This document shows positions 1-64,000 of a DNA stretch of 64,000 nucleotides, piece by piece. This DNA is from Thermoleophilum album. Lineage in GTDB: Bacteria > Actinomycetota > Thermoleophilia > Solirubrobacterales > Thermoleophilaceae. Within the stretch, counting starts at the first letter, position 1; the number at the start of each line of letters is the position of its first letter. Position numbers and translations under genes: made by a program. The notes beneath the pieces were generated by a model that was not told where the DNA came from, did not search any database, and saw only the letters and a program-made list of their open reading frames with translations. The stretch spans positions 558,001 to 622,000 of the forward strand of contig NZ_FNWJ01000001.1 of NCBI RefSeq assembly GCF_900108055.1, read 5' to 3'.

Positions 1-492
1 GGCCTCTCACTCGAGGAGGCGGTGCGTGCGTTCGTAGAGGACACCGGCCGGCTGCCACGTTCACGACGGCAGATCTTCGACTGGGCCGACCACCGTGGTG
101 TTGCGCTTCGACGCATCGACCGCTTCACGGAGGAGTTTCAGCGGGCGACCACGACGGTCCTGGCACAGCGGGAGCTCGACGGCCTGCCGCCGGTCGAGGT
201 CGCGGACGCCGGCCTCCGGTTCGAGTCAGCCGCCGACGGGAGTATCGGGCCGCAGAAGGTTCGCCACCGCTGGACGCGCGAGACGCTGATCGCGGGCATG
301 GCCCTCGCCATCCGGGAGCTTGGTCCCGGCCGGCAGCTCGACCAGCGCTCCCTCAAGCAGGTCGCCGCCGACCGTCGCGATCTGCCGATCCCGTCGTACT
401 CGGTCGTCTACCGCCATTTGCAGAAGCACCCGGACGACACCTGGGATCAGTGGCGACGCGAAGCCGAAGCACTCTCGCGGGCAAGCGCCTGA
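1..492 (+). CDS. HNH-associated-repeat-like protein, partial at left edge
   Basis: The reading frame is open from base 1, so the N-terminus is probably outside the window; GTG at 22 is only the first start seen inside. The visible 163 residues hold two similar segments. The second has the form W-T-R-E-T-L-I ... P-S-Y-S-V-V-Y-R-H ... W-D-Q-W, which resembles the short HNH/homing-endonuclease-associated repeat, a putative DNA-binding unit found in phages and mobile elements. No nuclease catalytic residues are visible. It lies about 600 bases before the 3' end of a tRNA-Glu gene, so it may belong to an integrated element. Function is inferred and weak. Confidence 0.55.
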   Translation, partial: GLSLEEAVRAFVEDTGRLPRSRRQIFDWADHRGVALRRIDRFTEEFQRATTTVLAQRELDGLPPVEVADAGLRFESAADGSIGPQKVRHRWTRETLIAGMALAIRELGPGRQLDQRSLKQVAADRRDLPIPSYSVVYRHLQKHPDDTWDQWRREAEALSRASA

Positions 493-644
493 CGCCACGC
501 CCACGACGCGCATCGCCCAGGCCGTCCCCCTGAAGTGACCGTGCCGCGGTCACTTTTTCCGACGTCCGCGCGGTCACCGCCAGCTATCCGGCGCGATCGC
601 CCGCGAAGACTGGCAATCGCGCCGACCTGCCGCACGGTCAGACC

Positions 645-872
645 ATGAACGGCCCGACCGCTCTCGTCGTCGACGGGTACGGCTACTACCACCCCGAGTG
701 CTGCCTGACATCCGAGACTGGCGACTCGCCCGTCGCGATGTACGACGACGACCTGGCGCACATCAGCGGAGACATCAGCTGCGAGGGGTGCATGCAGACC
801 CTCAACGGCCACCTGACCGACTACGCCGAGCTTGCGGCCCTCAATCTGGCTCCCGGCCCCGGACGGCCGTAG
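645..872 (+). CDS. Small cysteine-containing hypothetical protein
   Basis: A 75-residue protein starting at ATG. Third codon positions are strongly G or C, as in the surrounding real genes, which supports coding. It has a Cys-Cys pair (HPECCL) and a later C-E-G-C, spacing that could hold a metal, and is acidic in the middle. I do not recognise the family. No clear ribosome binding site is seen before the ATG. It may be a small protein of the putative element at the left edge. Confidence 0.5.
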   Translation: MNGPTALVVDGYGYYHPECCLTSETGDSPVAMYDDDLAHISGDISCEGCMQTLNGHLTDYAELAALNLAPGPGRP

Positions 873-1021
873 AGCTCGCCGGCGCCCGTGCCATCCGGCT
901 GACGTGATGACGTGTCGCCCGCCTGAGCGCTGCGCCAATCTCGCATAAACACTGCGATTTTCGGCTCGGTGTGTGGGAGGGCTTCCCCACGGCCTCGATG
1001 GAGGCCGTTACCTGCCACGAG

Positions 1022-1045
1022 AAAGGCCCGCGTTTGCGGGCCTTT
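1022..1045 (-). terminator. Intrinsic terminator downstream of tRNA-Glu
   Basis: Perfect 10-bp stem (AAAGGCCCGC / GCGGGCCTTT) with a four-base loop. It is followed by short T runs on both strands (TTTT on plus, TTTCTC on minus). It lies about 40 bases beyond the 3' end of the minus-strand tRNA-Glu gene, so it most likely ends that transcript, and it could also stop plus-strand transcription coming from the left. Confidence 0.8.
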
Positions 1046-1053
1046 TCCGGTAC

Positions 1054-1077
1054 TTCGTAGAACTGTTCGTAGAACTG
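1054..1077. repeat. Two perfect tandem copies of a 12-bp sequence
   Basis: TTCGTAGAACTG occurs twice head to tail, between the terminator and the 3' end of tRNA-Glu. Exact short direct repeats at a tRNA 3' end are often connected with integrase arm or attachment sites. No integrase is in the window, so this role is inference. Confidence 0.8.
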
Positions 1078-1083
1078 TCCAAA

Positions 1084-1157
1084 TAGGGGCGACGGGATTC
1101 GAACCCGCGACCTCCGGCTTGAAAGGCCGGCGTCCTAGGCCTCTGGACCACGCCCCC
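1084..1157 (-). tRNA. tRNA-Glu (anticodon TTC)
   Basis: On the minus strand the sequence folds as a full cloverleaf: acceptor GGGGGCG, D arm GTCC/GGAC, anticodon arm CCGGC-CTTTCAA-GCCGG with anticodon TTC, T arm with TTCGAAT, and discriminator A. The first acceptor pair is G-U. CCA is not encoded. It reads GAA/GAG codons. Confidence 0.95.
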
Positions 1158-1199
1158 GCGGCGCGCCAAGTCTAGGGGCCACGAGCGGTCGACCGCGAG

Positions 1200-1272
1200 T
1201 GGGCCGCCTGGGACTCGAACCCAGAACCACCGGGTTAAAAGCCCGTTGCTCTACCAATTGAGCTAGCGGCCC
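1200..1272 (-). tRNA. tRNA-Lys (anticodon TTT)
   Basis: Minus-strand cloverleaf with acceptor GGGCCGC/GCGGCCC, D arm containing AGCTCAATTGGTAGAGC, anticodon loop CTTTTAA (anticodon TTT), T loop TTCGAGT and discriminator A. CCA is not encoded. It lies 43 bases upstream of tRNA-Glu in the same direction, so the two are probably co-transcribed. Confidence 0.95.
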
Positions 1273-1281
1273 GCGCCGATG

Positions 1282-1659
1282 CTAGACGGAAGCGCGGTCG
1301 CCCCGCGCACGCCAGCGTTCACCGGCCGCGCGCACAGCACCGTTTCCGTGCCCCGAGTCGGGCGCATCGAGCACGGCGTCGATCAGACCGGGAAAGCGCG
1401 CCTCCAGATCTTCGAGGCGCAGCGAGACCAAGCGCCTCCGCCCGTCGGGCCGTGTCCACACCACACCCGCCTCCCGGAGAACGCGCAGGTGGTGCGAGAG
1501 GGTCGCCTTCGAGAGACCGAGATCGAACGCACCGCACGGCAACTCGCCGCCATCGCTGCGCAGCTCGCGAACGATCGCGAGCCGCGCCGGATCGCTCAAC
1601 GCGTGCAACACACTCGCCAACTCGATCCCGGCGCGCGGCGGGTGGTGCGGCTCTCTCAT
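1282..1659 (-). CDS. ArsR-family transcriptional regulator
   Basis: A 125-residue winged-helix protein. The core LHALSDPARLAIVREL followed by a recognition region SKATLSHHLRVLREAGVV and the wing RPDGRRRLVSLRLEDLE is typical of the ArsR/SmtB fold. The start at 1659 is chosen because GGGGAGG lies about seven bases upstream; an upstream in-frame start would add a non-conserved tail. A single Cys (ELPCGAF) is near helix 3, but a clear metal-binding ELxVCDL motif is not present, so it may sense something other than metals. It is encoded alone between the tRNAs and purH; its target is unknown. Confidence 0.85.
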   Translation of the reverse strand: MREPHHPPRAGIELASVLHALSDPARLAIVRELRSDGGELPCGAFDLGLSKATLSHHLRVLREAGVVWTRPDGRRRLVSLRLEDLEARFPGLIDAVLDAPDSGHGNGAVRAAGERWRARGDRASV

Positions 1660-1783
1660 CGACGAGCCTCCCCGAACATGCGCCACCGATCCTAGCCCCG
1701 CCGCCGCGCAGCCCGACACAGCTGGCCCACGCACGGCACCCGATCGCGGCGGCAACAGCCAGCGACTGAGGTCGGTCAGTGCT

Positions 1784-3385
1784 TCAGTGCTTGAAGTGAC
1801 GGCGCTGCGTGAAAACCATGGGCACGCCCCGTCGGTCGCACGCCGCGATCACCTCGGGGTCGCGCTGCGAGCCACCCGGCTGGATGATCGCGCTCACCCC
1901 CGCCTCCATCGCCAGCTCGGGTCCGTCGGGGAAGGGGAAGAAGGCGTCGGACGCCATTACCGCGCCGGCCACGTCGAGCCCCGCGATGCGGGCCTTCTCG
2001 AGCGCGATGCGAACCGAGTCGACGCGACTCATCTGACCGGCACCGATGCCCACCGTCGCGCCGTTGCGGGCGAGCACAATCGCGTTCGAACGAACGTGCT
2101 TGCAGACGCGCATCGCGAACAGCAGATCGCCCCACTGTTCCTCAGTGGGGCGGGCAGTCGTCACGACACGCATCTGCTCACGCGGCTCGAGGCCGCTGTC
2201 GCGGTCCTGAACGAGGATGCCGCCGCGCACGCGCTTGAAGTCGTGCTCGCCAGCGAGCGCCCGACGGCGTTCCTGATTCCAAAGGATGCGCACATTCGGT
2301 TTGCGCATCAAAAGTTCCAGGGCCTCGTCGTCGTAGCCGGGAGCGAACACAAGCTCAACGAAGAGCTCGTGGAGACGCTTAGCGAGCGCTGCGTCAACCG
2401 AGCGGTTAAAGCAGTAAACGCCGCCGAAAGCGCTCTGGGGGTCGCACTCGAGCGCCTTCTCGAAGGCGTCGCGCAGATTCGCAGCGACTGCGCAGCCGCA
2501 GGGATTGTTGTGCTTGATGATCACCGCCGCCGGCAGCTCGAACTCCTCGACCACCCGCCGCCCCGAATCGAGGTCGAGCAGGTTGTTGAACGACAAGTCG
2601 CGGCCGTGCAGCTTCGAGACCATCGAGAGCAGGTGGCTGCGCGTGCCGACCTCGGCGTAGTAGGCGGCGCGCTGGTGGGGGTTCTCGCCGTAAGCGAGGT
2701 CGAGCACTTTCTCGAAGGCGAAGGTCGCGTGCTGCGGAAACTCCTCCTCACGTCCGCTGAACCAGCGCGAGATCGCAGCCTCGTAGCGCGCTGTGTAAGC
2801 GAACGCTTCGGCCGCCAGCGCCTCCCGCGTGCGGAACGAGATCGCGCCGTCCTGCTCGCGCAACTCCTCGAGCACCGCGTCGTAGCTCTCGGGCGAGACG
2901 ACGACCGCACAGAACGCATGGTTCTTGGCAGCGGCGCGGATCAGGGTCGGCCCACCGATATCGATGTTCTCGATGACTTCGCGGTCCGAGACACCGCGCC
3001 TGGCCACCACCCGCTCGAACGGGTAGAGGTTCACGCAAACGAGGTCGATGGGTTCGATCCCCAGTTGCCGCAGCGTCTCGGCATGGGCGGGATCCGAGCG
3101 AACCGCCAAGATGCCTGCGTGGATGCGCGGGTTCAGGGTCTTGACGCGGCCATCGAGGATCTCCGGGAAGCCGGTGTAGTCCTCGACCGCGCGCACGTCT
3201 AACCCCGCGCGCCGCAGCTCTTGGGCAGTTCCGCCGGTCGAGACGATCTCGACCCCGAGCTCCGCCAGCCCGCGCGCGAAGTCGACGATGCCACGCTTGT
3301 CGGAGACAGTCAGCAAGGCGCGCCTGACGCGGACCTCGTCGGGCGCCTCGATCGCTGTCGTTGCCGGCTCGCGCTGATCGGACAT
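1784..3385 (-). CDS. purH: Bifunctional AICAR transformylase / IMP cyclohydrolase
   Basis: A 533-residue protein catalysing the last two steps of de novo IMP synthesis. The N-terminal MGS-like cyclohydrolase domain begins RRALLTVSDKRGIVDFA and contains VEDYTGFPEILDGRVKTL. The C-terminal transformylase domain includes YGENPHQ, LDLDSGRR, KHNNPCG, and ends QRRHFKH. The start is placed at ATG 3385, four bases after the purN stop; an upstream in-frame start would overlap purN and add an unconserved tail. It is the last gene of the purine operon. Confidence 0.97.
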   Translation of the reverse strand: MSDQREPATTAIEAPDEVRVRRALLTVSDKRGIVDFARGLAELGVEIVSTGGTAQELRRAGLDVRAVEDYTGFPEILDGRVKTLNPRIHAGILAVRSDPAHAETLRQLGIEPIDLVCVNLYPFERVVARRGVSDREVIENIDIGGPTLIRAAAKNHAFCAVVVSPESYDAVLEELREQDGAISFRTREALAAEAFAYTARYEAAISRWFSGREEEFPQHATFAFEKVLDLAYGENPHQRAAYYAEVGTRSHLLSMVSKLHGRDLSFNNLLDLDSGRRVVEEFELPAAVIIKHNNPCGCAVAANLRDAFEKALECDPQSAFGGVYCFNRSVDAALAKRLHELFVELVFAPGYDDEALELLMRKPNVRILWNQERRRALAGEHDFKRVRGGILVQDRDSGLEPREQMRVVTTARPTEEQWGDLLFAMRVCKHVRSNAIVLARNGATVGIGAGQMSRVDSVRIALEKARIAGLDVAGAVMASDAFFPFPDGPELAMEAGVSAIIQPGGSQRDPEVIAACDRRGVPMVFTQRRHFKH

Positions 3386-3389
3386 GGCT

Positions 3390-4013
3390 CTAGTTTCGGT
3401 TCCTCTCGACGTGCACCACGCGGGGGTCACGCTCGTCGCGTCTGACCGCGCCCGCCGCGATCAAACGGACGGCTTCGGGCAACAGTCGGTGCTCGACAGC
3501 ATGGATGCGTCGCTCGAGCTCCGACACGTCGCGAGAATACGGGACCTCGACGGCCTCTTGCAGGATGATCGGACCGGTGTCGACGCCCTCGTCGACAAAG
3601 TGCACGGTCACACCGGTCACCTTGACACCGTAAGCGAGTGCCTGCTCGATCGCGCGCGTGCCCGGGAACGACGGAAGCAGCGCCGGGTGAACGTTCACGA
3701 TCCGCCAGCGAAAGCGCTCGACGAAGGCGCCCGAGAGGATCTCCATGAAACCGGCGAGCACGATCAGATCCACGGCGCGTCGCTCGAGCCAGTCCCCGAG
3801 CGCGCGGTCGCGGTCTCTGCGCGTTGGGTAATCGTCGGCCGCGAACACCGCGGTTTCGATCCCCGCCCGCTCGGCGCGCGCAAGCGCCGGAACAGCGGGC
3901 CGACTGGACGCGACCGCGACGATCTCGATGCCCTCCCGACCGTGCACCTGGTCGATCAGCGCCTGGAGGTTGCTGCCGCGACCGGAGACGAGAACTGCGA
4001 TCCGGAAAGCCAC
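3390..4013 (-). CDS. purN: Phosphoribosylglycinamide formyltransferase
   Basis: A 207-residue 10-formyl-THF-dependent GAR transformylase. Conserved features are the phosphate loop VLVSGRGSNLQAL at the N-terminus, the catalytic region VNVHPALLPSFPG (Asn and His) and GVTVHFVDEGVDTGPII with the catalytic Asp. The GTG at 4013 directly precedes the conserved start AFRIAVLVSG; longer versions would overlap purF. It lies 44 bases after purF and four before purH. The usual partner purM is not between purF and purN. Confidence 0.95.
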   Translation of the reverse strand: MAFRIAVLVSGRGSNLQALIDQVHGREGIEIVAVASSRPAVPALARAERAGIETAVFAADDYPTRRDRDRALGDWLERRAVDLIVLAGFMEILSGAFVERFRWRIVNVHPALLPSFPGTRAIEQALAYGVKVTGVTVHFVDEGVDTGPIILQEAVEVPYSRDVSELERRIHAVEHRLLPEAVRLIAAGAVRRDERDPRVVHVERNRN

Positions 4014-4057
4014 GGCGGCATCATCGCCCGAGCGCGCCGCCAGTGTCGGCCCGCGCT

Positions 4058-5497
4058 TCAGCGACGCGCCATCGGTAACTCTTCGAGCGCGTACTTCCCG
4101 ACCTTTCGGCGCTCGGTGTCGGCGATCGGATACTCGCCGGTGAAGCAAGCGTCGCAGTGCTCGGAACGCAAGCCCCCGATCGCCTCGTAGAGACCTTCGA
4201 GCGACAGGTATGCGAGCGAGTCACAACCAAGCTCGCGAGCTATCTCTGCAGGCTCGCGACCGTGGGCGATCATCTCCTCGCGAGTCGACATGTCGATCCC
4301 GTAGTGGCAGGGGTGGCGAATCGGCGGCGAGGAGATGCGCAGATGGATCTCGCGTGCGCCGGCGTCGCGCAGCATGCCCACGATCTGGCGAGTGGTGTTG
4401 CCGCGCACGATCGAATCGTCGATGACCACTAGCCGTTTCCCATTGACGACCTCGCGCAGCGGGTTGAACTTCATGCGCAAGCCGTGGCGGCGGAGCTCCT
4501 GACCGGGCTCGATAAAGGTGCGCGCCACGTAGCGGTTCTTGATCAGCCCTTCGTCGCGCGGAATGCCGGAAGCCTTGGCGAAGCCGACGGCGGCGGCGTT
4601 GCCCGAATCCGGCACGGCCACCACGAGGTCGGCCTCCACCGGCGCCTCCCGCCAGAGGATTTCGCCCATCCGCCGGCGCGCGACCTGCGTGCGCACGCCC
4701 TCGAGGATGGAGTCGGGGCGTGCGAAGTAGATGTGTTCGAAAACGCAGAACGCCCGCCGCGGTGAGGCCGCCACACGCTGCGACTGGAGCCCCTTCGGAC
4801 CGAGCACGATCATCTCTCCGGGCTCGACCTCGCGCACCAGCTCGGCGCCGATGATGTCGAACGCGCAGCTCTCCGATGCAACGCACCAGTGCTCACCGAT
4901 ACGGCCAAGGGCCAGCGGCCGCAAGCCGTAGGGGTCCCGGAAAGCGATGACCGCGTCGGTCGTCAGAACCACCGTCGAGAAAGCGCCCTCGAGCTCCGGC
5001 ACCACCGCGGCCACCGCGTCGCTAACGGCGTCGGCCGGGTGGCGCGATATCAGTGCGGCGATGATCTCGGAGTCGGAGGTACCCGCGAACGACACGCCCT
5101 CCGCAACCAAGCGCTCGTGGAGCGCGACCGCGTTCGTCAGGTTGCCGTTGTGAGCCAGCGCCAGCCGGTGGTGGTCGGACCGCCAAACCGGCTGCGCGTT
5201 CTCCCAATGCGGCGAGCCGGTCGTGGAGTAGCGAACGTGGCCGATCGCCGCTTTGCCGACTAGCGCACGCAGCTTGTCGTCGGTGAAGACCTGGGAGACG
5301 AGCCCGAGGTCACGGACCGTCGTGATTTCTCCACCATCGGAGGCGGCGATCCCAGCGGACTCTTGCCCGCGGTGTTGAAGCGCGTAGAGAGCGAAGTAGG
5401 CGAGGCGGGCGACGTCGTGGCCAGGTGCGTATACGCCAAAGACACCGCACTCGTCGCGCGGCCCTTCGCGCTCGCGAAGCTGCTCGTCGGGACCCAT
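4058..5497 (-). CDS. purF: Amidophosphoribosyltransferase (iron-sulfur type)
   Basis: First committed enzyme of purine synthesis: PRPP plus glutamine to phosphoribosylamine. From the start chosen (479 residues) a 16-residue leader precedes DECGVFGVY, whose Cys is the N-terminal nucleophile released by propeptide cleavage. The class II amidotransferase domain is followed by the PRPP loop LVVIDDSIVRG. Cysteines in RAFCVFEHIYFARPDS, HPCHYG and CDACF match the 4Fe-4S ligands of the Bacillus-type enzyme. An open frame extends upstream into purL, so the exact start is not certain. Confidence 0.95.
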   Translation of the reverse strand: MGPDEQLREREGPRDECGVFGVYAPGHDVARLAYFALYALQHRGQESAGIAASDGGEITTVRDLGLVSQVFTDDKLRALVGKAAIGHVRYSTTGSPHWENAQPVWRSDHHRLALAHNGNLTNAVALHERLVAEGVSFAGTSDSEIIAALISRHPADAVSDAVAAVVPELEGAFSTVVLTTDAVIAFRDPYGLRPLALGRIGEHWCVASESCAFDIIGAELVREVEPGEMIVLGPKGLQSQRVAASPRRAFCVFEHIYFARPDSILEGVRTQVARRRMGEILWREAPVEADLVVAVPDSGNAAAVGFAKASGIPRDEGLIKNRYVARTFIEPGQELRRHGLRMKFNPLREVVNGKRLVVIDDSIVRGNTTRQIVGMLRDAGAREIHLRISSPPIRHPCHYGIDMSTREEMIAHGREPAEIARELGCDSLAYLSLEGLYEAIGGLRSEHCDACFTGEYPIADTERRKVGKYALEELPMARR

Positions 5498-5610
5498 TTG
5501 GCGCCGGCCGAAGACGCGGGCGCCCGGGGAGCGCGCCGCACGATCGAGGTTACCAGCGACCATCACAGCGGCTGACACAGCGACCGGCGAAAACCGGACG
5601 ACCGGGGCGC

Positions 5611-7839
5611 CTACGGTCCTGCCAGTGCCGCTGCGAGCGGGGTCGACCACGCCACCCGCATTTCATCGAGAGCGAGATCGAGCGACTCGCGGCCAGCGCG
5701 TACACGCAGCCGCTCGTCGCCGACCACACCGATCACCTGCCCGAGCGGCGCGACCGCGTGACGTGGACCGGACACCACGAACCATCCCGGACCTTCGCCG
5801 AAGAGCTCCTCCTCGGCGGCCGAGTCCAGTTCGACCTCCGCGCCAAGCCCGCCCAGCAGAGCGCACTCCGCGAGCGCCACCAGCAGTCCGCCTTCGGCAA
5901 CGTCGTGGGCGCTCGCCAAGATCCCTTGGCGGGCTGCGTCACGGACGCGCGCCAACACCTCGATGACGTCACCCGGATCGAACTCCGCGAGCGCCTCGGG
6001 CAACCCCTCTCCGCGCAGGCGCGAGAGCTCCGAGGCAGCCAACGAGCGGCGCCCGCCCGGGCCGACCAGCACGATCGCATCGCCCTCCCGTGCGAACCCG
6101 GCACGAGGCGCGTTGGCTGCGTCCTCGACGAGCCCGAGCATGCCAACGATCGGTGAGGGAAGGATGGGGCCTCGCTCGCTCTCGTTGTAGAGCGAGACGT
6201 TACCGCCGACCACCGGGATGCCTAGTGCGCGGCAGGCGTCGGCGAGTCCTTGCACCGCGTGCTCGAGCTGCCAAGCCGCCCACGGGCGCTCGGGGTTGCC
6301 GAAGTTCAGGCAGTTGGTGAGACCGAGCGGCGTCGCCCCCACGCACGCGAGGTTCGCGGCGCACTCCAGCACTGCCTCGACGGATCCGCGATAAGGGTCG
6401 GCGGCGACGCGCCAGCCGTTGCCGTCGGTGGCCACGGCGACCGCACGGCGCGAGTCGTGCTCGGGGTCGACGAGCAGAACCGCCGCGTCAGCCTCCCCTG
6501 GGCGGAGCACGGTCCGCGAGCCGACGAGCCAGTCGTACTGCTCGTAGACCGGCAAGCGGGAGCAGAGGTTAGGGCTGCCAAGCAGCGTCAACAGTTGCTG
6601 GCGCAGGTCCGCTGGCGCGTCGAGGCGCGGGCGCGGCGGCGGATAAAGACTACGTGGGGGGCGTTCACCTCGCAGCTCGTAGGTCGGGCACTCGTCAACG
6701 AGCAGCCGAGCCGGTATCTCGCCGACTAAACGCCCGTTGTCGAAGACCCGCAACTGGCCGGTGGTGGTCACCTGTCCGACGATCGTCGCCCGTACTTCGT
6801 GGCGAGCGCAGATCGCGGTGACCTCATCGACCCGGGCGGGCTCGACGACGCACAGCATCCGCTCTTGCGACTCCGAGATCATGATCTCGAAGGGCTCCAT
6901 CTCCGGTTCGCGCAGGGGCACGCGACGCACCTCGATGTCGATCCCGACCCCACCCTTCGCAGCCATCTCCGCCGCGCTCGAAGAGAGCCCAGCAGCGCCG
7001 AGATCCTGGAGAGCAACCAACAGTCGCCGCTCGACCAACTCGAGGCAGCACTCGATCAGCTTCTTTTCCTCGAACGGGTCGCCGATCTGGACGCTTGGCC
7101 GCTTGTCGGTATCGGACTCGTCGAGGTCGGCGCTGGCTAGCACCGAGGCGCCACCGATACCGTCGCGCCCGGTCAGCGCACCGAGTAGCAGCACACGGTT
7201 GCCGGGGCCCGCAGCGGCACTTCGCACCAGCTGCTCACGCCGCGCGATACCCACGCACATCGCGTTGACCAAACAGTTCTGCTCGTACGCGCGATCGAAG
7301 TAGATCTCACCGCCGACCGTCGGCACGCCGACGGCGTTGCCGTAGTGCGCAATTCCGCGCACCACGCCGTCCAGCAGGTAGCGCGAGCGCGCGGAGTCGG
7401 GCTCTCCGAAGCGCAGCGAGTCGAGAACGGCGATCGGTCGCGCCCCAAGCGCGAGCACGTCGCGCAGGATGCCGCCGACGCCGGTAGCTGCCCCCTGGAA
7501 GGGCTCGATCGCGCTCGGATGGTTGTGTGACTCGATCTTGAAGGCGGCCACGAAGCCGCCGCCGACGTCGACCGCCCCGGCGTTCTCACCGGGCCCGAAT
7601 ACCAGCCTCGAACTCGCCCGCGGGAACCTCCGCAGCAACCGGCGGCTGTGCTTGTAGCCGCAGTGCTCCGACCAAAGCAGGGAGAAGATCGCGAGCTCGA
7701 GCTCGTTCGGACGGCGGCCCAATTTTTCGCAGATGAGGTCGAACTCGGCGTTCGTCAGGCCAAGCTCGAGCGCGCGATCACGCAGCTGGTCGGGCGACCC
7801 GGCAGCGGTGATCGCGCCGTTGCGGGGGCGCGCCTTCAC
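5611..7839 (-). CDS. purL: FGAM synthase, large subunit
   Basis: The 742-residue small-form PurL, which works with separate PurS and PurQ in a complex making FGAM from FGAR, ATP and glutamine. Motifs are LLWSEHCGYKHSRRLL, GPGENAGAVD, KIESHNHPSAIEPFQGAATG near the N-terminus, and two AIRS-type halves with GLTNCLNFGNPERP and VVGGNVSLYNES in the second. The start GTG overlaps the purQ stop (GTGA), which indicates translational coupling and excludes the longer open frame upstream. Confidence 0.97.
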   Translation of the reverse strand: MKARPRNGAITAAGSPDQLRDRALELGLTNAEFDLICEKLGRRPNELELAIFSLLWSEHCGYKHSRRLLRRFPRASSRLVFGPGENAGAVDVGGGFVAAFKIESHNHPSAIEPFQGAATGVGGILRDVLALGARPIAVLDSLRFGEPDSARSRYLLDGVVRGIAHYGNAVGVPTVGGEIYFDRAYEQNCLVNAMCVGIARREQLVRSAAAGPGNRVLLLGALTGRDGIGGASVLASADLDESDTDKRPSVQIGDPFEEKKLIECCLELVERRLLVALQDLGAAGLSSSAAEMAAKGGVGIDIEVRRVPLREPEMEPFEIMISESQERMLCVVEPARVDEVTAICARHEVRATIVGQVTTTGQLRVFDNGRLVGEIPARLLVDECPTYELRGERPPRSLYPPPRPRLDAPADLRQQLLTLLGSPNLCSRLPVYEQYDWLVGSRTVLRPGEADAAVLLVDPEHDSRRAVAVATDGNGWRVAADPYRGSVEAVLECAANLACVGATPLGLTNCLNFGNPERPWAAWQLEHAVQGLADACRALGIPVVGGNVSLYNESERGPILPSPIVGMLGLVEDAANAPRAGFAREGDAIVLVGPGGRRSLAASELSRLRGEGLPEALAEFDPGDVIEVLARVRDAARQGILASAHDVAEGGLLVALAECALLGGLGAEVELDSAAEEELFGEGPGWFVVSGPRHAVAPLGQVIGVVGDERLRVRAGRESLDLALDEMRVAWSTPLAAALAGP

Positions 7840-8504
7840 GCCGCCACCGCCAGACGTGCGACGCACTGGAAGAGGCGGGCGCCGTCGGCCGAGCCGAGCA
7901 GCGGGTCGACGGCGTGCTCGGGGTGCGGCATCAGCCCGACGACGTTTCCTCGTTCGTTGGCGATGCCCGCGATGTCGCGCTCGGAGCCGTTCGGGTTGTG
8001 ACCGGGCGCGTAGCGGAAGACCACGCGCTCGCTCCGCTCCAATTCGTCGAGCACCTGCGACGGCGCCCAGTAGCGCCCGCTTTGGTGCTTGACGGGAATG
8101 CGCAAGCGCTCCCCCTGGCCCAAGCAGGCAGTGAATGCCGAGCGCGTCGAGGCGACTTCGATCTCGACTTCCCGACACACGAAGCGGAGCCCGGCATTCG
8201 GCAACAACGCGCCCGGCAGCAGCCCCGCCTCGCAAAGCACTTGGAACCCGTTGCAGATGCCGAGCACCGGGCCGCCACGGTCCGCGTGGGCGCGCACCGC
8301 GGCCATCACTGGCGAGAGCCCAGCGAGCGCCCCTGCGCGCAGGTAGTCGCCGTACGAGAAACCGCCGGGTATCACCACGCAGTCGGCACCGCCCAGATCA
8401 CGTTCGTAGTGCTCGACGAGCCGTGCGTCGCCGAAGCGGGAACAAGCGAGCAGCGCGTCGCGGTCATCACACGACCCTGGGAAACGCACGACCGCGAAGC
8501 GCAT
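7836..8504 (-). CDS. purQ: FGAM synthase, glutamine amidotransferase subunit
   Basis: A 222-residue class I glutaminase delivering ammonia to PurL. It begins FAVVRFPGSCDDRDA, and has IPGGFSYGDYLRAGAL, the nucleophile loop GPVLGICNGFQVLCEAGLLPG and the C-terminal MPHPEHAVDP with catalytic His and Glu. Its ATG shares one base with the purS stop (TGATG) and its stop overlaps the purL start, so purS, purQ and purL are tightly coupled and probably made in stoichiometric amounts. Confidence 0.97.
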   Translation of the reverse strand: MRFAVVRFPGSCDDRDALLACSRFGDARLVEHYERDLGGADCVVIPGGFSYGDYLRAGALAGLSPVMAAVRAHADRGGPVLGICNGFQVLCEAGLLPGALLPNAGLRFVCREVEIEVASTRSAFTACLGQGERLRIPVKHQSGRYWAPSQVLDELERSERVVFRYAPGHNPNGSERDIAGIANERGNVVGLMPHPEHAVDPLLGSADGARLFQCVARLAVAA

Positions 8505-8728
8505 CAGCGCTCCTCGAGGATCTCGTAATCCTCGATCAACGTGTTCGCCAGCAGGCGCTCGCAGAGTTCCGGCACGCGCTCCGGGTGTTCGGTCTCAAGC
8601 TCCACGAGGCGTCCCACCCGGACGTTGCGAAAACCTTCGAAGCCAAGCGCTGGCAAGGCCCGCTCGACCGCCTGGCCCTGGGGGTCGAGCAGGCCGCGCT
8701 TCGGCCGGATCAGTACGCGAACCTTCAT
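8504..8728 (-). CDS. purS: FGAM synthase, PurS subunit
   Basis: A 74-residue protein beginning MKVRVLIRPKRGLLDPQGQ, the standard PurS opening, with VRVGRLVELE in the middle. PurS bridges PurQ and PurL in the multi-subunit FGAM synthase. The ATG at 8728 overlaps the purC stop as ATGA; the longer reading that starts eight residues earlier lies inside purC and is unlikely. Confidence 0.95.
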   Translation of the reverse strand: MKVRVLIRPKRGLLDPQGQAVERALPALGFEGFRNVRVGRLVELETEHPERVPELCERLLANTLIEDYEILEER

Positions 8729-9615
8729 CGCGCCCCCGCCCGCTTCAGCCACGCGGAGAAGGGCTCACCAGTGAGTCGCTCGTAAACCTCGATGTAGCGA
8801 GCTCGGGTGCCGTCGACAACCTTCGAGGGAAGGGGGGGCGCCGGTGGCGTGCGATCCCAACCGATCTCGGTTGCCCAGTCGCGCACGTACTGCTTGTCGA
8901 AGGAGGGCTGCGGTCGTCCCGGCTTGTAGCCGTCTGCCGGCCAGAAGCGCGAAGAGTCGGGAGTCAGCAGCTCGTCGGCAAGCACGATCGTGCGATCGGC
9001 ACGCAGGCCGAACTCGAACTTCGTGTCGGCCAGGAGGATGCCGCGCGTGCGCGCGTGCGCGGCACCGAAGCGGTAGAGCTCGATCGAGATCCGCCGCAGC
9101 TCCTCGAGTAAGCCGCGATCACCGACGATCGCTGCCGCCGTGTCGAAATCGACGTTCTCGTCGTGCCCCTCGGCAGCCTTCGTAGCGGGCGTAAAGATCG
9201 GCTCGGGTAATTCGGCTGCCTGCTCCAAGCCCTCCGGCAACTCGATCCCACAGACCGTCCCTCGTTCGCGGTACTCGAGCCACGCGGACCCCGCCAAGTA
9301 CCCACGCACCACACACTCCAGCGGGATCATCTCGAGCCGCTCGACTAACAGCGCCCGTCCCTTGACGGCTTGCGGTACCTCGGTGAACGAGATCAGATGG
9401 TTCGGGCAGATGTGGCGTGTGCGCTCGAACCAGAAGACCGACAAGCCAGTTAGCACCGCGCCTTTGTCGGGAATCGGGTTCGGGTGTACGACGTCGAAGG
9501 TCGAGATGCGGTCGGAAGTGACCAGCAACAGGCGGTCGTCGCCGACGGCGTAGACGTCGCGAACCTTGCCCTGCGAAACGAGCTCGAGCGAGTCGAGGAG
9601 CTGCGCGCCGATCAT
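8725..9615 (-). CDS. purC: SAICAR synthase
   Basis: A 296-residue ligase joining aspartate to CAIR. Family motifs are QGKVRDVYAVGDDRLLLVTSDRIS (ATP grasp region, read in parts), FDVVHPNPIPDKG, VRGYLAGSAW, the LADTKFEFGLR loop and a C-terminal DKQYVRDWA. It is the long form seen in yeast and many bacteria rather than the about 235-residue short form. It lies between purB and purS in the purine operon. Confidence 0.96.
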   Translation of the reverse strand: MIGAQLLDSLELVSQGKVRDVYAVGDDRLLLVTSDRISTFDVVHPNPIPDKGAVLTGLSVFWFERTRHICPNHLISFTEVPQAVKGRALLVERLEMIPLECVVRGYLAGSAWLEYRERGTVCGIELPEGLEQAAELPEPIFTPATKAAEGHDENVDFDTAAAIVGDRGLLEELRRISIELYRFGAAHARTRGILLADTKFEFGLRADRTIVLADELLTPDSSRFWPADGYKPGRPQPSFDKQYVRDWATEIGWDRTPPAPPLPSKVVDGTRARYIEVYERLTGEPFSAWLKRAGAR

Positions 9616-9669
9616 CGGCCCGCCAGGGTAACAGCGCCTATCGACCGCACCGGCCGGTCGATTCCGCGC

Positions 9670-10953
9670 CTAGGTGAGTGCGTCGAGCCGCGCCACGATC
9701 TCTTCCGCGTGCCGCACGAACGGGCTCGGATCGAAGATCGCCTGGAGATCTAGCTCCGGTGCCTCCTGCGCTAGAAGCTCCCGGAACTCCACTCCCTCGT
9801 CGAACGCCCGCTGCGCAGCCCGCTGCACGATTCGGTAGGCCTCGTCGCGGCTACGACCCGCAGCGACCAACGCCAGCAACGCCCGCTGCGAGTACAGGGC
9901 ACCGTGGGTGAGTTCGAGATTGCGGCGCATGCGATCGACGTTCACGCGCATCCCCTCGACCACGCGCAGCGCGAGGTGCTGGGCGTAATCGAGGAGGATC
10001 ATCGCGTCGGGCAGCGCCACCCGCTCGACCGACGAGTGCGATATGTCGCGCTCGTGCCACAGCGCCACGTTTTCGAGCGCCGCCTGCTGGTATCCGCGCA
10101 GCAGCCGCGCGATTCCGCAAAGGCGCTCGCTCAAAATCGGATTGCGCTTGTGCGGCATCGCCGACGATCCCTTCTGCGCCCCGGCGCGGAACGGTTCCTC
10201 GACCTCGCGCACCTCAGTGCGCTGGAGCAGGCGGATCTCAGTAGCCAGTCGCTCGAGGCCGGCCCCCGCAAGCGCCACTGCCTGCAGCAACTCGGCATGA
10301 CGATCGCGCGGGACCACCTGCGTCGAGACGTCCTCGCGCCGCAAACCGAGCTTGCGCATCACCCGTTCCTCGAGCTCGGGGCTGGCGGCCGCATAGGTGC
10401 CTACGGCTCCTGAGATGGCGCCGGTCGAGGCCTGCTCGATGGCGCGCTCCAGACGGCGCAGGTTACGGTCGGCTTCGAAAGCGAAGCCGGCGAGTTTGAT
10501 GCCGAACGTCGTCGGCTCTGCGTGAACGCCGTGGGTGCGGCCAACGCAGATCGTGTGCACGTGCTCGCGCGCGCGCCGCACGAGCGCATCGCGGAGCGCC
10601 CGCGCGCCGCCGACGATCAAGAGTCCCGCTTCGGCGATCTGCAGCGCCAACGCGGTGTCGATCACATCCGAAGAAGTGAGCCCGTAGTGGATCCAGCGGC
10701 CAGCCTCGCCGACCGATTCCGCGACGACGTCGACGAAGGCCGCCAAGTCGTGGTCGGTCAGGCGTTCGCGCTCGCGTACCGCCTCGCGGGTGAAACTTGC
10801 TCGTTCGCGGATCGCAGCGGCGTCCTCGGCTGGCACGACGCCCATCTCCGCGAGCGCCTCGACCACTGCCAGCTCGACCGCTAACCACGTCTCGAGCTTC
10901 CGCTGCTCGGACCAGATCGCACCCATTTCGGGGCGGGTGTAACGCTCGATCAT
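9670..10953 (-). CDS. purB: Adenylosuccinate lyase
   Basis: A 427-residue fumarase/aspartase-superfamily enzyme acting twice in purine synthesis (SAICAR to AICAR, adenylosuccinate to AMP). It opens MIERYTRPEMGAIWSEQ. HYGLTSSDVIDTALALQ, GRTHGVHAEPTTFG with the catalytic His, and the superfamily signature GSSAMPHKRNP with the mobile serine loop are present. Length and domain order are usual. It lies between purE and purC with short gaps. Confidence 0.97.
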   Translation of the reverse strand: MIERYTRPEMGAIWSEQRKLETWLAVELAVVEALAEMGVVPAEDAAAIRERASFTREAVRERERLTDHDLAAFVDVVAESVGEAGRWIHYGLTSSDVIDTALALQIAEAGLLIVGGARALRDALVRRAREHVHTICVGRTHGVHAEPTTFGIKLAGFAFEADRNLRRLERAIEQASTGAISGAVGTYAAASPELEERVMRKLGLRREDVSTQVVPRDRHAELLQAVALAGAGLERLATEIRLLQRTEVREVEEPFRAGAQKGSSAMPHKRNPILSERLCGIARLLRGYQQAALENVALWHERDISHSSVERVALPDAMILLDYAQHLALRVVEGMRVNVDRMRRNLELTHGALYSQRALLALVAAGRSRDEAYRIVQRAAQRAFDEGVEFRELLAQEAPELDLQAIFDPSPFVRHAEEIVARLDALT

Positions 10954-10963
10954 CGCCCGACCG

Positions 10964-11437
10964 TCAGCAGTGGAGGATGCGTGCCGCGAGCACCGCAGCG
11001 TTGATCGCAGCGTCCACGCCGACGGTGGCGACGGGCAGTCCAGCCGGCATTTGGGCGATCGCCACCAGGGTGTCGAGTCCGCCGATCGGCGAGTGCAGGC
11101 CAGCGATCGGCACGCCGATCACCGGCAGGTCGGTGTGGGCGGCTACCAAGCTGGGAAGGAGGGAGGACATCGCCGAGCCCGCGATTATCACGCGCAAACC
11201 GCGCTCGCGTGCACTGCGCGCGTACTCGCAGGCGGCAGCGGGATCACGGTGGGCCGGCAGCACCTTGGTCTCGAACGGAATGCCGAGCTCCTCGAGCTCT
11301 TGGCCGGCCTTCTCCATCACCGGCATCTCCGCCCGCGAAGACATCACGATGCCAACGCGCGGTCTTTCCGTCGGCTCGGTCGCCGTCAGCGGAGCGTGTT
11401 CCGGCGCCGGTACCGTCTCGTCAATTTCCGCCGACAT
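10964..11437 (-). CDS. purE: Divergent PurE-type phosphoribosylaminoimidazole carboxylase
   Basis: A 157-residue protein in the purine operon whose C-terminal half matches PurE well (LPVIGVPI, AIAQMPAGLPVATV, NAAVLAARIL) and which keeps the catalytic His in PAHRDP (residue 63). Two conserved active-site motifs are altered: the N-terminal GSxSD is SSRAE (33-37), and the loop AGAGGAAHLPGM reads AGSAMSSLLPSL (86-97), so the second conserved His is missing. A 26-residue N-terminal tail precedes the fold. Operon position argues that it makes CAIR, but whether from N5-CAIR or directly from AIR and CO2 cannot be told; no purK is nearby. LarB-like proteins share the fold and are a less likely alternative. 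Confidence 0.8.
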   Translation of the reverse strand: MSAEIDETVPAPEHAPLTATEPTERPRVGIVMSSRAEMPVMEKAGQELEELGIPFETKVLPAHRDPAAACEYARSARERGLRVIIAGSAMSSLLPSLVAAHTDLPVIGVPIAGLHSPIGGLDTLVAIAQMPAGLPVATVGVDAAINAAVLAARILHC

Positions 11438-11440
11438 CGC

Positions 11441-12748
11441 TCAGCCCCGGCCAGCCGCAATGTCGCGGCGAAGCTGCTTGCCTGGGAAGTCGATGCGATC
11501 GGCCGCGGCGTAGGCGCGCTGCCGCGCGATCGCGAGGTCGTCACCCAGCCCGACAACATTGAGTACGCGACCGCCCGCCGTGACCAACTGACCATCGCGC
11601 ACCGCTGTTCCCGCGTGGAACACCTCGGCGCCGAGCGCCTCGGCGGCCTCCACGCCCTCGATGACGTCGCCTTTGCGCGGTGATTCCGGGTAGCCGGCGG
11701 CCGCCAAAACCACGCAGACAGCCGCTAGCTCCTCGAACCGACACTCCGCATCGGCGAGCCCTCCGGGAAAGGACGCCCGCCACAACAGCTCGAGCAGATC
11801 GCTCGCCATTCGGGGCAGCAGCGCTTGTGTTTCGGGATCGCCGAAACGGCAGTTGAACTCGAGCACCCGCACGCCCGCATCGGTAAGCATCAGGCCGCCG
11901 TAGAGAACCCCGTGATAAGGCGTCCCCTGCGCGCGCAGCGCGTCGACGATCGGTTGGTGAACGGTCGCGACGATCTCGCGCAAAAGGTCAGGGCCGATCT
12001 CCGGTACCGGCGAGTAACTGCCCATACCGCCCGTGTTGGGGCCCTCGTCGCCGTCCAATAGCCGCTTGTAATCGCGTGCCGGCGCGAGCGGCAGCGCTCG
12101 CTCGCCGTCGCATAGGCAAAGCAGCGAGAGCTCCTCGCCCTCGAGGTACTCCTCGAGCAGCACGGTGGTCTCGCCGAAGCGCCGTTCGACGAAGTAAGCG
12201 TCAAGCGCCTGCCGCGCCTGATCCTCGTCTTGCGCGATGATCACGCCCTTGCCTGCCGCCAGTGCGTCAGCCTTGAAGACCGCTGGATAGCTGAGCTGCG
12301 GGAGTCGCGCGAGCGCCGCGTCGTGCGATTCCAGGATCTCGTAGCGCGCGGTTGGCACGCCGGCCTGCTCCATCAGGCGCTTGGCGTCGGCCTTGGAGCC
12401 CTCGACCCTGGCCGCCGCGCGAGAGGGTCCGAGGCAGCGCACACCAGCTTCGGCGAGCGCGTCGGCGATGCCTGCTACCAGCGGCGCTTCCGGGCCGACC
12501 ACGACGAAGTCGATGCGCTCGCGCCGGGCCAGCTCACAAACTGCGTCGGGGTCGAGTGGGTCGATCGCCACGCACCGCGCACCATCGCGGGCGATCCCGG
12601 GATTGCCGGGCGCCGCCCACACTGTCGGCCGCGCGCCGCTACGGGAGATCGCACGCACGAGAGCGTGCTCGCGCCCGCCGGCGCCCAACACCAGCACACG
12701 CCGCGGGAGCGCCGCCGCGCCCCCTCCGGGAGCTTGCGAGCTAGCCAA
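11441..12748 (-). CDS. purD: Phosphoribosylamine-glycine ligase
   Basis: A 435-residue ATP-grasp enzyme making GAR. It begins VLVLGAGGREHALVRAI, and has APGNPGIA, FVVVGPEAPLVAGIAD, the ATP-grasp core VFKADALAAGKGVIIA, and the GARS signature RFGDPETQ in FNCRFGDPETQALLPR. The start is a TTG; a GTG 17 codons further in, directly before LVLGAGG, is another possibility. It heads the conserved purine run, 50 bases after the GYD gene. Confidence 0.95.
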   Translation of the reverse strand: MASSQAPGGGAAALPRRVLVLGAGGREHALVRAISRSGARPTVWAAPGNPGIARDGARCVAIDPLDPDAVCELARRERIDFVVVGPEAPLVAGIADALAEAGVRCLGPSRAAARVEGSKADAKRLMEQAGVPTARYEILESHDAALARLPQLSYPAVFKADALAAGKGVIIAQDEDQARQALDAYFVERRFGETTVLLEEYLEGEELSLLCLCDGERALPLAPARDYKRLLDGDEGPNTGGMGSYSPVPEIGPDLLREIVATVHQPIVDALRAQGTPYHGVLYGGLMLTDAGVRVLEFNCRFGDPETQALLPRMASDLLELLWRASFPGGLADAECRFEELAAVCVVLAAAGYPESPRKGDVIEGVEAAEALGAEVFHAGTAVRDGQLVTAGGRVLNVVGLGDDLAIARQRAYAAADRIDFPGKQLRRDIAAGRG

Positions 12749-12798
12749 GAGCGTGCCGTCCAGTGCCCGCCCCGCTCAGCGACCGGCGGCCGCGCCGC

Positions 12799-13080
12799 TT
12801 ACAGCGAGGCGATGAACTCGTCGACCGGGATCGCCGCCAGCGTCTCGTAGTGAGCGGTGCCACGCGAGCCGAGCTCCAACGAGACCCGCGCAATCGTCTT
12901 TTCGTCGGGAGCCTCGACAACGTTGACGAAGTCGAAGCGTCCGAGCACAGCCCACTGGGCGACGACTTTCGCACCGAGCTGCTCGACCTCTTTGTTGACC
13001 TCACGCAGCCGCTGCGGGTTGTTCTTGAGCGTCTGGACACCTTCCGGAGTCAGCGTGCTCAGCATGATGAAGGTCGGCAT
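12799..13080 (-). CDS. GYD-domain protein at the head of the purine operon
   Basis: A 93-residue protein beginning MPTFIMLSTLTPEGVQTLKN, followed by VVAQWAVLGRFDFVNVVEAPD and SRGTAHYETLAAIP. This is the GYD family, small alpha-beta (ferredoxin-like) proteins of unknown role. The start at 13080 is supported by GGAGGA eight to nine bases upstream. It is the first gene of the minus-strand purine run, 50 bases before purD, so it is likely co-transcribed. No catalytic residues are evident. What it does for purine synthesis, if anything, is unknown. Confidence 0.85.
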   Translation of the reverse strand: MPTFIMLSTLTPEGVQTLKNNPQRLREVNKEVEQLGAKVVAQWAVLGRFDFVNVVEAPDEKTIARVSLELGSRGTAHYETLAAIPVDEFIASL

Positions 13081-13281
13081 CTGTTCGTCTCCTCCGTGCT
13101 TGTCGGCGTGTAAGGGCAGTCTGACTTCTCGCACTTCGCCGCGGACAACGCAACCCCTTGCCGGCAACACAAGCCGACACCGCCGCCTGACGATTCAGGC
13201 AGACGGTGCGGTCAGCTCGTGCGGGCATCACCGGTCGACCGGTGCTGCCCGCACAGCGCTGCGACGCTTGGCGAGAAGTGC

Positions 13282-15822
<2,541 letters not shown>

Positions 15823-15831
15823 AGCACCTGA

Positions 15832-15846
15832 CCTAGAAAATCTAAG
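15832..15846 (-). promoter_or_regulatory. Candidate HspR operator upstream of clpB
   Basis: On the minus strand CTTAGATTTTCTAGG, an inverted repeat of six-base arms (CTTAGA / TCTAGG) around TTT. A copy matching 13 of 15 positions lies upstream of dnaK. It is 10 bases before the clpB ATG and downstream of a sigma-70-like promoter. It differs from the known HAIR element CTTGAGT-N7-ACTCAAG. The binding role is inferred from its presence at both heat-shock transcription units. Confidence 0.6.
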
Positions 15847-15849
15847 TCT

Positions 15850-16332
15850 TTACCTGTTAGATGTAGGGCGAGTATAGGAGCGCTCTACGGGGATCGTCAC
15901 GCCCAATTCGCGGACCGGAACGAGATCGCGGGGTTGTGGCTGGTAGGGGACGATCTCGGTACTCAGCGCACGCCGCGTGCGTTCCAATTCGGCACGCAGC
16001 TCTGCTTCCACCTGAGCGGCTCTGCGCTCGAGCGCGCGGAGACGCCGGCGCAGGCGTTCGATCTCCGCTTCGAGCTCGAAGACCTTCTCTACGCCGGCGA
16101 GGTTCATGCCGAGCTCGGTCGTCAGCTCCTGGATCCGCCGCAACCGCTCGACGTCCTCGTCGCTGTACAGACGCGTGCCCTTCGGGGAACGCCGCGGAGT
16201 GATCAAACCGCGCGCCTCGTAGATGCGCAGGGTTTGCGGATGCATGCCGGCGAGCTCCGCGGCGACCGAGATCATGTAAACCCCTCGGCGCCGATCGGCC
16301 GTGCGAGCGGATGCTTGCTTGCGCGCACTCAC
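15850..16332 (-). CDS. hspR: Heat-shock repressor HspR (MerR family)
   Basis: A 160-residue MerR-type regulator. The helix-turn-helix and wing read [29 protein letters not shown], then [19 protein letters not shown], followed by a coiled coil (about 75-125) and a C-terminal tail. In actinobacteria HspR represses dnaK and clpB operons with DnaK as co-repressor. The GTG start overlaps the dnaJ stop (GTGA). Its place between dnaJ and clpB matches the usual operon. Confidence 0.95.
15871..15899 (-). promoter_or_regulatory. Sigma-70-like promoter for clpB
   Basis: On the minus strand TGACGA, a 17-base spacer, then TATACT. Both hexamers and the spacing fit the housekeeping consensus. It lies inside the last codons of hspR, so transcripts would begin near 15864, giving a leader of about 40 bases that contains the inverted repeat at 15832-15846. 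Confidence 0.55.
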
Positions 16333-17465
16333 TTGCCACCCTCCTTGGCAGTGCCGCTGCGAGACGCCTGCGCCCTCGCCAACAGCGCGGCACGGGGGTT
16401 GCCGTCTAGCACCGATGCCAGCTCGTCGACCACGGCCTGTTGCTCGGGTGTCAGCTCGCGCGGCACGTCGATCACCAGGCGGTAGCGGATGTCGCCACGC
16501 CCACCCCCTCCCGGTCGCGGCGGCCCCTCGCCCCGCAAGCGCACGACCGTCCCGTGGCGCGTGCCCGGCCGCACGCGGATCCGCTTGGTACCCCGCAATG
16601 TCGGGACCTCGATGGTCGCGCCTCGCAGTGCTTCGACGACCGTGATCGGCACGTCCACTTCCAGATCGTCGCCGACCCGCTTGAAGATCGGCGACGGGTC
16701 GACACGCGTGATCACGTACAGGTCGCCGGGGGGACCGCCGTTCTGCCCCGGCTCACCGCGCCCCGCCAGGCGCACCCGCGAGCCGTCACGCACACCCGGC
16801 GGGATCTTCACGCGCAGCCGGCGGATCCGACGCACCCGACCGCTGCCTCCGCAAGTCGCGCAGGGATCGGTGATCCGAGTGCCGCTACCGCCGCATGCGC
16901 GGCAGGGCTGCGAGATCGAGAAGAGCCCCTGCGACTCGGACTCGATGCCGCGGCCCCGGCAACGTGGACAGACCTCGGGCTGGGTGCCCGGGCGCGCACC
17001 GGTGCCGTGACAGGTCGGGCAGGCATCCTCTACGGGGACCGCGATCGGGACCTGCGCACCCTCGAGCGACTGCTCGAACGACAGTCGAACCTCGGTCTCG
17101 AGATCACGCCCACGTTGGGGTCGTCGGGTAGCGCCGGCCCGCGCGCCCCCGAAGAGGTCGGAGAGGATGTCTCCGAAGCTCCCGAAGCCGCCGCGGAATG
17201 CGGTTCCGAAACCCTCGCGGAAGGCGTTGGGATCGAAGCCACCGAAGAAACCACCGCCTTGGTCGTAAGCGCGGCGCTTCTCCGGGTCGGAGAGGATTGA
17301 ATAGGCCTCCTGGATCTCCTTGAACCGCTCCTCGGCCTGCTTATCACCAGGGTTGCGGTCGGGGTGATAGCGGCGAGCGAGCCGCCGGTAGGCCTTTTTG
17401 ATCTCCTCCTGGGAGGCGTTGCGCTCTACTCCGAGCACCTTGTATGGGTCCTTGACCGCCGGCAT
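16329..17465 (-). CDS. dnaJ: Chaperone DnaJ (type I Hsp40)
   Basis: A 378-residue co-chaperone. The J domain (about 5-70) has [12 protein letters not shown] with the HPD motif. A Gly/Phe-rich stretch ([10 protein letters not shown] and neighbours) is followed by the zinc-binding region with four C-x2-C-x-G-x-G repeats ([32 protein letters not shown]) and the substrate-binding domain starting [13 protein letters not shown]. It stimulates DnaK ATPase and delivers substrates. It lies between grpE and hspR. Confidence 0.97.
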
Positions 17466-17476
17466 CGTCGGACCCC

Positions 17477-18103
17477 CTAAGCGCTCACGATCACTCGGGC
17501 CGGACGAATCACCAGCTCACCGAGGCGGTAACCCTTCTCCACCACGTCGACCACGACGCCCGGCTCCGTCCCCTCCTCGGCGCGCGTGCTGAGCGCGTCG
17601 TGGAGGGTCGGGTCGAAGCGTTCTCCACGCGGGTCGAACGGCTCCACCCCGTGTTGTTCGAGAGCCGCGAGGAAACCGCGGTGGATCATCCGCACCCCCT
17701 CGGCGAGCGGATCGTCGGGCGCTGCCGCCGCGAGTGCGCGCTCCAGGTTGTCGATCTGCGGCAACAGATCGCGGATCAGGTCGGCCTTCGCGCGGACACC
17801 TGCTTCCGCCTTCTCGCGACCCATGCGGCGGCGGAAGTTCTCGAACTCGGCCTGCTTGCGCCGCGCAAGATCGAGATACTCGTCGCGTTCCCGCCGCATC
17901 GCCTCGAGCTCTTGCTCGAGCTCGCGAACGCGCTCTTCGGCCTGCGGGCCACTGGCGTGGTCGTCGCTCGCGACCGTCGCCGACTGACCTTGCGCCTCGG
18001 GCGACGCAGCCGAGGAGGCGGCGTCGCCACCGTCCCTTGCGGCGGTCGCAGCCGCCTCCTCGGACTTGAGCTCGGCGCTCCTGTTTGTCTCGCGAGCGCT
18101 CAT
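17477..18103 (-). CDS. grpE: Nucleotide exchange factor GrpE
   Basis: A 208-residue protein: a low-complexity N-terminal tail (about 1-60, Ala/Glu/Ser rich), a long coiled coil ([20 protein letters not shown]), the FENFRRRM signature and the C-terminal beta domain with [20 protein letters not shown] and [17 protein letters not shown]. It releases ADP from DnaK. It sits nine bases after dnaK. Confidence 0.96.
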
Positions 18104-18112
18104 CGGCCACCG

Positions 18113-20029
<1,917 letters not shown>

Positions 20030-20069
20030 TGCGCTCTGCCTCCGTCTGGTCTACGCCTAATCGTTGTGG

Positions 20070-20084
20070 CTCAGAAAATCTAAG
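20070..20084 (-). promoter_or_regulatory. Candidate HspR operator upstream of dnaK
   Basis: On the minus strand CTTAGATTTTCTGAG, six-base inverted arms (CTTAGA / TCTGAG) around TTT, the same element as at 15832-15846 before clpB. A TATATA block at 20089-20094 immediately upstream could be a -10 box, in which case the repeat would cover the transcription start, a good place for a repressor. Binding is inferred. Confidence 0.6.
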
Positions 20085-20179
20085 CGCGTATATAGCAGAT
20101 CCCTGAGTGTCCGACTCGGCGCGCTGCGGTCCGGTGCGGCGAGACGCGACGCGGCACCGCGCGGTGCGGCGCTGGCGGC

Positions 20180-20812
20180 CTACCTGCCGCGGGCGGGCGC
20201 TAGCGCACGGCTGCTTGGGCAGAGGTCCGCGACGGGGCACCGTTCGCAGGCCGGGCGGCGGGCGGCGCACAGTCGGCGGCCGTGACGGATCAGCAGCACG
20301 TGGAATTCGTAGGGGTCGAAGTCGGCGGTGTATCGCAGCGCCAAGTCGTGCGCCTCCTCCAGCCCCACGCGCTGCGGCAACAGCCCGAGCCGTGTCGCGA
20401 CGCGATGAACATGGGTGTCGATCGGCACCTCCGGCCGACCGAACGCGAAGAGCAGCACGCAGGCCGCGGTCTTGCGGCCGATCCCCGGCAGCTCGCAGAG
20501 AAATTCACGCGCTCGCTGGAGGGGAGCGTCGGCGAGCCACCGCAGATCGTCGTCGCCGAGGCGCTCGAGTATCGCTTTGATCCGCCGCGCCTTGGTCGGC
20601 GCTAGCCCTCCACAGCGGATGGCGTCTTCCACCTCCTCGACCGGCGCTTCTCTGACCGCCCGCCAGTCGCTGAAACGTTCGCGCAAGCGCGCGTAGGCGA
20701 GGTCCCGGTTGCGATCACTGGTGTTTTGCGAGAGGACCGTGAGGACCAGCTCGTCAAGCGGTCGCTCGTGCTTGCGCAACCTCGGCGCCCCGTAGAGACA
20801 ACGCAGCCGCAC
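20180..20812 (-). CDS. nth: Endonuclease III (HhH-GPD DNA glycosylase/AP lyase)
   Basis: A 210-residue base-excision-repair glycosylase for oxidised pyrimidines. It has VLTVLSQNTSDRN, the helix-hairpin-helix LPGIGRKTAACVL with the catalytic Lys, DTHVHRVATRLGL with the catalytic Asp, and the C-terminal 4Fe-4S motif C-x6-C-x2-C-x5-C (CAARRPACERCPVADLC). GTG 20812 is the only ordinary start, yet the residues just upstream in frame (RQRVAAIL) also fit the family's first helix. That upstream frame runs into a GGRAS repeat with no ATG, GTG or TTG before a stop at 21128, so the true N-terminus is unresolved. Confidence 0.9.
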   Translation of the reverse strand: MRLRCLYGAPRLRKHERPLDELVLTVLSQNTSDRNRDLAYARLRERFSDWRAVREAPVEEVEDAIRCGGLAPTKARRIKAILERLGDDDLRWLADAPLQRAREFLCELPGIGRKTAACVLLFAFGRPEVPIDTHVHRVATRLGLLPQRVGLEEAHDLALRYTADFDPYEFHVLLIRHGRRLCAARRPACERCPVADLCPSSRALAPARGR

Positions 20813-20865
20813 GAGGATCGCTGCGACTCGCTGGCGCGACGGGCGACGCCAGCCACTGCGGCGGC

Positions 20866-20958
20866 CGCTCGCGCGCCCCCCGCTCGCGCGCCCGCCGCTC
20901 GCAGGCCCGCTCGCGCGTCGCCCGCTCGCGCGCCCCCCGCTCGCGCGCCCGCCGCTGA
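20866..20958. repeat. GC-rich tandem repeat of 15-bp units
   Basis: Six consecutive units beginning CGCTCGCGCG or close variants, lengths 15, 15, 12, 15, 15 and 15, then a partial unit. The first 30 bases (20866-20895) recur exactly at 20923-20952. All lengths are multiples of three, so on the minus strand in the nth frame they encode repeats of the form GGRAS. The rest of the 328-base gap between nth and the next gene (20813-21140) shows no other gene. Confidence 0.9.
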
Positions 20959-21140
20959 GATCGCGTCGCGGCGCACTTACTCGCCCGGTCGCAAGCGCTC
21001 GCAGGACGTTTGGCTCCGAGCACGGTGGCCCTTCGCCGTGGACACTCCGACCACCCGCACCAACCGGGCACGCGGCAGACCCTCCATGGGCTGAGCATAT
21101 GACTTGCTCAGCCCAGCGATCGCTCCACTAGCCTGCCCGC

Positions 21141-22883
21141 GTGACCGATCTCCGGAGCAGCGGAGCGGCGATCGCGCAGGCGCCCACGCGAGCCGACGTC
21201 GATCGTGGCCAGCCGCGGCTAAGCGCAAGCCCCACCTGCCGCACGCCGAGGCGCTCGCCACGCGGGCCGTTCGCACGATTCGCCAAAGCGGTCGCTCCCG
21301 ACCGCTGGACCGCTGCCGCTCTCTCCCTGACTGCTGCGCAAGGCCTCGTCTCGCTGATCTGGAAGCCACGAGTCGTCGACCTGGCCGCCCACGAGTTCCG
21401 AGCGTGGCTATTCGGGAGCGAAGGCTTCGCGATCTGGAACGGGCAGTGGTACGGCGGCCACCATGCGCCGGCCTACAGCATCCTGTCGCCGTTTCTCGGC
21501 TGGGCGCTCGGTGTGCGTTTCGCGCTGGCGCTCGCCGCGCTCGCGAGCGCGGCCTTGCTCGCCGCGTTGCTGCGCCGCCGGTTCGCCGAGCGCGCTGCGC
21601 GGATCGGGATCCTGTGGGCCGGTGCCGGCTGCGGGACGCTGATTTGGACCGGCCGCTTCCCGTTCGCGATCGGTACGGCGTTAGCCCTAGCCGCACTCCT
21701 CGCCTATTCGCATGGGCGCTTCAAAACGGCCACGCTGCTCGGCTTCCTCGCGCCCCTGGGAAGCCCCGTCGCGGGGCTGTTTCTAGCGATGGCGGGGCTC
21801 GCCTGTGCGCTTGCACACCGCCGTGAGCGCGCCCCTCGCAATGCCGCTGTCGCGCTCACCCTTGCAGCTTTCCTGCCACCCGTAGCCCTCTCGCTCGCCT
21901 TTCCGGAAGGCGGCTGGGCGCCGTTTCCGTTCAGCGCCTACCTACCGATCCCGTTCTTCGCGCTCGCCTGCCTGATGGTGCTACCCCGCCGCGACGCTGC
22001 TTTGCGTTGGGGGGCCGTTCTGTACGCCGCTGGATCAACCCTGGCACTACTCGTCGACACGCCGATGGGCGGGAACGCCGTTCGGCTAGGGGCACTCGTG
22101 GGAGGGCCGTTGCTCGTTTGCGTGGCCAGCGAACGAGGTTGGCTTCAGCGCGGTCGGTTGCTGCCGCTGAGCGTGGTTGGTCTCGCGCTGCTTGCGCTCT
22201 GGCAGTGGTCGCCAGCGGTCCGCGATGTTCGTAAGTACTTGGAGGACCCAGCGGCGCGCAGTGGCTACTTCGAACCACTGCGCCAGTACCTCGCGACGCT
22301 GCCCGACCAGCGTCGCATCGAGATCCCGTTTACGCGCAGCCACTGGGAGGGAGCCGAGATCGCGCCGATCGTGCCGCTGGCCCGTGGCTGGTTGCGGCAA
22401 CTGGACACCGGCCGCAACCCGATTTTCTACAAAGGTCCGCTGAACGAACTCACCTACGCGGCGTGGCTCGCTGAGAACGCTGTGCGCTACGTCGCGCTGC
22501 CCTCAGCGAAACCCGATCGCAGCTCCTACGGCGAACGCGCCCTGATCGAACGCGGCCTGCCCTACCTGAAGTTGCGCTGGCGCTCGCGCGATTGGCGGGT
22601 CTACGAGGTGATGCTGCCGGCCCCGTTCGTGATCCCCCGTGGCCGCGCCGCCGTGACGCTCGAGCAGCTGTCGACCGATCAAGTCTTGTTGCGCGTGACG
22701 CGGCCCGGCGACGCTCTCTTGCGGGTGCGCTGGACTCCCTACTGGTTTGTCGCTGGCGGCTGTGTGTACCCGGACGAAGGCTGGACGGGAGTGCATCTGC
22801 CGCGACGGGGGTTCGTGCGGCTAGTGATCCGCTTCTCGCCAGAGCGCCTTTGGTCAAGGGGGCGTCGCTGCGACGACGGCTGA
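21141..22883 (+). CDS. Multipass membrane protein, unknown (GT-C-like architecture)
   Basis: A 580-residue protein with a basic N-terminal tail (1-50), about ten hydrophobic helices (roughly 55-360) and an extracytoplasmic C-terminal region (about 365-580) rich in Trp and Tyr. The WNGQWYGGHHAPAYSIL segment after the first helix and the helix count recall GT-C glycosyltransferases that use lipid-linked sugars, but no certain catalytic DxD or EED motif is seen. It starts at GTG and stands 45 bases before the PAP2 gene, in the same direction as the inositol-lipid genes, so a part in glycolipid or envelope sugar assembly is possible. Function is not established. Confidence 0.7.
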   Translation: MTDLRSSGAAIAQAPTRADVDRGQPRLSASPTCRTPRRSPRGPFARFAKAVAPDRWTAAALSLTAAQGLVSLIWKPRVVDLAAHEFRAWLFGSEGFAIWNGQWYGGHHAPAYSILSPFLGWALGVRFALALAALASAALLAALLRRRFAERAARIGILWAGAGCGTLIWTGRFPFAIGTALALAALLAYSHGRFKTATLLGFLAPLGSPVAGLFLAMAGLACALAHRRERAPRNAAVALTLAAFLPPVALSLAFPEGGWAPFPFSAYLPIPFFALACLMVLPRRDAALRWGAVLYAAGSTLALLVDTPMGGNAVRLGALVGGPLLVCVASERGWLQRGRLLPLSVVGLALLALWQWSPAVRDVRKYLEDPAARSGYFEPLRQYLATLPDQRRIEIPFTRSHWEGAEIAPIVPLARGWLRQLDTGRNPIFYKGPLNELTYAAWLAENAVRYVALPSAKPDRSSYGERALIERGLPYLKLRWRSRDWRVYEVMLPAPFVIPRGRAAVTLEQLSTDQVLLRVTRPGDALLRVRWTPYWFVAGGCVYPDEGWTGVHLPRRGFVRLVIRFSPERLWSRGRRCDDG

Positions 22884-22928
22884 CCGGCCGGCGAGCCGGG
22901 CGGACAAGGCCGGATTAAGCTCCCCCCC

Positions 22929-23762
22929 GTGCGCCTTGGCGGTTCAAACCCTCGGCTCCAACAGCGCATCGAGCAGGCGCGTATTGAGCTCGCGCGCGTG
23001 TGGCGGGCGAGTGCCGGTTGGCTGCCACACGGCTGGGGCGATGCGCTCCTGCAGCTTGCCCTGTTCGCCGGCGCCTATTACGCGTACCGATTGGTGCGTG
23101 GCCACGTCGACGGCGAGGTGGCGCGCGCCTTCGCTAACGCCCGCGCGATCGTGGATTTCGAGCGCGCGCTCGGACTGTTCTTCGAGCCCGGACTACAGGC
23201 GTGGGCGAGCAGTCACCGGTGGATCGTCGAGGCCGCCAGCGCGATGTACGTGAACTCCCACTTCGTGGTCACAACGACCTTTTTGATCTGGCTCTACATC
23301 GCTCGCAACGAAGCCTTCTACTTCGTCCGCAACATGTTCGTGGTCGCGATGGCGCTGGCGCTGGTCGGCTACGCCCTGCTGCCCACCGCTCCACCCCGAT
23401 TCATGCCGGAATGGGGGTTCGTCGACACCGTCGCGGACGTCTTCGGTGAGACCGCTCAACGCAGTGCTAGCGCCCTCTACAACCCGTTCGCGGCGATTCC
23501 CTCAATGCACGTCGCGTTCGCCCTGATGATCGGGATACCGGGAGCCTTGCTGGTCCGTAACCGCCTGCTGAAAGTGGTCTGGGGGCTGTACCCGCTGCTC
23601 GTCACGCTGGTCGTGCTGGTCACCGGTAACCACTTCTGGCTCGACGCTGCCCTGGGCGCTTTGGTGGCGCTGGTGTCTGCGCTCGTTGCCCGCGCGGCGC
23701 TCGCCCGCGCCCGCCCCGACGCGTGGGGCTGGCAAACCGATCCAGCGAGGGCGGTTTCCTGA
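22929..23762 (+). CDS. PAP2-superfamily membrane enzyme, Aur1-like
   Basis: A 277-residue integral membrane protein with about six helices. The PAP2 catalytic segments are visible: LYNPFAAIPSMHVAFALM (PSMH, phosphatase motif 2) and VTGNHFWLDAALG (motif 3, His and Asp). This NHxWLD form is that of the Aur1/inositol-phosphorylceramide-synthase branch, which handles phosphoinositol. Immediately after come a CDP-alcohol phosphatidyltransferase (overlapping by 40 bases) and inositol-phosphate synthase. I infer that it dephosphorylates phosphatidylinositol phosphate or moves phosphoinositol between lipids; other lipid phosphates remain possible. Confidence 0.8.
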   Translation: MRLGGSNPRLQQRIEQARIELARVWRASAGWLPHGWGDALLQLALFAGAYYAYRLVRGHVDGEVARAFANARAIVDFERALGLFFEPGLQAWASSHRWIVEAASAMYVNSHFVVTTTFLIWLYIARNEAFYFVRNMFVVAMALALVGYALLPTAPPRFMPEWGFVDTVADVFGETAQRSASALYNPFAAIPSMHVAFALMIGIPGALLVRNRLLKVVWGLYPLLVTLVVLVTGNHFWLDAALGALVALVSALVARAALARARPDAWGWQTDPARAVS

Positions 23763-24412
23763 AACCGCAAGGGAGCAAACCAGCGGCCCCCGGCAATGGG
23801 GGAGAGACGGCTTCTGACGCTGGCCGGCCGGCAGCGCTGGCGGATGTGCGAGCGCGCGCCCGCGATCGCCTGATCGAGTCGCGCCTCACACCGAACGCGA
23901 TCTCGCTTACCGGCTTCGCGCTCAACCTCGTAGCCGCCGGGCTGGTGTTGGCCGAGGCGTTTGTGCTCGCGGCACTTGCTTTCGCCGTCGGCTCGCTGAT
24001 GGACATGCTCGACGGTCGCTACTCCCGAATGTCGGGCAAGGGCACGCCGTTCGGCGCGTTCCTCGATTCGACGCTGGATCGCATCGAGGAGGGCGTGGTG
24101 CTGGCCGCGGTGGCGGCCTACTTCGCGCACGCGGGGCGCCCCGCGGCGGCGGGTGCGACGGTGCTCGCGGTGGTGGGTTCCTACATGGTCTCCTACACCA
24201 GGGCCCGCGCCGAGGCGTTGGGCGTCGAATGCAAGGTAGGTGTGGCGACACGACCGGTTCGGGTAGTGATCCTGACGGCCGGCCTACTCCTCGCCGAAGG
24301 CGCCGGTGTGCTTCACTTGAAGCTACTCGAGCCGGCCGTCTACCTTCTGGCCGGTATCACCGTCGTGACCACCCTCCAGCGCGTGCTGCACGTGCGGAGG
24401 GAACTCGCCTGA
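23723..24412 (+). CDS. CDP-alcohol phosphatidyltransferase, probable phosphatidylinositol-phosphate synthase
   Basis: A 229-residue membrane enzyme with the CDP-alcohol signature D-x2-D-G-x2-S-R-x8-G-x3-D-x3-D (DMLDGRYSRMSGKG through DSTLD, about residues 93-118) and about six helices. The first Ala of the signature is Ser here. Known family members join CDP-diacylglycerol to glycerol phosphate, inositol or inositol phosphate. Because Ino1 is the next gene, inositol 1-phosphate as acceptor (PIP synthase) is the best inference. The GTG start overlaps the PAP2 gene; the first 40 residues are poorly structured and the start may be later, for example GTG at 23846. Confidence 0.85.
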   Translation: MGLANRSSEGGFLKPQGSKPAAPGNGGETASDAGRPAALADVRARARDRLIESRLTPNAISLTGFALNLVAAGLVLAEAFVLAALAFAVGSLMDMLDGRYSRMSGKGTPFGAFLDSTLDRIEEGVVLAAVAAYFAHAGRPAAAGATVLAVVGSYMVSYTRARAEALGVECKVGVATRPVRVVILTAGLLLAEGAGVLHLKLLEPAVYLLAGITVVTTLQRVLHVRRELA

Positions 24413-24552
24413 CGGCCGAAGCGCCGCAGTCCAAGCGGCCGCCGTTTAACCAAAGAGGCGGCAGGGGGTAGCCCAACCAGCAGGCGCACGCGGCGAGGCG
24501 AGCGGCGATCCAGAAACGTACTCAGGACTTTCGTGACCAAAAGGAGGACTCC

Positions 24553-25728
24553 GTGAGCGGATCGACTAGCGGCAACGGGGCTTCGCGCTACCAAACCGAG
24601 AAGGTGCGCGTGGCGATCGTCGGCGTGGGGAACTGCGCCTCGTCGTTCGTGCAAGGCGTCCACTACTACCGCGATGCTGATCCGGCGCAGCGCGTTCCGG
24701 GGCTCATGCACGTCGACCTCGGCGGCTACCACGTCCGCGACATCGAGTTCACAGCCGCCTTCGACATCGACGCCGAGAAGGTCGGAAAGGACCTCGGGGA
24801 AGCGATCTGGGCAGGGCAGAACAACACGATCAAGTTCTGCGACGTCCCGAAGCTCGGTGTGCCCGTCTACCGCGGCATGACGCACGACGGGCTCGGCAAG
24901 TACCTGAAGGAGAAGATCCGCAAGGCGCCGGGCGATACCGCGGACATCGTCGGCATCCTGCGGGAGACGAAGACGGATGTCGTCGTCTCGTACTTGCCGG
25001 TCGGCGCGGAACAGGCGACGAAGTGGTACGTCGAGCAGGTACTGGAGGCGGGCTGCGCGTTCGTCAACTGCATTCCCGTCTTCATCGCCAAGGAGCGCTA
25101 CTGGGCGGATCGCTTCCGCAAGGCCGGCTTGCCGATCATCGGCGATGACATCAAGTCGCAGGTCGGTGCGACGATCGTCCACCGCACGCTCGCGCGCCTG
25201 TTCCAGGACCGCGGCGTCCGTCTCGCCCGCACGTCGCAGCTCAACGTGGGCGGGAACATGGACTTCTACAACATGCTCGAGCGGGAGCGGCTCGAGTCGA
25301 AGAAGATCTCCAAGACTCAGGCCGTGACCTCACTGCTCGACGAGGAGCTCTCGCCGGAAGACGTCTACATCGGTCCTTCCGACTACGTGCCGTGGCTCAA
25401 GGACCGCAAGTGGGCACACATCCGCCTCGAGGGCGAGGCGTTCGGCGGCGTGCCGCTGACGATCGAGGCGAAGCTCGAGGTCTGGGACTCGCCGAACTCG
25501 GCGGGCATCGTGATCGACGCGGTTCGCTGCGCGAAGCTTGCGCTCAACCACGGCGTTGGTGGACCACTGATCGGGCCCTCGGCCTACTTCATGAAGTCGC
25601 CGCCCGAGCAGTACCCCGATCCGGTGGCAAAGGAGCTGACCGAGGAGTTCATCAAGCAGTACGGGGGCGCACCGAAGCTGCCGCCGACCAGCGCGTTGCC
25701 GGCGGCCGAGCGCGCGGCGACCTCCTGA
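24553..25728 (+). CDS. ino1: Inositol-3-phosphate synthase
   Basis: A 391-residue NAD-dependent isomerase converting glucose 6-phosphate to myo-inositol phosphate. Features are [17 protein letters not shown] (NAD fold), [32 protein letters not shown] (active-site Lys region), [12 protein letters not shown] and [17 protein letters not shown]. It is of the short actinobacterial type. The start GTG is fixed by an excellent AAGGAGG six bases upstream. It supplies inositol for the lipid genes just upstream; a terminator-like hairpin follows. Confidence 0.96.
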
Positions 25729-25753
25729 AGCACTCGAGGACGTCTGTTTCGCG

Positions 25754-25787
25754 GACGCCCCGTCGGACGCTCGTCCGGCGGGGCGTC
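25754..25787 (+). terminator. Strong hairpin after ino1
   Basis: A 15-bp stem (GACGCCCCGTCGGAC with GTCCGGCGGGGCGTC, one G-U pair) around a GCTC loop, 25 bases after the ino1 stop. There is no long T run, only GCTTTGG further on. It likely ends the inositol-lipid transcript; the next gene starts 16 bases later. Confidence 0.6.
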
Positions 25788-25803
25788 GCCGCTTTGGCGC
25801 CGT

Positions 25804-27720
25804 ATGCTGCGGCCGGTGGGCGCGGAGCTCTTCCGCATCGCTCAGGTAACGCCCTACCCGTGGGAGCACGACCACGAGGTCAACCGCTGGGTCGACCGCG
25901 TGTCCGCGGAACTCGCCGGGCGCGGACATCGCGTGCTGATCGTCGCGCCCTCCGATTCGCCGGAGCTAGTGCGCGCCGGTCGCAAGCGGATCGCCGCGCT
26001 CGCGGCCGGTGCCGACCCGCTCGACGCGCCGGTCACGCTGCTGGCGGTCGGTCACAGCATCCCGTTCCGGCGTGGCGGCTCGGTCGCCTTACCGGTCGAC
26101 GTCTCGCGCAAGATCGAGCGTTTGTTCCAGCTCTTGGAGCTCGATTTCGTGCACGTCCACGAGCCCTTCGCACCGAGCGCATCGTCGGCGGCGCTGCGGC
26201 ACTCGCGGGCGTTAACGGTCGCCACCTTCCACTCAGCGACCGAGCGGTTCCTCTCCACGCAGCTCGCGCGACCGCTGGTACGGCTTTTGTTCAAGCGCCT
26301 CGACGGGCGGATCGCCAGTTTTCGCACCACCCGAGAGCTCGTCTCCCGCTTTTTCCCGGGGGAGTACGAGCTGGTGCTACCAGGCGCTGACAGCGCCAGC
26401 GAGTCGACCACCGACAGCTATCCCCGCGGGAGTTGCGTGATCGGCTATCTCGCCGAGGAGGAGCCGGCCGCGTTGCGTCTCTTTATGCGGGCTCTGCGGC
26501 GTCTGCCGGAGGAACTCGACTGGGAGGCATGGATTCGCATCCCCGCCGGCACGGTTCCAGCCCTGCCGCTGTCGAAGCGGCTGCGCCGGCGTGTGCGCCT
26601 GTTGGGCAGCGGCGAGATCGAAGAGCGCGAGCTACTCCAGGAGGCTTCGGTGATCGTCGCGGCCTCCGGTGGAACGCTGCCGCGGCCCGGGGTCGTCCTC
26701 CAGGCACTCGCCACCGGTTGCGTGCCGGTCGTCGCTCGCATACCCCTCTACGAGGAGTGCGTGGGGGACGGCGAGCGCGGCCTTTTGTTCCAGCCTCGCG
26801 ACGTCGCCACCCTCGCCAACCAGCTCGAGCGCCTGCTCGCGGACCCCGAGCTGTGCCAGCGTCTCCGGCGCGCGGCTGAACCTTTCCGACGGACGCTCGA
26901 TTGGCGGCGCGTCGCAACCGACGTCGAACGGGTCTACCGGCGGATCGCAGCCCACCGACGACCGGTCACGGTCGATCCGGCGTTGCGGCGTCGGCTCGCT
27001 CGTCGCCCAATCGTCGACGTCGATCTCCACATGCACACCGACCATTCGCCCGACTGTGCGACGCCGGTAGAAGCGCTCCTGCGTCGCGCCGAGCAGGTCG
27101 GCCTCGGGGCAATCGCGGTGACCGACCACAACGAGATCTCTGGTGCACTGGAAGCGCGTGAGCGGGCGAACGGCCGGGTTCAGGTAATCGTCGGCGAGGA
27201 GATCAAGACGGCCGAGCAGGGCGAAGTGATCGGACTGTTCATCGAGCGCAAGATCCCGCGGGGCCTGACGCTCGCCGAAACGATCAGGGAAATTCGTAAG
27301 CAAGGCGGGATCGTCTATGTGCCGCATCCCTTCGACCGCATGCATGCGGTACCCGACTACGAACATTTGCTCTCGGTGATCGACGAGATCGACGCGATCG
27401 AGGTGTTCAACGCTCGCGTCGCCCTATCCGCCTTCAACGAGGAGGCCGCGCGCTTCGCCGCGAAATACCGGATTCCCGCCGGAGCAGGGTCCGACAGCCA
27501 CGTCTTGCAGGGGCTCGGTTCGGTACGCGTGCGAATGCGCGCGTTCGACGGTCCCGAAGAGTTCTTGGCATCGCTGCGCGAGGCCGAGATCGTGCGCGGT
27601 CGACGCAGCCTGGTGTACGTGCAGGCGCTCAAGTTCCTGCAAACACGAGCGGGGATCACGCCTCGCCGGCACGCCCACCCGCGACCGGCCGCTCGAAAAA
27701 CCAAGCTGGAACAGGAGTGA
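25804..27720 (+). CDS. Fusion of a GT4-type glycosyltransferase and a PHP phosphoesterase domain
   Basis: A 638-residue protein. Residues 8-375 form a GT-B glycosyltransferase of family 4 type (ITQ-like start RIAQVTPYPW, HVHEPFAPSAS, ATFHSATERF, and the sugar-nucleotide side VIVAASGGTLPRPGVVLQALATGCVPVVA). Residues about 400-605 form a PHP domain with DVDLHMHTDHSPDC, AIAVTDHNEISG, VGEEIKT, VPHPFDR and GAGSDSHV, which together give the usual metal ligands. It follows ino1. The sugar donor, acceptor and the substrate of the PHP part are unknown; mannosylation of inositol lipids is one possibility. Confidence 0.88.
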   Translation: MLRPVGAELFRIAQVTPYPWEHDHEVNRWVDRVSAELAGRGHRVLIVAPSDSPELVRAGRKRIAALAAGADPLDAPVTLLAVGHSIPFRRGGSVALPVDVSRKIERLFQLLELDFVHVHEPFAPSASSAALRHSRALTVATFHSATERFLSTQLARPLVRLLFKRLDGRIASFRTTRELVSRFFPGEYELVLPGADSASESTTDSYPRGSCVIGYLAEEEPAALRLFMRALRRLPEELDWEAWIRIPAGTVPALPLSKRLRRRVRLLGSGEIEERELLQEASVIVAASGGTLPRPGVVLQALATGCVPVVARIPLYEECVGDGERGLLFQPRDVATLANQLERLLADPELCQRLRRAAEPFRRTLDWRRVATDVERVYRRIAAHRRPVTVDPALRRRLARRPIVDVDLHMHTDHSPDCATPVEALLRRAEQVGLGAIAVTDHNEISGALEARERANGRVQVIVGEEIKTAEQGEVIGLFIERKIPRGLTLAETIREIRKQGGIVYVPHPFDRMHAVPDYEHLLSVIDEIDAIEVFNARVALSAFNEEAARFAAKYRIPAGAGSDSHVLQGLGSVRVRMRAFDGPEEFLASLREAEIVRGRRSLVYVQALKFLQTRAGITPRRHAHPRPAARKTKLEQE

Positions 27721-27821
27721 TGGCCGCTGCTGGCGACCGCCGGCAAAGAACGGTGCACGCAGGGCAAGACGCGGTGCACCGAAGAGGAGCGCATACGGAC
27801 GCGTCAAAAGCCTCGACTCGG

Positions 27822-28427
27822 ATGCCCGCCACCGACGACGAGATCAAGGAGAAGTACCTCGAGCGGGCAATCCGTGAGCTGAACCGCTTTAACCGCGAGC
27901 TCTACGAGTGCCAACGCTGTCCGCGCGGACCGCTAATGCCCGTGATCGGCTCGGGGCACCCGCTCGCCGACATCTTTCTCCTTAAGTACGCGCCCCGCCA
28001 GGCCGAGATCGAGGAGGGCGTCGCCTTCTACGGGCGCGCGGGGGCCGCCTTGCTGAAGAGTTTTCGGCGCCTTGGGATCGACCCGCTCGCGGTGTATGGG
28101 ACGGTGGTGGTGAAGTGCCCGGTACCGGACACTGAGCTGTCTGATCGCGACTGCCGAGCGCGCCTCATTGAGGAGATCGCGATCGTGCAGCCGCGCATGG
28201 TCGTCGTGATGGGCGAGCTCGCGCTGCGCGAGCTGAACGCTCTGGAGCTACCGCTAGCGGAACCGCTAGAGCCGAACTTCGGGGAAATCCAGACGCTTAC
28301 GCCGAGCTGTGAGGCGCTGTTCGTGCCAGACATCGACAACTCGCTCGACGACGAGCGCGCCAAGCGCTCGTTTTGGCGGGCGTTCCGCAAGCTCGGTGAG
28401 TGGTGGGCGGACTTCCCGCCCTACTGA
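27822..28427 (+). CDS. Uracil-DNA-glycosylase-superfamily protein, divergent
   Basis: A 201-residue protein resembling family 4 UDGs: YECQRCPRGPL with a C-x2-C pair, then GSGHPLADIFLLKYAPRQAEIEEG, FYGRAGAALLKSFRRLGID and VVVKCPVP. The family's GEAPG loop is LKYAPR and the C-terminal HPS motif is absent, replaced by VPDIDNSLDDE, so activity on uracil is doubtful. Start ATG 27822 is chosen because the open frame back to 27717 has low GC at third positions, unlike real genes here. The role could be a non-catalytic or altered DNA-damage binding protein. Confidence 0.75.
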   Translation: MPATDDEIKEKYLERAIRELNRFNRELYECQRCPRGPLMPVIGSGHPLADIFLLKYAPRQAEIEEGVAFYGRAGAALLKSFRRLGIDPLAVYGTVVVKCPVPDTELSDRDCRARLIEEIAIVQPRMVVVMGELALRELNALELPLAEPLEPNFGEIQTLTPSCEALFVPDIDNSLDDERAKRSFWRAFRKLGEWWADFPPY

Positions 28428-28493
28428 GTTCCCCCCGATAACGCTCGAGCGCCGCTCGCCGTCGTTGCGGCGGTTGGGCAATACTGCCCCTCG

Positions 28494-28673
28494 ATGGATC
28501 TCGAGGAGCACAGCATCGAGCCCTTGATCAAGCGGCGCACCTGCCAGGAGTGCGGGGTGCCGCTGACGGAGCAGGAGATTCGGGCCGCACTGGAGTCCGA
28601 CGGGCGCTTCCTTTGCACCGTCCACGCGAGCGAGGAAGTCCCGCTCGACGAGGACGAACTCGAGCGCAGTTAG
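28494..28673 (+). CDS. Small zinc-ribbon-like protein
   Basis: A 59-residue gene in the gap between the UDG-like protein and the methyltransferase. Starting at ATG it reads MDLEEHSIEPLIKRRTCQEC, then GVPLTEQEIRAALESDG, and FLCTVHASEEVPLDEDELER. C-x2-C and a later C-x2-H could bind zinc. Third codon positions are almost all G or C, supporting coding. No known family is recognised. It is convergent with the following gene. Confidence 0.7.
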   Translation: MDLEEHSIEPLIKRRTCQECGVPLTEQEIRAALESDGRFLCTVHASEEVPLDEDELERS

Positions 28674-28678
28674 CGCGC

Positions 28679-30145
28679 TCAGCGCGAGCTGGCCGGCGAC
28701 GGTGGAACGGGCGTGCGTCGGCGCAGCAACGCCACGCACTCGATGTGCGGAGTTTGCGGAAACATGTCGACCGGTCTAACGCGCTCGAGCTCGTAGCCGC
28801 TCTCGCACAGCAGTCGCGCGTTAGGAGCGAGGGTCGTCGGATTGCAGGAGACGTAGACGATGCGCTCGGCGCCGATCCTCACAAGGTGCTCCAACATCCG
28901 CCGCGAGAGCCCCGCACGCGGCGGATCGACCACCGCTACCGACGGCCGCCTGGTCGCCTCGACGACGAGCTCCGGCAGCGCATCAGCCACATCGCCACAG
29001 AAAAAGCGGGCGTTGTCGATGGCGTTCAACTTGGCGTTCTGGATGGCATCGGCGACGGCTCGCTCGTCGAGCTCGAGACCGAGCACCTCGCGTGCTTCGA
29101 GGGCCATCGTCAGCCCGATCGTGCCGGTACCGCAGAAGAGGTCGAGAACCGTTTCGCTGCCGTCGAGCTCGGCGTACTCGAGCACGACTCGGTACAGCTC
29201 TTCGGCCATTTCGGTGTTGGTCTGGAAGAACGAATCGGGCGATATCCGAAAACGCAAGCCACACAGCTGCTCCTCGATCCACGGCCGACCGGCGACGAGC
29301 TCGGTCGACCCGACATCGGTGACCTCGGCGAGCGCCTGGGTGCGCGTCCACAGCACGCCGGTCGCACGCAGCCGTGCAGCGAGGCCGGCGACATCGAGCT
29401 CGGCCGGAGAACTCACTAGTCGCACCGAGAGGTCCCCTGTTCGGCGCCCTTCGCGAACCACAAGGTTTCGCAATACGCCTCGGTGGGCGCGCCGGTCGTA
29501 GGCCTCGTGACCAGCCTCGCGCGCCCATTCGACGGTCGCCCTACGGAGCTCGTCGACGCGCTCGGAGGCGAGTATGTCGCGCTCGACCCCTTCGATCTCG
29601 TCGAAGCGACCGCGCCGGTGAAAGCCGAGCACCAAACGTCCGTCGCGGTCGCTGCCGAACGAGTACTCCAGCTTGTTGCGGTAGCGGAGGCGCTGGTGTG
29701 CCGGAACGATCGGCTCGAGCGGCGGCTGGTCGAAACCGCCGAGCCGCTCGAGCGCGTCGCGCACCTGTAGCTCTTTCCAGCGCAGCTGCACTTCGTAGCG
29801 AATCACCTGCCAGGGAGCACCCGGATGCGCCGCCAGCGGCTCGACACGATCGGGCGAGGGTCGCAGCACTTCCACAAGCTCGGCCTCGGCGAACGAGCGC
29901 TTGCGCCGCACCACGCGCGCCCGGACCAGGTCGCCCGGTACGCCGCCGCGCACGAACACGACGAAACCGCCCTCGCCGATGCGGGCAACGCCCGCGCCAC
30001 CGAAAGCGAGTGCTTCGACTGCGAGCTCGAGTTCGTCGCCGCGGCGTGGCCCGCTTTTCGCTCCTTGTCGGCGGCCGCGATCTTCGCTTACCGACTGCTC
30101 GACCGCGGGCTGACCAGGCCCAATGGGTTCACGCTCCTCGAACAC
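28679..30145 (-). CDS. RNA uracil-5 methyltransferase (RumA/TrmA family)
   Basis: A 488-residue SAM-dependent enzyme. A TRAM-like OB domain (ELAVEALAFGGAGVARIGEG, about 30-100) is followed by an RNA-binding middle part with RNKLEYSFG and by the Rossmann domain with FFQTNTEMAEELY, LDLFCGTGTIGL, VDPPRAGLS and the catalytic IVYVSCNPTTLAPNARLL, where Cys attacks C6 of uracil. The iron-sulfur cysteines of RumA are not obvious, as in other actinobacterial members. Start GTG 30145 is a guess; upstream extension would cross the argF leader. Target RNA (23S rRNA or tRNA) is undecided. Confidence 0.9.
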   Translation of the reverse strand: MFEEREPIGPGQPAVEQSVSEDRGRRQGAKSGPRRGDELELAVEALAFGGAGVARIGEGGFVVFVRGGVPGDLVRARVVRRKRSFAEAELVEVLRPSPDRVEPLAAHPGAPWQVIRYEVQLRWKELQVRDALERLGGFDQPPLEPIVPAHQRLRYRNKLEYSFGSDRDGRLVLGFHRRGRFDEIEGVERDILASERVDELRRATVEWAREAGHEAYDRRAHRGVLRNLVVREGRRTGDLSVRLVSSPAELDVAGLAARLRATGVLWTRTQALAEVTDVGSTELVAGRPWIEEQLCGLRFRISPDSFFQTNTEMAEELYRVVLEYAELDGSETVLDLFCGTGTIGLTMALEAREVLGLELDERAVADAIQNAKLNAIDNARFFCGDVADALPELVVEATRRPSVAVVDPPRAGLSRRMLEHLVRIGAERIVYVSCNPTTLAPNARLLCESGYELERVRPVDMFPQTPHIECVALLRRRTPVPPSPASSR

Positions 30146-30192
30146 GCGCCCGATGCTCGCACACGCCACACTACGGCCGTACGCAGCTAGCA

Positions 30193-30212
30193 GCCGCCGC
30201 TCTCGCGGCGGC
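30193..30212 (+). promoter_or_regulatory. Hairpin in the argF leader
   Basis: A perfect 8-bp inverted repeat (GCCGCCGC-TCTC-GCGGCGGC) 18 bases before the argF GTG start. It lies between the divergent methyltransferase and argF. It may influence argF translation or be a transcription stop; no T run follows. Confidence 0.35.
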
Positions 30213-30230
30213 GCAAATACGATCCCGCGC

Positions 30231-31166
30231 GTGTCCCGGCTCGCGGCTCCCCGGCACTTCCTCACCGGCGAAGAGATCGACGGCGCAACACTCGCCGCAC
30301 TGCTCGCCCGCTCACGCGTTCTCAAACAAGGCCGCCGAAGCGGATCGCCGAAGCCGCTTGCCGGCCGCTCGGCGGCGCTCGTCTTCGAGCGACCATCGAC
30401 GCGGACGCGCGTCTCCTTCGAGTTGGCCGTGGTCGAGCTCGGCGGCTACCCGGTGGTGCTGCGGGGCGATGAGCTCCAGCTCGCGCGGGGCGAGTCGATT
30501 CGCGACACCGCACTGGTGCTCTCGCGGTACGTCGACCTGATCGCGGTGCGCACTGGCGATCACGCGAAACTCGAGGAGCTCGCTCGCCATGCCTCGGTGC
30601 CGGTCGTCAACCTCCTCTCCCAACAGCACCACCCCTGCCAGGCACTCGCCGACCTCCTGACTTTGGCGGAACGCTTCGAGGAGCTGCGCGGCCTGCCCGT
30701 AGCCTGGGTCGGGGACGGCAATAACGTCGCGCACTCGCTCCTGCTGTTAGGTGCGCGGGCTGGACTCGACCTCCGCGTGGCGACGCCGCCCGCACTCGCT
30801 CCCGATCCTGAAATCGTCGAACGGGCAAGGGCGGCGCTCGAAAGTGGTGGGCGGATCTCCGTGGGCTCCGATCCGATTGCTGCCGCTCGCGGCGCGCGCG
30901 CTCTTTACACCGACGTGTGGGTGAGCATGGGCCGCGAGCAGGACGCCGACCGCAGACGCGCACTGCTCGCCCCTTTCCGCCTCGACGAGCGACTGATGCG
31001 GAACGCCGCCGAAGATGCTGTGGTGCTCCACTGTCTGCCGGCGCATCCCGACGAGGAGATCGCTTCCGACCTGCTGTACGGCGAACAATCTGCCGTTTGG
31101 GATCAAGCCGAGAACCGGCTCCACGCGCAGAAGGCGCTGCTCGAGTTCCTACTGGCCAACGAATAG
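30231..31166 (+). CDS. argF: Ornithine carbamoyltransferase
   Basis: A 311-residue enzyme of arginine synthesis joining carbamoyl phosphate to ornithine. Motifs: FERPSTRTRVSFELAV (carbamoyl phosphate loop STRTR), QQHHPCQALADLLT (HPCQ), VAWVGDGNNVAHSLLL, DVWVSMGRE and VLHCLPAHPDEEI (HCLP ornithine loop). The GTG at 30231 precedes the conserved RHFLTGEEI by a few residues; the open frame further upstream is non-conserved. No other arginine gene is in the window. Confidence 0.95.
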   Translation: MSRLAAPRHFLTGEEIDGATLAALLARSRVLKQGRRSGSPKPLAGRSAALVFERPSTRTRVSFELAVVELGGYPVVLRGDELQLARGESIRDTALVLSRYVDLIAVRTGDHAKLEELARHASVPVVNLLSQQHHPCQALADLLTLAERFEELRGLPVAWVGDGNNVAHSLLLLGARAGLDLRVATPPALAPDPEIVERARAALESGGRISVGSDPIAAARGARALYTDVWVSMGREQDADRRRALLAPFRLDERLMRNAAEDAVVLHCLPAHPDEEIASDLLYGEQSAVWDQAENRLHAQKALLEFLLANE

Positions 31167-31230
31167 AGTCAGTGACCGTTCGATTCCGCTCGCGACCACC
31201 AAGCGAGTGCGGGAGAGGAGGTACGGAGCC

Positions 31231-31650
31231 GTGTCCTGGAGTAAATCTCAGCGTTTCAAGCTGACGCTCGCGATCGGGGCTGTCCTGCTGGTTGGCGCCG
31301 GCTGCGGCGGCGGTGGCGGCGGTGGCGGCGGTGAAGCGAACAAGAGCAAGCCCGCTGCGAGCGGCCAGAGCGTCCGCAGCGGAACCGTCGTGATTTCGAT
31401 GAAGAACATCCGCTTCCAGCCCGACAAGGTGACCGTCGCGCGCGGCACCAAGATCGTCTGGATGAACGACGACTCGGTTGCCCACGACGTCCATAAGACG
31501 TCGGGTCCGGGGCCGAACTTCGCATCTGGCCCGGCAGGCGGCATGAAGCCCGGCGACAAGTACGAACTCCGGTTCACGACACCCGGCACGATCAAGTACG
31601 TCTGCAAGGTGCACCAGCCCTACATGGCGGGCGAGATCACCGTCAAGTAG
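31231..31650 (+). CDS. Cupredoxin-domain lipoprotein (amicyanin/plastocyanin type)
   Basis: A 139-residue exported protein. A hydrophobic signal (KLTLAIGAVLLVGAGCG) ends in a Cys likely to be lipidated, though the -3 position is Gly rather than Leu. A nine-Gly linker follows, then the blue-copper fold (about 50-139). Copper ligands fit the amicyanin pattern: His in SVAHDVHK and Cys, His, Met in YVCKVHQPYMAG. GGAGG lies ten bases before the GTG start. It probably carries electrons at the outer face of the membrane; the partner is unknown. Confidence 0.88.
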   Translation: MSWSKSQRFKLTLAIGAVLLVGAGCGGGGGGGGGEANKSKPAASGQSVRSGTVVISMKNIRFQPDKVTVARGTKIVWMNDDSVAHDVHKTSGPGPNFASGPAGGMKPGDKYELRFTTPGTIKYVCKVHQPYMAGEITVK

Positions 31651-31662
31651 CGGTGCGCGGGC

Positions 31663-32712
<1,050 letters not shown>

Positions 32713-32716
<4 letters not shown>

Positions 32717-33912
32717 CGGACTCCCGTGCTTTTTGCGTCCGCGCCTCGACCGCTGCCCCTCGCGGAGAGCTCCGGTGAGCGCAGCCGGCGCGGGTCGAAG
32801 GGAACGAGTTCGACCGGCGGTTCGCGGCCGTAAACCAGGCTCACCACTGCCTCACCGGCGAGCGGTACCCACAGCACACCGTTGCGCCAGTGCCCAGTGG
32901 CCCACAGCAGATTCTCGATCTCCGGGTCGAAACCGAGCAGCGGCTCGTTGTCGGGTGTCGCCGGCCGGTGGCCGGCCAGTACCTCGAGCAGCTCCGCCTC
33001 CTCGATGCCAGGCACTACCGTCCAAGCCTCGTCGAGCAAGCTGCGCACTGCTCCCGCCGTGACCGCGCGGTCAAAGCCTCGCTCCTCGACCGTCGCACCT
33101 ACAACCATACGGCCGTCGCGGCGTGGCACGCAGTAAACGCGGAGGGTGCGAACCACGTGCGTCGGCAGCTCTGCCCGACCACGATTGGGCCCGAGCACCA
33201 GCAGCTGGCCCTTCACCGGTCTCACCGCTATCTCGATGCCCAGCGAGCGGGCGAGCTCGCGCGACCAGGCACCGGCGGCGAGCACGACGAGGTCGCCACC
33301 AAAGCTGCGACCGTCCGCACAGTGCACGCCGACGATCGCTCCGCGAGTGCGCTCCAGGCGTACGACCGGGCAGTTTTCGATCACTGCGGCACCAGCCCGG
33401 CGGGCCGCCACAGCAAGCGCAGCAAGCGTCGCCCGCGGGTCGACCGCACCTTCGCTCGCCACCCACAGACCGGCCAGCGCACGTGGACCGAGCGCCGGCT
33501 CGTGCGCGCGCAGCGCTCGACGATCCAGCCACTCAACCTCGACACCCAGGCTGCGCTGCAAATCGCGCAGACGGCGCAACTCGCCGAGGTCGTCGGGCTC
33601 GACAGCGCACAGGACGCTGCCGCAGCGCAGAAGCCCCGGCTCGCAACCGTGCGCCGCAAGCTCCGCAGCGAACGCCGGCCAACGATCGAGTGCTGCCAGA
33701 CGAGCAGCGAGCGCCCGGGTTTCCGCGTAGTCGAGTTCGGTGACGGGCGCCAACATCCCGGCCGCGACGCCCGATGCCCCGGCGCCGATGCGCTCGCGCT
33801 CGAGCAGCGTCGTTCGCACACCGCTCTGCGCAAGCCGCCAAGCGGCCGATAGGCCGATCAGCCCGCCGCCAATGACCAGCGCGTCGGAGCTGTTGTGCCG
33901 CTTGCCGCGTAT
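32713..33912 (-). CDS. thiO: Glycine oxidase ThiO (start codon unclear)
   Basis: An FAD enzyme oxidising glycine to the imine used by ThiG. It begins ALVIGGGLIGLSAAWRLA, with RERIGAGASGVAAGMLAP, VVLAAGAWSRELA, a DAO-type PVKGQLLVL and the C-terminal GFDPEIENLLWATGHWRNG. Between the TPP riboswitch and the FAD loop there is no in-frame ATG, GTG or TTG. The coordinate given uses an ATA at 33912 that overlaps the stop of a 24-codon leader frame (TGATA). CTG at 33915 or a later CTG are alternatives, as is a sequence error. Product identity is firm, start is not. Confidence 0.9.
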
Positions 33913-33986
33913 CAGCGCTGGGCTGGAGCGACGCGACTCGTTCGGTGGCTGCTGTCTGTTGTGGCCGTCGATTCGCGTTTGGTCAC
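33912..33986 (-). CDS. Possible 24-codon leader ORF between riboswitch and thiO
   Basis: A GTG start lies two bases after GGAGG, which is the 3' side of the riboswitch, and the frame ends in TGA overlapping the presumed thiO start region. The peptide begins MTKRESTATTDSS and is Ser/Thr/Arg rich. The spacing to GGAGG is too short for a good site. It may be real and couple translation to thiO, or it may be the true thiO N-terminus separated by one indel. Both are inference. Confidence 0.25.
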   Translation of the reverse strand: MTKRESTATTDSSHRTSRVAPAQR

Positions 33987-34072
33987 TACCTCCGCCGGCA
34001 TTACCCGGATCAGGTTCAACGGTCGGCGGCGGAAACGGCCGCCCTCTCAGCCCGGCTGCCCCGAGCTCCCGT
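33984..34072 (-). promoter_or_regulatory. TPP riboswitch controlling thiOSG
   Basis: On the minus strand the conserved thi-box blocks are present in order: GGGCTGAGAGGG (P2/P3 side), TTGAACCTGATCCGGGTAAT (pyrophosphate-binding side) and GCCGGCGGAGG closing the structure. The variable arm lies between. Thiamine pyrophosphate binding would reduce thiOSG expression. GGAGG at its 3' end could serve as a ribosome site hidden in the bound state, suggesting translational control. Confidence 0.93.
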
Positions 34073-34261
34073 CGACCAGTGGCCAACACGATGGTATTGC
34101 GCACGCCCGCAAGTCGGTCGCCGCGGACCAGCGCGCAGCGCCGCGCAACTTCGGCCACGTCAGGTGTGTTCGAACTGCCAGGATGGGCGGGCGCCGCAGC
34201 GGTCGGCGCCGAACCGAGCCTCTCGCCCCTCACAAGCGACCCGCAGCCGGAGGTGTTACAG

Positions 34262-35728
34262 GTGACCAAACGCGTGGCGATTACGTGCGCCCTGTTGCTG
34301 CTAGCGCTGGCACTCGCCCTACCGACGACCGCGGCGGCGGCGGGAAGGCAGCTAACGATCCTCCAGGACGACTTCCTCGTGTTGCGCGCCGGCGACGGCA
34401 CCCGCCAGTGGGCACTCGACGAGTTCCGCGCGCTCGGTGCCGACGTCGTCAAGGTGCAGATGCTTTGGCGCGAGGTCGCGCCATCACCGAACTCCCCGCG
34501 CAAACCTCGCGTAAACCTCCGCGACCCGGCGAACTACGACTTCTCCCGCTTCGACGCGTTCGTGCGCGAAGCCGTCGCGCGCGGTCTTCGCCCCTACATC
34601 GCAATCGGCGGTCAAGCCCCACGCTGGGCGTCGCAGGGAACGCGTGCCCAACCGGGCAGCTCGCGCCCCGACCCGCGCTCCTACCGCGACTTCGTACACG
34701 CCGTCGGGTTGCGCTACTCGGGGCGCTACGCGGGGATCCCGCGGGTCTCGATCTGGTCTGCTTGGAACGAGCCGAACCTGCTTTCTTGGCTCGGTCCACA
34801 ACGCTCGCGGTCGGGGGTGCCGCTGGCACCGACCATCTATCGGCGGCTCTATCAAGCGTTCGTGGCGGGCATGCAGAGCTCCGGCCACTCGCGCGACACG
34901 CTCTTGTTCGGAGAACTGGTGCCCTTTGGCAGCAGCTCGCGGCGCTCTGCGACGCGCATCTCGCCGATCGAGTTCCTCCGCGAGACGTTCTGCCTAGACG
35001 CCAATTGGCGCCCGTACCGGGGGGCAGCGGCCAAAGCACGCGGGTGCGGCCGCCTCGGACGGCTGCGAGTCTCGGGCATCGCTTACCACCCTTACGTGCC
35101 TCGCGGCGGCCTCTACGGACGCCTGCCGAGCCGCGACGACGCGTCGATCGCCCAGCTCGGGCGCTTGACGAGCGCGCTCGACAAGCTCGCGAGGCGGGGC
35201 AAGCTGCCTCCTCGCCTGCCGATCTGGATCACCGAGTACGGCTTCCAGACCAATCCGCCAGACCCGTTCCAGTTCCCGATCTCGCGCGTCCCGTCGTACA
35301 TGGACGAATCGGAGTGGCTGGCTTTCAGAAACCCGCGCGTCGTCAGCTACTCCCAGTACTTGTTGGTCGACGAAGCGGCGCGTAAGTCGCGCTCGGCACT
35401 GGTTCGCTGGTCGGGTTTCCAGCAGGGGCTGCGCTTCGCCGATGGCCGTGAAAAACCGGGCGTATATCAGGCCTTCCGGTTCCCGGTTTTCGTGCGCGAG
35501 TACCGTCGCGATCGGGTCGAGGTGTTCGGACGCTTGCGACCGCGTCGCCCAGGAACACGCGTAGTCATCGCGGTGTCGGCCGGTAACGGCTACCGACAGG
35601 TCGCTTCCGTGCGGATCAACAGTGCCGGCTACTTCCGCAAGACACTGCCGGTCTCGAGCGCTTCGAAACGCAAGTTCCGGATAGTCGCCGACGGCCTGGT
35701 GCGCATCAAACGAGCGGTTCGGCGTTAG
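34262..35728 (+). CDS. Secreted glycoside-hydrolase-like protein (clan GH-A type)
   Basis: A 488-residue exported protein with a signal peptide (ITCALLLLALALALPTTAAAA). The barrel (about 30-400) carries the clan GH-A marks: WSAWNEPNLLSWLGP with the acid/base Glu after Asn, and PIWITEYGFQTNPPD with the nucleophile Glu. A C-terminal beta-rich region (about 400-488) ends in Arg/Lys. GGAGG lies eight bases before the GTG. It is divergent from thiO and followed by a paralogue. Substrate is unknown; it probably acts outside the cell or on its envelope. Confidence 0.8.
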   Translation: MTKRVAITCALLLLALALALPTTAAAAGRQLTILQDDFLVLRAGDGTRQWALDEFRALGADVVKVQMLWREVAPSPNSPRKPRVNLRDPANYDFSRFDAFVREAVARGLRPYIAIGGQAPRWASQGTRAQPGSSRPDPRSYRDFVHAVGLRYSGRYAGIPRVSIWSAWNEPNLLSWLGPQRSRSGVPLAPTIYRRLYQAFVAGMQSSGHSRDTLLFGELVPFGSSSRRSATRISPIEFLRETFCLDANWRPYRGAAAKARGCGRLGRLRVSGIAYHPYVPRGGLYGRLPSRDDASIAQLGRLTSALDKLARRGKLPPRLPIWITEYGFQTNPPDPFQFPISRVPSYMDESEWLAFRNPRVVSYSQYLLVDEAARKSRSALVRWSGFQQGLRFADGREKPGVYQAFRFPVFVREYRRDRVEVFGRLRPRRPGTRVVIAVSAGNGYRQVASVRINSAGYFRKTLPVSSASKRKFRIVADGLVRIKRAVRR

Positions 35729-35833
35729 ACCACGCGAGGCGATAGGCACCGGGGGATGGCCGTAGGCAGCAGGCAAAATCGCGCGGTGCCTGACGCTAGC
35801 TGCGCAGCGCAGCGGCAGCGCTTAGTAGGGTCG

Positions 35834-37051
35834 GTGCCCGTGCACGTCGCGAAAGTTCGAGCGCGTCATTTGGGTCTGGTAGGGCTGGCGGTGCTTGTCG
35901 TCGCACTCGGTATCGCTTTCAAGAGCGCCCGGCCAGCAACTGCGGCCAGCGGTCTCGAGATTGCGCTTCAGGACGACGCTGTTTTCCTCGAGGGCAAGTG
36001 GTTCGACCGGGAACGCGCACTGCGTATTGCGCGTGGTCTTGGTGTCACGAGACTGCGCGTGGGACTCGGCTGGGCGTTCACGCTTCCCCGCGCCCAGCAA
36101 CGCGCGCGCCAGGCTCCGGCCAACCCTTCCTACTCGTTCGCTGCCTGGGACGCGCTGATCGACGCTGCGGCGCGCTACGGCATTCGCGTGCACTTGAGCA
36201 TTCAGGGACCGGCGCCGGCGTTCGCGACCGGCGATCGACGCGTCGGTCCGTACAAGCCGAACGCGCGCGAGTTCGAGCGGTTCGTGCGCGTCGTTGCGCA
36301 GCACTTCAAGGGGCGCGTCGATCGCTACTCGCTGTGGAATGAGCCGAACTGGGCGACCTGGCTCGCTCCTCTGCGGGCGGCTCCGAGCCTCTACCGCGCG
36401 CTCTACCAGGCAGGTTGGCAAGCGATCAAGAGCATCGACCCGCAAGCCCGGGTGCTGTTCGGAGAGACCGCTCCCTACGCCCGCCCGGGCCTCTCGATCG
36501 CACCGCTCGATTTCTTGCGCCGCACACTCTGCGTCGACCGCAAGTACCGCCCCGTCAGGAAGCGCTGCCCGGCTTTGCGCGCGGACGGTTACGCCCACCA
36601 CCCCTACGACTTCGCGCACTCGCCGGACTACCGCTACCCCGGCGCTGACAACGTCACGATGGGCACGCTCTCGCGCCTAACGCGCGCCCTTGACACCCTC
36701 GCGCGGCGCGGCCGCCTGCTACCCGCGGGTGCATCACGGATGCCGCTCTACCTGACCGAGTTCGGCTACTTCTCGAGCGGCCGAAGAATGCTCCGCTCCT
36801 CAAAAGCACGCGAGCGTTACACCTACCGCTCGTTCGACATTGCGCTCCGCAACCCACGCGTGCGCTCGCACCTTTACTACCTGCTCGTGTCGCCGCCGAG
36901 TCGCAGTCGCTGGGCCTTCTTCGATCTCGGCTTGCTCGACCAGAGGGGTCGTGGACGCCCCCAGTACACGGCGATCCGCAAGTGGTACAAGCGCAACCGC
37001 ACGCGCGTTCGTCAGCCGGGCCCGCCGCTCACGTTTCCGCTCTCGCCCTAG
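35834..37051 (+). CDS. Second secreted glycoside-hydrolase-like protein, paralogue
   Basis: A 405-residue relative of the preceding gene without its C-terminal region. A hydrophobic segment (HLGLVGLAVLVVALGIAF) near the N-terminus is a signal or anchor. YSLWNEPNWATWLAP holds the putative acid/base Glu and PLYLTEFGYFSSG the nucleophile. Other shared parts are LFGETAPY and GYAHHPYDF. The start at GTG 35834 is approximate because several GTG codons follow one another. It ends four bases before thiE, an odd neighbour for a secreted enzyme. Confidence 0.78.
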   Translation: MPVHVAKVRARHLGLVGLAVLVVALGIAFKSARPATAASGLEIALQDDAVFLEGKWFDRERALRIARGLGVTRLRVGLGWAFTLPRAQQRARQAPANPSYSFAAWDALIDAAARYGIRVHLSIQGPAPAFATGDRRVGPYKPNAREFERFVRVVAQHFKGRVDRYSLWNEPNWATWLAPLRAAPSLYRALYQAGWQAIKSIDPQARVLFGETAPYARPGLSIAPLDFLRRTLCVDRKYRPVRKRCPALRADGYAHHPYDFAHSPDYRYPGADNVTMGTLSRLTRALDTLARRGRLLPAGASRMPLYLTEFGYFSSGRRMLRSSKARERYTYRSFDIALRNPRVRSHLYYLLVSPPSRSRWAFFDLGLLDQRGRGRPQYTAIRKWYKRNRTRVRQPGPPLTFPLSP

Positions 37052-37055
37052 GGTC

Positions 37056-37706
37056 GTGAGCGTCTCGGGGCGGGAGCGACGCCAACGTCTCGCGCGGGCG
37101 CAGCTCTACCTGATCGTGCCGGCTCGACCGCGACGTCACGATCTGCGCACGCTCCTCGAGGGGGCCTTGCGTGGCGGCGTCGACATGGTGCAGCTACGCG
37201 AAAAGCAACTGCCGGACGAGGACGTGCTCGCCGCCGCCGACGTCTGTCGCGAACTCTGCGCCCGCTTCGGGGCGCTCTTTTGGATCAACGATCGGCCGGA
37301 CCTCGCAAAGGCAGCGGGAGCCGACGGCGTACACGTCGGTCAAGACGACATGCCGCCGCGGGAAGCTCGCCGAATCCTCGGTGAGGAGCACCTGATTGGG
37401 CTTTCAACGCATGCTCCCGGCCAACTCGCGAAAGCGCTGCGGGAGCCGATCGACGAGATCAGCGTCGGGCCCGTATTCGCCACCCCGACAAAGCCGGGTC
37501 GTCGACCCGCAGGACTCGAGTACGTGCGTCACGCGGCGCACGCGGCGCGCCATCGACCGTGGTTCGCGATCGGCGGGATCGATCGCGATACGGTGGGCGA
37601 AGTGGTCGCCGCCGGTGCCCGCAGAATCGCAGTCGTGCGCGCCATCGTCGACGCCGACGATCCCGAGCGAGCTGCGCGCGAGCTGCGCCCGGCCCTCCCG
37701 ACGTGA
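37056..37706 (+). CDS. thiE: Thiamine-phosphate synthase
   Basis: A 216-residue TIM-barrel enzyme coupling HMP-PP with thiazole phosphate. Visible motifs: [80 protein letters not shown] and WFAIGGID. The GTG start is four bases after the glycosidase-like gene. It is 3 kb from thiOSG and on the other strand. Its stop overlaps the next gene's start. Confidence 0.95.
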
Positions 37707-38236
37707 GTCGCCCAACCGACAGCCCCAGCGATCGGCCGATCGCGTCGGACGCCGCCCAGCGTCCGCGCGCGGTGCTCGTCGCGGCGCTGTTCGCCGCCGC
37801 GCTAGCGGTCGCGAATCTGGTTGCGCTGATCCTCTCCTACGATCCCGAAACGCCGGAGAAAACCGCCGGCAGTCTTGCCGCAACAGCGCTCGTCGCGACG
37901 ATGGCCTACGGACTTTGGCGCGCCCGCTACTGGGCGGTGCTGGGTATGGAGACGTTGCTTGCGATCACGATCGTGCTCGCCGCCCTAGCGCTCATCCGCG
38001 CCGAGGATTGGCGCGGCTTGCTGTTGCTGCTTTCGATCATCGTCGCCTCGAGCACTCTGCTCTGGGCACTCGCGAGGTCTCTGCGGCAGCTCGATCTGCC
38101 ACAACCACCCGGGTCGCGAGAAGGGCCCGGGCGCGCTGATCCGGGGACCACCAGCGACAGCCGCGAGGCCGGGGCGCGGACCGACCAGCCTCGCAGCCGG
38201 CAATCAGGCAAGCGAAATAAGGCCAACAAGGGTTAG
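37703..38236 (+). CDS. Small integral membrane protein, unknown
   Basis: A 177-residue protein with four predicted helices between residues 22 and 135 ([67 protein letters not shown]) and a basic, disordered C-terminal tail ending KRNKANKG. The GTG start overlaps the thiE stop (GTGA), which suggests coupling. No family is recognised with certainty. Confidence 0.75.
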
Positions 38237-38248
38237 GCTGCGCGCGCG

Positions 38249-39619
38249 ATGTCCGAACGCTTCGATTGCGTAATCGTGGGCTCGGGACCAGGTGGCTACG
38301 TCGCGGCGATCCGCGCGGCGCAGCTGGGTCTGCGCACGGCGATCGTCGAGAAGGGCAAGATCGGCGGCCGCTGCCTCAACGAGGCGTGCATCCCCGCGAA
38401 GACCGTCCTGCGCTCGGCGGAGGTACTCGACGAGGCGCGCAAGGCTGCCGACTACGGCGTGCGGATCGCTGGCGAGCCGGAGGTCGACTACACCCGCGTC
38501 GCCGCTCGCCGCGACGAGGTGATCGCGTCGTTGACCGGCGGCGTCTCGATGCTGTTGCGCAAGAACGGGGTCGAGGTGGTCGAGGGGACGGCGCGGCTCG
38601 ACGCGGCCGCGAACGTAGTGGTTGGCGAGCGCACGTTGGAAACCGACCGCGTGGTGCTGGCCTGCGGATCGCGACCCAAGGCCGTTGCCGGCGCGCAGTT
38701 CGGCGGTCGCATCGCCGACACCGCCGCCACCTGGCTCAGCGGCGAACTTCCGCGTTCGCTGTGCGTGGTCGGAGCCGGCGCGTCGGGCTGCGAGATCGCG
38801 TCCGCGTTTCGTCGGTTCGGCGTCGAGGTGACGTTGATCGAGGCGCTCGAGCGGATTTTGCCGGCCGAGGACGAGGACAGTTCGCGGCTGGTTGCGCGCG
38901 AGTTCAAGCGCATCGGCATCGACTTGCGTACCGGTGCCCAGATCGAAGCGATCGAGGACCGTGGCGACCGCGCCGTGGTCGTGCTCGCAGGCGAAGAACT
39001 CTCCTTCGAGCTCGTTTGCATTGCGGCCGGGAGAGCTCCCGACGTCGAAGGTCTGGGGCTCGACGCGGCCGGTGTGGAGCTCGATGAGCGCGGCCTGGTG
39101 CGGGTAGATGAACGGCTTCGCACCTCCCGCGAGGGCGTCTGGGCGATCGGCGACATGGTGCGCGGCCCAGCGCTCGCGCACAAGGCCTCGGAGGAGGGAA
39201 TAGTCGCCGTTGAGGATGCGGCTGGCCGGGATCCCGAGCCGCTGGACCTTGCGTTCGTGCCGTCGGTGACGTTCTGCCATCCCCAGGTCGCGAGCTTTGG
39301 CATGACCGAGGCCGAGGCGCGCGCGGCAGGACACGACGTGGTCGTCGGCAAGGTTCCGATCGGCGCGGTCGGGGCACCGACCGTTTACGGCGACCGTGCG
39401 GGTCTCGTCAAAATCGTCGGTGACCGCCGCTATGGCGAGCTCCTTGGCGCGCACGTGGTTTCGGCGAAGGCGGCCGAGTTGCTCGAGGAACTCGTGGTCG
39501 CCCGCGAACTCGAAGGCGGCTACCCAGAGCTGGCGAGGATCGTGCACCCGCATCCGGTGTTCGCCGAGGCGGTGGCGGAGGCCGCCCGCGCCGCCGACGG
39601 TTGGCTGATTCACGGCTAA
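38249..39619 (+). CDS. lpd: Dihydrolipoamide dehydrogenase (E3)
   Basis: A 456-residue flavoprotein that reoxidises lipoyl groups. The FAD loop VIVGSGPGGYVAAIRAAQLG, the redox disulfide C-x4-C (RCLNEACIP, about residues 42-47), a second Rossmann loop VVGAGASGCEIASAF and the C-terminal HPHPVFAEA with the His-Glu pair are present. The Thr usually before the first redox Cys is Arg here. It begins a plus-strand run leading into pdhABC. Confidence 0.95.
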   Translation: MSERFDCVIVGSGPGGYVAAIRAAQLGLRTAIVEKGKIGGRCLNEACIPAKTVLRSAEVLDEARKAADYGVRIAGEPEVDYTRVAARRDEVIASLTGGVSMLLRKNGVEVVEGTARLDAAANVVVGERTLETDRVVLACGSRPKAVAGAQFGGRIADTAATWLSGELPRSLCVVGAGASGCEIASAFRRFGVEVTLIEALERILPAEDEDSSRLVAREFKRIGIDLRTGAQIEAIEDRGDRAVVVLAGEELSFELVCIAAGRAPDVEGLGLDAAGVELDERGLVRVDERLRTSREGVWAIGDMVRGPALAHKASEEGIVAVEDAAGRDPEPLDLAFVPSVTFCHPQVASFGMTEAEARAAGHDVVVGKVPIGAVGAPTVYGDRAGLVKIVGDRRYGELLGAHVVSAKAAELLEELVVARELEGGYPELARIVHPHPVFAEAVAEAARAADGWLIHG

Positions 39620-40206
39620 CAGTCGACCCGCTGCTGGACCCGCAGCGGCCCACGTTCTTCTTCGACTTCGCCTGCCCGTACGCCTATTTGGCGGCTGAGC
39701 GGATCGCCGCGAATCCCGAGTTCGCTGCTGTCTGGCGGCTCGCCGCGCTCGATCAGGTGCTCGCCGCAGCCGGTCGAACCAGTTGGCTCGTCGCCGACGC
39801 AGCCGCAAGGGTTCGGCACGTCAACGAGATCGAGCGGCGCGCACGCGAGCTCCAGCTGCTGCCCCTGCACTGGCCGCCGCTGCCGCTCGACTCGCGGCGG
39901 GCGCTGCTGGCCGCCGCTTACGCGCAGGCGACCGGGCGACTCGTGGCCTTCTCGCTCGCGGCTTTTCGCCATGCCTACGCCGCGGGCCGCGACCTAGCGA
40001 ACGACGACGCTCTGGTGATCGCCGCAGCGGCCTGCGAGCTTCACCCGCGCGCCCTGCTCAAGGGGATCGAATTGGCGAGCACGCGAGAACTGCTGGACGC
40101 TTCGACCCAAGCGGCGCTGCGCGCCGGCGTTCGGCAACTGCCGGCAGTCGTCTGGCGGGGACACGTCTTCGAAGGAGACGACCGGATCGCGGAACTTTGT
40201 CGGTAG
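39601..40206 (+). CDS. DsbA-fold protein (HCCA-isomerase-like)
   Basis: A 201-residue protein of thioredoxin/DsbA fold with a helical insert. It opens TFFFDFACPYAYLAAERIA, similar to the F-D-F-x-S-P-Y-[AS]-Y-L start of 2-hydroxychromene-2-carboxylate isomerases, with Cys at the usual Ser position, and ends GVRQLPAVVWRGHVFEGDDRI, with the cis-Pro of the fold. The TTG start overlaps lpd by 19 bases. Its place between E3 and E1 genes hints at a redox or CoA-thioester role, but this is speculation. Confidence 0.75.
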   Translation: MADSRLTVDPLLDPQRPTFFFDFACPYAYLAAERIAANPEFAAVWRLAALDQVLAAAGRTSWLVADAAARVRHVNEIERRARELQLLPLHWPPLPLDSRRALLAAAYAQATGRLVAFSLAAFRHAYAAGRDLANDDALVIAAAACELHPRALLKGIELASTRELLDASTQAALRAGVRQLPAVVWRGHVFEGDDRIAELCR

Positions 40207-40229
40207 GCAGCGCGCGGCGAGGGCTGTCT

Positions 40230-41621
40230 ATGGTCGCAACCGCTGCCGCCGAAACAAAGGGTGTGCAGGACCCTCACGCGCGAGGTTCGTCGCCATCCGG
40301 GGCGAACGGGCAGCCGATCGATACAGTCGAACCCAGGGTGGAGAGCGCAGGGCGCAGCGTCGGGATACTCCGGCCGGAGGACGCGGGGCTCCGCCCCGCA
40401 CGGCACCCACTGCCGCCGCTCGAGGATTGCCTGCGCCTGTACGAGAAGATGGTGCTGATCCGCCGCTTCGAGGAACGCGCCGGCGAGATGTATGCGCGGG
40501 CGCGGATCGGTGGCTTCCTGCATTTGTGCATCGGCGAAGAGGCGACCGTCGTTGGCACCTGCGACGCGATGCGCGACAGCGACTACCTGCTCTCGACCTA
40601 CCGCGAACACGGTCAAGCGCTGGCGCGCGGCACCTCTCCACGCTCGGTAATGGCCGAGCTATTTGGCAAGGAAGCCGGCTGCTCAAAGGGTCGTGGCGGC
40701 TCGATGCACCTCTACGACGCCGCCCGGCGGTTTCTCGGCGGCTACGGGATCGTCGGCGCGAACCTGCCGATCGGTGCTGGCGTAGCGCTCGCCTGCGAGC
40801 TTTCGGGCAGTGACGACGCGGTCGTAACGATGTTCGGCGACGGCGCTACCAACCAGGGAACCTTCGGCGAAACCATGAACCTTGCAGCGCTCTGGCGGCT
40901 GCCGGTGGTGTTCGTCGTGGTCAACAACCAGTTCGGCATGGGCACCCGCATCGACCGCCATTCGGCGGTGCTCGACCTGTCGCGCAAGGCCGAAGGTTTC
41001 GGTGTCCCGGGACGTCGCTGCGACGGCATGGATGTGCTCGACGTTCGCCACCACATCCGCGAGGCACTGCGTCTGGCACGCGAAGAGCGGCGCCCCCAGC
41101 TGGTCGAAGCCGTCACCTACCGCTTCAGGGGCCACTCCGTGGCCGACCCCGAGGTCTACCGCACCCCCGAGGAGGTCGCCGAGTGGAAGCGTCGCGACCC
41201 GCTCGAGACCTTCCCCAAGCGATTGGTAGAGGAGGGAGGCGTGGCGCAGGCGACCCTCGAGGCCATCGATCAGCGGGCACGGGAGGTCGTGGAGGACGCG
41301 GTGGCGTTTGCCGAGCAGACTCCCTTCCCGCCTCTCGAATCGCTCTACGACCACGTGTACGTGTACAGCGGCGACGTGCCGGGGTGGTGGACGGTCGACG
41401 AGCGCAGCCCCGACGTCTATCCGGGCGAACGGGCACGCGAGGCCGGCGCTTTGGCGCGCCGGCTGGCCGAGCAGGGAGCGCAGCACGAAGAGACCGGCCC
41501 CCGCGTCGGTCGTACCCGGCGTGATTTGCCGGACGAGCTCGCCCCCGGTCCGCCGAACCTTGCTCCACCGGCATCTGCGGACACTGGTGACGCAAGCGCC
41601 GGAGGCAGCGATGGCCACTGA
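40230..41621 (+). CDS. pdhA: Pyruvate (or branched-chain 2-oxoacid) dehydrogenase E1 alpha
   Basis: A 463-residue subunit with the ThDP-binding motif FGDGATNQGTFGETMNLAAL. YEKMVLIRRFEERAGEMY, HLCIGEEATVVG, STYREHGQALARG, KEAGCSKGRGGSMHLYD and the phosphorylation-loop-like YRFRGHSVADPEVYRTPEE are typical. Disordered extensions flank the fold: about 70 residues before and 60 after, longer than in most relatives. Its stop overlaps the pdhB start by 11 bases. Confidence 0.93.
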   Translation: MVATAAAETKGVQDPHARGSSPSGANGQPIDTVEPRVESAGRSVGILRPEDAGLRPARHPLPPLEDCLRLYEKMVLIRRFEERAGEMYARARIGGFLHLCIGEEATVVGTCDAMRDSDYLLSTYREHGQALARGTSPRSVMAELFGKEAGCSKGRGGSMHLYDAARRFLGGYGIVGANLPIGAGVALACELSGSDDAVVTMFGDGATNQGTFGETMNLAALWRLPVVFVVVNNQFGMGTRIDRHSAVLDLSRKAEGFGVPGRRCDGMDVLDVRHHIREALRLAREERRPQLVEAVTYRFRGHSVADPEVYRTPEEVAEWKRRDPLETFPKRLVEEGGVAQATLEAIDQRAREVVEDAVAFAEQTPFPPLESLYDHVYVYSGDVPGWWTVDERSPDVYPGERAREAGALARRLAEQGAQHEETGPRVGRTRRDLPDELAPGPPNLAPPASADTGDASAGGSDGH

Positions 41622-42663
41622 GACGCGCCTCTCGCCAGCGCAGGCGACCCGCACGATCACCTACCGCGAGGCCCTACGTGAGGCACTGCGCGAAGAGCTG
41701 CGCGCGGACGAACGGGTGTTCCTGATGGGCGAGGACATCGGCGTCTTCGGGGGCGCTTTCAAGGTCACCGAGGGGCTGCTCGAAGAGTTCGGCGAGCGAC
41801 GCGTGCGCGACACCCCGATCTCCGAGAACACGATCGTCGGCATGGGCGTCGGTGCCGCGATGGCCGGGATGCGGCCGGTGGTCGAGATCATGCAGCTGAG
41901 CTTCGCCCTGCTGGCGCTCGATCAGATCTTCAACTCGGCGGCGCACGTGCGTTACATGTTCGGGGGCCAGCCGACGGTGCCGCTGGTGATTCGCATGCCA
42001 CAGGGGGCTGGCCATCAGCTCGGCCCCACGCACTCGCACTGCCTGGAGGCCTTCTTCCTGCACGTTCCGGGGCTGCTCGTAGCCGTACCGTCGACACCGG
42101 CCGACGCCAAGGGACTGCTCAAGTCCGCGATCCGCGACGACAACCCGGTCGTCTTTATCGAGCACAAGTCGCTGTACGGGATGCGCGGCGAAGTGCCCGC
42201 CGATCTCGGCCCCTTGCGCTTCGGCGAGGCAGCGATCAGGCGGCACGGGCGCGACGTGACGATCGTGGGAATCTCGCGCATGGCGGTCGTTGCCGAACGC
42301 GCTGCCGAGCAACTAGCTCGCGACCACGGCGTCGAGGCCGAGGTGATCGACCCGCGCACGTTGCGCCCGCTCGATCTCGACACGATCCTCGAGTCCGTTC
42401 GCCGTACCAACCGCGTGGTGATCGTCGAGGAGGGCTGGCCGCACGGCGGCGTCGGTGCCAACCTCGCAGCGCTGATTCAAGAGCAGGCGTTCGACTGGCT
42501 GGACGCGCCGATCCAGCGAATCGCCCGCGCCGACGTGCCGATGCCGTACTCGAAGCCGCTCGAACAGGCGGCGCTACCGCACGAGGAGAACGTGATCGAG
42601 GCGGCGCTCGCCTCGCTCGGCCGAACGAGCGAGGAAGCGAGCGACGGTCACGCACGCGTCTAA
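41611..42663 (+). CDS. pdhB: Pyruvate (or branched-chain 2-oxoacid) dehydrogenase E1 beta
   Basis: A 350-residue subunit pairing with PdhA. It begins TYREALREALREELRADERVF and has LMGEDIGVFGGAFKVT, DTPISENTIVGMGVGAAM, RMPQGAGHQLGPTHSHCLEA and VEEGWPHGGVGANL. ATG 41611 has GGAGG six bases upstream, inside pdhA. The usual length and motifs argue for an active E1 heterotetramer. Confidence 0.95.
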   Translation: MATETRLSPAQATRTITYREALREALREELRADERVFLMGEDIGVFGGAFKVTEGLLEEFGERRVRDTPISENTIVGMGVGAAMAGMRPVVEIMQLSFALLALDQIFNSAAHVRYMFGGQPTVPLVIRMPQGAGHQLGPTHSHCLEAFFLHVPGLLVAVPSTPADAKGLLKSAIRDDNPVVFIEHKSLYGMRGEVPADLGPLRFGEAAIRRHGRDVTIVGISRMAVVAERAAEQLARDHGVEAEVIDPRTLRPLDLDTILESVRRTNRVVIVEEGWPHGGVGANLAALIQEQAFDWLDAPIQRIARADVPMPYSKPLEQAALPHEENVIEAALASLGRTSEEASDGHARV

Positions 42664-42678
42664 GAGCGAGGGGTCCGA

Positions 42679-44139
42679 ATGGCCGCAGAGATCGTGATGC
42701 CCCGCCTTACCGACTCGATGGAGGAGGGCACGCTCGTGCGCTGGCTCGTTCGTCCTGGCGACCGAGTCGAGCGCGGTCAACCGATCGCCGAGATCGAGAC
42801 CGACAAGGCGACGATGACCTACGACAGCGACACCGAGGGTGTGGTGATCGAGCTCGTCGCCGAGGAGGGCCAGACGCTACCGATCGGGGCGGTGATCGCG
42901 CGCATCGGTGACCCGGCCGAGGCGCCGCAGCGTGCCGAGGCGCCCGAGCGTGCGGAAGCTCCGCCCGCGGCCGCCGCCCCTCAAGCCGCCGAGGAACCGC
43001 CGCCGGTGCAAGCCGAAGAGCCTGCGGCGAGCATGCCGGCAGGGGCGATCGAGCACCCCGCCGAGACCCAGCCAGCGCCGGGGACGTCGTCAGGCGTCGA
43101 AGAGACGGCACAAGCGACGGCGAAGACCACGAGCGCGCCGGAGGCGGGCGCTGCCGACGGTCGCTTGCGTGCATCACCGCTCGCCCGGCGACTGGCTCGG
43201 GAGCTCGGCATCGACCTGCGGACCGTGCGTGGTAGCGGACCGGGCGGGAGGATCGTGCGCGCCGACGTCGAGGCGCTGGCCGCTAGCACGCGCGCGCTGA
43301 GCGGCGAACGCCGCGCAGAAGAGGGGCCGCAACCAGGCGCGATCGCGCCTCCGCCACCTCCGCCACCTCCGCCACCTCCGCCACCTCCACCGGCGGCGCC
43401 AGAGGCGCCACCACGCGCACCGGAGACGCGCGCGGTAGAGACCGCGCGTGGTCGCGTGGAGGTAGAGGAGCTCGACCGCACGCAACAGACGATCGCCCGG
43501 CGGATGGCCGAATCAAAGGCAACCGTCCCCGACTTCGCGCTCGAACGGACCGTCGACATGGAAGGCTGCCGCGAGCTGCGCGAGCGCCTGCGCGCGCGGG
43601 TCGAGCCGCTCCCCACCTACAACGACCTGGTGGTGAAGGCGTGCGCGCTCGCGCTACGCGAGCATCGGCGTCTGAACGGCTCCTACCGCGACGGGCGTTT
43701 TGAGCTGCACGAGCGGATCAACGTGGGGATCGCCGTGGCCCGTCCGAACGCTCTGATCGTGCCCACCATCTTTGACGCCGATCGCAAGTCGCTGCTCGAG
43801 ATCGCGCGCGAAGCGCGCCGTCTGGTCGAACGTGCACGGAGTGGCGAGATCACGCCGCCGGAGCTCTCCGGCGGCACCTTCACTGTGTCGAACCTCGGCA
43901 TGTTCGGAATCGACCGCTTCACAGCGATCATCAACCCACCGCAGGCCGCGATCCTCACCGTCGGCGCGGTCGCACCGCGACCCGCCGTCGACGAACACGG
44001 CTCACTCTGCGTGCGTCACCTCGCAACGCTCACGCTGGTTTGCGACCATCGCATCGTCTACGGCGCCGACGGAGCGCAGTTCCTTGCGCGTGTCGCGGAG
44101 CTTCTCGAGGAACCGCTGGCGATGCTCGTCGAAGGGTGA
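42679..44139 (+). CDS. pdhC: Dihydrolipoamide acyltransferase (E2)
   Basis: A 486-residue core subunit. One lipoyl domain (1-77) carries the lipoylation Lys in IETDKATMTY (Lys43); an Ala/Glu/Pro linker follows; a peripheral-subunit-binding domain (about 156-195) reads ASPLARRLARELGIDLRTV; then 15 prolines in a row; then the catalytic domain (about 255-486). The catalytic motif, normally HxxxDG, reads H457-R-I-V-Y-G, so the usual Asp is Tyr. It is the last of the E3-E1-E2 genes and a substrate of the LipB-LipA fusion protein encoded 4 kb downstream. Confidence 0.94.
   Translation: MAAEIVMPRLTDSMEEGTLVRWLVRPGDRVERGQPIAEIETDKATMTYDSDTEGVVIELVAEEGQTLPIGAVIARIGDPAEAPQRAEAPERAEAPPAAAAPQAAEEPPPVQAEEPAASMPAGAIEHPAETQPAPGTSSGVEETAQATAKTTSAPEAGAADGRLRASPLARRLARELGIDLRTVRGSGPGGRIVRADVEALAASTRALSGERRAEEGPQPGAIAPPPPPPPPPPPPPPPAAPEAPPRAPETRAVETARGRVEVEELDRTQQTIARRMAESKATVPDFALERTVDMEGCRELRERLRARVEPLPTYNDLVVKACALALREHRRLNGSYRDGRFELHERINVGIAVARPNALIVPTIFDADRKSLLEIAREARRLVERARSGEITPPELSGGTFTVSNLGMFGIDRFTAIINPPQAAILTVGAVAPRPAVDEHGSLCVRHLATLTLVCDHRIVYGADGAQFLARVAELLEEPLAMLVEG
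43348..43392 (+). repeat. 9-bp tandem repeat coding for 15 prolines
   Basis: CCTCCGCCA is repeated four times with a fifth near-copy (CCTCCACCG), inside pdhC, between the subunit-binding and catalytic domains. Such runs stall ribosomes unless EF-P acts, and are prone to length change. It serves as a stiff linker. Confidence 0.9.
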
Positions 44140-44148
44140 GCGTCGCCG

Positions 44149-44928
44149 ATGCCTGAACGACGACTCCACGGTCCAAACGAGCCGCGCCTGCCGGCCACGC
44201 TCGACGAAGAGATCCTCGGTGCCGAGCGCCGCGAGATCGTCTCTCACTACACGGACGAGGACCGGATCCAACGCATCGCCGAGGAGCTCCGCCGCGGATT
44301 CGCGACTTTGGCGCACGTCGGCGCCGCGGCCTCTTTCTTCGGCTCGGCGCGCACGCCGCCCGGATATCCCGAGTACGAATTAGCGCGACGCTGCGCCCGC
44401 TTGGTCGGCGAAGCTGGCCTGGCGGTGATTACGGGCGGCGGCCCCGGCATCATGGAGGCCGCCAACCGCGGCGCCAAGGAAGCGGGGGCGCCGTCGATCG
44501 GCTTGAACATCGAGCTGCCGTTCGAACAGGGCCTCAACCCCTACGTCGACCTTGCGCTCCACTTCCACTACTTCTTCACGCGCAAGGTCATGTTCGTGAG
44601 GTACGCGAGCGGGTTCGTGGTGTTTCCCGGCGGGTTCGGAACGCTCGACGAGCTGTTCGAGTCGCTGACGCTCATCCAGACCGGCAAGATCCGCCACTTT
44701 CCGGTGGTGCTGGTCGGCAGCGAGTACTGGCAGGGTTTGGTCGATTGGCTGCGCGAGCGGGTAGTGGCCGAGGGCAAGGTCTCGCCGCACGAGCTCGAGA
44801 TCTTTCGCGTGACCGACGATCCCTTGGAGGTTCGCGACCTGCTGCTGGCGGCCGCGCACCGCAAGCCGCGCGTCGAGCTGCCCGCGCGCGGCGATGGCGC
44901 TGTCGCTCGCCGCTCAGCTGCTCGTTAG
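44149..44928 (+). CDS. LOG-family protein (nucleoside 5'-monophosphate phosphoribohydrolase type)
   Basis: A 259-residue Rossmann protein with ASFFGSARTPPG, VITGGGPGIMEAANRGA, RKVMFVRYASGFVVFPGGFGTLDELFE, the PGGxGTxxE motif being the family mark. Members remove the base from nucleotides, as in cytokinin activation; many were misnamed lysine decarboxylases. It follows pdhC by nine bases, so is probably co-transcribed. Its end overlaps the convergent next gene by four bases. Confidence 0.88.
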   Translation: MPERRLHGPNEPRLPATLDEEILGAERREIVSHYTDEDRIQRIAEELRRGFATLAHVGAAASFFGSARTPPGYPEYELARRCARLVGEAGLAVITGGGPGIMEAANRGAKEAGAPSIGLNIELPFEQGLNPYVDLALHFHYFFTRKVMFVRYASGFVVFPGGFGTLDELFESLTLIQTGKIRHFPVVLVGSEYWQGLVDWLRERVVAEGKVSPHELEIFRVTDDPLEVRDLLLAAAHRKPRVELPARGDGAVARRSAAR

Positions 44929-46019
44929 CGATCCGGCGGAAAGCCGATCCCCTGCGGGGGCGTCAAGGGGCTGGTGGGCAAACCGTCGGGCGGTTCGACC
45001 TCGTTGTATCCCGCGGGCGCCACGTCGTTCGGCGCATCGGGGTGGAAAAGGCTCGCCAGCTGCTGGATCTGAGCGCGCCCCGGACCGAGCTCGAACTGAC
45101 CGCCTCCGTAACAGGCGATGCCGCGCCTCGCGCACAGCGCGTAGACGGCGAAGAGCTCCTCGAGTGAGCCGATGCGCGAGGGCTTGACGTTGAGGTGCCG
45201 CACGGGGAACGGCAGCGCGTCAAGGTCGCCGGTCTCGTGGACCGGAGCATCGAAACTCAGGCGAGCGACGTGCGGCTCGAGCAGTGGCCGTGTCGCGGGG
45301 GTGACGTCGGGGTCCTCGATGATCGCCTCCGGAAATGCCATCAAGACTCGCTGGTAGAGCGCTGGATCGGTCTCAACATCGACCGGTGTTCCCCGATAGT
45401 GACCCTTGAGGTCGAGCACGTCGACCGCTCCCGTGCCTGCGAGTTGGCGGCACAGCTCGTCGTCCCAGGCGTTGGTTGGATCGAGCTTGAAGCGCGTGCC
45501 CGGATAGCGCGCGAGGAGCTCGAGGACGCGGTCGGGCAGGGCTCGCCCAGCGCGCTCCTCTAGCCGCGTCGAGACGACGAACCGCACCGGGCGCGGCTCG
45601 ATCCCCAAGACTTCGGCGAGCGATCGAGAGCCCTGGCGGAGCGCTAGATCGAGAGCCGCGGCTTCGAACGCCCAACGTCGGTACCGGCGCGAGACTTCCC
45701 GCTGCGGCGGCTGCGGAAACAGGTCGAGCGAGGCCACGAGCGCGCAGAACTCGCCAAGCTCGAAGCGGCCCACGAGCTTGCGAGCGCAAGCCCCGGCGGG
45801 GTCGCTCCACGCTCGGTCGGCTTGCAGAATGCGGTGGTCCGCGGCGTCGTAGGTGACGTCTTCGCCCCGCCCGGCGACGCCGCCGCCCTCGAGGACGATC
45901 ACCGTCGTCAAGCGTTCGAAACCACCGGGAGCGATCGTCGCGAGCGGTTCGAGTCGCACCGCTTCGACCTCCAGCGGCAGACCGCGCAGCCGCTGCCAGC
46001 AAGATTCAAGAGCGCGCAC
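44925..46019 (-). CDS. Enolase-superfamily protein with atypical active site
   Basis: A 364-residue protein with an enolase-superfamily capping domain (1-130) and barrel. Barrel landmarks are RFKLDPTNAWDDEL, VDVLDLKGHYRGTPVD, EAIIEDPDVTPATRPLLE, LSFDAPVH and LNVKPSRIGSLEE. The first catalytic motif, KxK in muconate-lactonising and related enzymes, is KLD, so the second Lys is missing; the Lys near the end (VKPS) and acidic metal ligands remain. It may be a racemase, epimerase or o-succinylbenzoate-synthase relative. The substrate is not evident from neighbours. Confidence 0.75.
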   Translation of the reverse strand: MRALESCWQRLRGLPLEVEAVRLEPLATIAPGGFERLTTVIVLEGGGVAGRGEDVTYDAADHRILQADRAWSDPAGACARKLVGRFELGEFCALVASLDLFPQPPQREVSRRYRRWAFEAAALDLALRQGSRSLAEVLGIEPRPVRFVVSTRLEERAGRALPDRVLELLARYPGTRFKLDPTNAWDDELCRQLAGTGAVDVLDLKGHYRGTPVDVETDPALYQRVLMAFPEAIIEDPDVTPATRPLLEPHVARLSFDAPVHETGDLDALPFPVRHLNVKPSRIGSLEELFAVYALCARRGIACYGGGQFELGPGRAQIQQLASLFHPDAPNDVAPAGYNEVEPPDGLPTSPLTPPQGIGFPPDR

Positions 46020-46075
46020 GCCGCGACCCTACACACCCCGACGCCGCCACCAGCGCCCTTTAGGCTGACAGCGCT

Positions 46076-47677
46076 GTGCGGCGGCGTGTTCTATTGATCC
46101 TGATCGCGGCGCTAGCGGTACCGCTACTGGCGATCGCCACAGCTCGCCTGCATGCTGGTGACGAACAAGCGCGGGGCGCCGACGCCGCCGCGGTCACGCG
46201 GCCGGCAGCCGAGCCGCCGAGCGTCGTTGTCGTTCTCACCTTCGATGAGTTCCCGATCGACGCTGCGCGCCTACCTGACGGGCAGATCGATCGCGCTCGC
46301 TTCCCCAACCTCGCCGCCCTGGTCAGCACCGCAACCTGGTTTCCAAACGCCCAAGCAGTGCATGACGAGACGAGCGAGGCGCTGCCAGCACTGCTCGACG
46401 CTCGCTTGCCGCGCCCCGGCGGCCGCGCCGATCGACGTCATCACCCGAAGAACCTGTTGACCTTGTTCGGCGAGCGCGGCTGGCGGATCGTCGCGAGCGA
46501 GGAGGCCAGCGACCTTTGCCCACGACGCTTCTGCCCGCGTGGCAACGTGCGTCGCCGGCCGACGCTCGCGAACCTCAAGGCCGGTCGCAAGGAGCGTTTC
46601 GAACGCTGGCTCGCGCAGATCCAGCGACGCCCGGAGCGCACCCTCTACTACAAACACGTGCTGCTGCCCCACCTGCCCTGGATCTACCTGCCCTCGGGCC
46701 GGGAGACGCGGGTAACGCTGGAGCGCCTGGCCAACGTCGCCGGCTTCGCCGACCCTTGGCTAACCCTGCACAACGAGCAGCGCCAACTGCTGCAGATCGG
46801 CTTCGTCGACCGCGAGCTAGGCAAGTTGATCGATCGCTTGCGCCGGCTCGGTCTCTTCGACCGCGCGTTGATAGCGATCGCTGCCGACCATGGGATCTCG
46901 TTCGATCTAGGAGTCGCCGACCGCCGTCGCGTAACGCCACGCAACATCGACGAGGTCGCACCGGTGCCGTTTATCTTCAAGGCCCCGGGGCAGCGCGCCG
47001 GATTGGTGGTGCGAGGCCTGGTGCAGACGATCGACTTCACGCCAACGATCGCGTACCTCGCGGGCCTCTCGCTCGACTGGCAGGCCGACGGCGTGCCGGC
47101 TTTCGAGCGAGCCAAGCGGCGGCTGCGGTTCGTCGAGATGCCGACCCGGGATTTCCGCGGACGCGTGCGGATCACCGTCGACGAGTGGCTGCGCCGGCGC
47201 CACGCGAACATCGCGCGGCGAGCGCGCACCTTCGGCAGCGGCCCGGCCAGCGCCCTCCTGCTCGGCTCCCCGTGGAGCCGCCTGTACCGGTTCGGGGATC
47301 GGGCACGGGTGATCGGTACCGAGGCGCACAGCCTGGCGACACAGGGCACTGCGCGGGTGCGAGCGGTGCTCTTCGAACCACAGCTCTATTCGCCGGTCGA
47401 CAAACGGCGAGTGCTGGTGCCCGTACAAGTAGCGGGCAGGATCGTGGGCGGACGCGCGAACGAGCGGCGCGACCTGGCGGTCGCGGTCAACGGCCGCGTC
47501 GTCGCCGTCGGCCGGAGCTTCCGGATGCAGAACGGCCGGCGCCGCCTCTACGGCGGCAGCGAACTGTTCTCGCTGATCGTGCCTGAGAGCGCGCTGCGCG
47601 ACGGCTTCAATCGCGTGATCGTCTACGAGGTTGCACGCAGCAGCCCACCGCGCCTGCTTGCGATCGGCTCGAATTAG
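46076..47677 (+). CDS. Membrane-anchored sulfatase/phosphoethanolamine-transferase-like protein
   Basis: A 533-residue protein with an N-terminal signal anchor (LLILIAALAVPLLAIATA) and an alkaline-phosphatase-superfamily domain (about 48-350): VVVVLTFDEFPIDA with metal-binding Asp, LYYKHVLLPHLPWIYLPSG, LIAIAADHGISFDLG with the D-H pair, and EVAPVPFIFKAPGQ. The expected Cys/Ser/Thr nucleophile after the first Asp is not clear, ETSEALPALL being a candidate area. A C-terminal beta-rich part follows (about 400-533). It probably acts on an envelope component. Confidence 0.75.
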   Translation: MRRRVLLILIAALAVPLLAIATARLHAGDEQARGADAAAVTRPAAEPPSVVVVLTFDEFPIDAARLPDGQIDRARFPNLAALVSTATWFPNAQAVHDETSEALPALLDARLPRPGGRADRRHHPKNLLTLFGERGWRIVASEEASDLCPRRFCPRGNVRRRPTLANLKAGRKERFERWLAQIQRRPERTLYYKHVLLPHLPWIYLPSGRETRVTLERLANVAGFADPWLTLHNEQRQLLQIGFVDRELGKLIDRLRRLGLFDRALIAIAADHGISFDLGVADRRRVTPRNIDEVAPVPFIFKAPGQRAGLVVRGLVQTIDFTPTIAYLAGLSLDWQADGVPAFERAKRRLRFVEMPTRDFRGRVRITVDEWLRRRHANIARRARTFGSGPASALLLGSPWSRLYRFGDRARVIGTEAHSLATQGTARVRAVLFEPQLYSPVDKRRVLVPVQVAGRIVGGRANERRDLAVAVNGRVVAVGRSFRMQNGRRRLYGGSELFSLIVPESALRDGFNRVIVYEVARSSPPRLLAIGSN

Positions 47678-47687
47678 GCGTGACCGG

Positions 47688-48311
47688 TCAGCGCTGCCCG
47701 ATCGCTTCCGGGTTGGGACGGTCGTCGGGATCGCGTACGACGCGGGGCGGATCGCGCGAGGTGTCGACCAGCAGACAAACGAAGCGTCCGGAGCGGCGGC
47801 GAATGCAGGTGCGGAAGTAGCGATCGGCGAGCGCCACGGTGTTGGCGCTCGCAAGGTTCACCACCAGCTCGCGGTCGCCGTAACGCAGCACCCATTGCCG
47901 CACCGCGCGCGCGTTCTCCGTTCGTTCGACGTCGGCTGAAACCACCAACGGTCGACTAGCAAGCCCAGCGGCAAGCCAGCCGCCGAGACCGGCCACAAGC
48001 AGCAGCGCGCCGACACGGTCGCGCAGCGCGTACCGCCGGAGCTCGCCGGGGACTGCACGCAGGTCCTCGGCGAGTGCGCGAGCTTCGAGCCGCCGTGCCA
48101 GCCACGGGGCCACCGCACCGACCAAAAAGAGGTTGCCGAAGGCGGCGACGATCAGCGCGAACGGAACCGTCATGCCTTCCTCGCGAACGCCGAGCAGGAC
48201 CGGCGGCAGCTCGTGCAGCAGCATGCCCTCGATCCCCGTGCAAAGCACGAAGGCGCTGGCCGCGAGCGCTCCGCGCACCCGCCACAGCGCGCGGTGTCGT
48301 GCGAAAGCCAC
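47688..48311 (-). CDS. Membrane protein of unknown function
   Basis: A 207-residue protein with three likely helices (ALAASAFVLCTGIEGMLL, PFALIVAAFGNLFLVGAVAP, GALLLVAGLGGWLAAGLA) and a C-terminal soluble part (about 130-207) with RYFRTCIRRRSGRFVCLLVD containing two Cys. It is convergent with the sulfatase-like gene and divergent from lipBA, 41 bases apart. No family recognised. Confidence 0.7.
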   Translation of the reverse strand: MAFARHRALWRVRGALAASAFVLCTGIEGMLLHELPPVLLGVREEGMTVPFALIVAAFGNLFLVGAVAPWLARRLEARALAEDLRAVPGELRRYALRDRVGALLLVAGLGGWLAAGLASRPLVVSADVERTENARAVRQWVLRYGDRELVVNLASANTVALADRYFRTCIRRRSGRFVCLLVDTSRDPPRVVRDPDDRPNPEAIGQR

Positions 48312-48352
48312 CGTCGGGCGAGGCTAGCGCAGGCACGGGTAGCATCGGGGCG

Positions 48353-50098
48353 ATGGCGCACGAGCTGTGGGTCTCTTGGCTCGGTCTCGTCGAGTACCGC
48401 GAGGCGCTTGAGCTGCAACGGCGGGTCCACGCGGCGCGCGTCGCCGATCGCATCCCTGACGTTTTGTTGCTGCTGGAGCACCCGCCGGTTTACACGTGCG
48501 GGGTTCGTACTCGTCCCGAAGACCTGCCGTTGCCGCGCGAGGAGTACGAGCGAAGGGGCATCGCCGTCCACGCGGTCGACCGCGGTGGCCGTGTCACTTA
48601 CCACGGACCCGGTCAGCTGATCGGCTACCCGATCGTGCGTGTCGGACGCGTGCGCGAGTTCGTGTCGGCGATCGAGCGGGCGCTGGTGGCGGTTTTGAAC
48701 GCCGAGGGTGTGACCGACGCCCACGTTCCGGCAAGCGACACCGGGATCTGGACAAGCCACGGCAAGATCGCCTCGATCGGTATCCGCGTGCGCGACGGTG
48801 TGTCGCTGCACGGCTTCGCCCTAAACGTCGACTGTGACCTCGAACCCTTCCGCTGGATCCATCCCTGCGGGATGAGCGAGGCAGCGATGTCGTCGCTTGC
48901 CTTGGAGGGCCATCCCGGCCGAATGCGCTGCGTGCGCCGACGCTGCGGCTACGAGCTGGCGCGCGCTCTCGGTGCGCGGCAACGGCTGGTTTCGCGCGAC
49001 CGCCTGACAGCGCTCTTGCAGCGCACCCGTGCGCGCCCGCTGGCGAGCCGGTCGCGGGCGCGCCCGGGCGGTTGGGAGACGCTCGAACTGCCTCAGGCAC
49101 GCCCCTTCCGCGACCGCAAGCCGCGCTGGTTCAAGCGACCGCGACCGGGGGGCGCGCGCTACCGCGCACTACATGCACGCATCGAAGCGGAGGGCTTGCA
49201 CACCGTTTGCCAGGAGGCCGCTTGCCCGAACATCGGTGAGTGCTGGGAGCACGGCACAGCGACCTTCATGATCCTCGGCGATGTCTGCACCCGCCGCTGC
49301 GGCTTCTGCAACGTCAAGAGCGGTAAACCGACGCACAACGATCCGCTTGAGCCGCTGAAGGTCGCCCGCCAAGTGCAGCGCATGGGTTTGCGCCACGCGG
49401 TTGTCACGAGCGTCGACCGCGACGACCTACCCGACTACGGTGCCGGCGCCTTCGCGGCGGTGATTCGAGCGATCCGCACGCTCAACCCCGGCTGCACCGT
49501 GGAGGTCCTGACACCGGATTTCCGTGGTCAAGAGATGCCGCTGGCGCGCGTGATCGCTGAGCGACCGGACGTCTTCAACCACAACGTCGAGACGGTCCCG
49601 CGCCTCTATCCGCTTGCCCGGCGCGGCTCCGACTTCGCGCGTTCCTGCCGCGTGCTGCTCAACGCCAAGCTGATGGGCGGCGAGCGAGTGAAGACCAAGT
49701 CGGGCCTGATGGTCGGCCTGGGCGAGACCCGCGAGGAGGTTCTCGAGGTGCTTTGGTTGTTGCGTGAGCACGCCGTCGAGATCGTGACTATCGGCCAGTA
49801 CCTGCGGCCTTCACGCGACCACCTGCCGGTCGTCCGCTACTGGCACCCCGAGGAGTTCCGCGAGCTCGAGCGCGAGGCGCTGGCGATGGGCTTCTCTTCG
49901 GTGGCCGCTGGTCCGCTCGTGCGCTCCAGCTATCACGCTGAGCAGACCTTGTTGGCCGCTCGCGCGGCCGGCGACGCGGGGGGCCCGACGAGCGCCTCCG
50001 CTTTCTGCTCGTCAGGACCGGCGCCCACGACTGCCGCCAAGACTCGCCCGTCTCGCCCATCAACGCGCAGCACGGTGGGCGTTACGGCAATCGCGTAG
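48353..50098 (+). CDS. lipBA: Fused octanoyltransferase (LipB) and lipoyl synthase (LipA)
   Basis: One continuous 581-residue frame. Residues 1-225 are LipB: YHGPGQLIGYPI, catalytic Lys138 in SHGKIASIG and nucleophile Cys172 in IHPCGMSE. A basic linker (about 226-262) follows. Residues about 263-535 are LipA: auxiliary-cluster cysteines 286, 291, 297 (C-x4-C-x5-C), radical-SAM cysteines 312, 316, 319 (C-x3-C-x2-C) and the terminal RSSY (524-527). The last 40 residues are low-complexity and overlap a gene on the other strand. The protein would move octanoyl from ACP to E2 and then insert both sulfurs. Nothing between the domains resembles a strong internal start. Confidence 0.95.
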   Translation: MAHELWVSWLGLVEYREALELQRRVHAARVADRIPDVLLLLEHPPVYTCGVRTRPEDLPLPREEYERRGIAVHAVDRGGRVTYHGPGQLIGYPIVRVGRVREFVSAIERALVAVLNAEGVTDAHVPASDTGIWTSHGKIASIGIRVRDGVSLHGFALNVDCDLEPFRWIHPCGMSEAAMSSLALEGHPGRMRCVRRRCGYELARALGARQRLVSRDRLTALLQRTRARPLASRSRARPGGWETLELPQARPFRDRKPRWFKRPRPGGARYRALHARIEAEGLHTVCQEAACPNIGECWEHGTATFMILGDVCTRRCGFCNVKSGKPTHNDPLEPLKVARQVQRMGLRHAVVTSVDRDDLPDYGAGAFAAVIRAIRTLNPGCTVEVLTPDFRGQEMPLARVIAERPDVFNHNVETVPRLYPLARRGSDFARSCRVLLNAKLMGGERVKTKSGLMVGLGETREEVLEVLWLLREHAVEIVTIGQYLRPSRDHLPVVRYWHPEEFRELEREALAMGFSSVAAGPLVRSSYHAEQTLLAARAAGDAGGPTSASAFCSSGPAPTTAAKTRPSRPSTRSTVGVTAIA

Positions 50099-50379
50099 CG
50101 ACGAAATAGCTCAGGGCGCTCACGCACGTCGACCTTCACCCAGGGCGTCGCGCTTCGACCCAGCAGCTCCTCCCACTCGCGACACGGCAAGCAGAGCGGC
50201 GAGCTGAAGAGCACGATCGCCTCGCCGCCCTGGTTAGCGGTGCGTGGCAGCAATCGGGGGTCGATTTGCCGTGGCCAGCGGCGACGGCGCGCGGCCTGCG
50301 CGACACCCCACCAAGCGGCGGCCGCAAGCACGATCGCCAGCAGGGCGAGAACGAGCAGCGTGCGGTCGGCGAAAGACAA
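49933..50379 (-). CDS. Membrane-anchored thioredoxin-like protein
   Basis: A 148-residue protein with an N-terminal helix (LLVLALLAIVLAAAAWWG) and a thioredoxin fold with active site C-L-P-C in LFSSPLCLPCREWEELL and the cis-Pro in AIAVTPTVLRVDG. It probably works outside the membrane in disulfide exchange. It is next to a DUF4395 membrane protein with two Cys pairs, a pairing that suggests electron transfer between them. Its last 166 bases overlap the end of lipBA on the opposite strand. Confidence 0.8.
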   Translation of the reverse strand: MSFADRTLLVLALLAIVLAAAAWWGVAQAARRRRWPRQIDPRLLPRTANQGGEAIVLFSSPLCLPCREWEELLGRSATPWVKVDVRERPELFRRYAIAVTPTVLRVDGRDGRVLAAVVGAGPDEQKAEALVGPPASPAARAANKVCSA

Positions 50380-50396
50380 GTTGCGCCCCCGCTGCC

Positions 50397-50894
50397 TCAG
50401 GCCGTAGTGCCGCCGGCCGGCGGCGCGGACGATGGGTCACGCAGGGGGATGCCGCGACGCCGCGCAAACCACGTGTAGATCTCGCAGCCGACGCAGAAGC
50501 CGGTACTGGCGGCGAGCAGCGCAAGCGCCGCGACGAGCAGGGCGAGCGCCCAGCCGAGCGTCTCGACGCCCGCCAGGAGGGCGAGCGTGGCGGCAGCGGT
50601 GAAGACGCACCCCACGATGTTCGCGAAGCGCGGCGGCCGTGCGTCCTCCAGTGGACCCTCCCCGAGGCGTGGCTGCAGCACCTCGAAGTAGAAGACGCAG
50701 GGAAGGCAGTAGCGGCGCCCGAAGATGAGCCCCACCGCAAGTTGCAGCGCGACGATCGCTACGAGTACTGGGGCCTGGAGGAGGAACGCGAGCAAACAGA
50801 CGAGGCCGACGAAGGCCTGATTCACGCGCGGTGCGCGTGCGTCGATCACGTCCGTGTCATCGTATGGGTGGGCAGTGCGGGTGGTCTGAGCCAT
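50397..50894 (-). CDS. DUF4395-type membrane protein with cysteine pairs
   Basis: A 165-residue protein with about four helices and the motifs VNQAFVGLVCLLAFLL, IFGRRYCLPCVFYFEVL, PRFANIVGCVFTAAATLALL and ASTGFCVGCEIYTWFA. Two C-x2-C pairs near membrane borders suit thiol-disulfide relay. ATG 50894 is chosen over the longer antisense-like frame. It lies 17 bases upstream of the thioredoxin-like gene, same strand, so both are probably one transcript. Confidence 0.8.
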   Translation of the reverse strand: MAQTTRTAHPYDDTDVIDARAPRVNQAFVGLVCLLAFLLQAPVLVAIVALQLAVGLIFGRRYCLPCVFYFEVLQPRLGEGPLEDARPPRFANIVGCVFTAAATLALLAGVETLGWALALLVAALALLAASTGFCVGCEIYTWFARRRGIPLRDPSSAPPAGGTTA

Positions 50895-50921
50895 CAGCAC
50901 GAATAGTGGCAAAACCGAACG

Positions 50922-51788
50922 GTGTTTCCGATAAAGGACAATCTGCCGACGCGCCGCTTCCCGGTGCTGACGGTGCTGCTGATCGTCGCCTGCACGATCA
51001 TCTATTTCGCCTTCGAGCAAGGCGGCATCGGGCTTGGACCGGTTGGCAACGAGCGCGTCATCGAATGGGGCGCGATCCCATACGAGATCACGCACCCGGG
51101 CAAGGAGTGCGTGGAGCCGCCGCCCGGGACGCGGATCGCGGCGCTTGCCGAGCGCGCCGGTACGCCGCTCGTTTGCGAGGGCCAGGAACTGAGGTTGACA
51201 ACCGCCTTCGGCGGCGAGGCGGTGGTGAAGCTGCCGGATCGCTTCCCCGCCGAGCTCACCCGCGGCGATCCACCGACGTGGCTGACGCTGTTCAGCTCGA
51301 TGTTCCTGCACGGAGGCCTCTTGCATCTGGCCGGGAACATGCTGTTCCTGTGGATCTTTGGGAACAACGTCGAGGACTCGATGGGCAGACTGCGATTCAT
51401 CGCCTTCTACCTGTTGGGCGGCCTCGCAGCGCTCGTCGCACAAGTGGCGTTCGATCCCTCCGCTGCGGTGCCGACGGTGGGAGCCTCTGGGGCGATCGCC
51501 GCGGTTCTTGGCGGCTACGCGTTGCTCTACCCGCGCGCCCGGGTCATTACGGTCGTGTTCGTGCTGTTCTTTTTCACGATCGTCGAGCTGCCCGCTCTGC
51601 TCGTTCTAGGGATGTGGTTCCTGGTGCAGCTGTTCTACGGCGCCGCAGAGCTCGGTCAGCCGCTAGGCGGTTCGGGCGGCGTCGCCTACTTTGCGCATAT
51701 CGGCGGCTTCCTGTTCGGTCTGCTTGCGATCAAGGCGTTTGCAAACCGACCGAACCGTGAGTACGACGCCAGCTACGCCTACTGGTAG
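50922..51788 (+). CDS. Rhomboid-family intramembrane serine protease
   Basis: A 288-residue membrane protein. Rhomboid marks are MFLHGGLLHLAGNMLFLWIF (with the His and Asn of loop 1/TM2), the nucleophile Ser in VGASGAIAAVLGGY and the catalytic His in YFAHIGGFLFG. A soluble insert of about 60 residues with two Cys sits after the first helix. Starts at GTG. It is divergent from the DUF4395 gene. Substrates are unknown. Confidence 0.92.
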   Translation: MFPIKDNLPTRRFPVLTVLLIVACTIIYFAFEQGGIGLGPVGNERVIEWGAIPYEITHPGKECVEPPPGTRIAALAERAGTPLVCEGQELRLTTAFGGEAVVKLPDRFPAELTRGDPPTWLTLFSSMFLHGGLLHLAGNMLFLWIFGNNVEDSMGRLRFIAFYLLGGLAALVAQVAFDPSAAVPTVGASGAIAAVLGGYALLYPRARVITVVFVLFFFTIVELPALLVLGMWFLVQLFYGAAELGQPLGGSGGVAYFAHIGGFLFGLLAIKAFANRPNREYDASYAYW

Positions 51789-51790
51789 AG

Positions 51791-51985
51791 GTGCCGGCGC
51801 GGCGCATGGCTCGCTTGCTCGTAGTGCTCGGATCGGCTGGGTTCGTCGGTCTGATCGCCGCGTTGACGCTGATCGTGATCGCCGAGCACGGCCTCGATCC
51901 GTTGACGGCACTTTCGCTGGGGCTCGTTGCGCTGATCGCGATCGGTGTGCTCGGTTCTCTGCTGACAGGTAGCAACGGCGACTAG
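51791..51985 (+). CDS. Small two-helix membrane protein
   Basis: A 64-residue protein with two hydrophobic helices (LLVVLGSAGFVGLIAALTLI and LTALSLGLVALIAIGVLGSL). It lies two bases after the rhomboid stop and two before the carboxypeptidase gene, so a common transcript is likely. ATG at 51806 is an alternative start. Function unknown. Confidence 0.65.
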   Translation: MPARRMARLLVVLGSAGFVGLIAALTLIVIAEHGLDPLTALSLGLVALIAIGVLGSLLTGSNGD

Positions 51986-51987
51986 CT

Positions 51988-53067
51988 ATGCGCTCCGGCG
52001 GCGGCCGGGAGAGCTCGTGGCGGCGTAGCCGCGGCGCTCGTGCGCGACGGCGGATCTTCACTAGGCGGCGTCGAAGCTTTCGTCGCGGCCTCCCGATGCT
52101 GCTGGTACTCGCGCTCGCTGCGCTGGCAGCAGCCTTGCAAGTCGCGGTTGTCGGGCGCGAGTCCGCCAATTCCGAGCGCCCGGGCGGCGCCGCCCGGGCA
52201 GCGACCGGCTCGTCACGGGCGCCGACCGGCGGCTTGGGCGGTGGTGGCGTGGGGGCGGCGCGCGATCCAGGCGGCTTGGTCGGGGCGGCCGAGGGCAGCG
52301 TGCGGGTGCGGCTGCGGCGGCCGCCGCGCGCGGCGGTGCTCGCGGACCTCGCGGCCGGGCGTGAACTTTTCGCTTACCGACCGCTGCGTCGGCTGCCGAT
52401 CGCCAGCCTGACGAAGATCGCCACCGCCCTGGTGGTCGTGCGGTCGGCGCCGCCGGACGCGGTGGTGCGCATCCCCAGCGCCGCCCTCCACTATTCGGGC
52501 TCAGGTATTGGCCTGCTCCGTCGGGGTATGAGGGTGCGCGTGGAAACCCTGCTGGCGGGGCTGTTGACGGTGTCCGGCAACGACGCGGCGATCGCTCTCG
52601 CGCAAACCGTCGCCCCGAGCGAGCGCGTCTTCGTCGACCGGATGAACGCGCTGGCGCGCGAACTCGGCCTGGCCTGCACGCAGTTCGTCGACCCCCATGG
52701 CCTCTCGCCGCGCGATCGTTCCTGCGCGCGCGACTTGGTGATCCTCGCCCGCGCGGCGATGGCCGAGCCGCGCATCCGCCGCATCGTCGGGCGCCGGGTC
52801 GCGACCTACCCCTTCCCGATTCGCGGGGGCAAGCTCTGGCTGGCATCGCACAACCCCCTGCTGCGCAGCGGGTACCCCGGCACCATCGGCCTCAAGACGG
52901 GGTACACGGAGGCCGCCGGGCGTTGTCTGGTGGCGGTGGTGCGACGCCGAGGTCGCACGCTCGTCGCAGTGGTGCTGGGGTCGCACGATCCCGCTCGCCA
53001 GGCGCGTGCCCTGCTCGACGCGGGGTTTCGGCAGTTGCTAGATGCTCCGCGCCGAAGCCCGCTGTGA
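51988..53067 (+). CDS. D-alanyl-D-alanine carboxypeptidase (S11 family)
   Basis: A 359-residue penicillin-binding protein. A basic cytoplasmic tail (1-35) and one helix (MLLVLALAALAAALQVAVV) are followed by a Gly/Ala-rich linker and the S11 domain (about 105-350) with SLTKIATALVV (SxxK), VSGNDAAIALA (SxN) and GLKTGYTEAAGRCLVA (KTG). It trims peptidoglycan pentapeptides outside the membrane. The long Gly-rich linker is GC-extreme. Confidence 0.93.
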   Translation: MRSGGGRESSWRRSRGARARRRIFTRRRRSFRRGLPMLLVLALAALAAALQVAVVGRESANSERPGGAARAATGSSRAPTGGLGGGGVGAARDPGGLVGAAEGSVRVRLRRPPRAAVLADLAAGRELFAYRPLRRLPIASLTKIATALVVVRSAPPDAVVRIPSAALHYSGSGIGLLRRGMRVRVETLLAGLLTVSGNDAAIALAQTVAPSERVFVDRMNALARELGLACTQFVDPHGLSPRDRSCARDLVILARAAMAEPRIRRIVGRRVATYPFPIRGGKLWLASHNPLLRSGYPGTIGLKTGYTEAAGRCLVAVVRRRGRTLVAVVLGSHDPARQARALLDAGFRQLLDAPRRSPL

Positions 53068-53119
53068 GCCCTTGACGGAGGTCGGCTCAAGCAAAACCGA
53101 GGCTCGGCCGCAGCTCGAC

Positions 53120-53968
53120 TCAGTCCCTGCCGCTCGCATGGTCGCCGCGGCGCGTGTCCGCGACGCGGAGCGCCAGCCGATACTTCACGGCCGGATATTG
53201 GCGATCGCCTCGACGTGTAACGAGCACGGTCAGCGCCTTCGACCGGTAAAGAGCCGCAACCACGCGCTGGGGGGCCAGACCTGTGGCGCATTGCCAGGTT
53301 CGCGCGCGGACCCGACGACACTTCACCGGCAAAGCGATTTCGCGCCCAGCCCCCCTCGCCGGGAGACGTAGCACCACGCTCCAGCCCTTGGGCGCTCCGG
53401 CGAGGAAAACTACGCGCAGCCGCCCGCGGCGCACGACCACCGACGGTGCTCGGATCAGCGACCGCCGCCCCGTCCGTTCTGCGCGCGCCGTGCGCTCGGG
53501 TGCGCCTTCGCGCCGATCCCTTCGCTTCTGGCTGCCGACCACGGGCGCGGTGCGCGTGTGAGCGCCGTTCGATGGCTCGGGCATACCGTGAACAGCATCG
53601 CCCGCTGAACCCCCGCGCGGTTGTTCCCCGGGTTCTCCCTGGCCATGGCCGCCCGCTCCGCCCCCTTCTTCTCCGCTCTGGCCACCCCCGCCCCTAGAGC
53701 CTTGGTCGGGGCCCACGAGTGCGCGGTCCAAGACGACAGGCACGAGCGGTCGCTCGAACGATCGCCCGTACTGCTCGCTTGCGGCCGCCCTCGTCTTACT
53801 CTCCTCCTCCGGCCGCCGCGGGAAGAGCACGGGACCCGGGTCCGCGCCGGTGCCGTCGTCGAAGCACCAATCGTCTCGGTAGTAAGGGACCGCAAAGATC
53901 GCTTGTACCGCACCAGCGGCGTAAAGCCCGGCCGCGCAATCGTGATGCGGTACACGATCGTCCCGAAG
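53120..53968 (-). pseudogene. Remnant or 5'-disrupted secreted protein
   Basis: On the minus strand a frame runs open from 53968 to a stop at 53120. The part before the first start codon (GTG 53830) already looks like protein: AGAVQAIFAVPYYRDDWCFD. A Gly-rich linker (about 53700-53600) and a basic beta-type C-terminal segment (VVVRRGRLRVVFLAGAPKG, CRRVRARTWQCATGL) follow. No start fits the upstream coding part, so the gene is probably truncated or frameshifted at its 5' end. It may equally use an undetected start. No family recognised. Confidence 0.4.
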
Positions 53969-54218
53969 TCACGCGTCGACCCTCGTGTTTAACCCAGCCA
54001 GTCCGAGCCAACCGTGTCAGGCCGCCCTCGAAGATCCACTCGGTTCCCACTGGCAGCCCCGGAGGCTGGTGTTGCCTCAGGTACGCCGAGACGCACGGCA
54101 ATAACCGCGCAAGCAGGGAGCCGTGTCGCTGTCTGCATCGTTTGCGACGAGTCCACCCCTTGTATGCGGGTTTCGCGCGTCCCCGCCCGTTCAGGTCGGT
54201 GTCGCCGGCTTGTTCCCG

Positions 54219-54931
54219 CTACCGCCCGCGAACCGTGAACGCCACCCGCCGATACACCGCGAACTCAAGCCGCGCCGGCTCCGACAAACTCACCGTGATC
54301 GTCGTGCCAACACCCCGCGGCAACCGAGAAGCAAACACACCACCCGACCGCGCAACCGAAAACACCGAACGCGACACACCAAATCCCCGCAACACAGGGG
54401 CCGAGCGATCAACCACCCCGGAACCCGAACCAGCCGAGCCCAAGCCGCCCGAACCCGAGCAGGCGAGGCGGGACCCACAGACTCCAAATACCTAGCGACC
54501 ACAAAATGCCCAACACCTGGACGGCCGCCGGCGCCCGCCACCACAATCCGCCCATCCGGCTGCAAAGCGAGCCCGTACGCCGAGTCGCGCGCACCCGACC
54601 AGAACGATCCCCGAGGTCGGTTGCGACCTTCCCGCCACTGCCGAACGAGGTGTCGAGGGAACCATCAGGGTTGTAGCGGGCAACAACGAAATCCTTGTCG
54701 ATCCCACCAACCACCACAAGCTTGCCGTCCGACTGCAGCGCACTCGCCCGGGCCTCCGCACCGCTACCCGGGATCCGTAAACACAAAGCCCGTACCACCA
54801 AACGACAAGTCCAGATCACCATTAGCCGCAAACGCCGCACCAACCCCCAAACACAAGCCCCACTAACGCCACAAAACCACCGCACCCAAAACCCGCCGCA
54901 GACAAACACCCAAACCCAGCCGCCTAACCAT
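54219..54931 (-). pseudogene. Frameshifted Delta-60-repeat secreted protein
   Basis: Starting at ATG 54931 (MVRRLGLGVCLRRVLGAVVL, a signal-peptide-like start), pieces of Delta-60 repeats occur in different frames: ANGDLDLSFGGTGFVFTDPG, then ALQSDGKLVVVGG with DFVVARYNPDGSLDTSFGSG, then LALQPDGRIVVAGAGG with GHFVVARY, and finally GTTITVSLSEPARLEFAVYR. At least three shifts are needed to join them, and a TAG at 54219 interrupts a tail that continues in frame (GWTRRKRCRQRHGSLL) toward 54100. Intact relatives are repeat-rich secreted proteins. The minus strand is G and T rich, unlike neighbours. Sequencing error cannot be excluded. Confidence 0.75.
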
Positions 54932-55072
54932 CAGCACCCGCCGATCAGCTCCCGGCCGAACCCGCCGAAACCTCCTGAAGCGAGCGCGCTGCCGCTTCTA
55001 CCACACCCCGCCAACACCCCGCAAGCAAGCGGGGAGACAGAACTAGCCACACCCAGCGCGAGCAACACCCGA

Positions 55073-55145
55073 TGGAGCCAGCCGGACTCGAACCGGCGAC
55101 CTCCTGCGTGCAAAGCAGGCGCTCTTCCAGCTGAGCTATGGCCCC
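55073..55145 (-). tRNA. tRNA-Ala (anticodon TGC)
   Basis: Minus-strand cloverleaf: acceptor GGGGCCA/TGGCTCC, D arm AGCTCAGCTGGAAGAGC, anticodon arm CCTGC-TTTGCAC-GCAGG with anticodon TGC, T arm GCCGGTTCGAGTCCGGC, discriminator A. CCA is not encoded. The decayed-gene region lies directly downstream of its 3' end. Confidence 0.95.
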
Positions 55146-55323
55146 GTGGCTGCCGGTTGACGATGGTACGCGCTCGTCGGTCGCGGTGTGCCGACAGCGG
55201 TCCGACGATCGTCCATCCTCGGCCTTCAACCTCTCATGGGCGACGCCTAACGGCCGAGATAGCTCCTACGACGGCCAGGAGGGTCCGTCTCAGATAGGCG
55301 GCATCGGGACGCCGCAACTGCCG

Positions 55324-55355
55324 AACGGGGGTCGCCGGGGCGGGCGGCCCCCGTT
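55324..55355 (-). terminator. Terminator-like hairpin after the acidic-tail gene
   Basis: A 13-bp stem (AACGGGGGTCGCC with GGCGGCCCCCGTT, one G-U pair) around a six-base loop, about 20 bases after the stop of the minus-strand gene at 55376. The T run is short. It also would stop transcription entering from the right toward tRNA-Ala. Confidence 0.55.
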
Positions 55356-55375
55356 TCCGTCTCCGCTCGCGACCA

Positions 55376-55963
55376 CTAATCGAAATCGAAGTCGCGCGGC
55401 GGCCCGTGCTCGAACCACAAGCGATCGTGCTCGGGCGTGTCGCGTAGGAAGTCGGGCGTTTCGTCAAGCGGGTCCGCGGACAGTTGGTCGGCTGCCGCCG
55501 CTTCCGCAGCCGAGTCGGCAGGACCGGCCTGTTCGGCTGGCGGTGGCGGCTCTTGGTGACCCGGCGGCTCGAACCAGTCCTCCTCGAGCAGAACCGTGGG
55601 ATGCTCATCGAGCGCAGCGGGCGACCCCGACGCCGGCGGATCCGGCTGCGGGGCGGGCGAGACTTCGGCCAGCGGCTCCGGCGGCCCCTCGGACGGCGGC
55701 GCCACTTCCTCGAGTACGAATTCGTCAGGGCGTTCGCGCTCGGCAGGCGAAGGTTGCACTTCCGACGAGGCAGCCGCCGGCGGCTCCGACGGCAGCGAAG
55801 GTGCCTCCCGCTCCGGTAACGAAACGGCTTCCTGCTCAGCGCTAGAAACGCCCCCGAGCGGTCCGAACGCTTCCGCCGCCTTGCGGCGGATCTCCTCCTC
55901 GCTCGCCCCGTGCTTGCGCTTAAGTTCGAGATGCTCGCGGATGGCGTCCTCGAGCAGACCCAT
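55376..55963 (-). CDS. Hypothetical protein with helical head and acidic Pro-rich tail
   Basis: A 195-residue protein. The N-terminal 35 residues, MGLLEDAIREHLELKRKHGA then SEEEIRRKAAEAFGP, form amphipathic helices; the rest is disordered, rich in Pro, Glu and Ala, and ends acidic (EHDRLWFEHGPPRDFDFD). From memory, a similar head occurs in many Thermoleophilia proteins of unknown function; that recollection was not checked. It lies alone between two tRNA-Ala genes. Role unknown; the acidic end could be a docking segment. Confidence 0.8.
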   Translation of the reverse strand: MGLLEDAIREHLELKRKHGASEEEIRRKAAEAFGPLGGVSSAEQEAVSLPEREAPSLPSEPPAAASSEVQPSPAERERPDEFVLEEVAPPSEGPPEPLAEVSPAPQPDPPASGSPAALDEHPTVLLEEDWFEPPGHQEPPPPAEQAGPADSAAEAAAADQLSADPLDETPDFLRDTPEHDRLWFEHGPPRDFDFD

Positions 55964-56181
55964 CGGGCTCGTACCTTAGCGGCACGACTGGTCGCCATTC
56001 GCGGTTCGCGGCGACCCCGGCTCCCGAACACGAGTGGGGCGGACTCGCCAACCGAGCGCCGCTAAGGGATCTCGAGGGTATCGAGCAAGCGCCGGCGTCG
56101 CGGCCTCTCGCCCGCCTGGCGCTACCATTGCCTTCCGCCTGCTGCTTGCCTCGTCGACAGCGCATCAGCAGGCCGCCTCGT

Positions 56182-56254
56182 GGGGCTATAGCTCAGTTGG
56201 GAGAGCGCCTGGATCGCACCCAGGAGGTCGCCGGTTCGAGTCCGGCTAGCTCCA
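56182..56254 (+). tRNA. tRNA-Ala (anticodon CGC)
   Basis: Plus-strand cloverleaf: acceptor GGGGCTA/TAGCTCC, D arm AGCTCAGTTGGGAGAGC, anticodon arm CCTGG-ATCGCAC-CCAGG with anticodon CGC, T arm GCCGGTTCGAGTCCGGC, discriminator A. CCA is not encoded. It reads GCG codons, frequent in this GC-rich genome. The 244 bases that follow (56255-56498) show no gene I can support. Confidence 0.95.
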
Positions 56255-56498
56255 CTCGTACTCCCTCTCTGATTAATCCCTGCTACGCGTGGGGTGCTTG
56301 GATTTGAGCGGAGTTGCGATCTGCTTGCGATCGCTGTCGCTGGTAGGCGCGCGTAGCCGGCCGAGAGGTCACTGCTCGGTGACTGTCCCGACCTTCGTGA
56401 CGATCAGACGATCACCCGGGCTTGGCGAATCCCTTGTCAGCTTCACACCCTCGCGCGGCGATTCCAAGCGCGGCGCGAGCGCGGCGGACAGGCGGACC

Positions 56499-58115
56499 TT
56501 AGGCCGCTACCTCGGCAACCGCCGCAGCTGGCTCGGCCGCGGCCCGTGCCGCGCCGCCGGCACTCTCTCGCACGTCGCTGATACCCCGCGCGGTGAAGAG
56601 CTCGAGCGCGTCGTCGGCAACCGGACCCTTGCGCAGGTAGCGGCGGTCCTTGAAGTAGTTCATGGCGAGGTACCAAGGCGCCCGCTTGCCCTGCTTGGGC
56701 AGTCGATCGAGCGCGCGCAGCACGTAGTTGGCCTTGAAGTCGAGGAGCGGCTGCAGCTCGATGCCCGCCTTCGGCAAGCGCGGAACGACGGCGTCATAAC
56801 CGCGCTGCTCCACCCACCGGATCAACCGGCAGTAGTGGTCCCAAACGAGATCGACCTTGAGCGTCCAAGAGGCGTTCGTGTAACCGATCGCAAAGGCGAA
56901 GTTCGGCACGTCGGCGAGCATCGAGCCCTTGTAGACCACGGTCTCGCCGGGTGGACGAGTCTCGCCATCGACGCTCACCGCGATGCCGCCGAAGGTGACG
57001 AGCTCAAGACCCGTGGCGGTGACGATTACGTCGGCCTCGAGGTGGCGCCCGGACTCGAGCTCGATACCGGTCTCGGTGAAGCGCTTGATGCGATCGGTAA
57101 CGATCGAGGCCTTGCCTGCGCGAATCGCTTGATAGAGGTCACCGTCGGGGACCACGCAGAGACGCTGATCCCACGGGTCGTAGCTGGGATTGAAGTGCAC
57201 ATCGACATCGCAATCGGTCCCGCGCAAGGCGCGCGCGTTGACCCACCGGATCAGCTTCCGCGCGGCATTCGGAAAACGCCGGCAGAAGGCGTAAAAACCG
57301 AGCTGGCGCAGCACGTTCTTGTAGCGCACGAGCTTGTAAGCGCGCTCCTCGCCGATCACCTTGCGCAAGCGATTGGCGATCGCGTCGCGGGCGGGGAGCG
57401 GAAGGATGTAAGTGGGCGAGCGCTGGAGCATCACCACGTGGGCAGCGCGATCGGTCATAGCCGGCACCAGCGTCACCGCCGTCGCGCCGCTTCCGATCAC
57501 CACCACGCGCTTGCCCGTGTAGTCGAAGTCCTCGGGCCAGAACTGGGGATGGATGATCGTGCCGCGGAAGCGCTCGCGCCCCTCAAAGTACGGCTCGTGG
57601 CCACGGTCGTAGCGGTAGTAGCCGGTAGCGCCGAAGAGCCAGCGGCAGGTCAACTCGAAACGTTCGCCGTCGGCTACTCGCTCGACCTCGAGCGTCCAGC
57701 TCGCGGTCGCGCTTGACCAGCGGGCGGCAACGACCTTGTGGCCAAAGCGGATGTGGCGATCGATGCCGTACTCGCGTGCCGTTTCCTCGATGTAGGCCTT
57801 GATGGCAGGACCATCGGCGATCGCCTTGTCGTCGGTCCAGGGCTTGAACTCGTAGCCGAACGTGTGAAGGTCGGAGTCAGAACGGATCCCCGGATAGCGG
57901 AAGAGATCCCAAGTGCCGCCGACCTCCTGCCGCGCCTCGAGAATCGCGTAGCGCTTCGCCGGGTGGTGCTTCTGCAGGTAGTAGGCCGCTCCGATCCCGG
58001 AGACGCCGGCACCGATGATGATCGCGTCGAAGTCGAGCGCGGTGGGCTCGGTGCGAATCGGAAGTCCCGCGACACTCGCGTCGTCGGCGGTTATGTCTCG
58101 AGGCTCGGCGGTCAT
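56499..58115 (-). CDS. Flavin monooxygenase, Baeyer-Villiger type
   Basis: A 538-residue FAD/NADPH enzyme. Two Rossmann loops (AIIIGAGVSGIGAAYYL at about 31-47 and VVVIGSGATAVTLVPAM at about 203) flank the Baeyer-Villiger fingerprint F-x-G-x3-H-x3-W (FRGTIIHPQFWP, about 183-194). GGTWDLFRYPGIRSDSDLHTF is also typical. It inserts oxygen next to a ketone or oxidises long-chain substrates; the substrate is unknown. The C-terminus is Ala rich. It is divergent from a CdaR/PucR-type regulator, 165 bases apart, which probably controls it. Confidence 0.9.
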   Translation of the reverse strand: MTAEPRDITADDASVAGLPIRTEPTALDFDAIIIGAGVSGIGAAYYLQKHHPAKRYAILEARQEVGGTWDLFRYPGIRSDSDLHTFGYEFKPWTDDKAIADGPAIKAYIEETAREYGIDRHIRFGHKVVAARWSSATASWTLEVERVADGERFELTCRWLFGATGYYRYDRGHEPYFEGRERFRGTIIHPQFWPEDFDYTGKRVVVIGSGATAVTLVPAMTDRAAHVVMLQRSPTYILPLPARDAIANRLRKVIGEERAYKLVRYKNVLRQLGFYAFCRRFPNAARKLIRWVNARALRGTDCDVDVHFNPSYDPWDQRLCVVPDGDLYQAIRAGKASIVTDRIKRFTETGIELESGRHLEADVIVTATGLELVTFGGIAVSVDGETRPPGETVVYKGSMLADVPNFAFAIGYTNASWTLKVDLVWDHYCRLIRWVEQRGYDAVVPRLPKAGIELQPLLDFKANYVLRALDRLPKQGKRAPWYLAMNYFKDRRYLRKGPVADDALELFTARGISDVRESAGGAARAAAEPAAAVAEVAA

Positions 58116-58161
58116 GCTTCGAGGATCGCAAGACGGGCTTTGTCTGCCCAGGGTGAACGTT

Positions 58162-58194
58162 ACAAATCTTTGTGTAGCGTATATGCAAATTGCA
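58162..58194. promoter_or_regulatory. Two small palindromes in the monooxygenase/regulator gap
   Basis: ACAAATCTTTGT (58162-58173, arms ACAAA/TTTGT) and TGCAAATTGCA (58184-58194, arms TGCAA/TTGCA) lie in the only AT-rich stretch between the divergent genes. They are candidate operators or parts of the two promoters. Function inferred from position and symmetry. Confidence 0.45.
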
Positions 58195-58280
58195 CATCAG
58201 CGCTCCGCATTCGCAGTGATCGTGCGAGTACCTCGACAGTCGCGGCGGGGGATGATGTGCAGTGTTCCTATTCTGAACCC

Positions 58281-59702
58281 ATGAACCGGGCAGCTGGTTT
58301 CGGCGGCGAGGGGCCAACCGGACCTCAACGTCCGCCGCTGCGCAAGGTTCCCGCGCAAACTCCTAGCCGGCAGGCGGGGTCGACGCCTAGTACGGCAGCG
58401 ACGGCATCGCTAGCTGCCGACGGTATCGGCGCCCCCGACCGGGACCGCGACCTCTTGCCCAAGCCGGTCGTGCCAGGACGGCGCTACGACGCACCGCCAC
58501 GGATCGTCGAGCTGATGCGTGAGGGGGCGCAGCGCGCGCTGGCGGCGTCGACGGAGATCCTCGAACGGGTCGAGCGGGCAGCGCTCGAGGAGCACGATCC
58601 GCTGGTCTCTGCCGATCCGGTGCTACTCGAGGCGTTCCGGCGCGCCAACCGGGTGATGATTGCCCATTGGGCGGAGTCGGTGGCCCGCGATCCGTTGCAG
58701 CCGGTCGAACCGTTCGTCGGTCCGGAGATCGTGGGCCTGGTGCGTGACCTCGTGCGCCGTGACCTCGACGCGCGCGCCGTCGAGCCCTACCGCGCCGGCC
58801 AGAACGCCGCTTGGCAAGCGTGGATGGAGATTTGCTTCACCCTGACCGACGACCCCGCCGAGCTGCGCGAGCTGCTGCGCTTGTCGGCGCGGTCGATCTT
58901 CGACTACGTCGACGTGACCAGCGCCGCGACTGTCGAGTGGATCATTCGCGAGCGCGAGCAGCTGAGCCGAGGGACCAACGCCGAGCGCTTAGCCGCCGTG
59001 ACCTTGCTGCTCGAGGGATCCCCGATTGACCCGGCGCGCACCGGTCGCCGCCTAGGTTACGAGCTGGCCGGCAAGCATCTGGCCGCGGTCGTCTGGTCTA
59101 CCGCGCCCGATGTGCGAGCGTCGGCGCTCGATGAAGCGGTGGCCGCGCTCGCCCGCGCGGTCGGCGTACGGCACCCCCTCGTGGTCGTACCAAGCGAGGG
59201 TACGCGCTGGGCGTGGTTCCACGGGGCCGAAGTCCCAGACAGCGAAGACGTGGCGCGGCAGCTCGCAGCGCTCGGCGAGGTGCGTGCGGCGTTCGGCACC
59301 CCGGGGACCGACCTCGAGGGTTTCCGTCGTTCGCATCGCGAGGCACTGGCCGCGCAAAGGCTCGTCTCGAGGCTCGGCTCGGCGGCTAGGGCGGTGCGCT
59401 ACGACGAAGTTCGCCTCGCCGCCCTCCTAACGAGCGACAGCGAAGCTGCTCGTTCGTTCGTCATCGAGACGCTGGGGGAGCTCGCCAACGCGCCGGCAAC
59501 GCTCCGCGAAACACTCCGTATCTACCTGCGGGAACAGTCGAATGCGACGCGCACCGCCCGTGCGCTGCCCGCTCACCGCAACACCGTGCTCGCCCGCGTC
59601 GCTCGTGCCGAGAGCTTGCTGCCGCGCCCGCTCGCCGAGCACGCGCTGGAGGTCGCGTGCGCGCTAGAGATTGCGCACTGGCAGGACGGGCCTGGGCGCT
59701 AG
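58281..59702 (+). CDS. PucR/CdaR-type transcriptional regulator
   Basis: A 473-residue protein. A disordered N-terminus (1-70) precedes a helical region with HWAESVARDP (about 130) and ARSIFDYVDVTSAATVEW, a middle GGDEF-like domain (about 245-370: GYELAGKHLAAVVWST, RRSHREALAAQRLVSR), and the C-terminal PucR-type HTH (LRIYLREQSNATRTARALPA, HRNTVLARVARAESLL). ATG 58281 is taken as start; an open frame further upstream enters the monooxygenase gene. It probably senses a substrate and regulates the divergent monooxygenase. Confidence 0.88.
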   Translation: MNRAAGFGGEGPTGPQRPPLRKVPAQTPSRQAGSTPSTAATASLAADGIGAPDRDRDLLPKPVVPGRRYDAPPRIVELMREGAQRALAASTEILERVERAALEEHDPLVSADPVLLEAFRRANRVMIAHWAESVARDPLQPVEPFVGPEIVGLVRDLVRRDLDARAVEPYRAGQNAAWQAWMEICFTLTDDPAELRELLRLSARSIFDYVDVTSAATVEWIIREREQLSRGTNAERLAAVTLLLEGSPIDPARTGRRLGYELAGKHLAAVVWSTAPDVRASALDEAVAALARAVGVRHPLVVVPSEGTRWAWFHGAEVPDSEDVARQLAALGEVRAAFGTPGTDLEGFRRSHREALAAQRLVSRLGSAARAVRYDEVRLAALLTSDSEAARSFVIETLGELANAPATLRETLRIYLREQSNATRTARALPAHRNTVLARVARAESLLPRPLAEHALEVACALEIAHWQDGPGR

Positions 59703-59740
59703 CGCCGTGGCGCGACGATCTGGCGGCGCGGCGTTGCGCA

Positions 59741-60505
59741 CTACGCGTCCCCGATCGCCAGCCACGCGCGCGCCGTGAGCGTGAAGGCGCCGCTGGGCTT
59801 CCCGAGCAGACACCAAAGCTCCTGCGCGAGCGCTTGGCGAGCGTCGGCTTCGAGCCCGCGCAAGTAATCGCCCGGCGGACCGACACCGACTGCGAACGAA
59901 TCCCAAAGCTCGGCGAAGCTGCTGTAGTTCGCACTCACCTCGATCTCCCGCAACTCGACCGACGCGAGTCCGGCGGCCTCGAACAGCGAGCGCAGCTCCG
60001 CTCGCCCCACGTGGGTCTGCGGGTTTCGTCCCTCGACGTTCGGGTCCAGCGAGCGCGCTGCCTCCCAGAACGCGTCGAGCATTTCCATACCCCGCTCGAT
60101 CGCCCAGGTAGCGGCCGCGACGCGCCCGCCGGTTGCCGCCACGCGCGCCATCTCCGCAAGGCCGGCGCGGCGGTCGCGCAGGAAGTTGAGGACTAGCTGG
60201 GCGACCACGATGTCGAACTGACCGTCAGGCCACGGCAACGCCTCGGCCTCGCCCTCGCGCACGTCGGCGCGCGGGTGGCGCCGGCGACAATGCTCGACGA
60301 AAGGCCGCGAAGGGTCGATCGCAGCGACGTTCTCGACTCCGCAGCGCTCGACGAGGACGTCTAGGAGCGCACCCGAACCGCAACCCACGTCCAGCGCGCG
60401 GCGGCCTGGCGCAGCCCCTACGGCGTCCGCGACCCGGGGCGCCAGAAGTCGCGCGTAGCGACCCATGAAACGCTCGTAGAGCGCGGGATCGACGGCGAAC
60501 GTCAA
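59741..60505 (-). CDS. Class I SAM-dependent methyltransferase
   Basis: A 254-residue enzyme with SAM motifs ALDVGCGSGALLDVLVERCG (motif I), AAIDPSRPFVEHCRRRHP, EGEAEALPWPDGQFDIVVAQ and ATGGRVAAATWAIERG. The type is close to UbiE/small-molecule methyltransferases; the acceptor is unknown. Its TTG start overlaps the stop of the preceding carboxylase gene (TTGA), indicating coupling with acyl-CoA metabolism. Confidence 0.88.
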   Translation of the reverse strand: MTFAVDPALYERFMGRYARLLAPRVADAVGAAPGRRALDVGCGSGALLDVLVERCGVENVAAIDPSRPFVEHCRRRHPRADVREGEAEALPWPDGQFDIVVAQLVLNFLRDRRAGLAEMARVAATGGRVAAATWAIERGMEMLDAFWEAARSLDPNVEGRNPQTHVGRAELRSLFEAAGLASVELREIEVSANYSSFAELWDSFAVGVGPPGDYLRGLEADARQALAQELWCLLGKPSGAFTLTARAWLAIGDA

Positions 60506-62025
60506 GGCTGGCTGTGAGCGCTGGCCGCCGCCAGCGCGCTGGCGACCAGTGGACGGGTCTCCGCCGGATCGATCACCTCGTCTACCTCAAAGAGGCGCGC
60601 GGCGTTGAAAGCGCTGCCCTGCTCCTCGGCCAGGCGCGTGGCCTCGCGCACGAGCCGCTCCCGCTCTTCGGGGTCGCCGATCTGCTCGAGCTCGCGCCGC
60701 AGCGCGAGCCGCACCGCTCCTTCCAGATTCATCGGTCCAAGCTCGGCCCCCGCCCAAGCCACCGTGAGCAACGGCTCGTGCAGACTGCCGCCCGCCATCG
60801 CTTGCGCCCCAAGCCCGAAGGCGCGGCGCAGCACCACCGCGATCAGCGGCACCCGTAGCTTGCTCCCGGTGGCCAGCATACGCGACGCCCGCCGCACGAG
60901 TCCGGTGCGCTCGTGCTCTGGACCGACCATGAAGCCGGGCGTATCAATCAAGGACACGATCGGTAGACCGAAGCGATCACACAAGCGCATCAGGTCGCTC
61001 GCCTTATCGGCTGCCGCGGCCGTGATCACACCTGCCAGGTACTGGCTGTTGTTCGCGATCACACCGAGCGGGCGCCCTTCGATCCGGGCAAGCGCCGTGA
61101 CCAGCTCGGGGGCGTGGCGCTCGCGGAGGTAGACCACCGAGTCGTGATCGAAGAGAGCGTCAAAGACGCGTCGCACATCGAACGCGCGGCGGCGCCGCGC
61201 AGGCACCACCGACCGCAACGCCAGCCCCTCCGCAGCACTTTCGGCGGGCGGCGTGCGCCCTTGAAAGAAAGCCAGCAGCTTGCGGGCGAGCGTTGCCGCC
61301 GCTCGCTCGTCATCCACTAGTACATCGACGGTACCGGTCTCGGCATGCATCTCCGCGGGCCCGACGTCGTCGGGGTCGACACTGCCAAGCCCCCCTGCTT
61401 GGATCATCGCCGGACCGCCCATCCCGAGGGATGCCGAGCGCGTGGCGACGATCAGGTCGGAGGCGCCGGCGATAACCGCGTTGCCCGCGAAGCAACGGCC
61501 GTGCACGATCGCGATCCGCGGCACCACCCCGTCGAGACGTCCCCACAGCGCGAAGGCGCGCACATCGAGTGCCGAGGCAACGGGAAAGTCGGTGTCGCCG
61601 GGACGCCCGCCGCCCCCTTCGGCGAAAAACACGACTGGCAGCCGCAAGCGCTCCACAAGCTCAAACAGGCGGTCCTTCTTGCGGTGCCCGATGGCCCCCT
61701 GGGTGCCCGCCAGCACCGTGTAGTCGTAAGCCAACAGGGCGCACCAGGCACGATCCCCAAAAAGCTCCCCGTTGACGCGCCCGAGCATTGCCACCAGTCC
61801 ATCGGCCGGCGTTTGTGCGTGTAGTTCGTCGACCCCGCGGCGAGCCCGCTGGGCGGCCACTGCCAAGCGCCCGTACTCGATCAGTGTGCCCGGGTCGACC
61901 AGCGCGGCGAGGTTTTCGCGTGCCGTAAGACCGCCGGCCGCGTGTCGACGCGCGACGGCGGCAGGTCGCCCGCTGTCCGCCGTGAGGGCGCGCAGACGCT
62001 CGAGCTCGGCAAGCGCGGCCGCCAT
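60502..62025 (-). CDS. Acyl-CoA carboxylase carboxyltransferase (beta) subunit
   Basis: A 507-residue two-crotonase-domain protein of the propionyl/methylcrotonyl-CoA carboxylase type. It has GGLTARENLAALVDPGTL, FFAEGGGGRPGDTDFPVAS, AVIAGASDLIVAT and SLGMGGPAMIQAGGLGS in the first half, and GVIANNSQYLAGVITAAAAD, VSLIDTPGFMVGPEHERTG in the second. ATG 62025 is taken as start; 25 further in-frame residues upstream are possible. No biotin carboxylase subunit is nearby, so the alpha subunit must be elsewhere. The acyl-CoA used is not known. Confidence 0.88.
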   Translation of the reverse strand: MAAALAELERLRALTADSGRPAAVARRHAAGGLTARENLAALVDPGTLIEYGRLAVAAQRARRGVDELHAQTPADGLVAMLGRVNGELFGDRAWCALLAYDYTVLAGTQGAIGHRKKDRLFELVERLRLPVVFFAEGGGGRPGDTDFPVASALDVRAFALWGRLDGVVPRIAIVHGRCFAGNAVIAGASDLIVATRSASLGMGGPAMIQAGGLGSVDPDDVGPAEMHAETGTVDVLVDDERAAATLARKLLAFFQGRTPPAESAAEGLALRSVVPARRRRAFDVRRVFDALFDHDSVVYLRERHAPELVTALARIEGRPLGVIANNSQYLAGVITAAAADKASDLMRLCDRFGLPIVSLIDTPGFMVGPEHERTGLVRRASRMLATGSKLRVPLIAVVLRRAFGLGAQAMAGGSLHEPLLTVAWAGAELGPMNLEGAVRLALRRELEQIGDPEERERLVREATRLAEEQGSAFNAARLFEVDEVIDPAETRPLVASALAAASAHSQP

Positions 62026-62145
62026 CCCGTGCTCTTCGACACTGTCAGTCTGGCCGGCTTCGTGCACGCGAGAGACTCTATGTGCACCGTCTATGTGCAC
62101 CGCGACCCGAGCCAGCTTCGCAGCGGCGTCAGAGTGTCTCGCGGC

Positions 62146-64000
62146 CTAGGCGTTGGTGCGTGCCGAGAGCGGCGCAGACCGACTGGGCGGGACGCTCCCC
62201 GACAACTTGCGGTCGGTAGCCGCCGACTCGTCGCCCCGGGCAGCGAGACTTGCTCGCAGCAACTTTTCGGCTTCTTTTTCCGGTAGCGGACGAGCGAAGT
62301 AGAAGCCCTGTCCAAGCTGGGACTGCATCCTGCGCAGGCAGTCGGCCTGTCGTTCGTCCTCGATCCCCTCCGCCACCACCTCCAGCCGCAGCGTGCTGCC
62401 AAGGCTCACGATTCCCCGCACGAGCGCTTCCTTTTCGCGATCGCGGTCGATTCCGTCGATGAACGTGCGGTCGACCTTGAGCACATCGATCGGCAGCGTG
62501 CGCAGGTGCGAGAGCGCCGAGTAACCGGTGCCGAAGTCGTCGACCGCGATGCGCACGCCCAGTGCCCGCAACCGCTCGAGCCGCGCGGCCAGCACCTTCG
62601 GATCCTCGGCGAGCAGGCTCTCGGTGATCTCGAGCACCACCGCCGAAGGCGCGATGCCCGTCTCGCGAAGCACTTCCTGAACGTCCCGCTCGAAGTGCTC
62701 GTCGCGCAACTGTCGGGGAGCCACGTTGACGCTGATGTCGACGTCGCAACCGGGGATCTGCTCGCGCCAGCGTGCCACCGTGGCGCACGCTTTTCGCAAT
62801 ACCCAACGGCCGATCGGGATGATCAGTCCGGTCTCCTCGGCCAGCGGTACGAACTCCAACGGCGGCACCAAGCCGCGTCGCGGATGGCGCCAGCGCAAGA
62901 GCGCCTCGAAGCCAACCGGTGCGCGCGACTCGAGGTCGACGATCGGTTGATAGTGGAGCTCGAATTCGCCCGCGTCGAGCGCCCGCTGGAGATCGCCACG
63001 CAGCTCGAGCCGCTCCAGCACCCGCCGGTGCATGTCCGTGTCGAACAGCTCCACGCGGTCCTTGCCGCCCTCCTTGGCCGCGTACATGGCGGTGTCGGCG
63101 TCGCGCAAAAGCTCCGCCACCGTCGTGTCCGGCGCAACGTCGACAACTCCGATCGACGCCGAGAGATTCAGTTCGCGACCGTCGACGGCATACGGGTCGC
63201 GTAGCGCCGCCAGCACCCGCAGTGCCAACGCCAGGGGATCGTCGCCGGACCCGACCGTCGCAAGCAGTGCGAACTCGTCGCCGCCGAAGCGAGCAACCGT
63301 GTCCGTGGGCTTGACGCAGCGAGCAATCCGGCGTCCGGCTTCGCGCAGGACATCGTCACCGATCGCGTGCCCGAGGCCGTCGTTGACGGTCTTGAAATCG
63401 TCGAGGTCGATCAACATCACCGCCGCCCGCAGCCCGCTCTCGCGCACCTGCGCCAGGACCTGGCCTACCCGATCCTCGAACAGCGCCCGGTTCGGAAGGC
63501 CGGTCAGTGCGTCGTGGAAGGCGCGGTGCAACAGCTCTTGTTCGAACTGCTTGCGCTCGCCGATGTCGCGGAGCGTCACGACGATGCCACCGATCAACGG
63601 ATCCGAGCAGCGGTCGCGCGCGACCGCCTCCACGTGGACCCAGTAACCGTCGAGGTGTCGCAGTCGACAATCCACCCCCTCGCCGCTGTGGCGCGCCGAA
63701 GCGGCAGCGATCAGGCCATTCAAAAGTCCCGCGTCGTCCGGGTGCACGAGCCCCAACAGCGATCTGCCGACCAACTCGCTGGGCGCCATCCCGAGGAGCG
63801 AGCGCCCCGGACCCGCCGCCCAACGCACGGTGAGCGAGCGATCGAGCACCAACACGCACTCCCGCGACTGGTCCAAAAGCGCCCGCAGGCGCGCTTCTTC
63901 GCGGCGCTCGGCGGCCCGCACTGCTCGTTCGACGCGCGCCCGACGACGCAAGCGCTCAAACCGCCAAGCAGCGAGCGCGAATAGCAGCAAGCCGCTCGTG
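62146..64000 (-). CDS. PAS-GGDEF-EAL signalling protein, cut by the right edge
   Basis: The frame is open to the window end; the visible C-terminal 617 codons are complete at 62146. In order: end of a membrane helix (GLLLFALAAW), a short coiled coil, a PAS domain (about 35-145: VLVLDRSLTVRWAAGPG, VTLRDIGERKQFEQEL), GGDEF (DALTGLPNRALFEDR, RFGGDEFALLA) and EAL (VGFEALLRWRHPRRG, LEITESLL, DDFGTGYSAL, VVAEGIEDERQ, GFYFARPLP). Both catalytic motifs look intact, so it could make and break cyclic di-GMP. The missing N-terminus probably holds more membrane helices. Confidence 0.93.
   Translation of the reverse strand, partial: TSGLLLFALAAWRFERLRRRARVERAVRAAERREEARLRALLDQSRECVLVLDRSLTVRWAAGPGRSLLGMAPSELVGRSLLGLVHPDDAGLLNGLIAAASARHSGEGVDCRLRHLDGYWVHVEAVARDRCSDPLIGGIVVTLRDIGERKQFEQELLHRAFHDALTGLPNRALFEDRVGQVLAQVRESGLRAAVMLIDLDDFKTVNDGLGHAIGDDVLREAGRRIARCVKPTDTVARFGGDEFALLATVGSGDDPLALALRVLAALRDPYAVDGRELNLSASIGVVDVAPDTTVAELLRDADTAMYAAKEGGKDRVELFDTDMHRRVLERLELRGDLQRALDAGEFELHYQPIVDLESRAPVGFEALLRWRHPRRGLVPPLEFVPLAEETGLIIPIGRWVLRKACATVARWREQIPGCDVDISVNVAPRQLRDEHFERDVQEVLRETGIAPSAVVLEITESLLAEDPKVLAARLERLRALGVRIAVDDFGTGYSALSHLRTLPIDVLKVDRTFIDGIDRDREKEALVRGIVSLGSTLRLEVVAEGIEDERQADCLRRMQSQLGQGFYFARPLPEKEAEKLLRASLAARGDESAATDRKLSGSVPPSRSAPLSARTNA

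Follow-up and report, generated by a model that had tools for sequence, protein, structure and literature searches.

The genome of Thermoleophilum album encodes a lipB-lipA fusion gene (48353-50098, + strand; coordinates are those of the window, the whole stretch of 64,000 nucleotides that was analysed), the product of which is very probably a genuine, putatively bifunctional octanoyltransferase/lipoyl synthase that would have arisen by a small junction rearrangement joining two adjacent genes. The frame begins with ATG and continues uninterrupted through 581 codons in translation, without an in-frame stop, and profiles of both enzymes match it above their cut-offs, which bears out the original prediction that one frame joins a full LipB to a full LipA.

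Domains and conserved residues of the fusion protein

The LipB octanoyltransferase domain (residues 1-210, 48353-48982, + strand; also delimited as approximately residues 4-210) is recognized by the NCBIfam profiles NF010925 (residues 4-185, 186.6 bits versus a cut-off of 155) and TIGR00214 (134.1 bits versus 83.6) and by PF21948; the LipA lipoyl synthase domain (residues 253-538, 49109-49966, + strand; also delimited as approximately residues 253-533) is recognized by the NCBIfam profile TIGR00510 (residues 253-533, 373.7 bits versus 310.25) and by PF04055. Pfam concurs in assigning LplA-B_cat and Radical_SAM to the fusion protein. The nearest solved structures are lipoyltransferases (2qht and 1w66) for the LipB half and lipoyl synthases (5exi and 4u0o) for the LipA half. 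The residues singled out in the original prediction are all present: the predicted catalytic pair K138 and C172 of LipB, the auxiliary cluster (C286/C291/C297, CX4CX5C), the radical-SAM cluster (C312/C316/C319, CX3CX2C) and the RSSY motif (R524-S-S-Y527) of LipA. All are invariant in an alignment of 15 sequences, consisting of the fusion and 14 loci of the order, the latter translated past the one or two stop codons of lipB to pair both domains. The dN/dS ratio relative to the congener (G001) is 0.18 for the LipB half and 0.11 for the LipA half, and purifying selection is acting on both, to judge from the sequences.

Between the two domains lies a junction (residues 211-252, 48983-49108, + strand) that comprises the C-terminal strand and helix of LipB, to approximately residue 223, followed by a linker; the LipA N-terminal motif SRSRARPGG (from 49046, + strand) is located within it. 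The linker is basic, as anticipated, and measures approximately 41 residues between the ends of the domain models rather than the approximately 37 first estimated. An AlphaFold2 model derived from the 15-sequence alignment (mean pLDDT 74.6, pTM 0.52) contains two folded domains, with low confidence at the linker (residues 226-254) and tail (residues 529-581); therefore, no fixed arrangement of the LipB domain relative to the LipA domain is claimed from the model.

The C-terminal tail (residues 539-581, 49967-50095, + strand) belongs to this low-confidence region and is antisense to a convergent thioredoxin-like gene (49933-50379, - strand), with which the fusion gene shares 166 nt at its 3' end (49933-50098). 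A matching overlap of lipA with a thioredoxin-like gene, approximately 121 nt in length (L086 1555-1675), is found in the congener. The second part of another ORF (50397-51443, - strand) encodes a small cysteine-containing membrane-type protein that has no NCBIfam match and is kept in the congener (L086 718-1182, 76%), again adjoining the thioredoxin-like gene.

The junction and the origin of the fused frame

In close relatives, LipB ends with RLVSxxRL plus a short tail, the TGA of lipB overlaps the GTG or ATG of lipA, and LipA begins with (V/M)STRSRANPGG. The T. album frame matches LipB of these relatives through RLVSRDRL (to 49006) and matches LipA from SRSRARPGG (49046). In the congener, lipB (241 codons) overlaps at a GTGA with a lipA that is read in another frame, and the junction is 173 nt long versus 39 nt in T. 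album. This net shortening by 134 nt would fit a small deletion that joined the two genes; we infer a single deletion as the cause of the net change.

Single-base insertions or deletions simulated after 49006 bring the next stop to approximately codons 294-305, inside LipA; thus, separate lipB and lipA genes are not regained by any single-base error after codon 218. The main rival is an error slightly farther upstream, where a spurious base in the sequence or assembly, within approximately 11 nt upstream of codon 218, might hide a lipB TGA (49005), with lipA starting at TTG (49016). Such an artefact would account for the absence of any fused relative in the order, removal of a single base at any of 74 simulated positions ahead of 49005 terminates the frame at codon 217, and the CTGA at 49004 is reminiscent of the GTGA at which the two genes of relatives overlap, but an artefact is nevertheless unlikely: in-frame conservation of LipB extends to the RL of residues 217-218, the helix of residues 215-223 is modelled at high confidence, the resulting lipA would be without ATG or GTG and without any Shine-Dalgarno-like sequence, and the 134-nt difference from the congener is too large for an error of one base. 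Counted against a genuine fusion, along with a possible spurious base within approximately 11 nt before 49005, are the longer LipB branch of T. album (0.23 versus 0.10 for the congener in the tree) and the restriction of the fused state to a single assembly, the congener being unfused and the locus being absent from the genus's third genome.

It is more improbable still that the fused ORF works as two proteins, whether by internal initiation or by cleavage of the linker, as might be supposed from the independent start of lipoyl synthase in the ancestors and from a linker that is basic and of low confidence in the model. There is no in-frame stop, and translation of lipB must therefore yield the full-length protein. 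TTG at 49016 is the sole in-frame ATG, GTG or TTG within the junction (48983-49108), and no Shine-Dalgarno-like sequence that could serve as a ribosome-binding site was found before it. As for inheritance or acquisition of an already fused gene from the class in which fusion is common (see below), the domain order there is identical and the linker length similar (39-95 residues versus 41 in T. album), but this origin has almost no probability: in the LipA and LipB trees, the respective halves group with the unfused congener (full support, 100/100 and 100/99), among unfused genes of the order, and LipA of T. album is 82% identical to that of the congener, versus 40-51% for the spanning matches of the other class. 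Transfer from that class was accordingly rejected on the basis of both trees. Each tree requires two changes of the fused state, and 0% of 200 bootstrap trees have only one; thus, within the sampled set, fusion arose twice, independently. The preferred reading, a genuine fusion by local rearrangement, is one in which T. album shares its architecture with the class-wide fusions and not their ancestry, and in which its fusion looks recent compared with the old, class-wide fusion on the other side.

Distribution of LipB-LipA fusions in Actinomycetota

A search for such fusions across Thermoleophilia, suggested by the original prediction, was negative apart from T. album, its relatives having separate genes. 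Fusion is absent from the 80 public loci closest in sequence, 77 of which contain both genes as separate ORFs, mostly adjacent; a sample of 101 genomes from the order includes only one, that of T. album, in which a stop-free span covers both domains. The fusion is limited to T. album among these genomes. Approximately 20 loci of the order (L005-L026) have lipB and lipA in one frame, split by one or two stop codons only, so that a stop-codon change would fuse the two genes in these relatives, and the step to fusion is therefore short.

The rarity of fusion implied by the original prediction is contradicted farther afield in Actinomycetota, the phylum that the fusion searches covered. In a sample of 139 genomes of the phylum, reading of the DNA identified 11 single-ORF LipB-LipA fusions besides that of T. 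album, and all 11 belong to one class, which includes Ilumatobacter coccineum YM16-304 (G211; genome published in 2013, PMC3910706) and Acidimicrobium ferrooxidans (G179; genome published in 2009, PMC3035218) and which, from the names of these two fusion carriers, is very probably Acidimicrobiia. Of 119 genomes of this class, 84 have one match spanning both domains, which is stop-free in 59 of the 84, and the nine others whose DNA was read each consist of a single ORF that stops after LipA; fusion is the usual arrangement there, found in most of the sampled genomes. The gap between the LipB and LipA matches in this class is 39-95 residues, the longest being that of L131 (G116). Two genomes with equal open-frame lengths for the two matches (G135 and G214) were rejected as fusions because their DNA contains separate ORFs, as were two loci with long ORFs around LipA (L132 and L134) that have no LipB match.

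The fusions of the Ilumatobacter and Acidimicrobium class resemble that of T. album in being one ORF with LipB ahead of LipA, both complete by profile; they differ in being old and class-wide, whereas that of T. album is apparently recent, confined to one species, of separate origin and different in junction sequence. NCBIfam also has an analogous family of bifunctional lipoate-protein ligase/lipoyl synthase proteins (NF053790, LplA_LipA_fuse), in which a lipoyl-attaching enzyme likewise precedes LipA, but its partner is the ligase LplA instead of LipB, and the T. album protein falls outside the family (355.7 bits versus a cut-off of 800, LipA half only). The architecture is thus not new, being class-wide in a group with genomes published in 2009 and 2013, and the T. 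album gene is an independently evolved example of an existing type of fusion. In E. coli, lipB (b0630) and lipA (b0628) belong to the same families and act in the same reaction order, but they are two separate genes with ybeF between them. Chains of LipB plus LipA probably carry the label "Multifunctional fusion protein" in UniProt. The literature searched, in which a GTDB-wide survey of lipoate assembly was included, yielded no description of a LipB-LipA fusion; because coverage of the literature was partial, this silence is weak evidence.

Genomic context and proposed function

Upstream of the fusion gene on the same strand are genes of pyruvate dehydrogenase, identified by Pfam: Lpd (38249-39619), E1 alpha (39783-41621), E1 beta (41308-42663) and E2 (42679-44139). 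The E2 protein, which has one lipoyl domain with the motif ETDKA, an E3-binding domain and a catalytic domain (PF00364, PF02817, PF00198), is a likely substrate of the fusion protein. Its gene ends 4.2 kb upstream of the fusion gene, in keeping with the distance of 4 kb given in the original prediction, in which the fusion gene was also described as next to the pyruvate dehydrogenase genes. Such a gene order is found in many relatives, but four ORFs intervene in T. album: a lysine-decarboxylase-family (LOG-type) gene, an ORF without a Pfam match, a sulfatase-family gene and an ORF of 207 codons. These four ORFs are unrelated, whereas in many relatives the pyruvate dehydrogenase genes adjoin lipB-lipA closely upstream. 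In many loci of the order (e.g. L036, L042, L063 and L069), lipB is preceded by homologs of E1 and E2; thus, the link between pyruvate dehydrogenase and lipB-lipA genes is probably ancestral.

The fusion may be pictured as starting from an ancestor with adjacent lipB and lipA genes that overlapped at their stop and start codons, downstream of pyruvate dehydrogenase genes as in many relatives. A small rearrangement of the junction, most simply a deletion, would have eliminated the stop of lipB together with the start of lipA, bringing both into one frame. LipB is known to transfer the octanoyl group, after which LipA inserts sulfur into the bound octanoyl chain (PMC9307952). By family membership and conserved residues, the N-terminal half of the fusion protein would transfer octanoate from acyl carrier protein to the lysine of a lipoyl domain by means of Cys172 and Lys138, and the C-terminal half would then insert two sulfurs by radical-SAM chemistry. 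A flexible linker of approximately 30-40 residues may give both active sites access to one lipoyl domain, and the octanoylated domain might hypothetically be handed from one to the other without release; such direct hand-over of octanoylated E2 is a plausible and reasonable proposal. One tentative, and on balance doubtful, explanation for fusion having occurred at least twice in Actinomycetota is that the octanoylated domain passes directly from LipB to LipA, making assembly processive. Two independent fusions of these consecutive enzymes point to a benefit for LipB and LipA from tethering on a shared protein substrate, or at least to tolerance of it. T. album and its unfused congener illustrate the conversion of two genes that overlap at their stop and start codons into one, and they constitute a natural before-and-after pair for asking whether lipoyl assembly is processive.

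The T. album genome (2.2 Mb, 95.6% complete) was searched for other lipoate genes. This check, suggested in the original prediction, turned up neither lipB nor lipA as a separate gene, and the fusion protein has the only LipA above the cut-off. There is one further LplA-B_cat protein (G000:C1:1184807-1185286; L002 1408-2280), which is distantly similar to LipL amidotransferases (60.5 bits versus a cut-off of 400) and coexists with LipB/LipA lipoate synthesis. Additional lipoyl/biotinyl domains are encoded in the genome, among them a pair within a single frame at C1:520796-521383.
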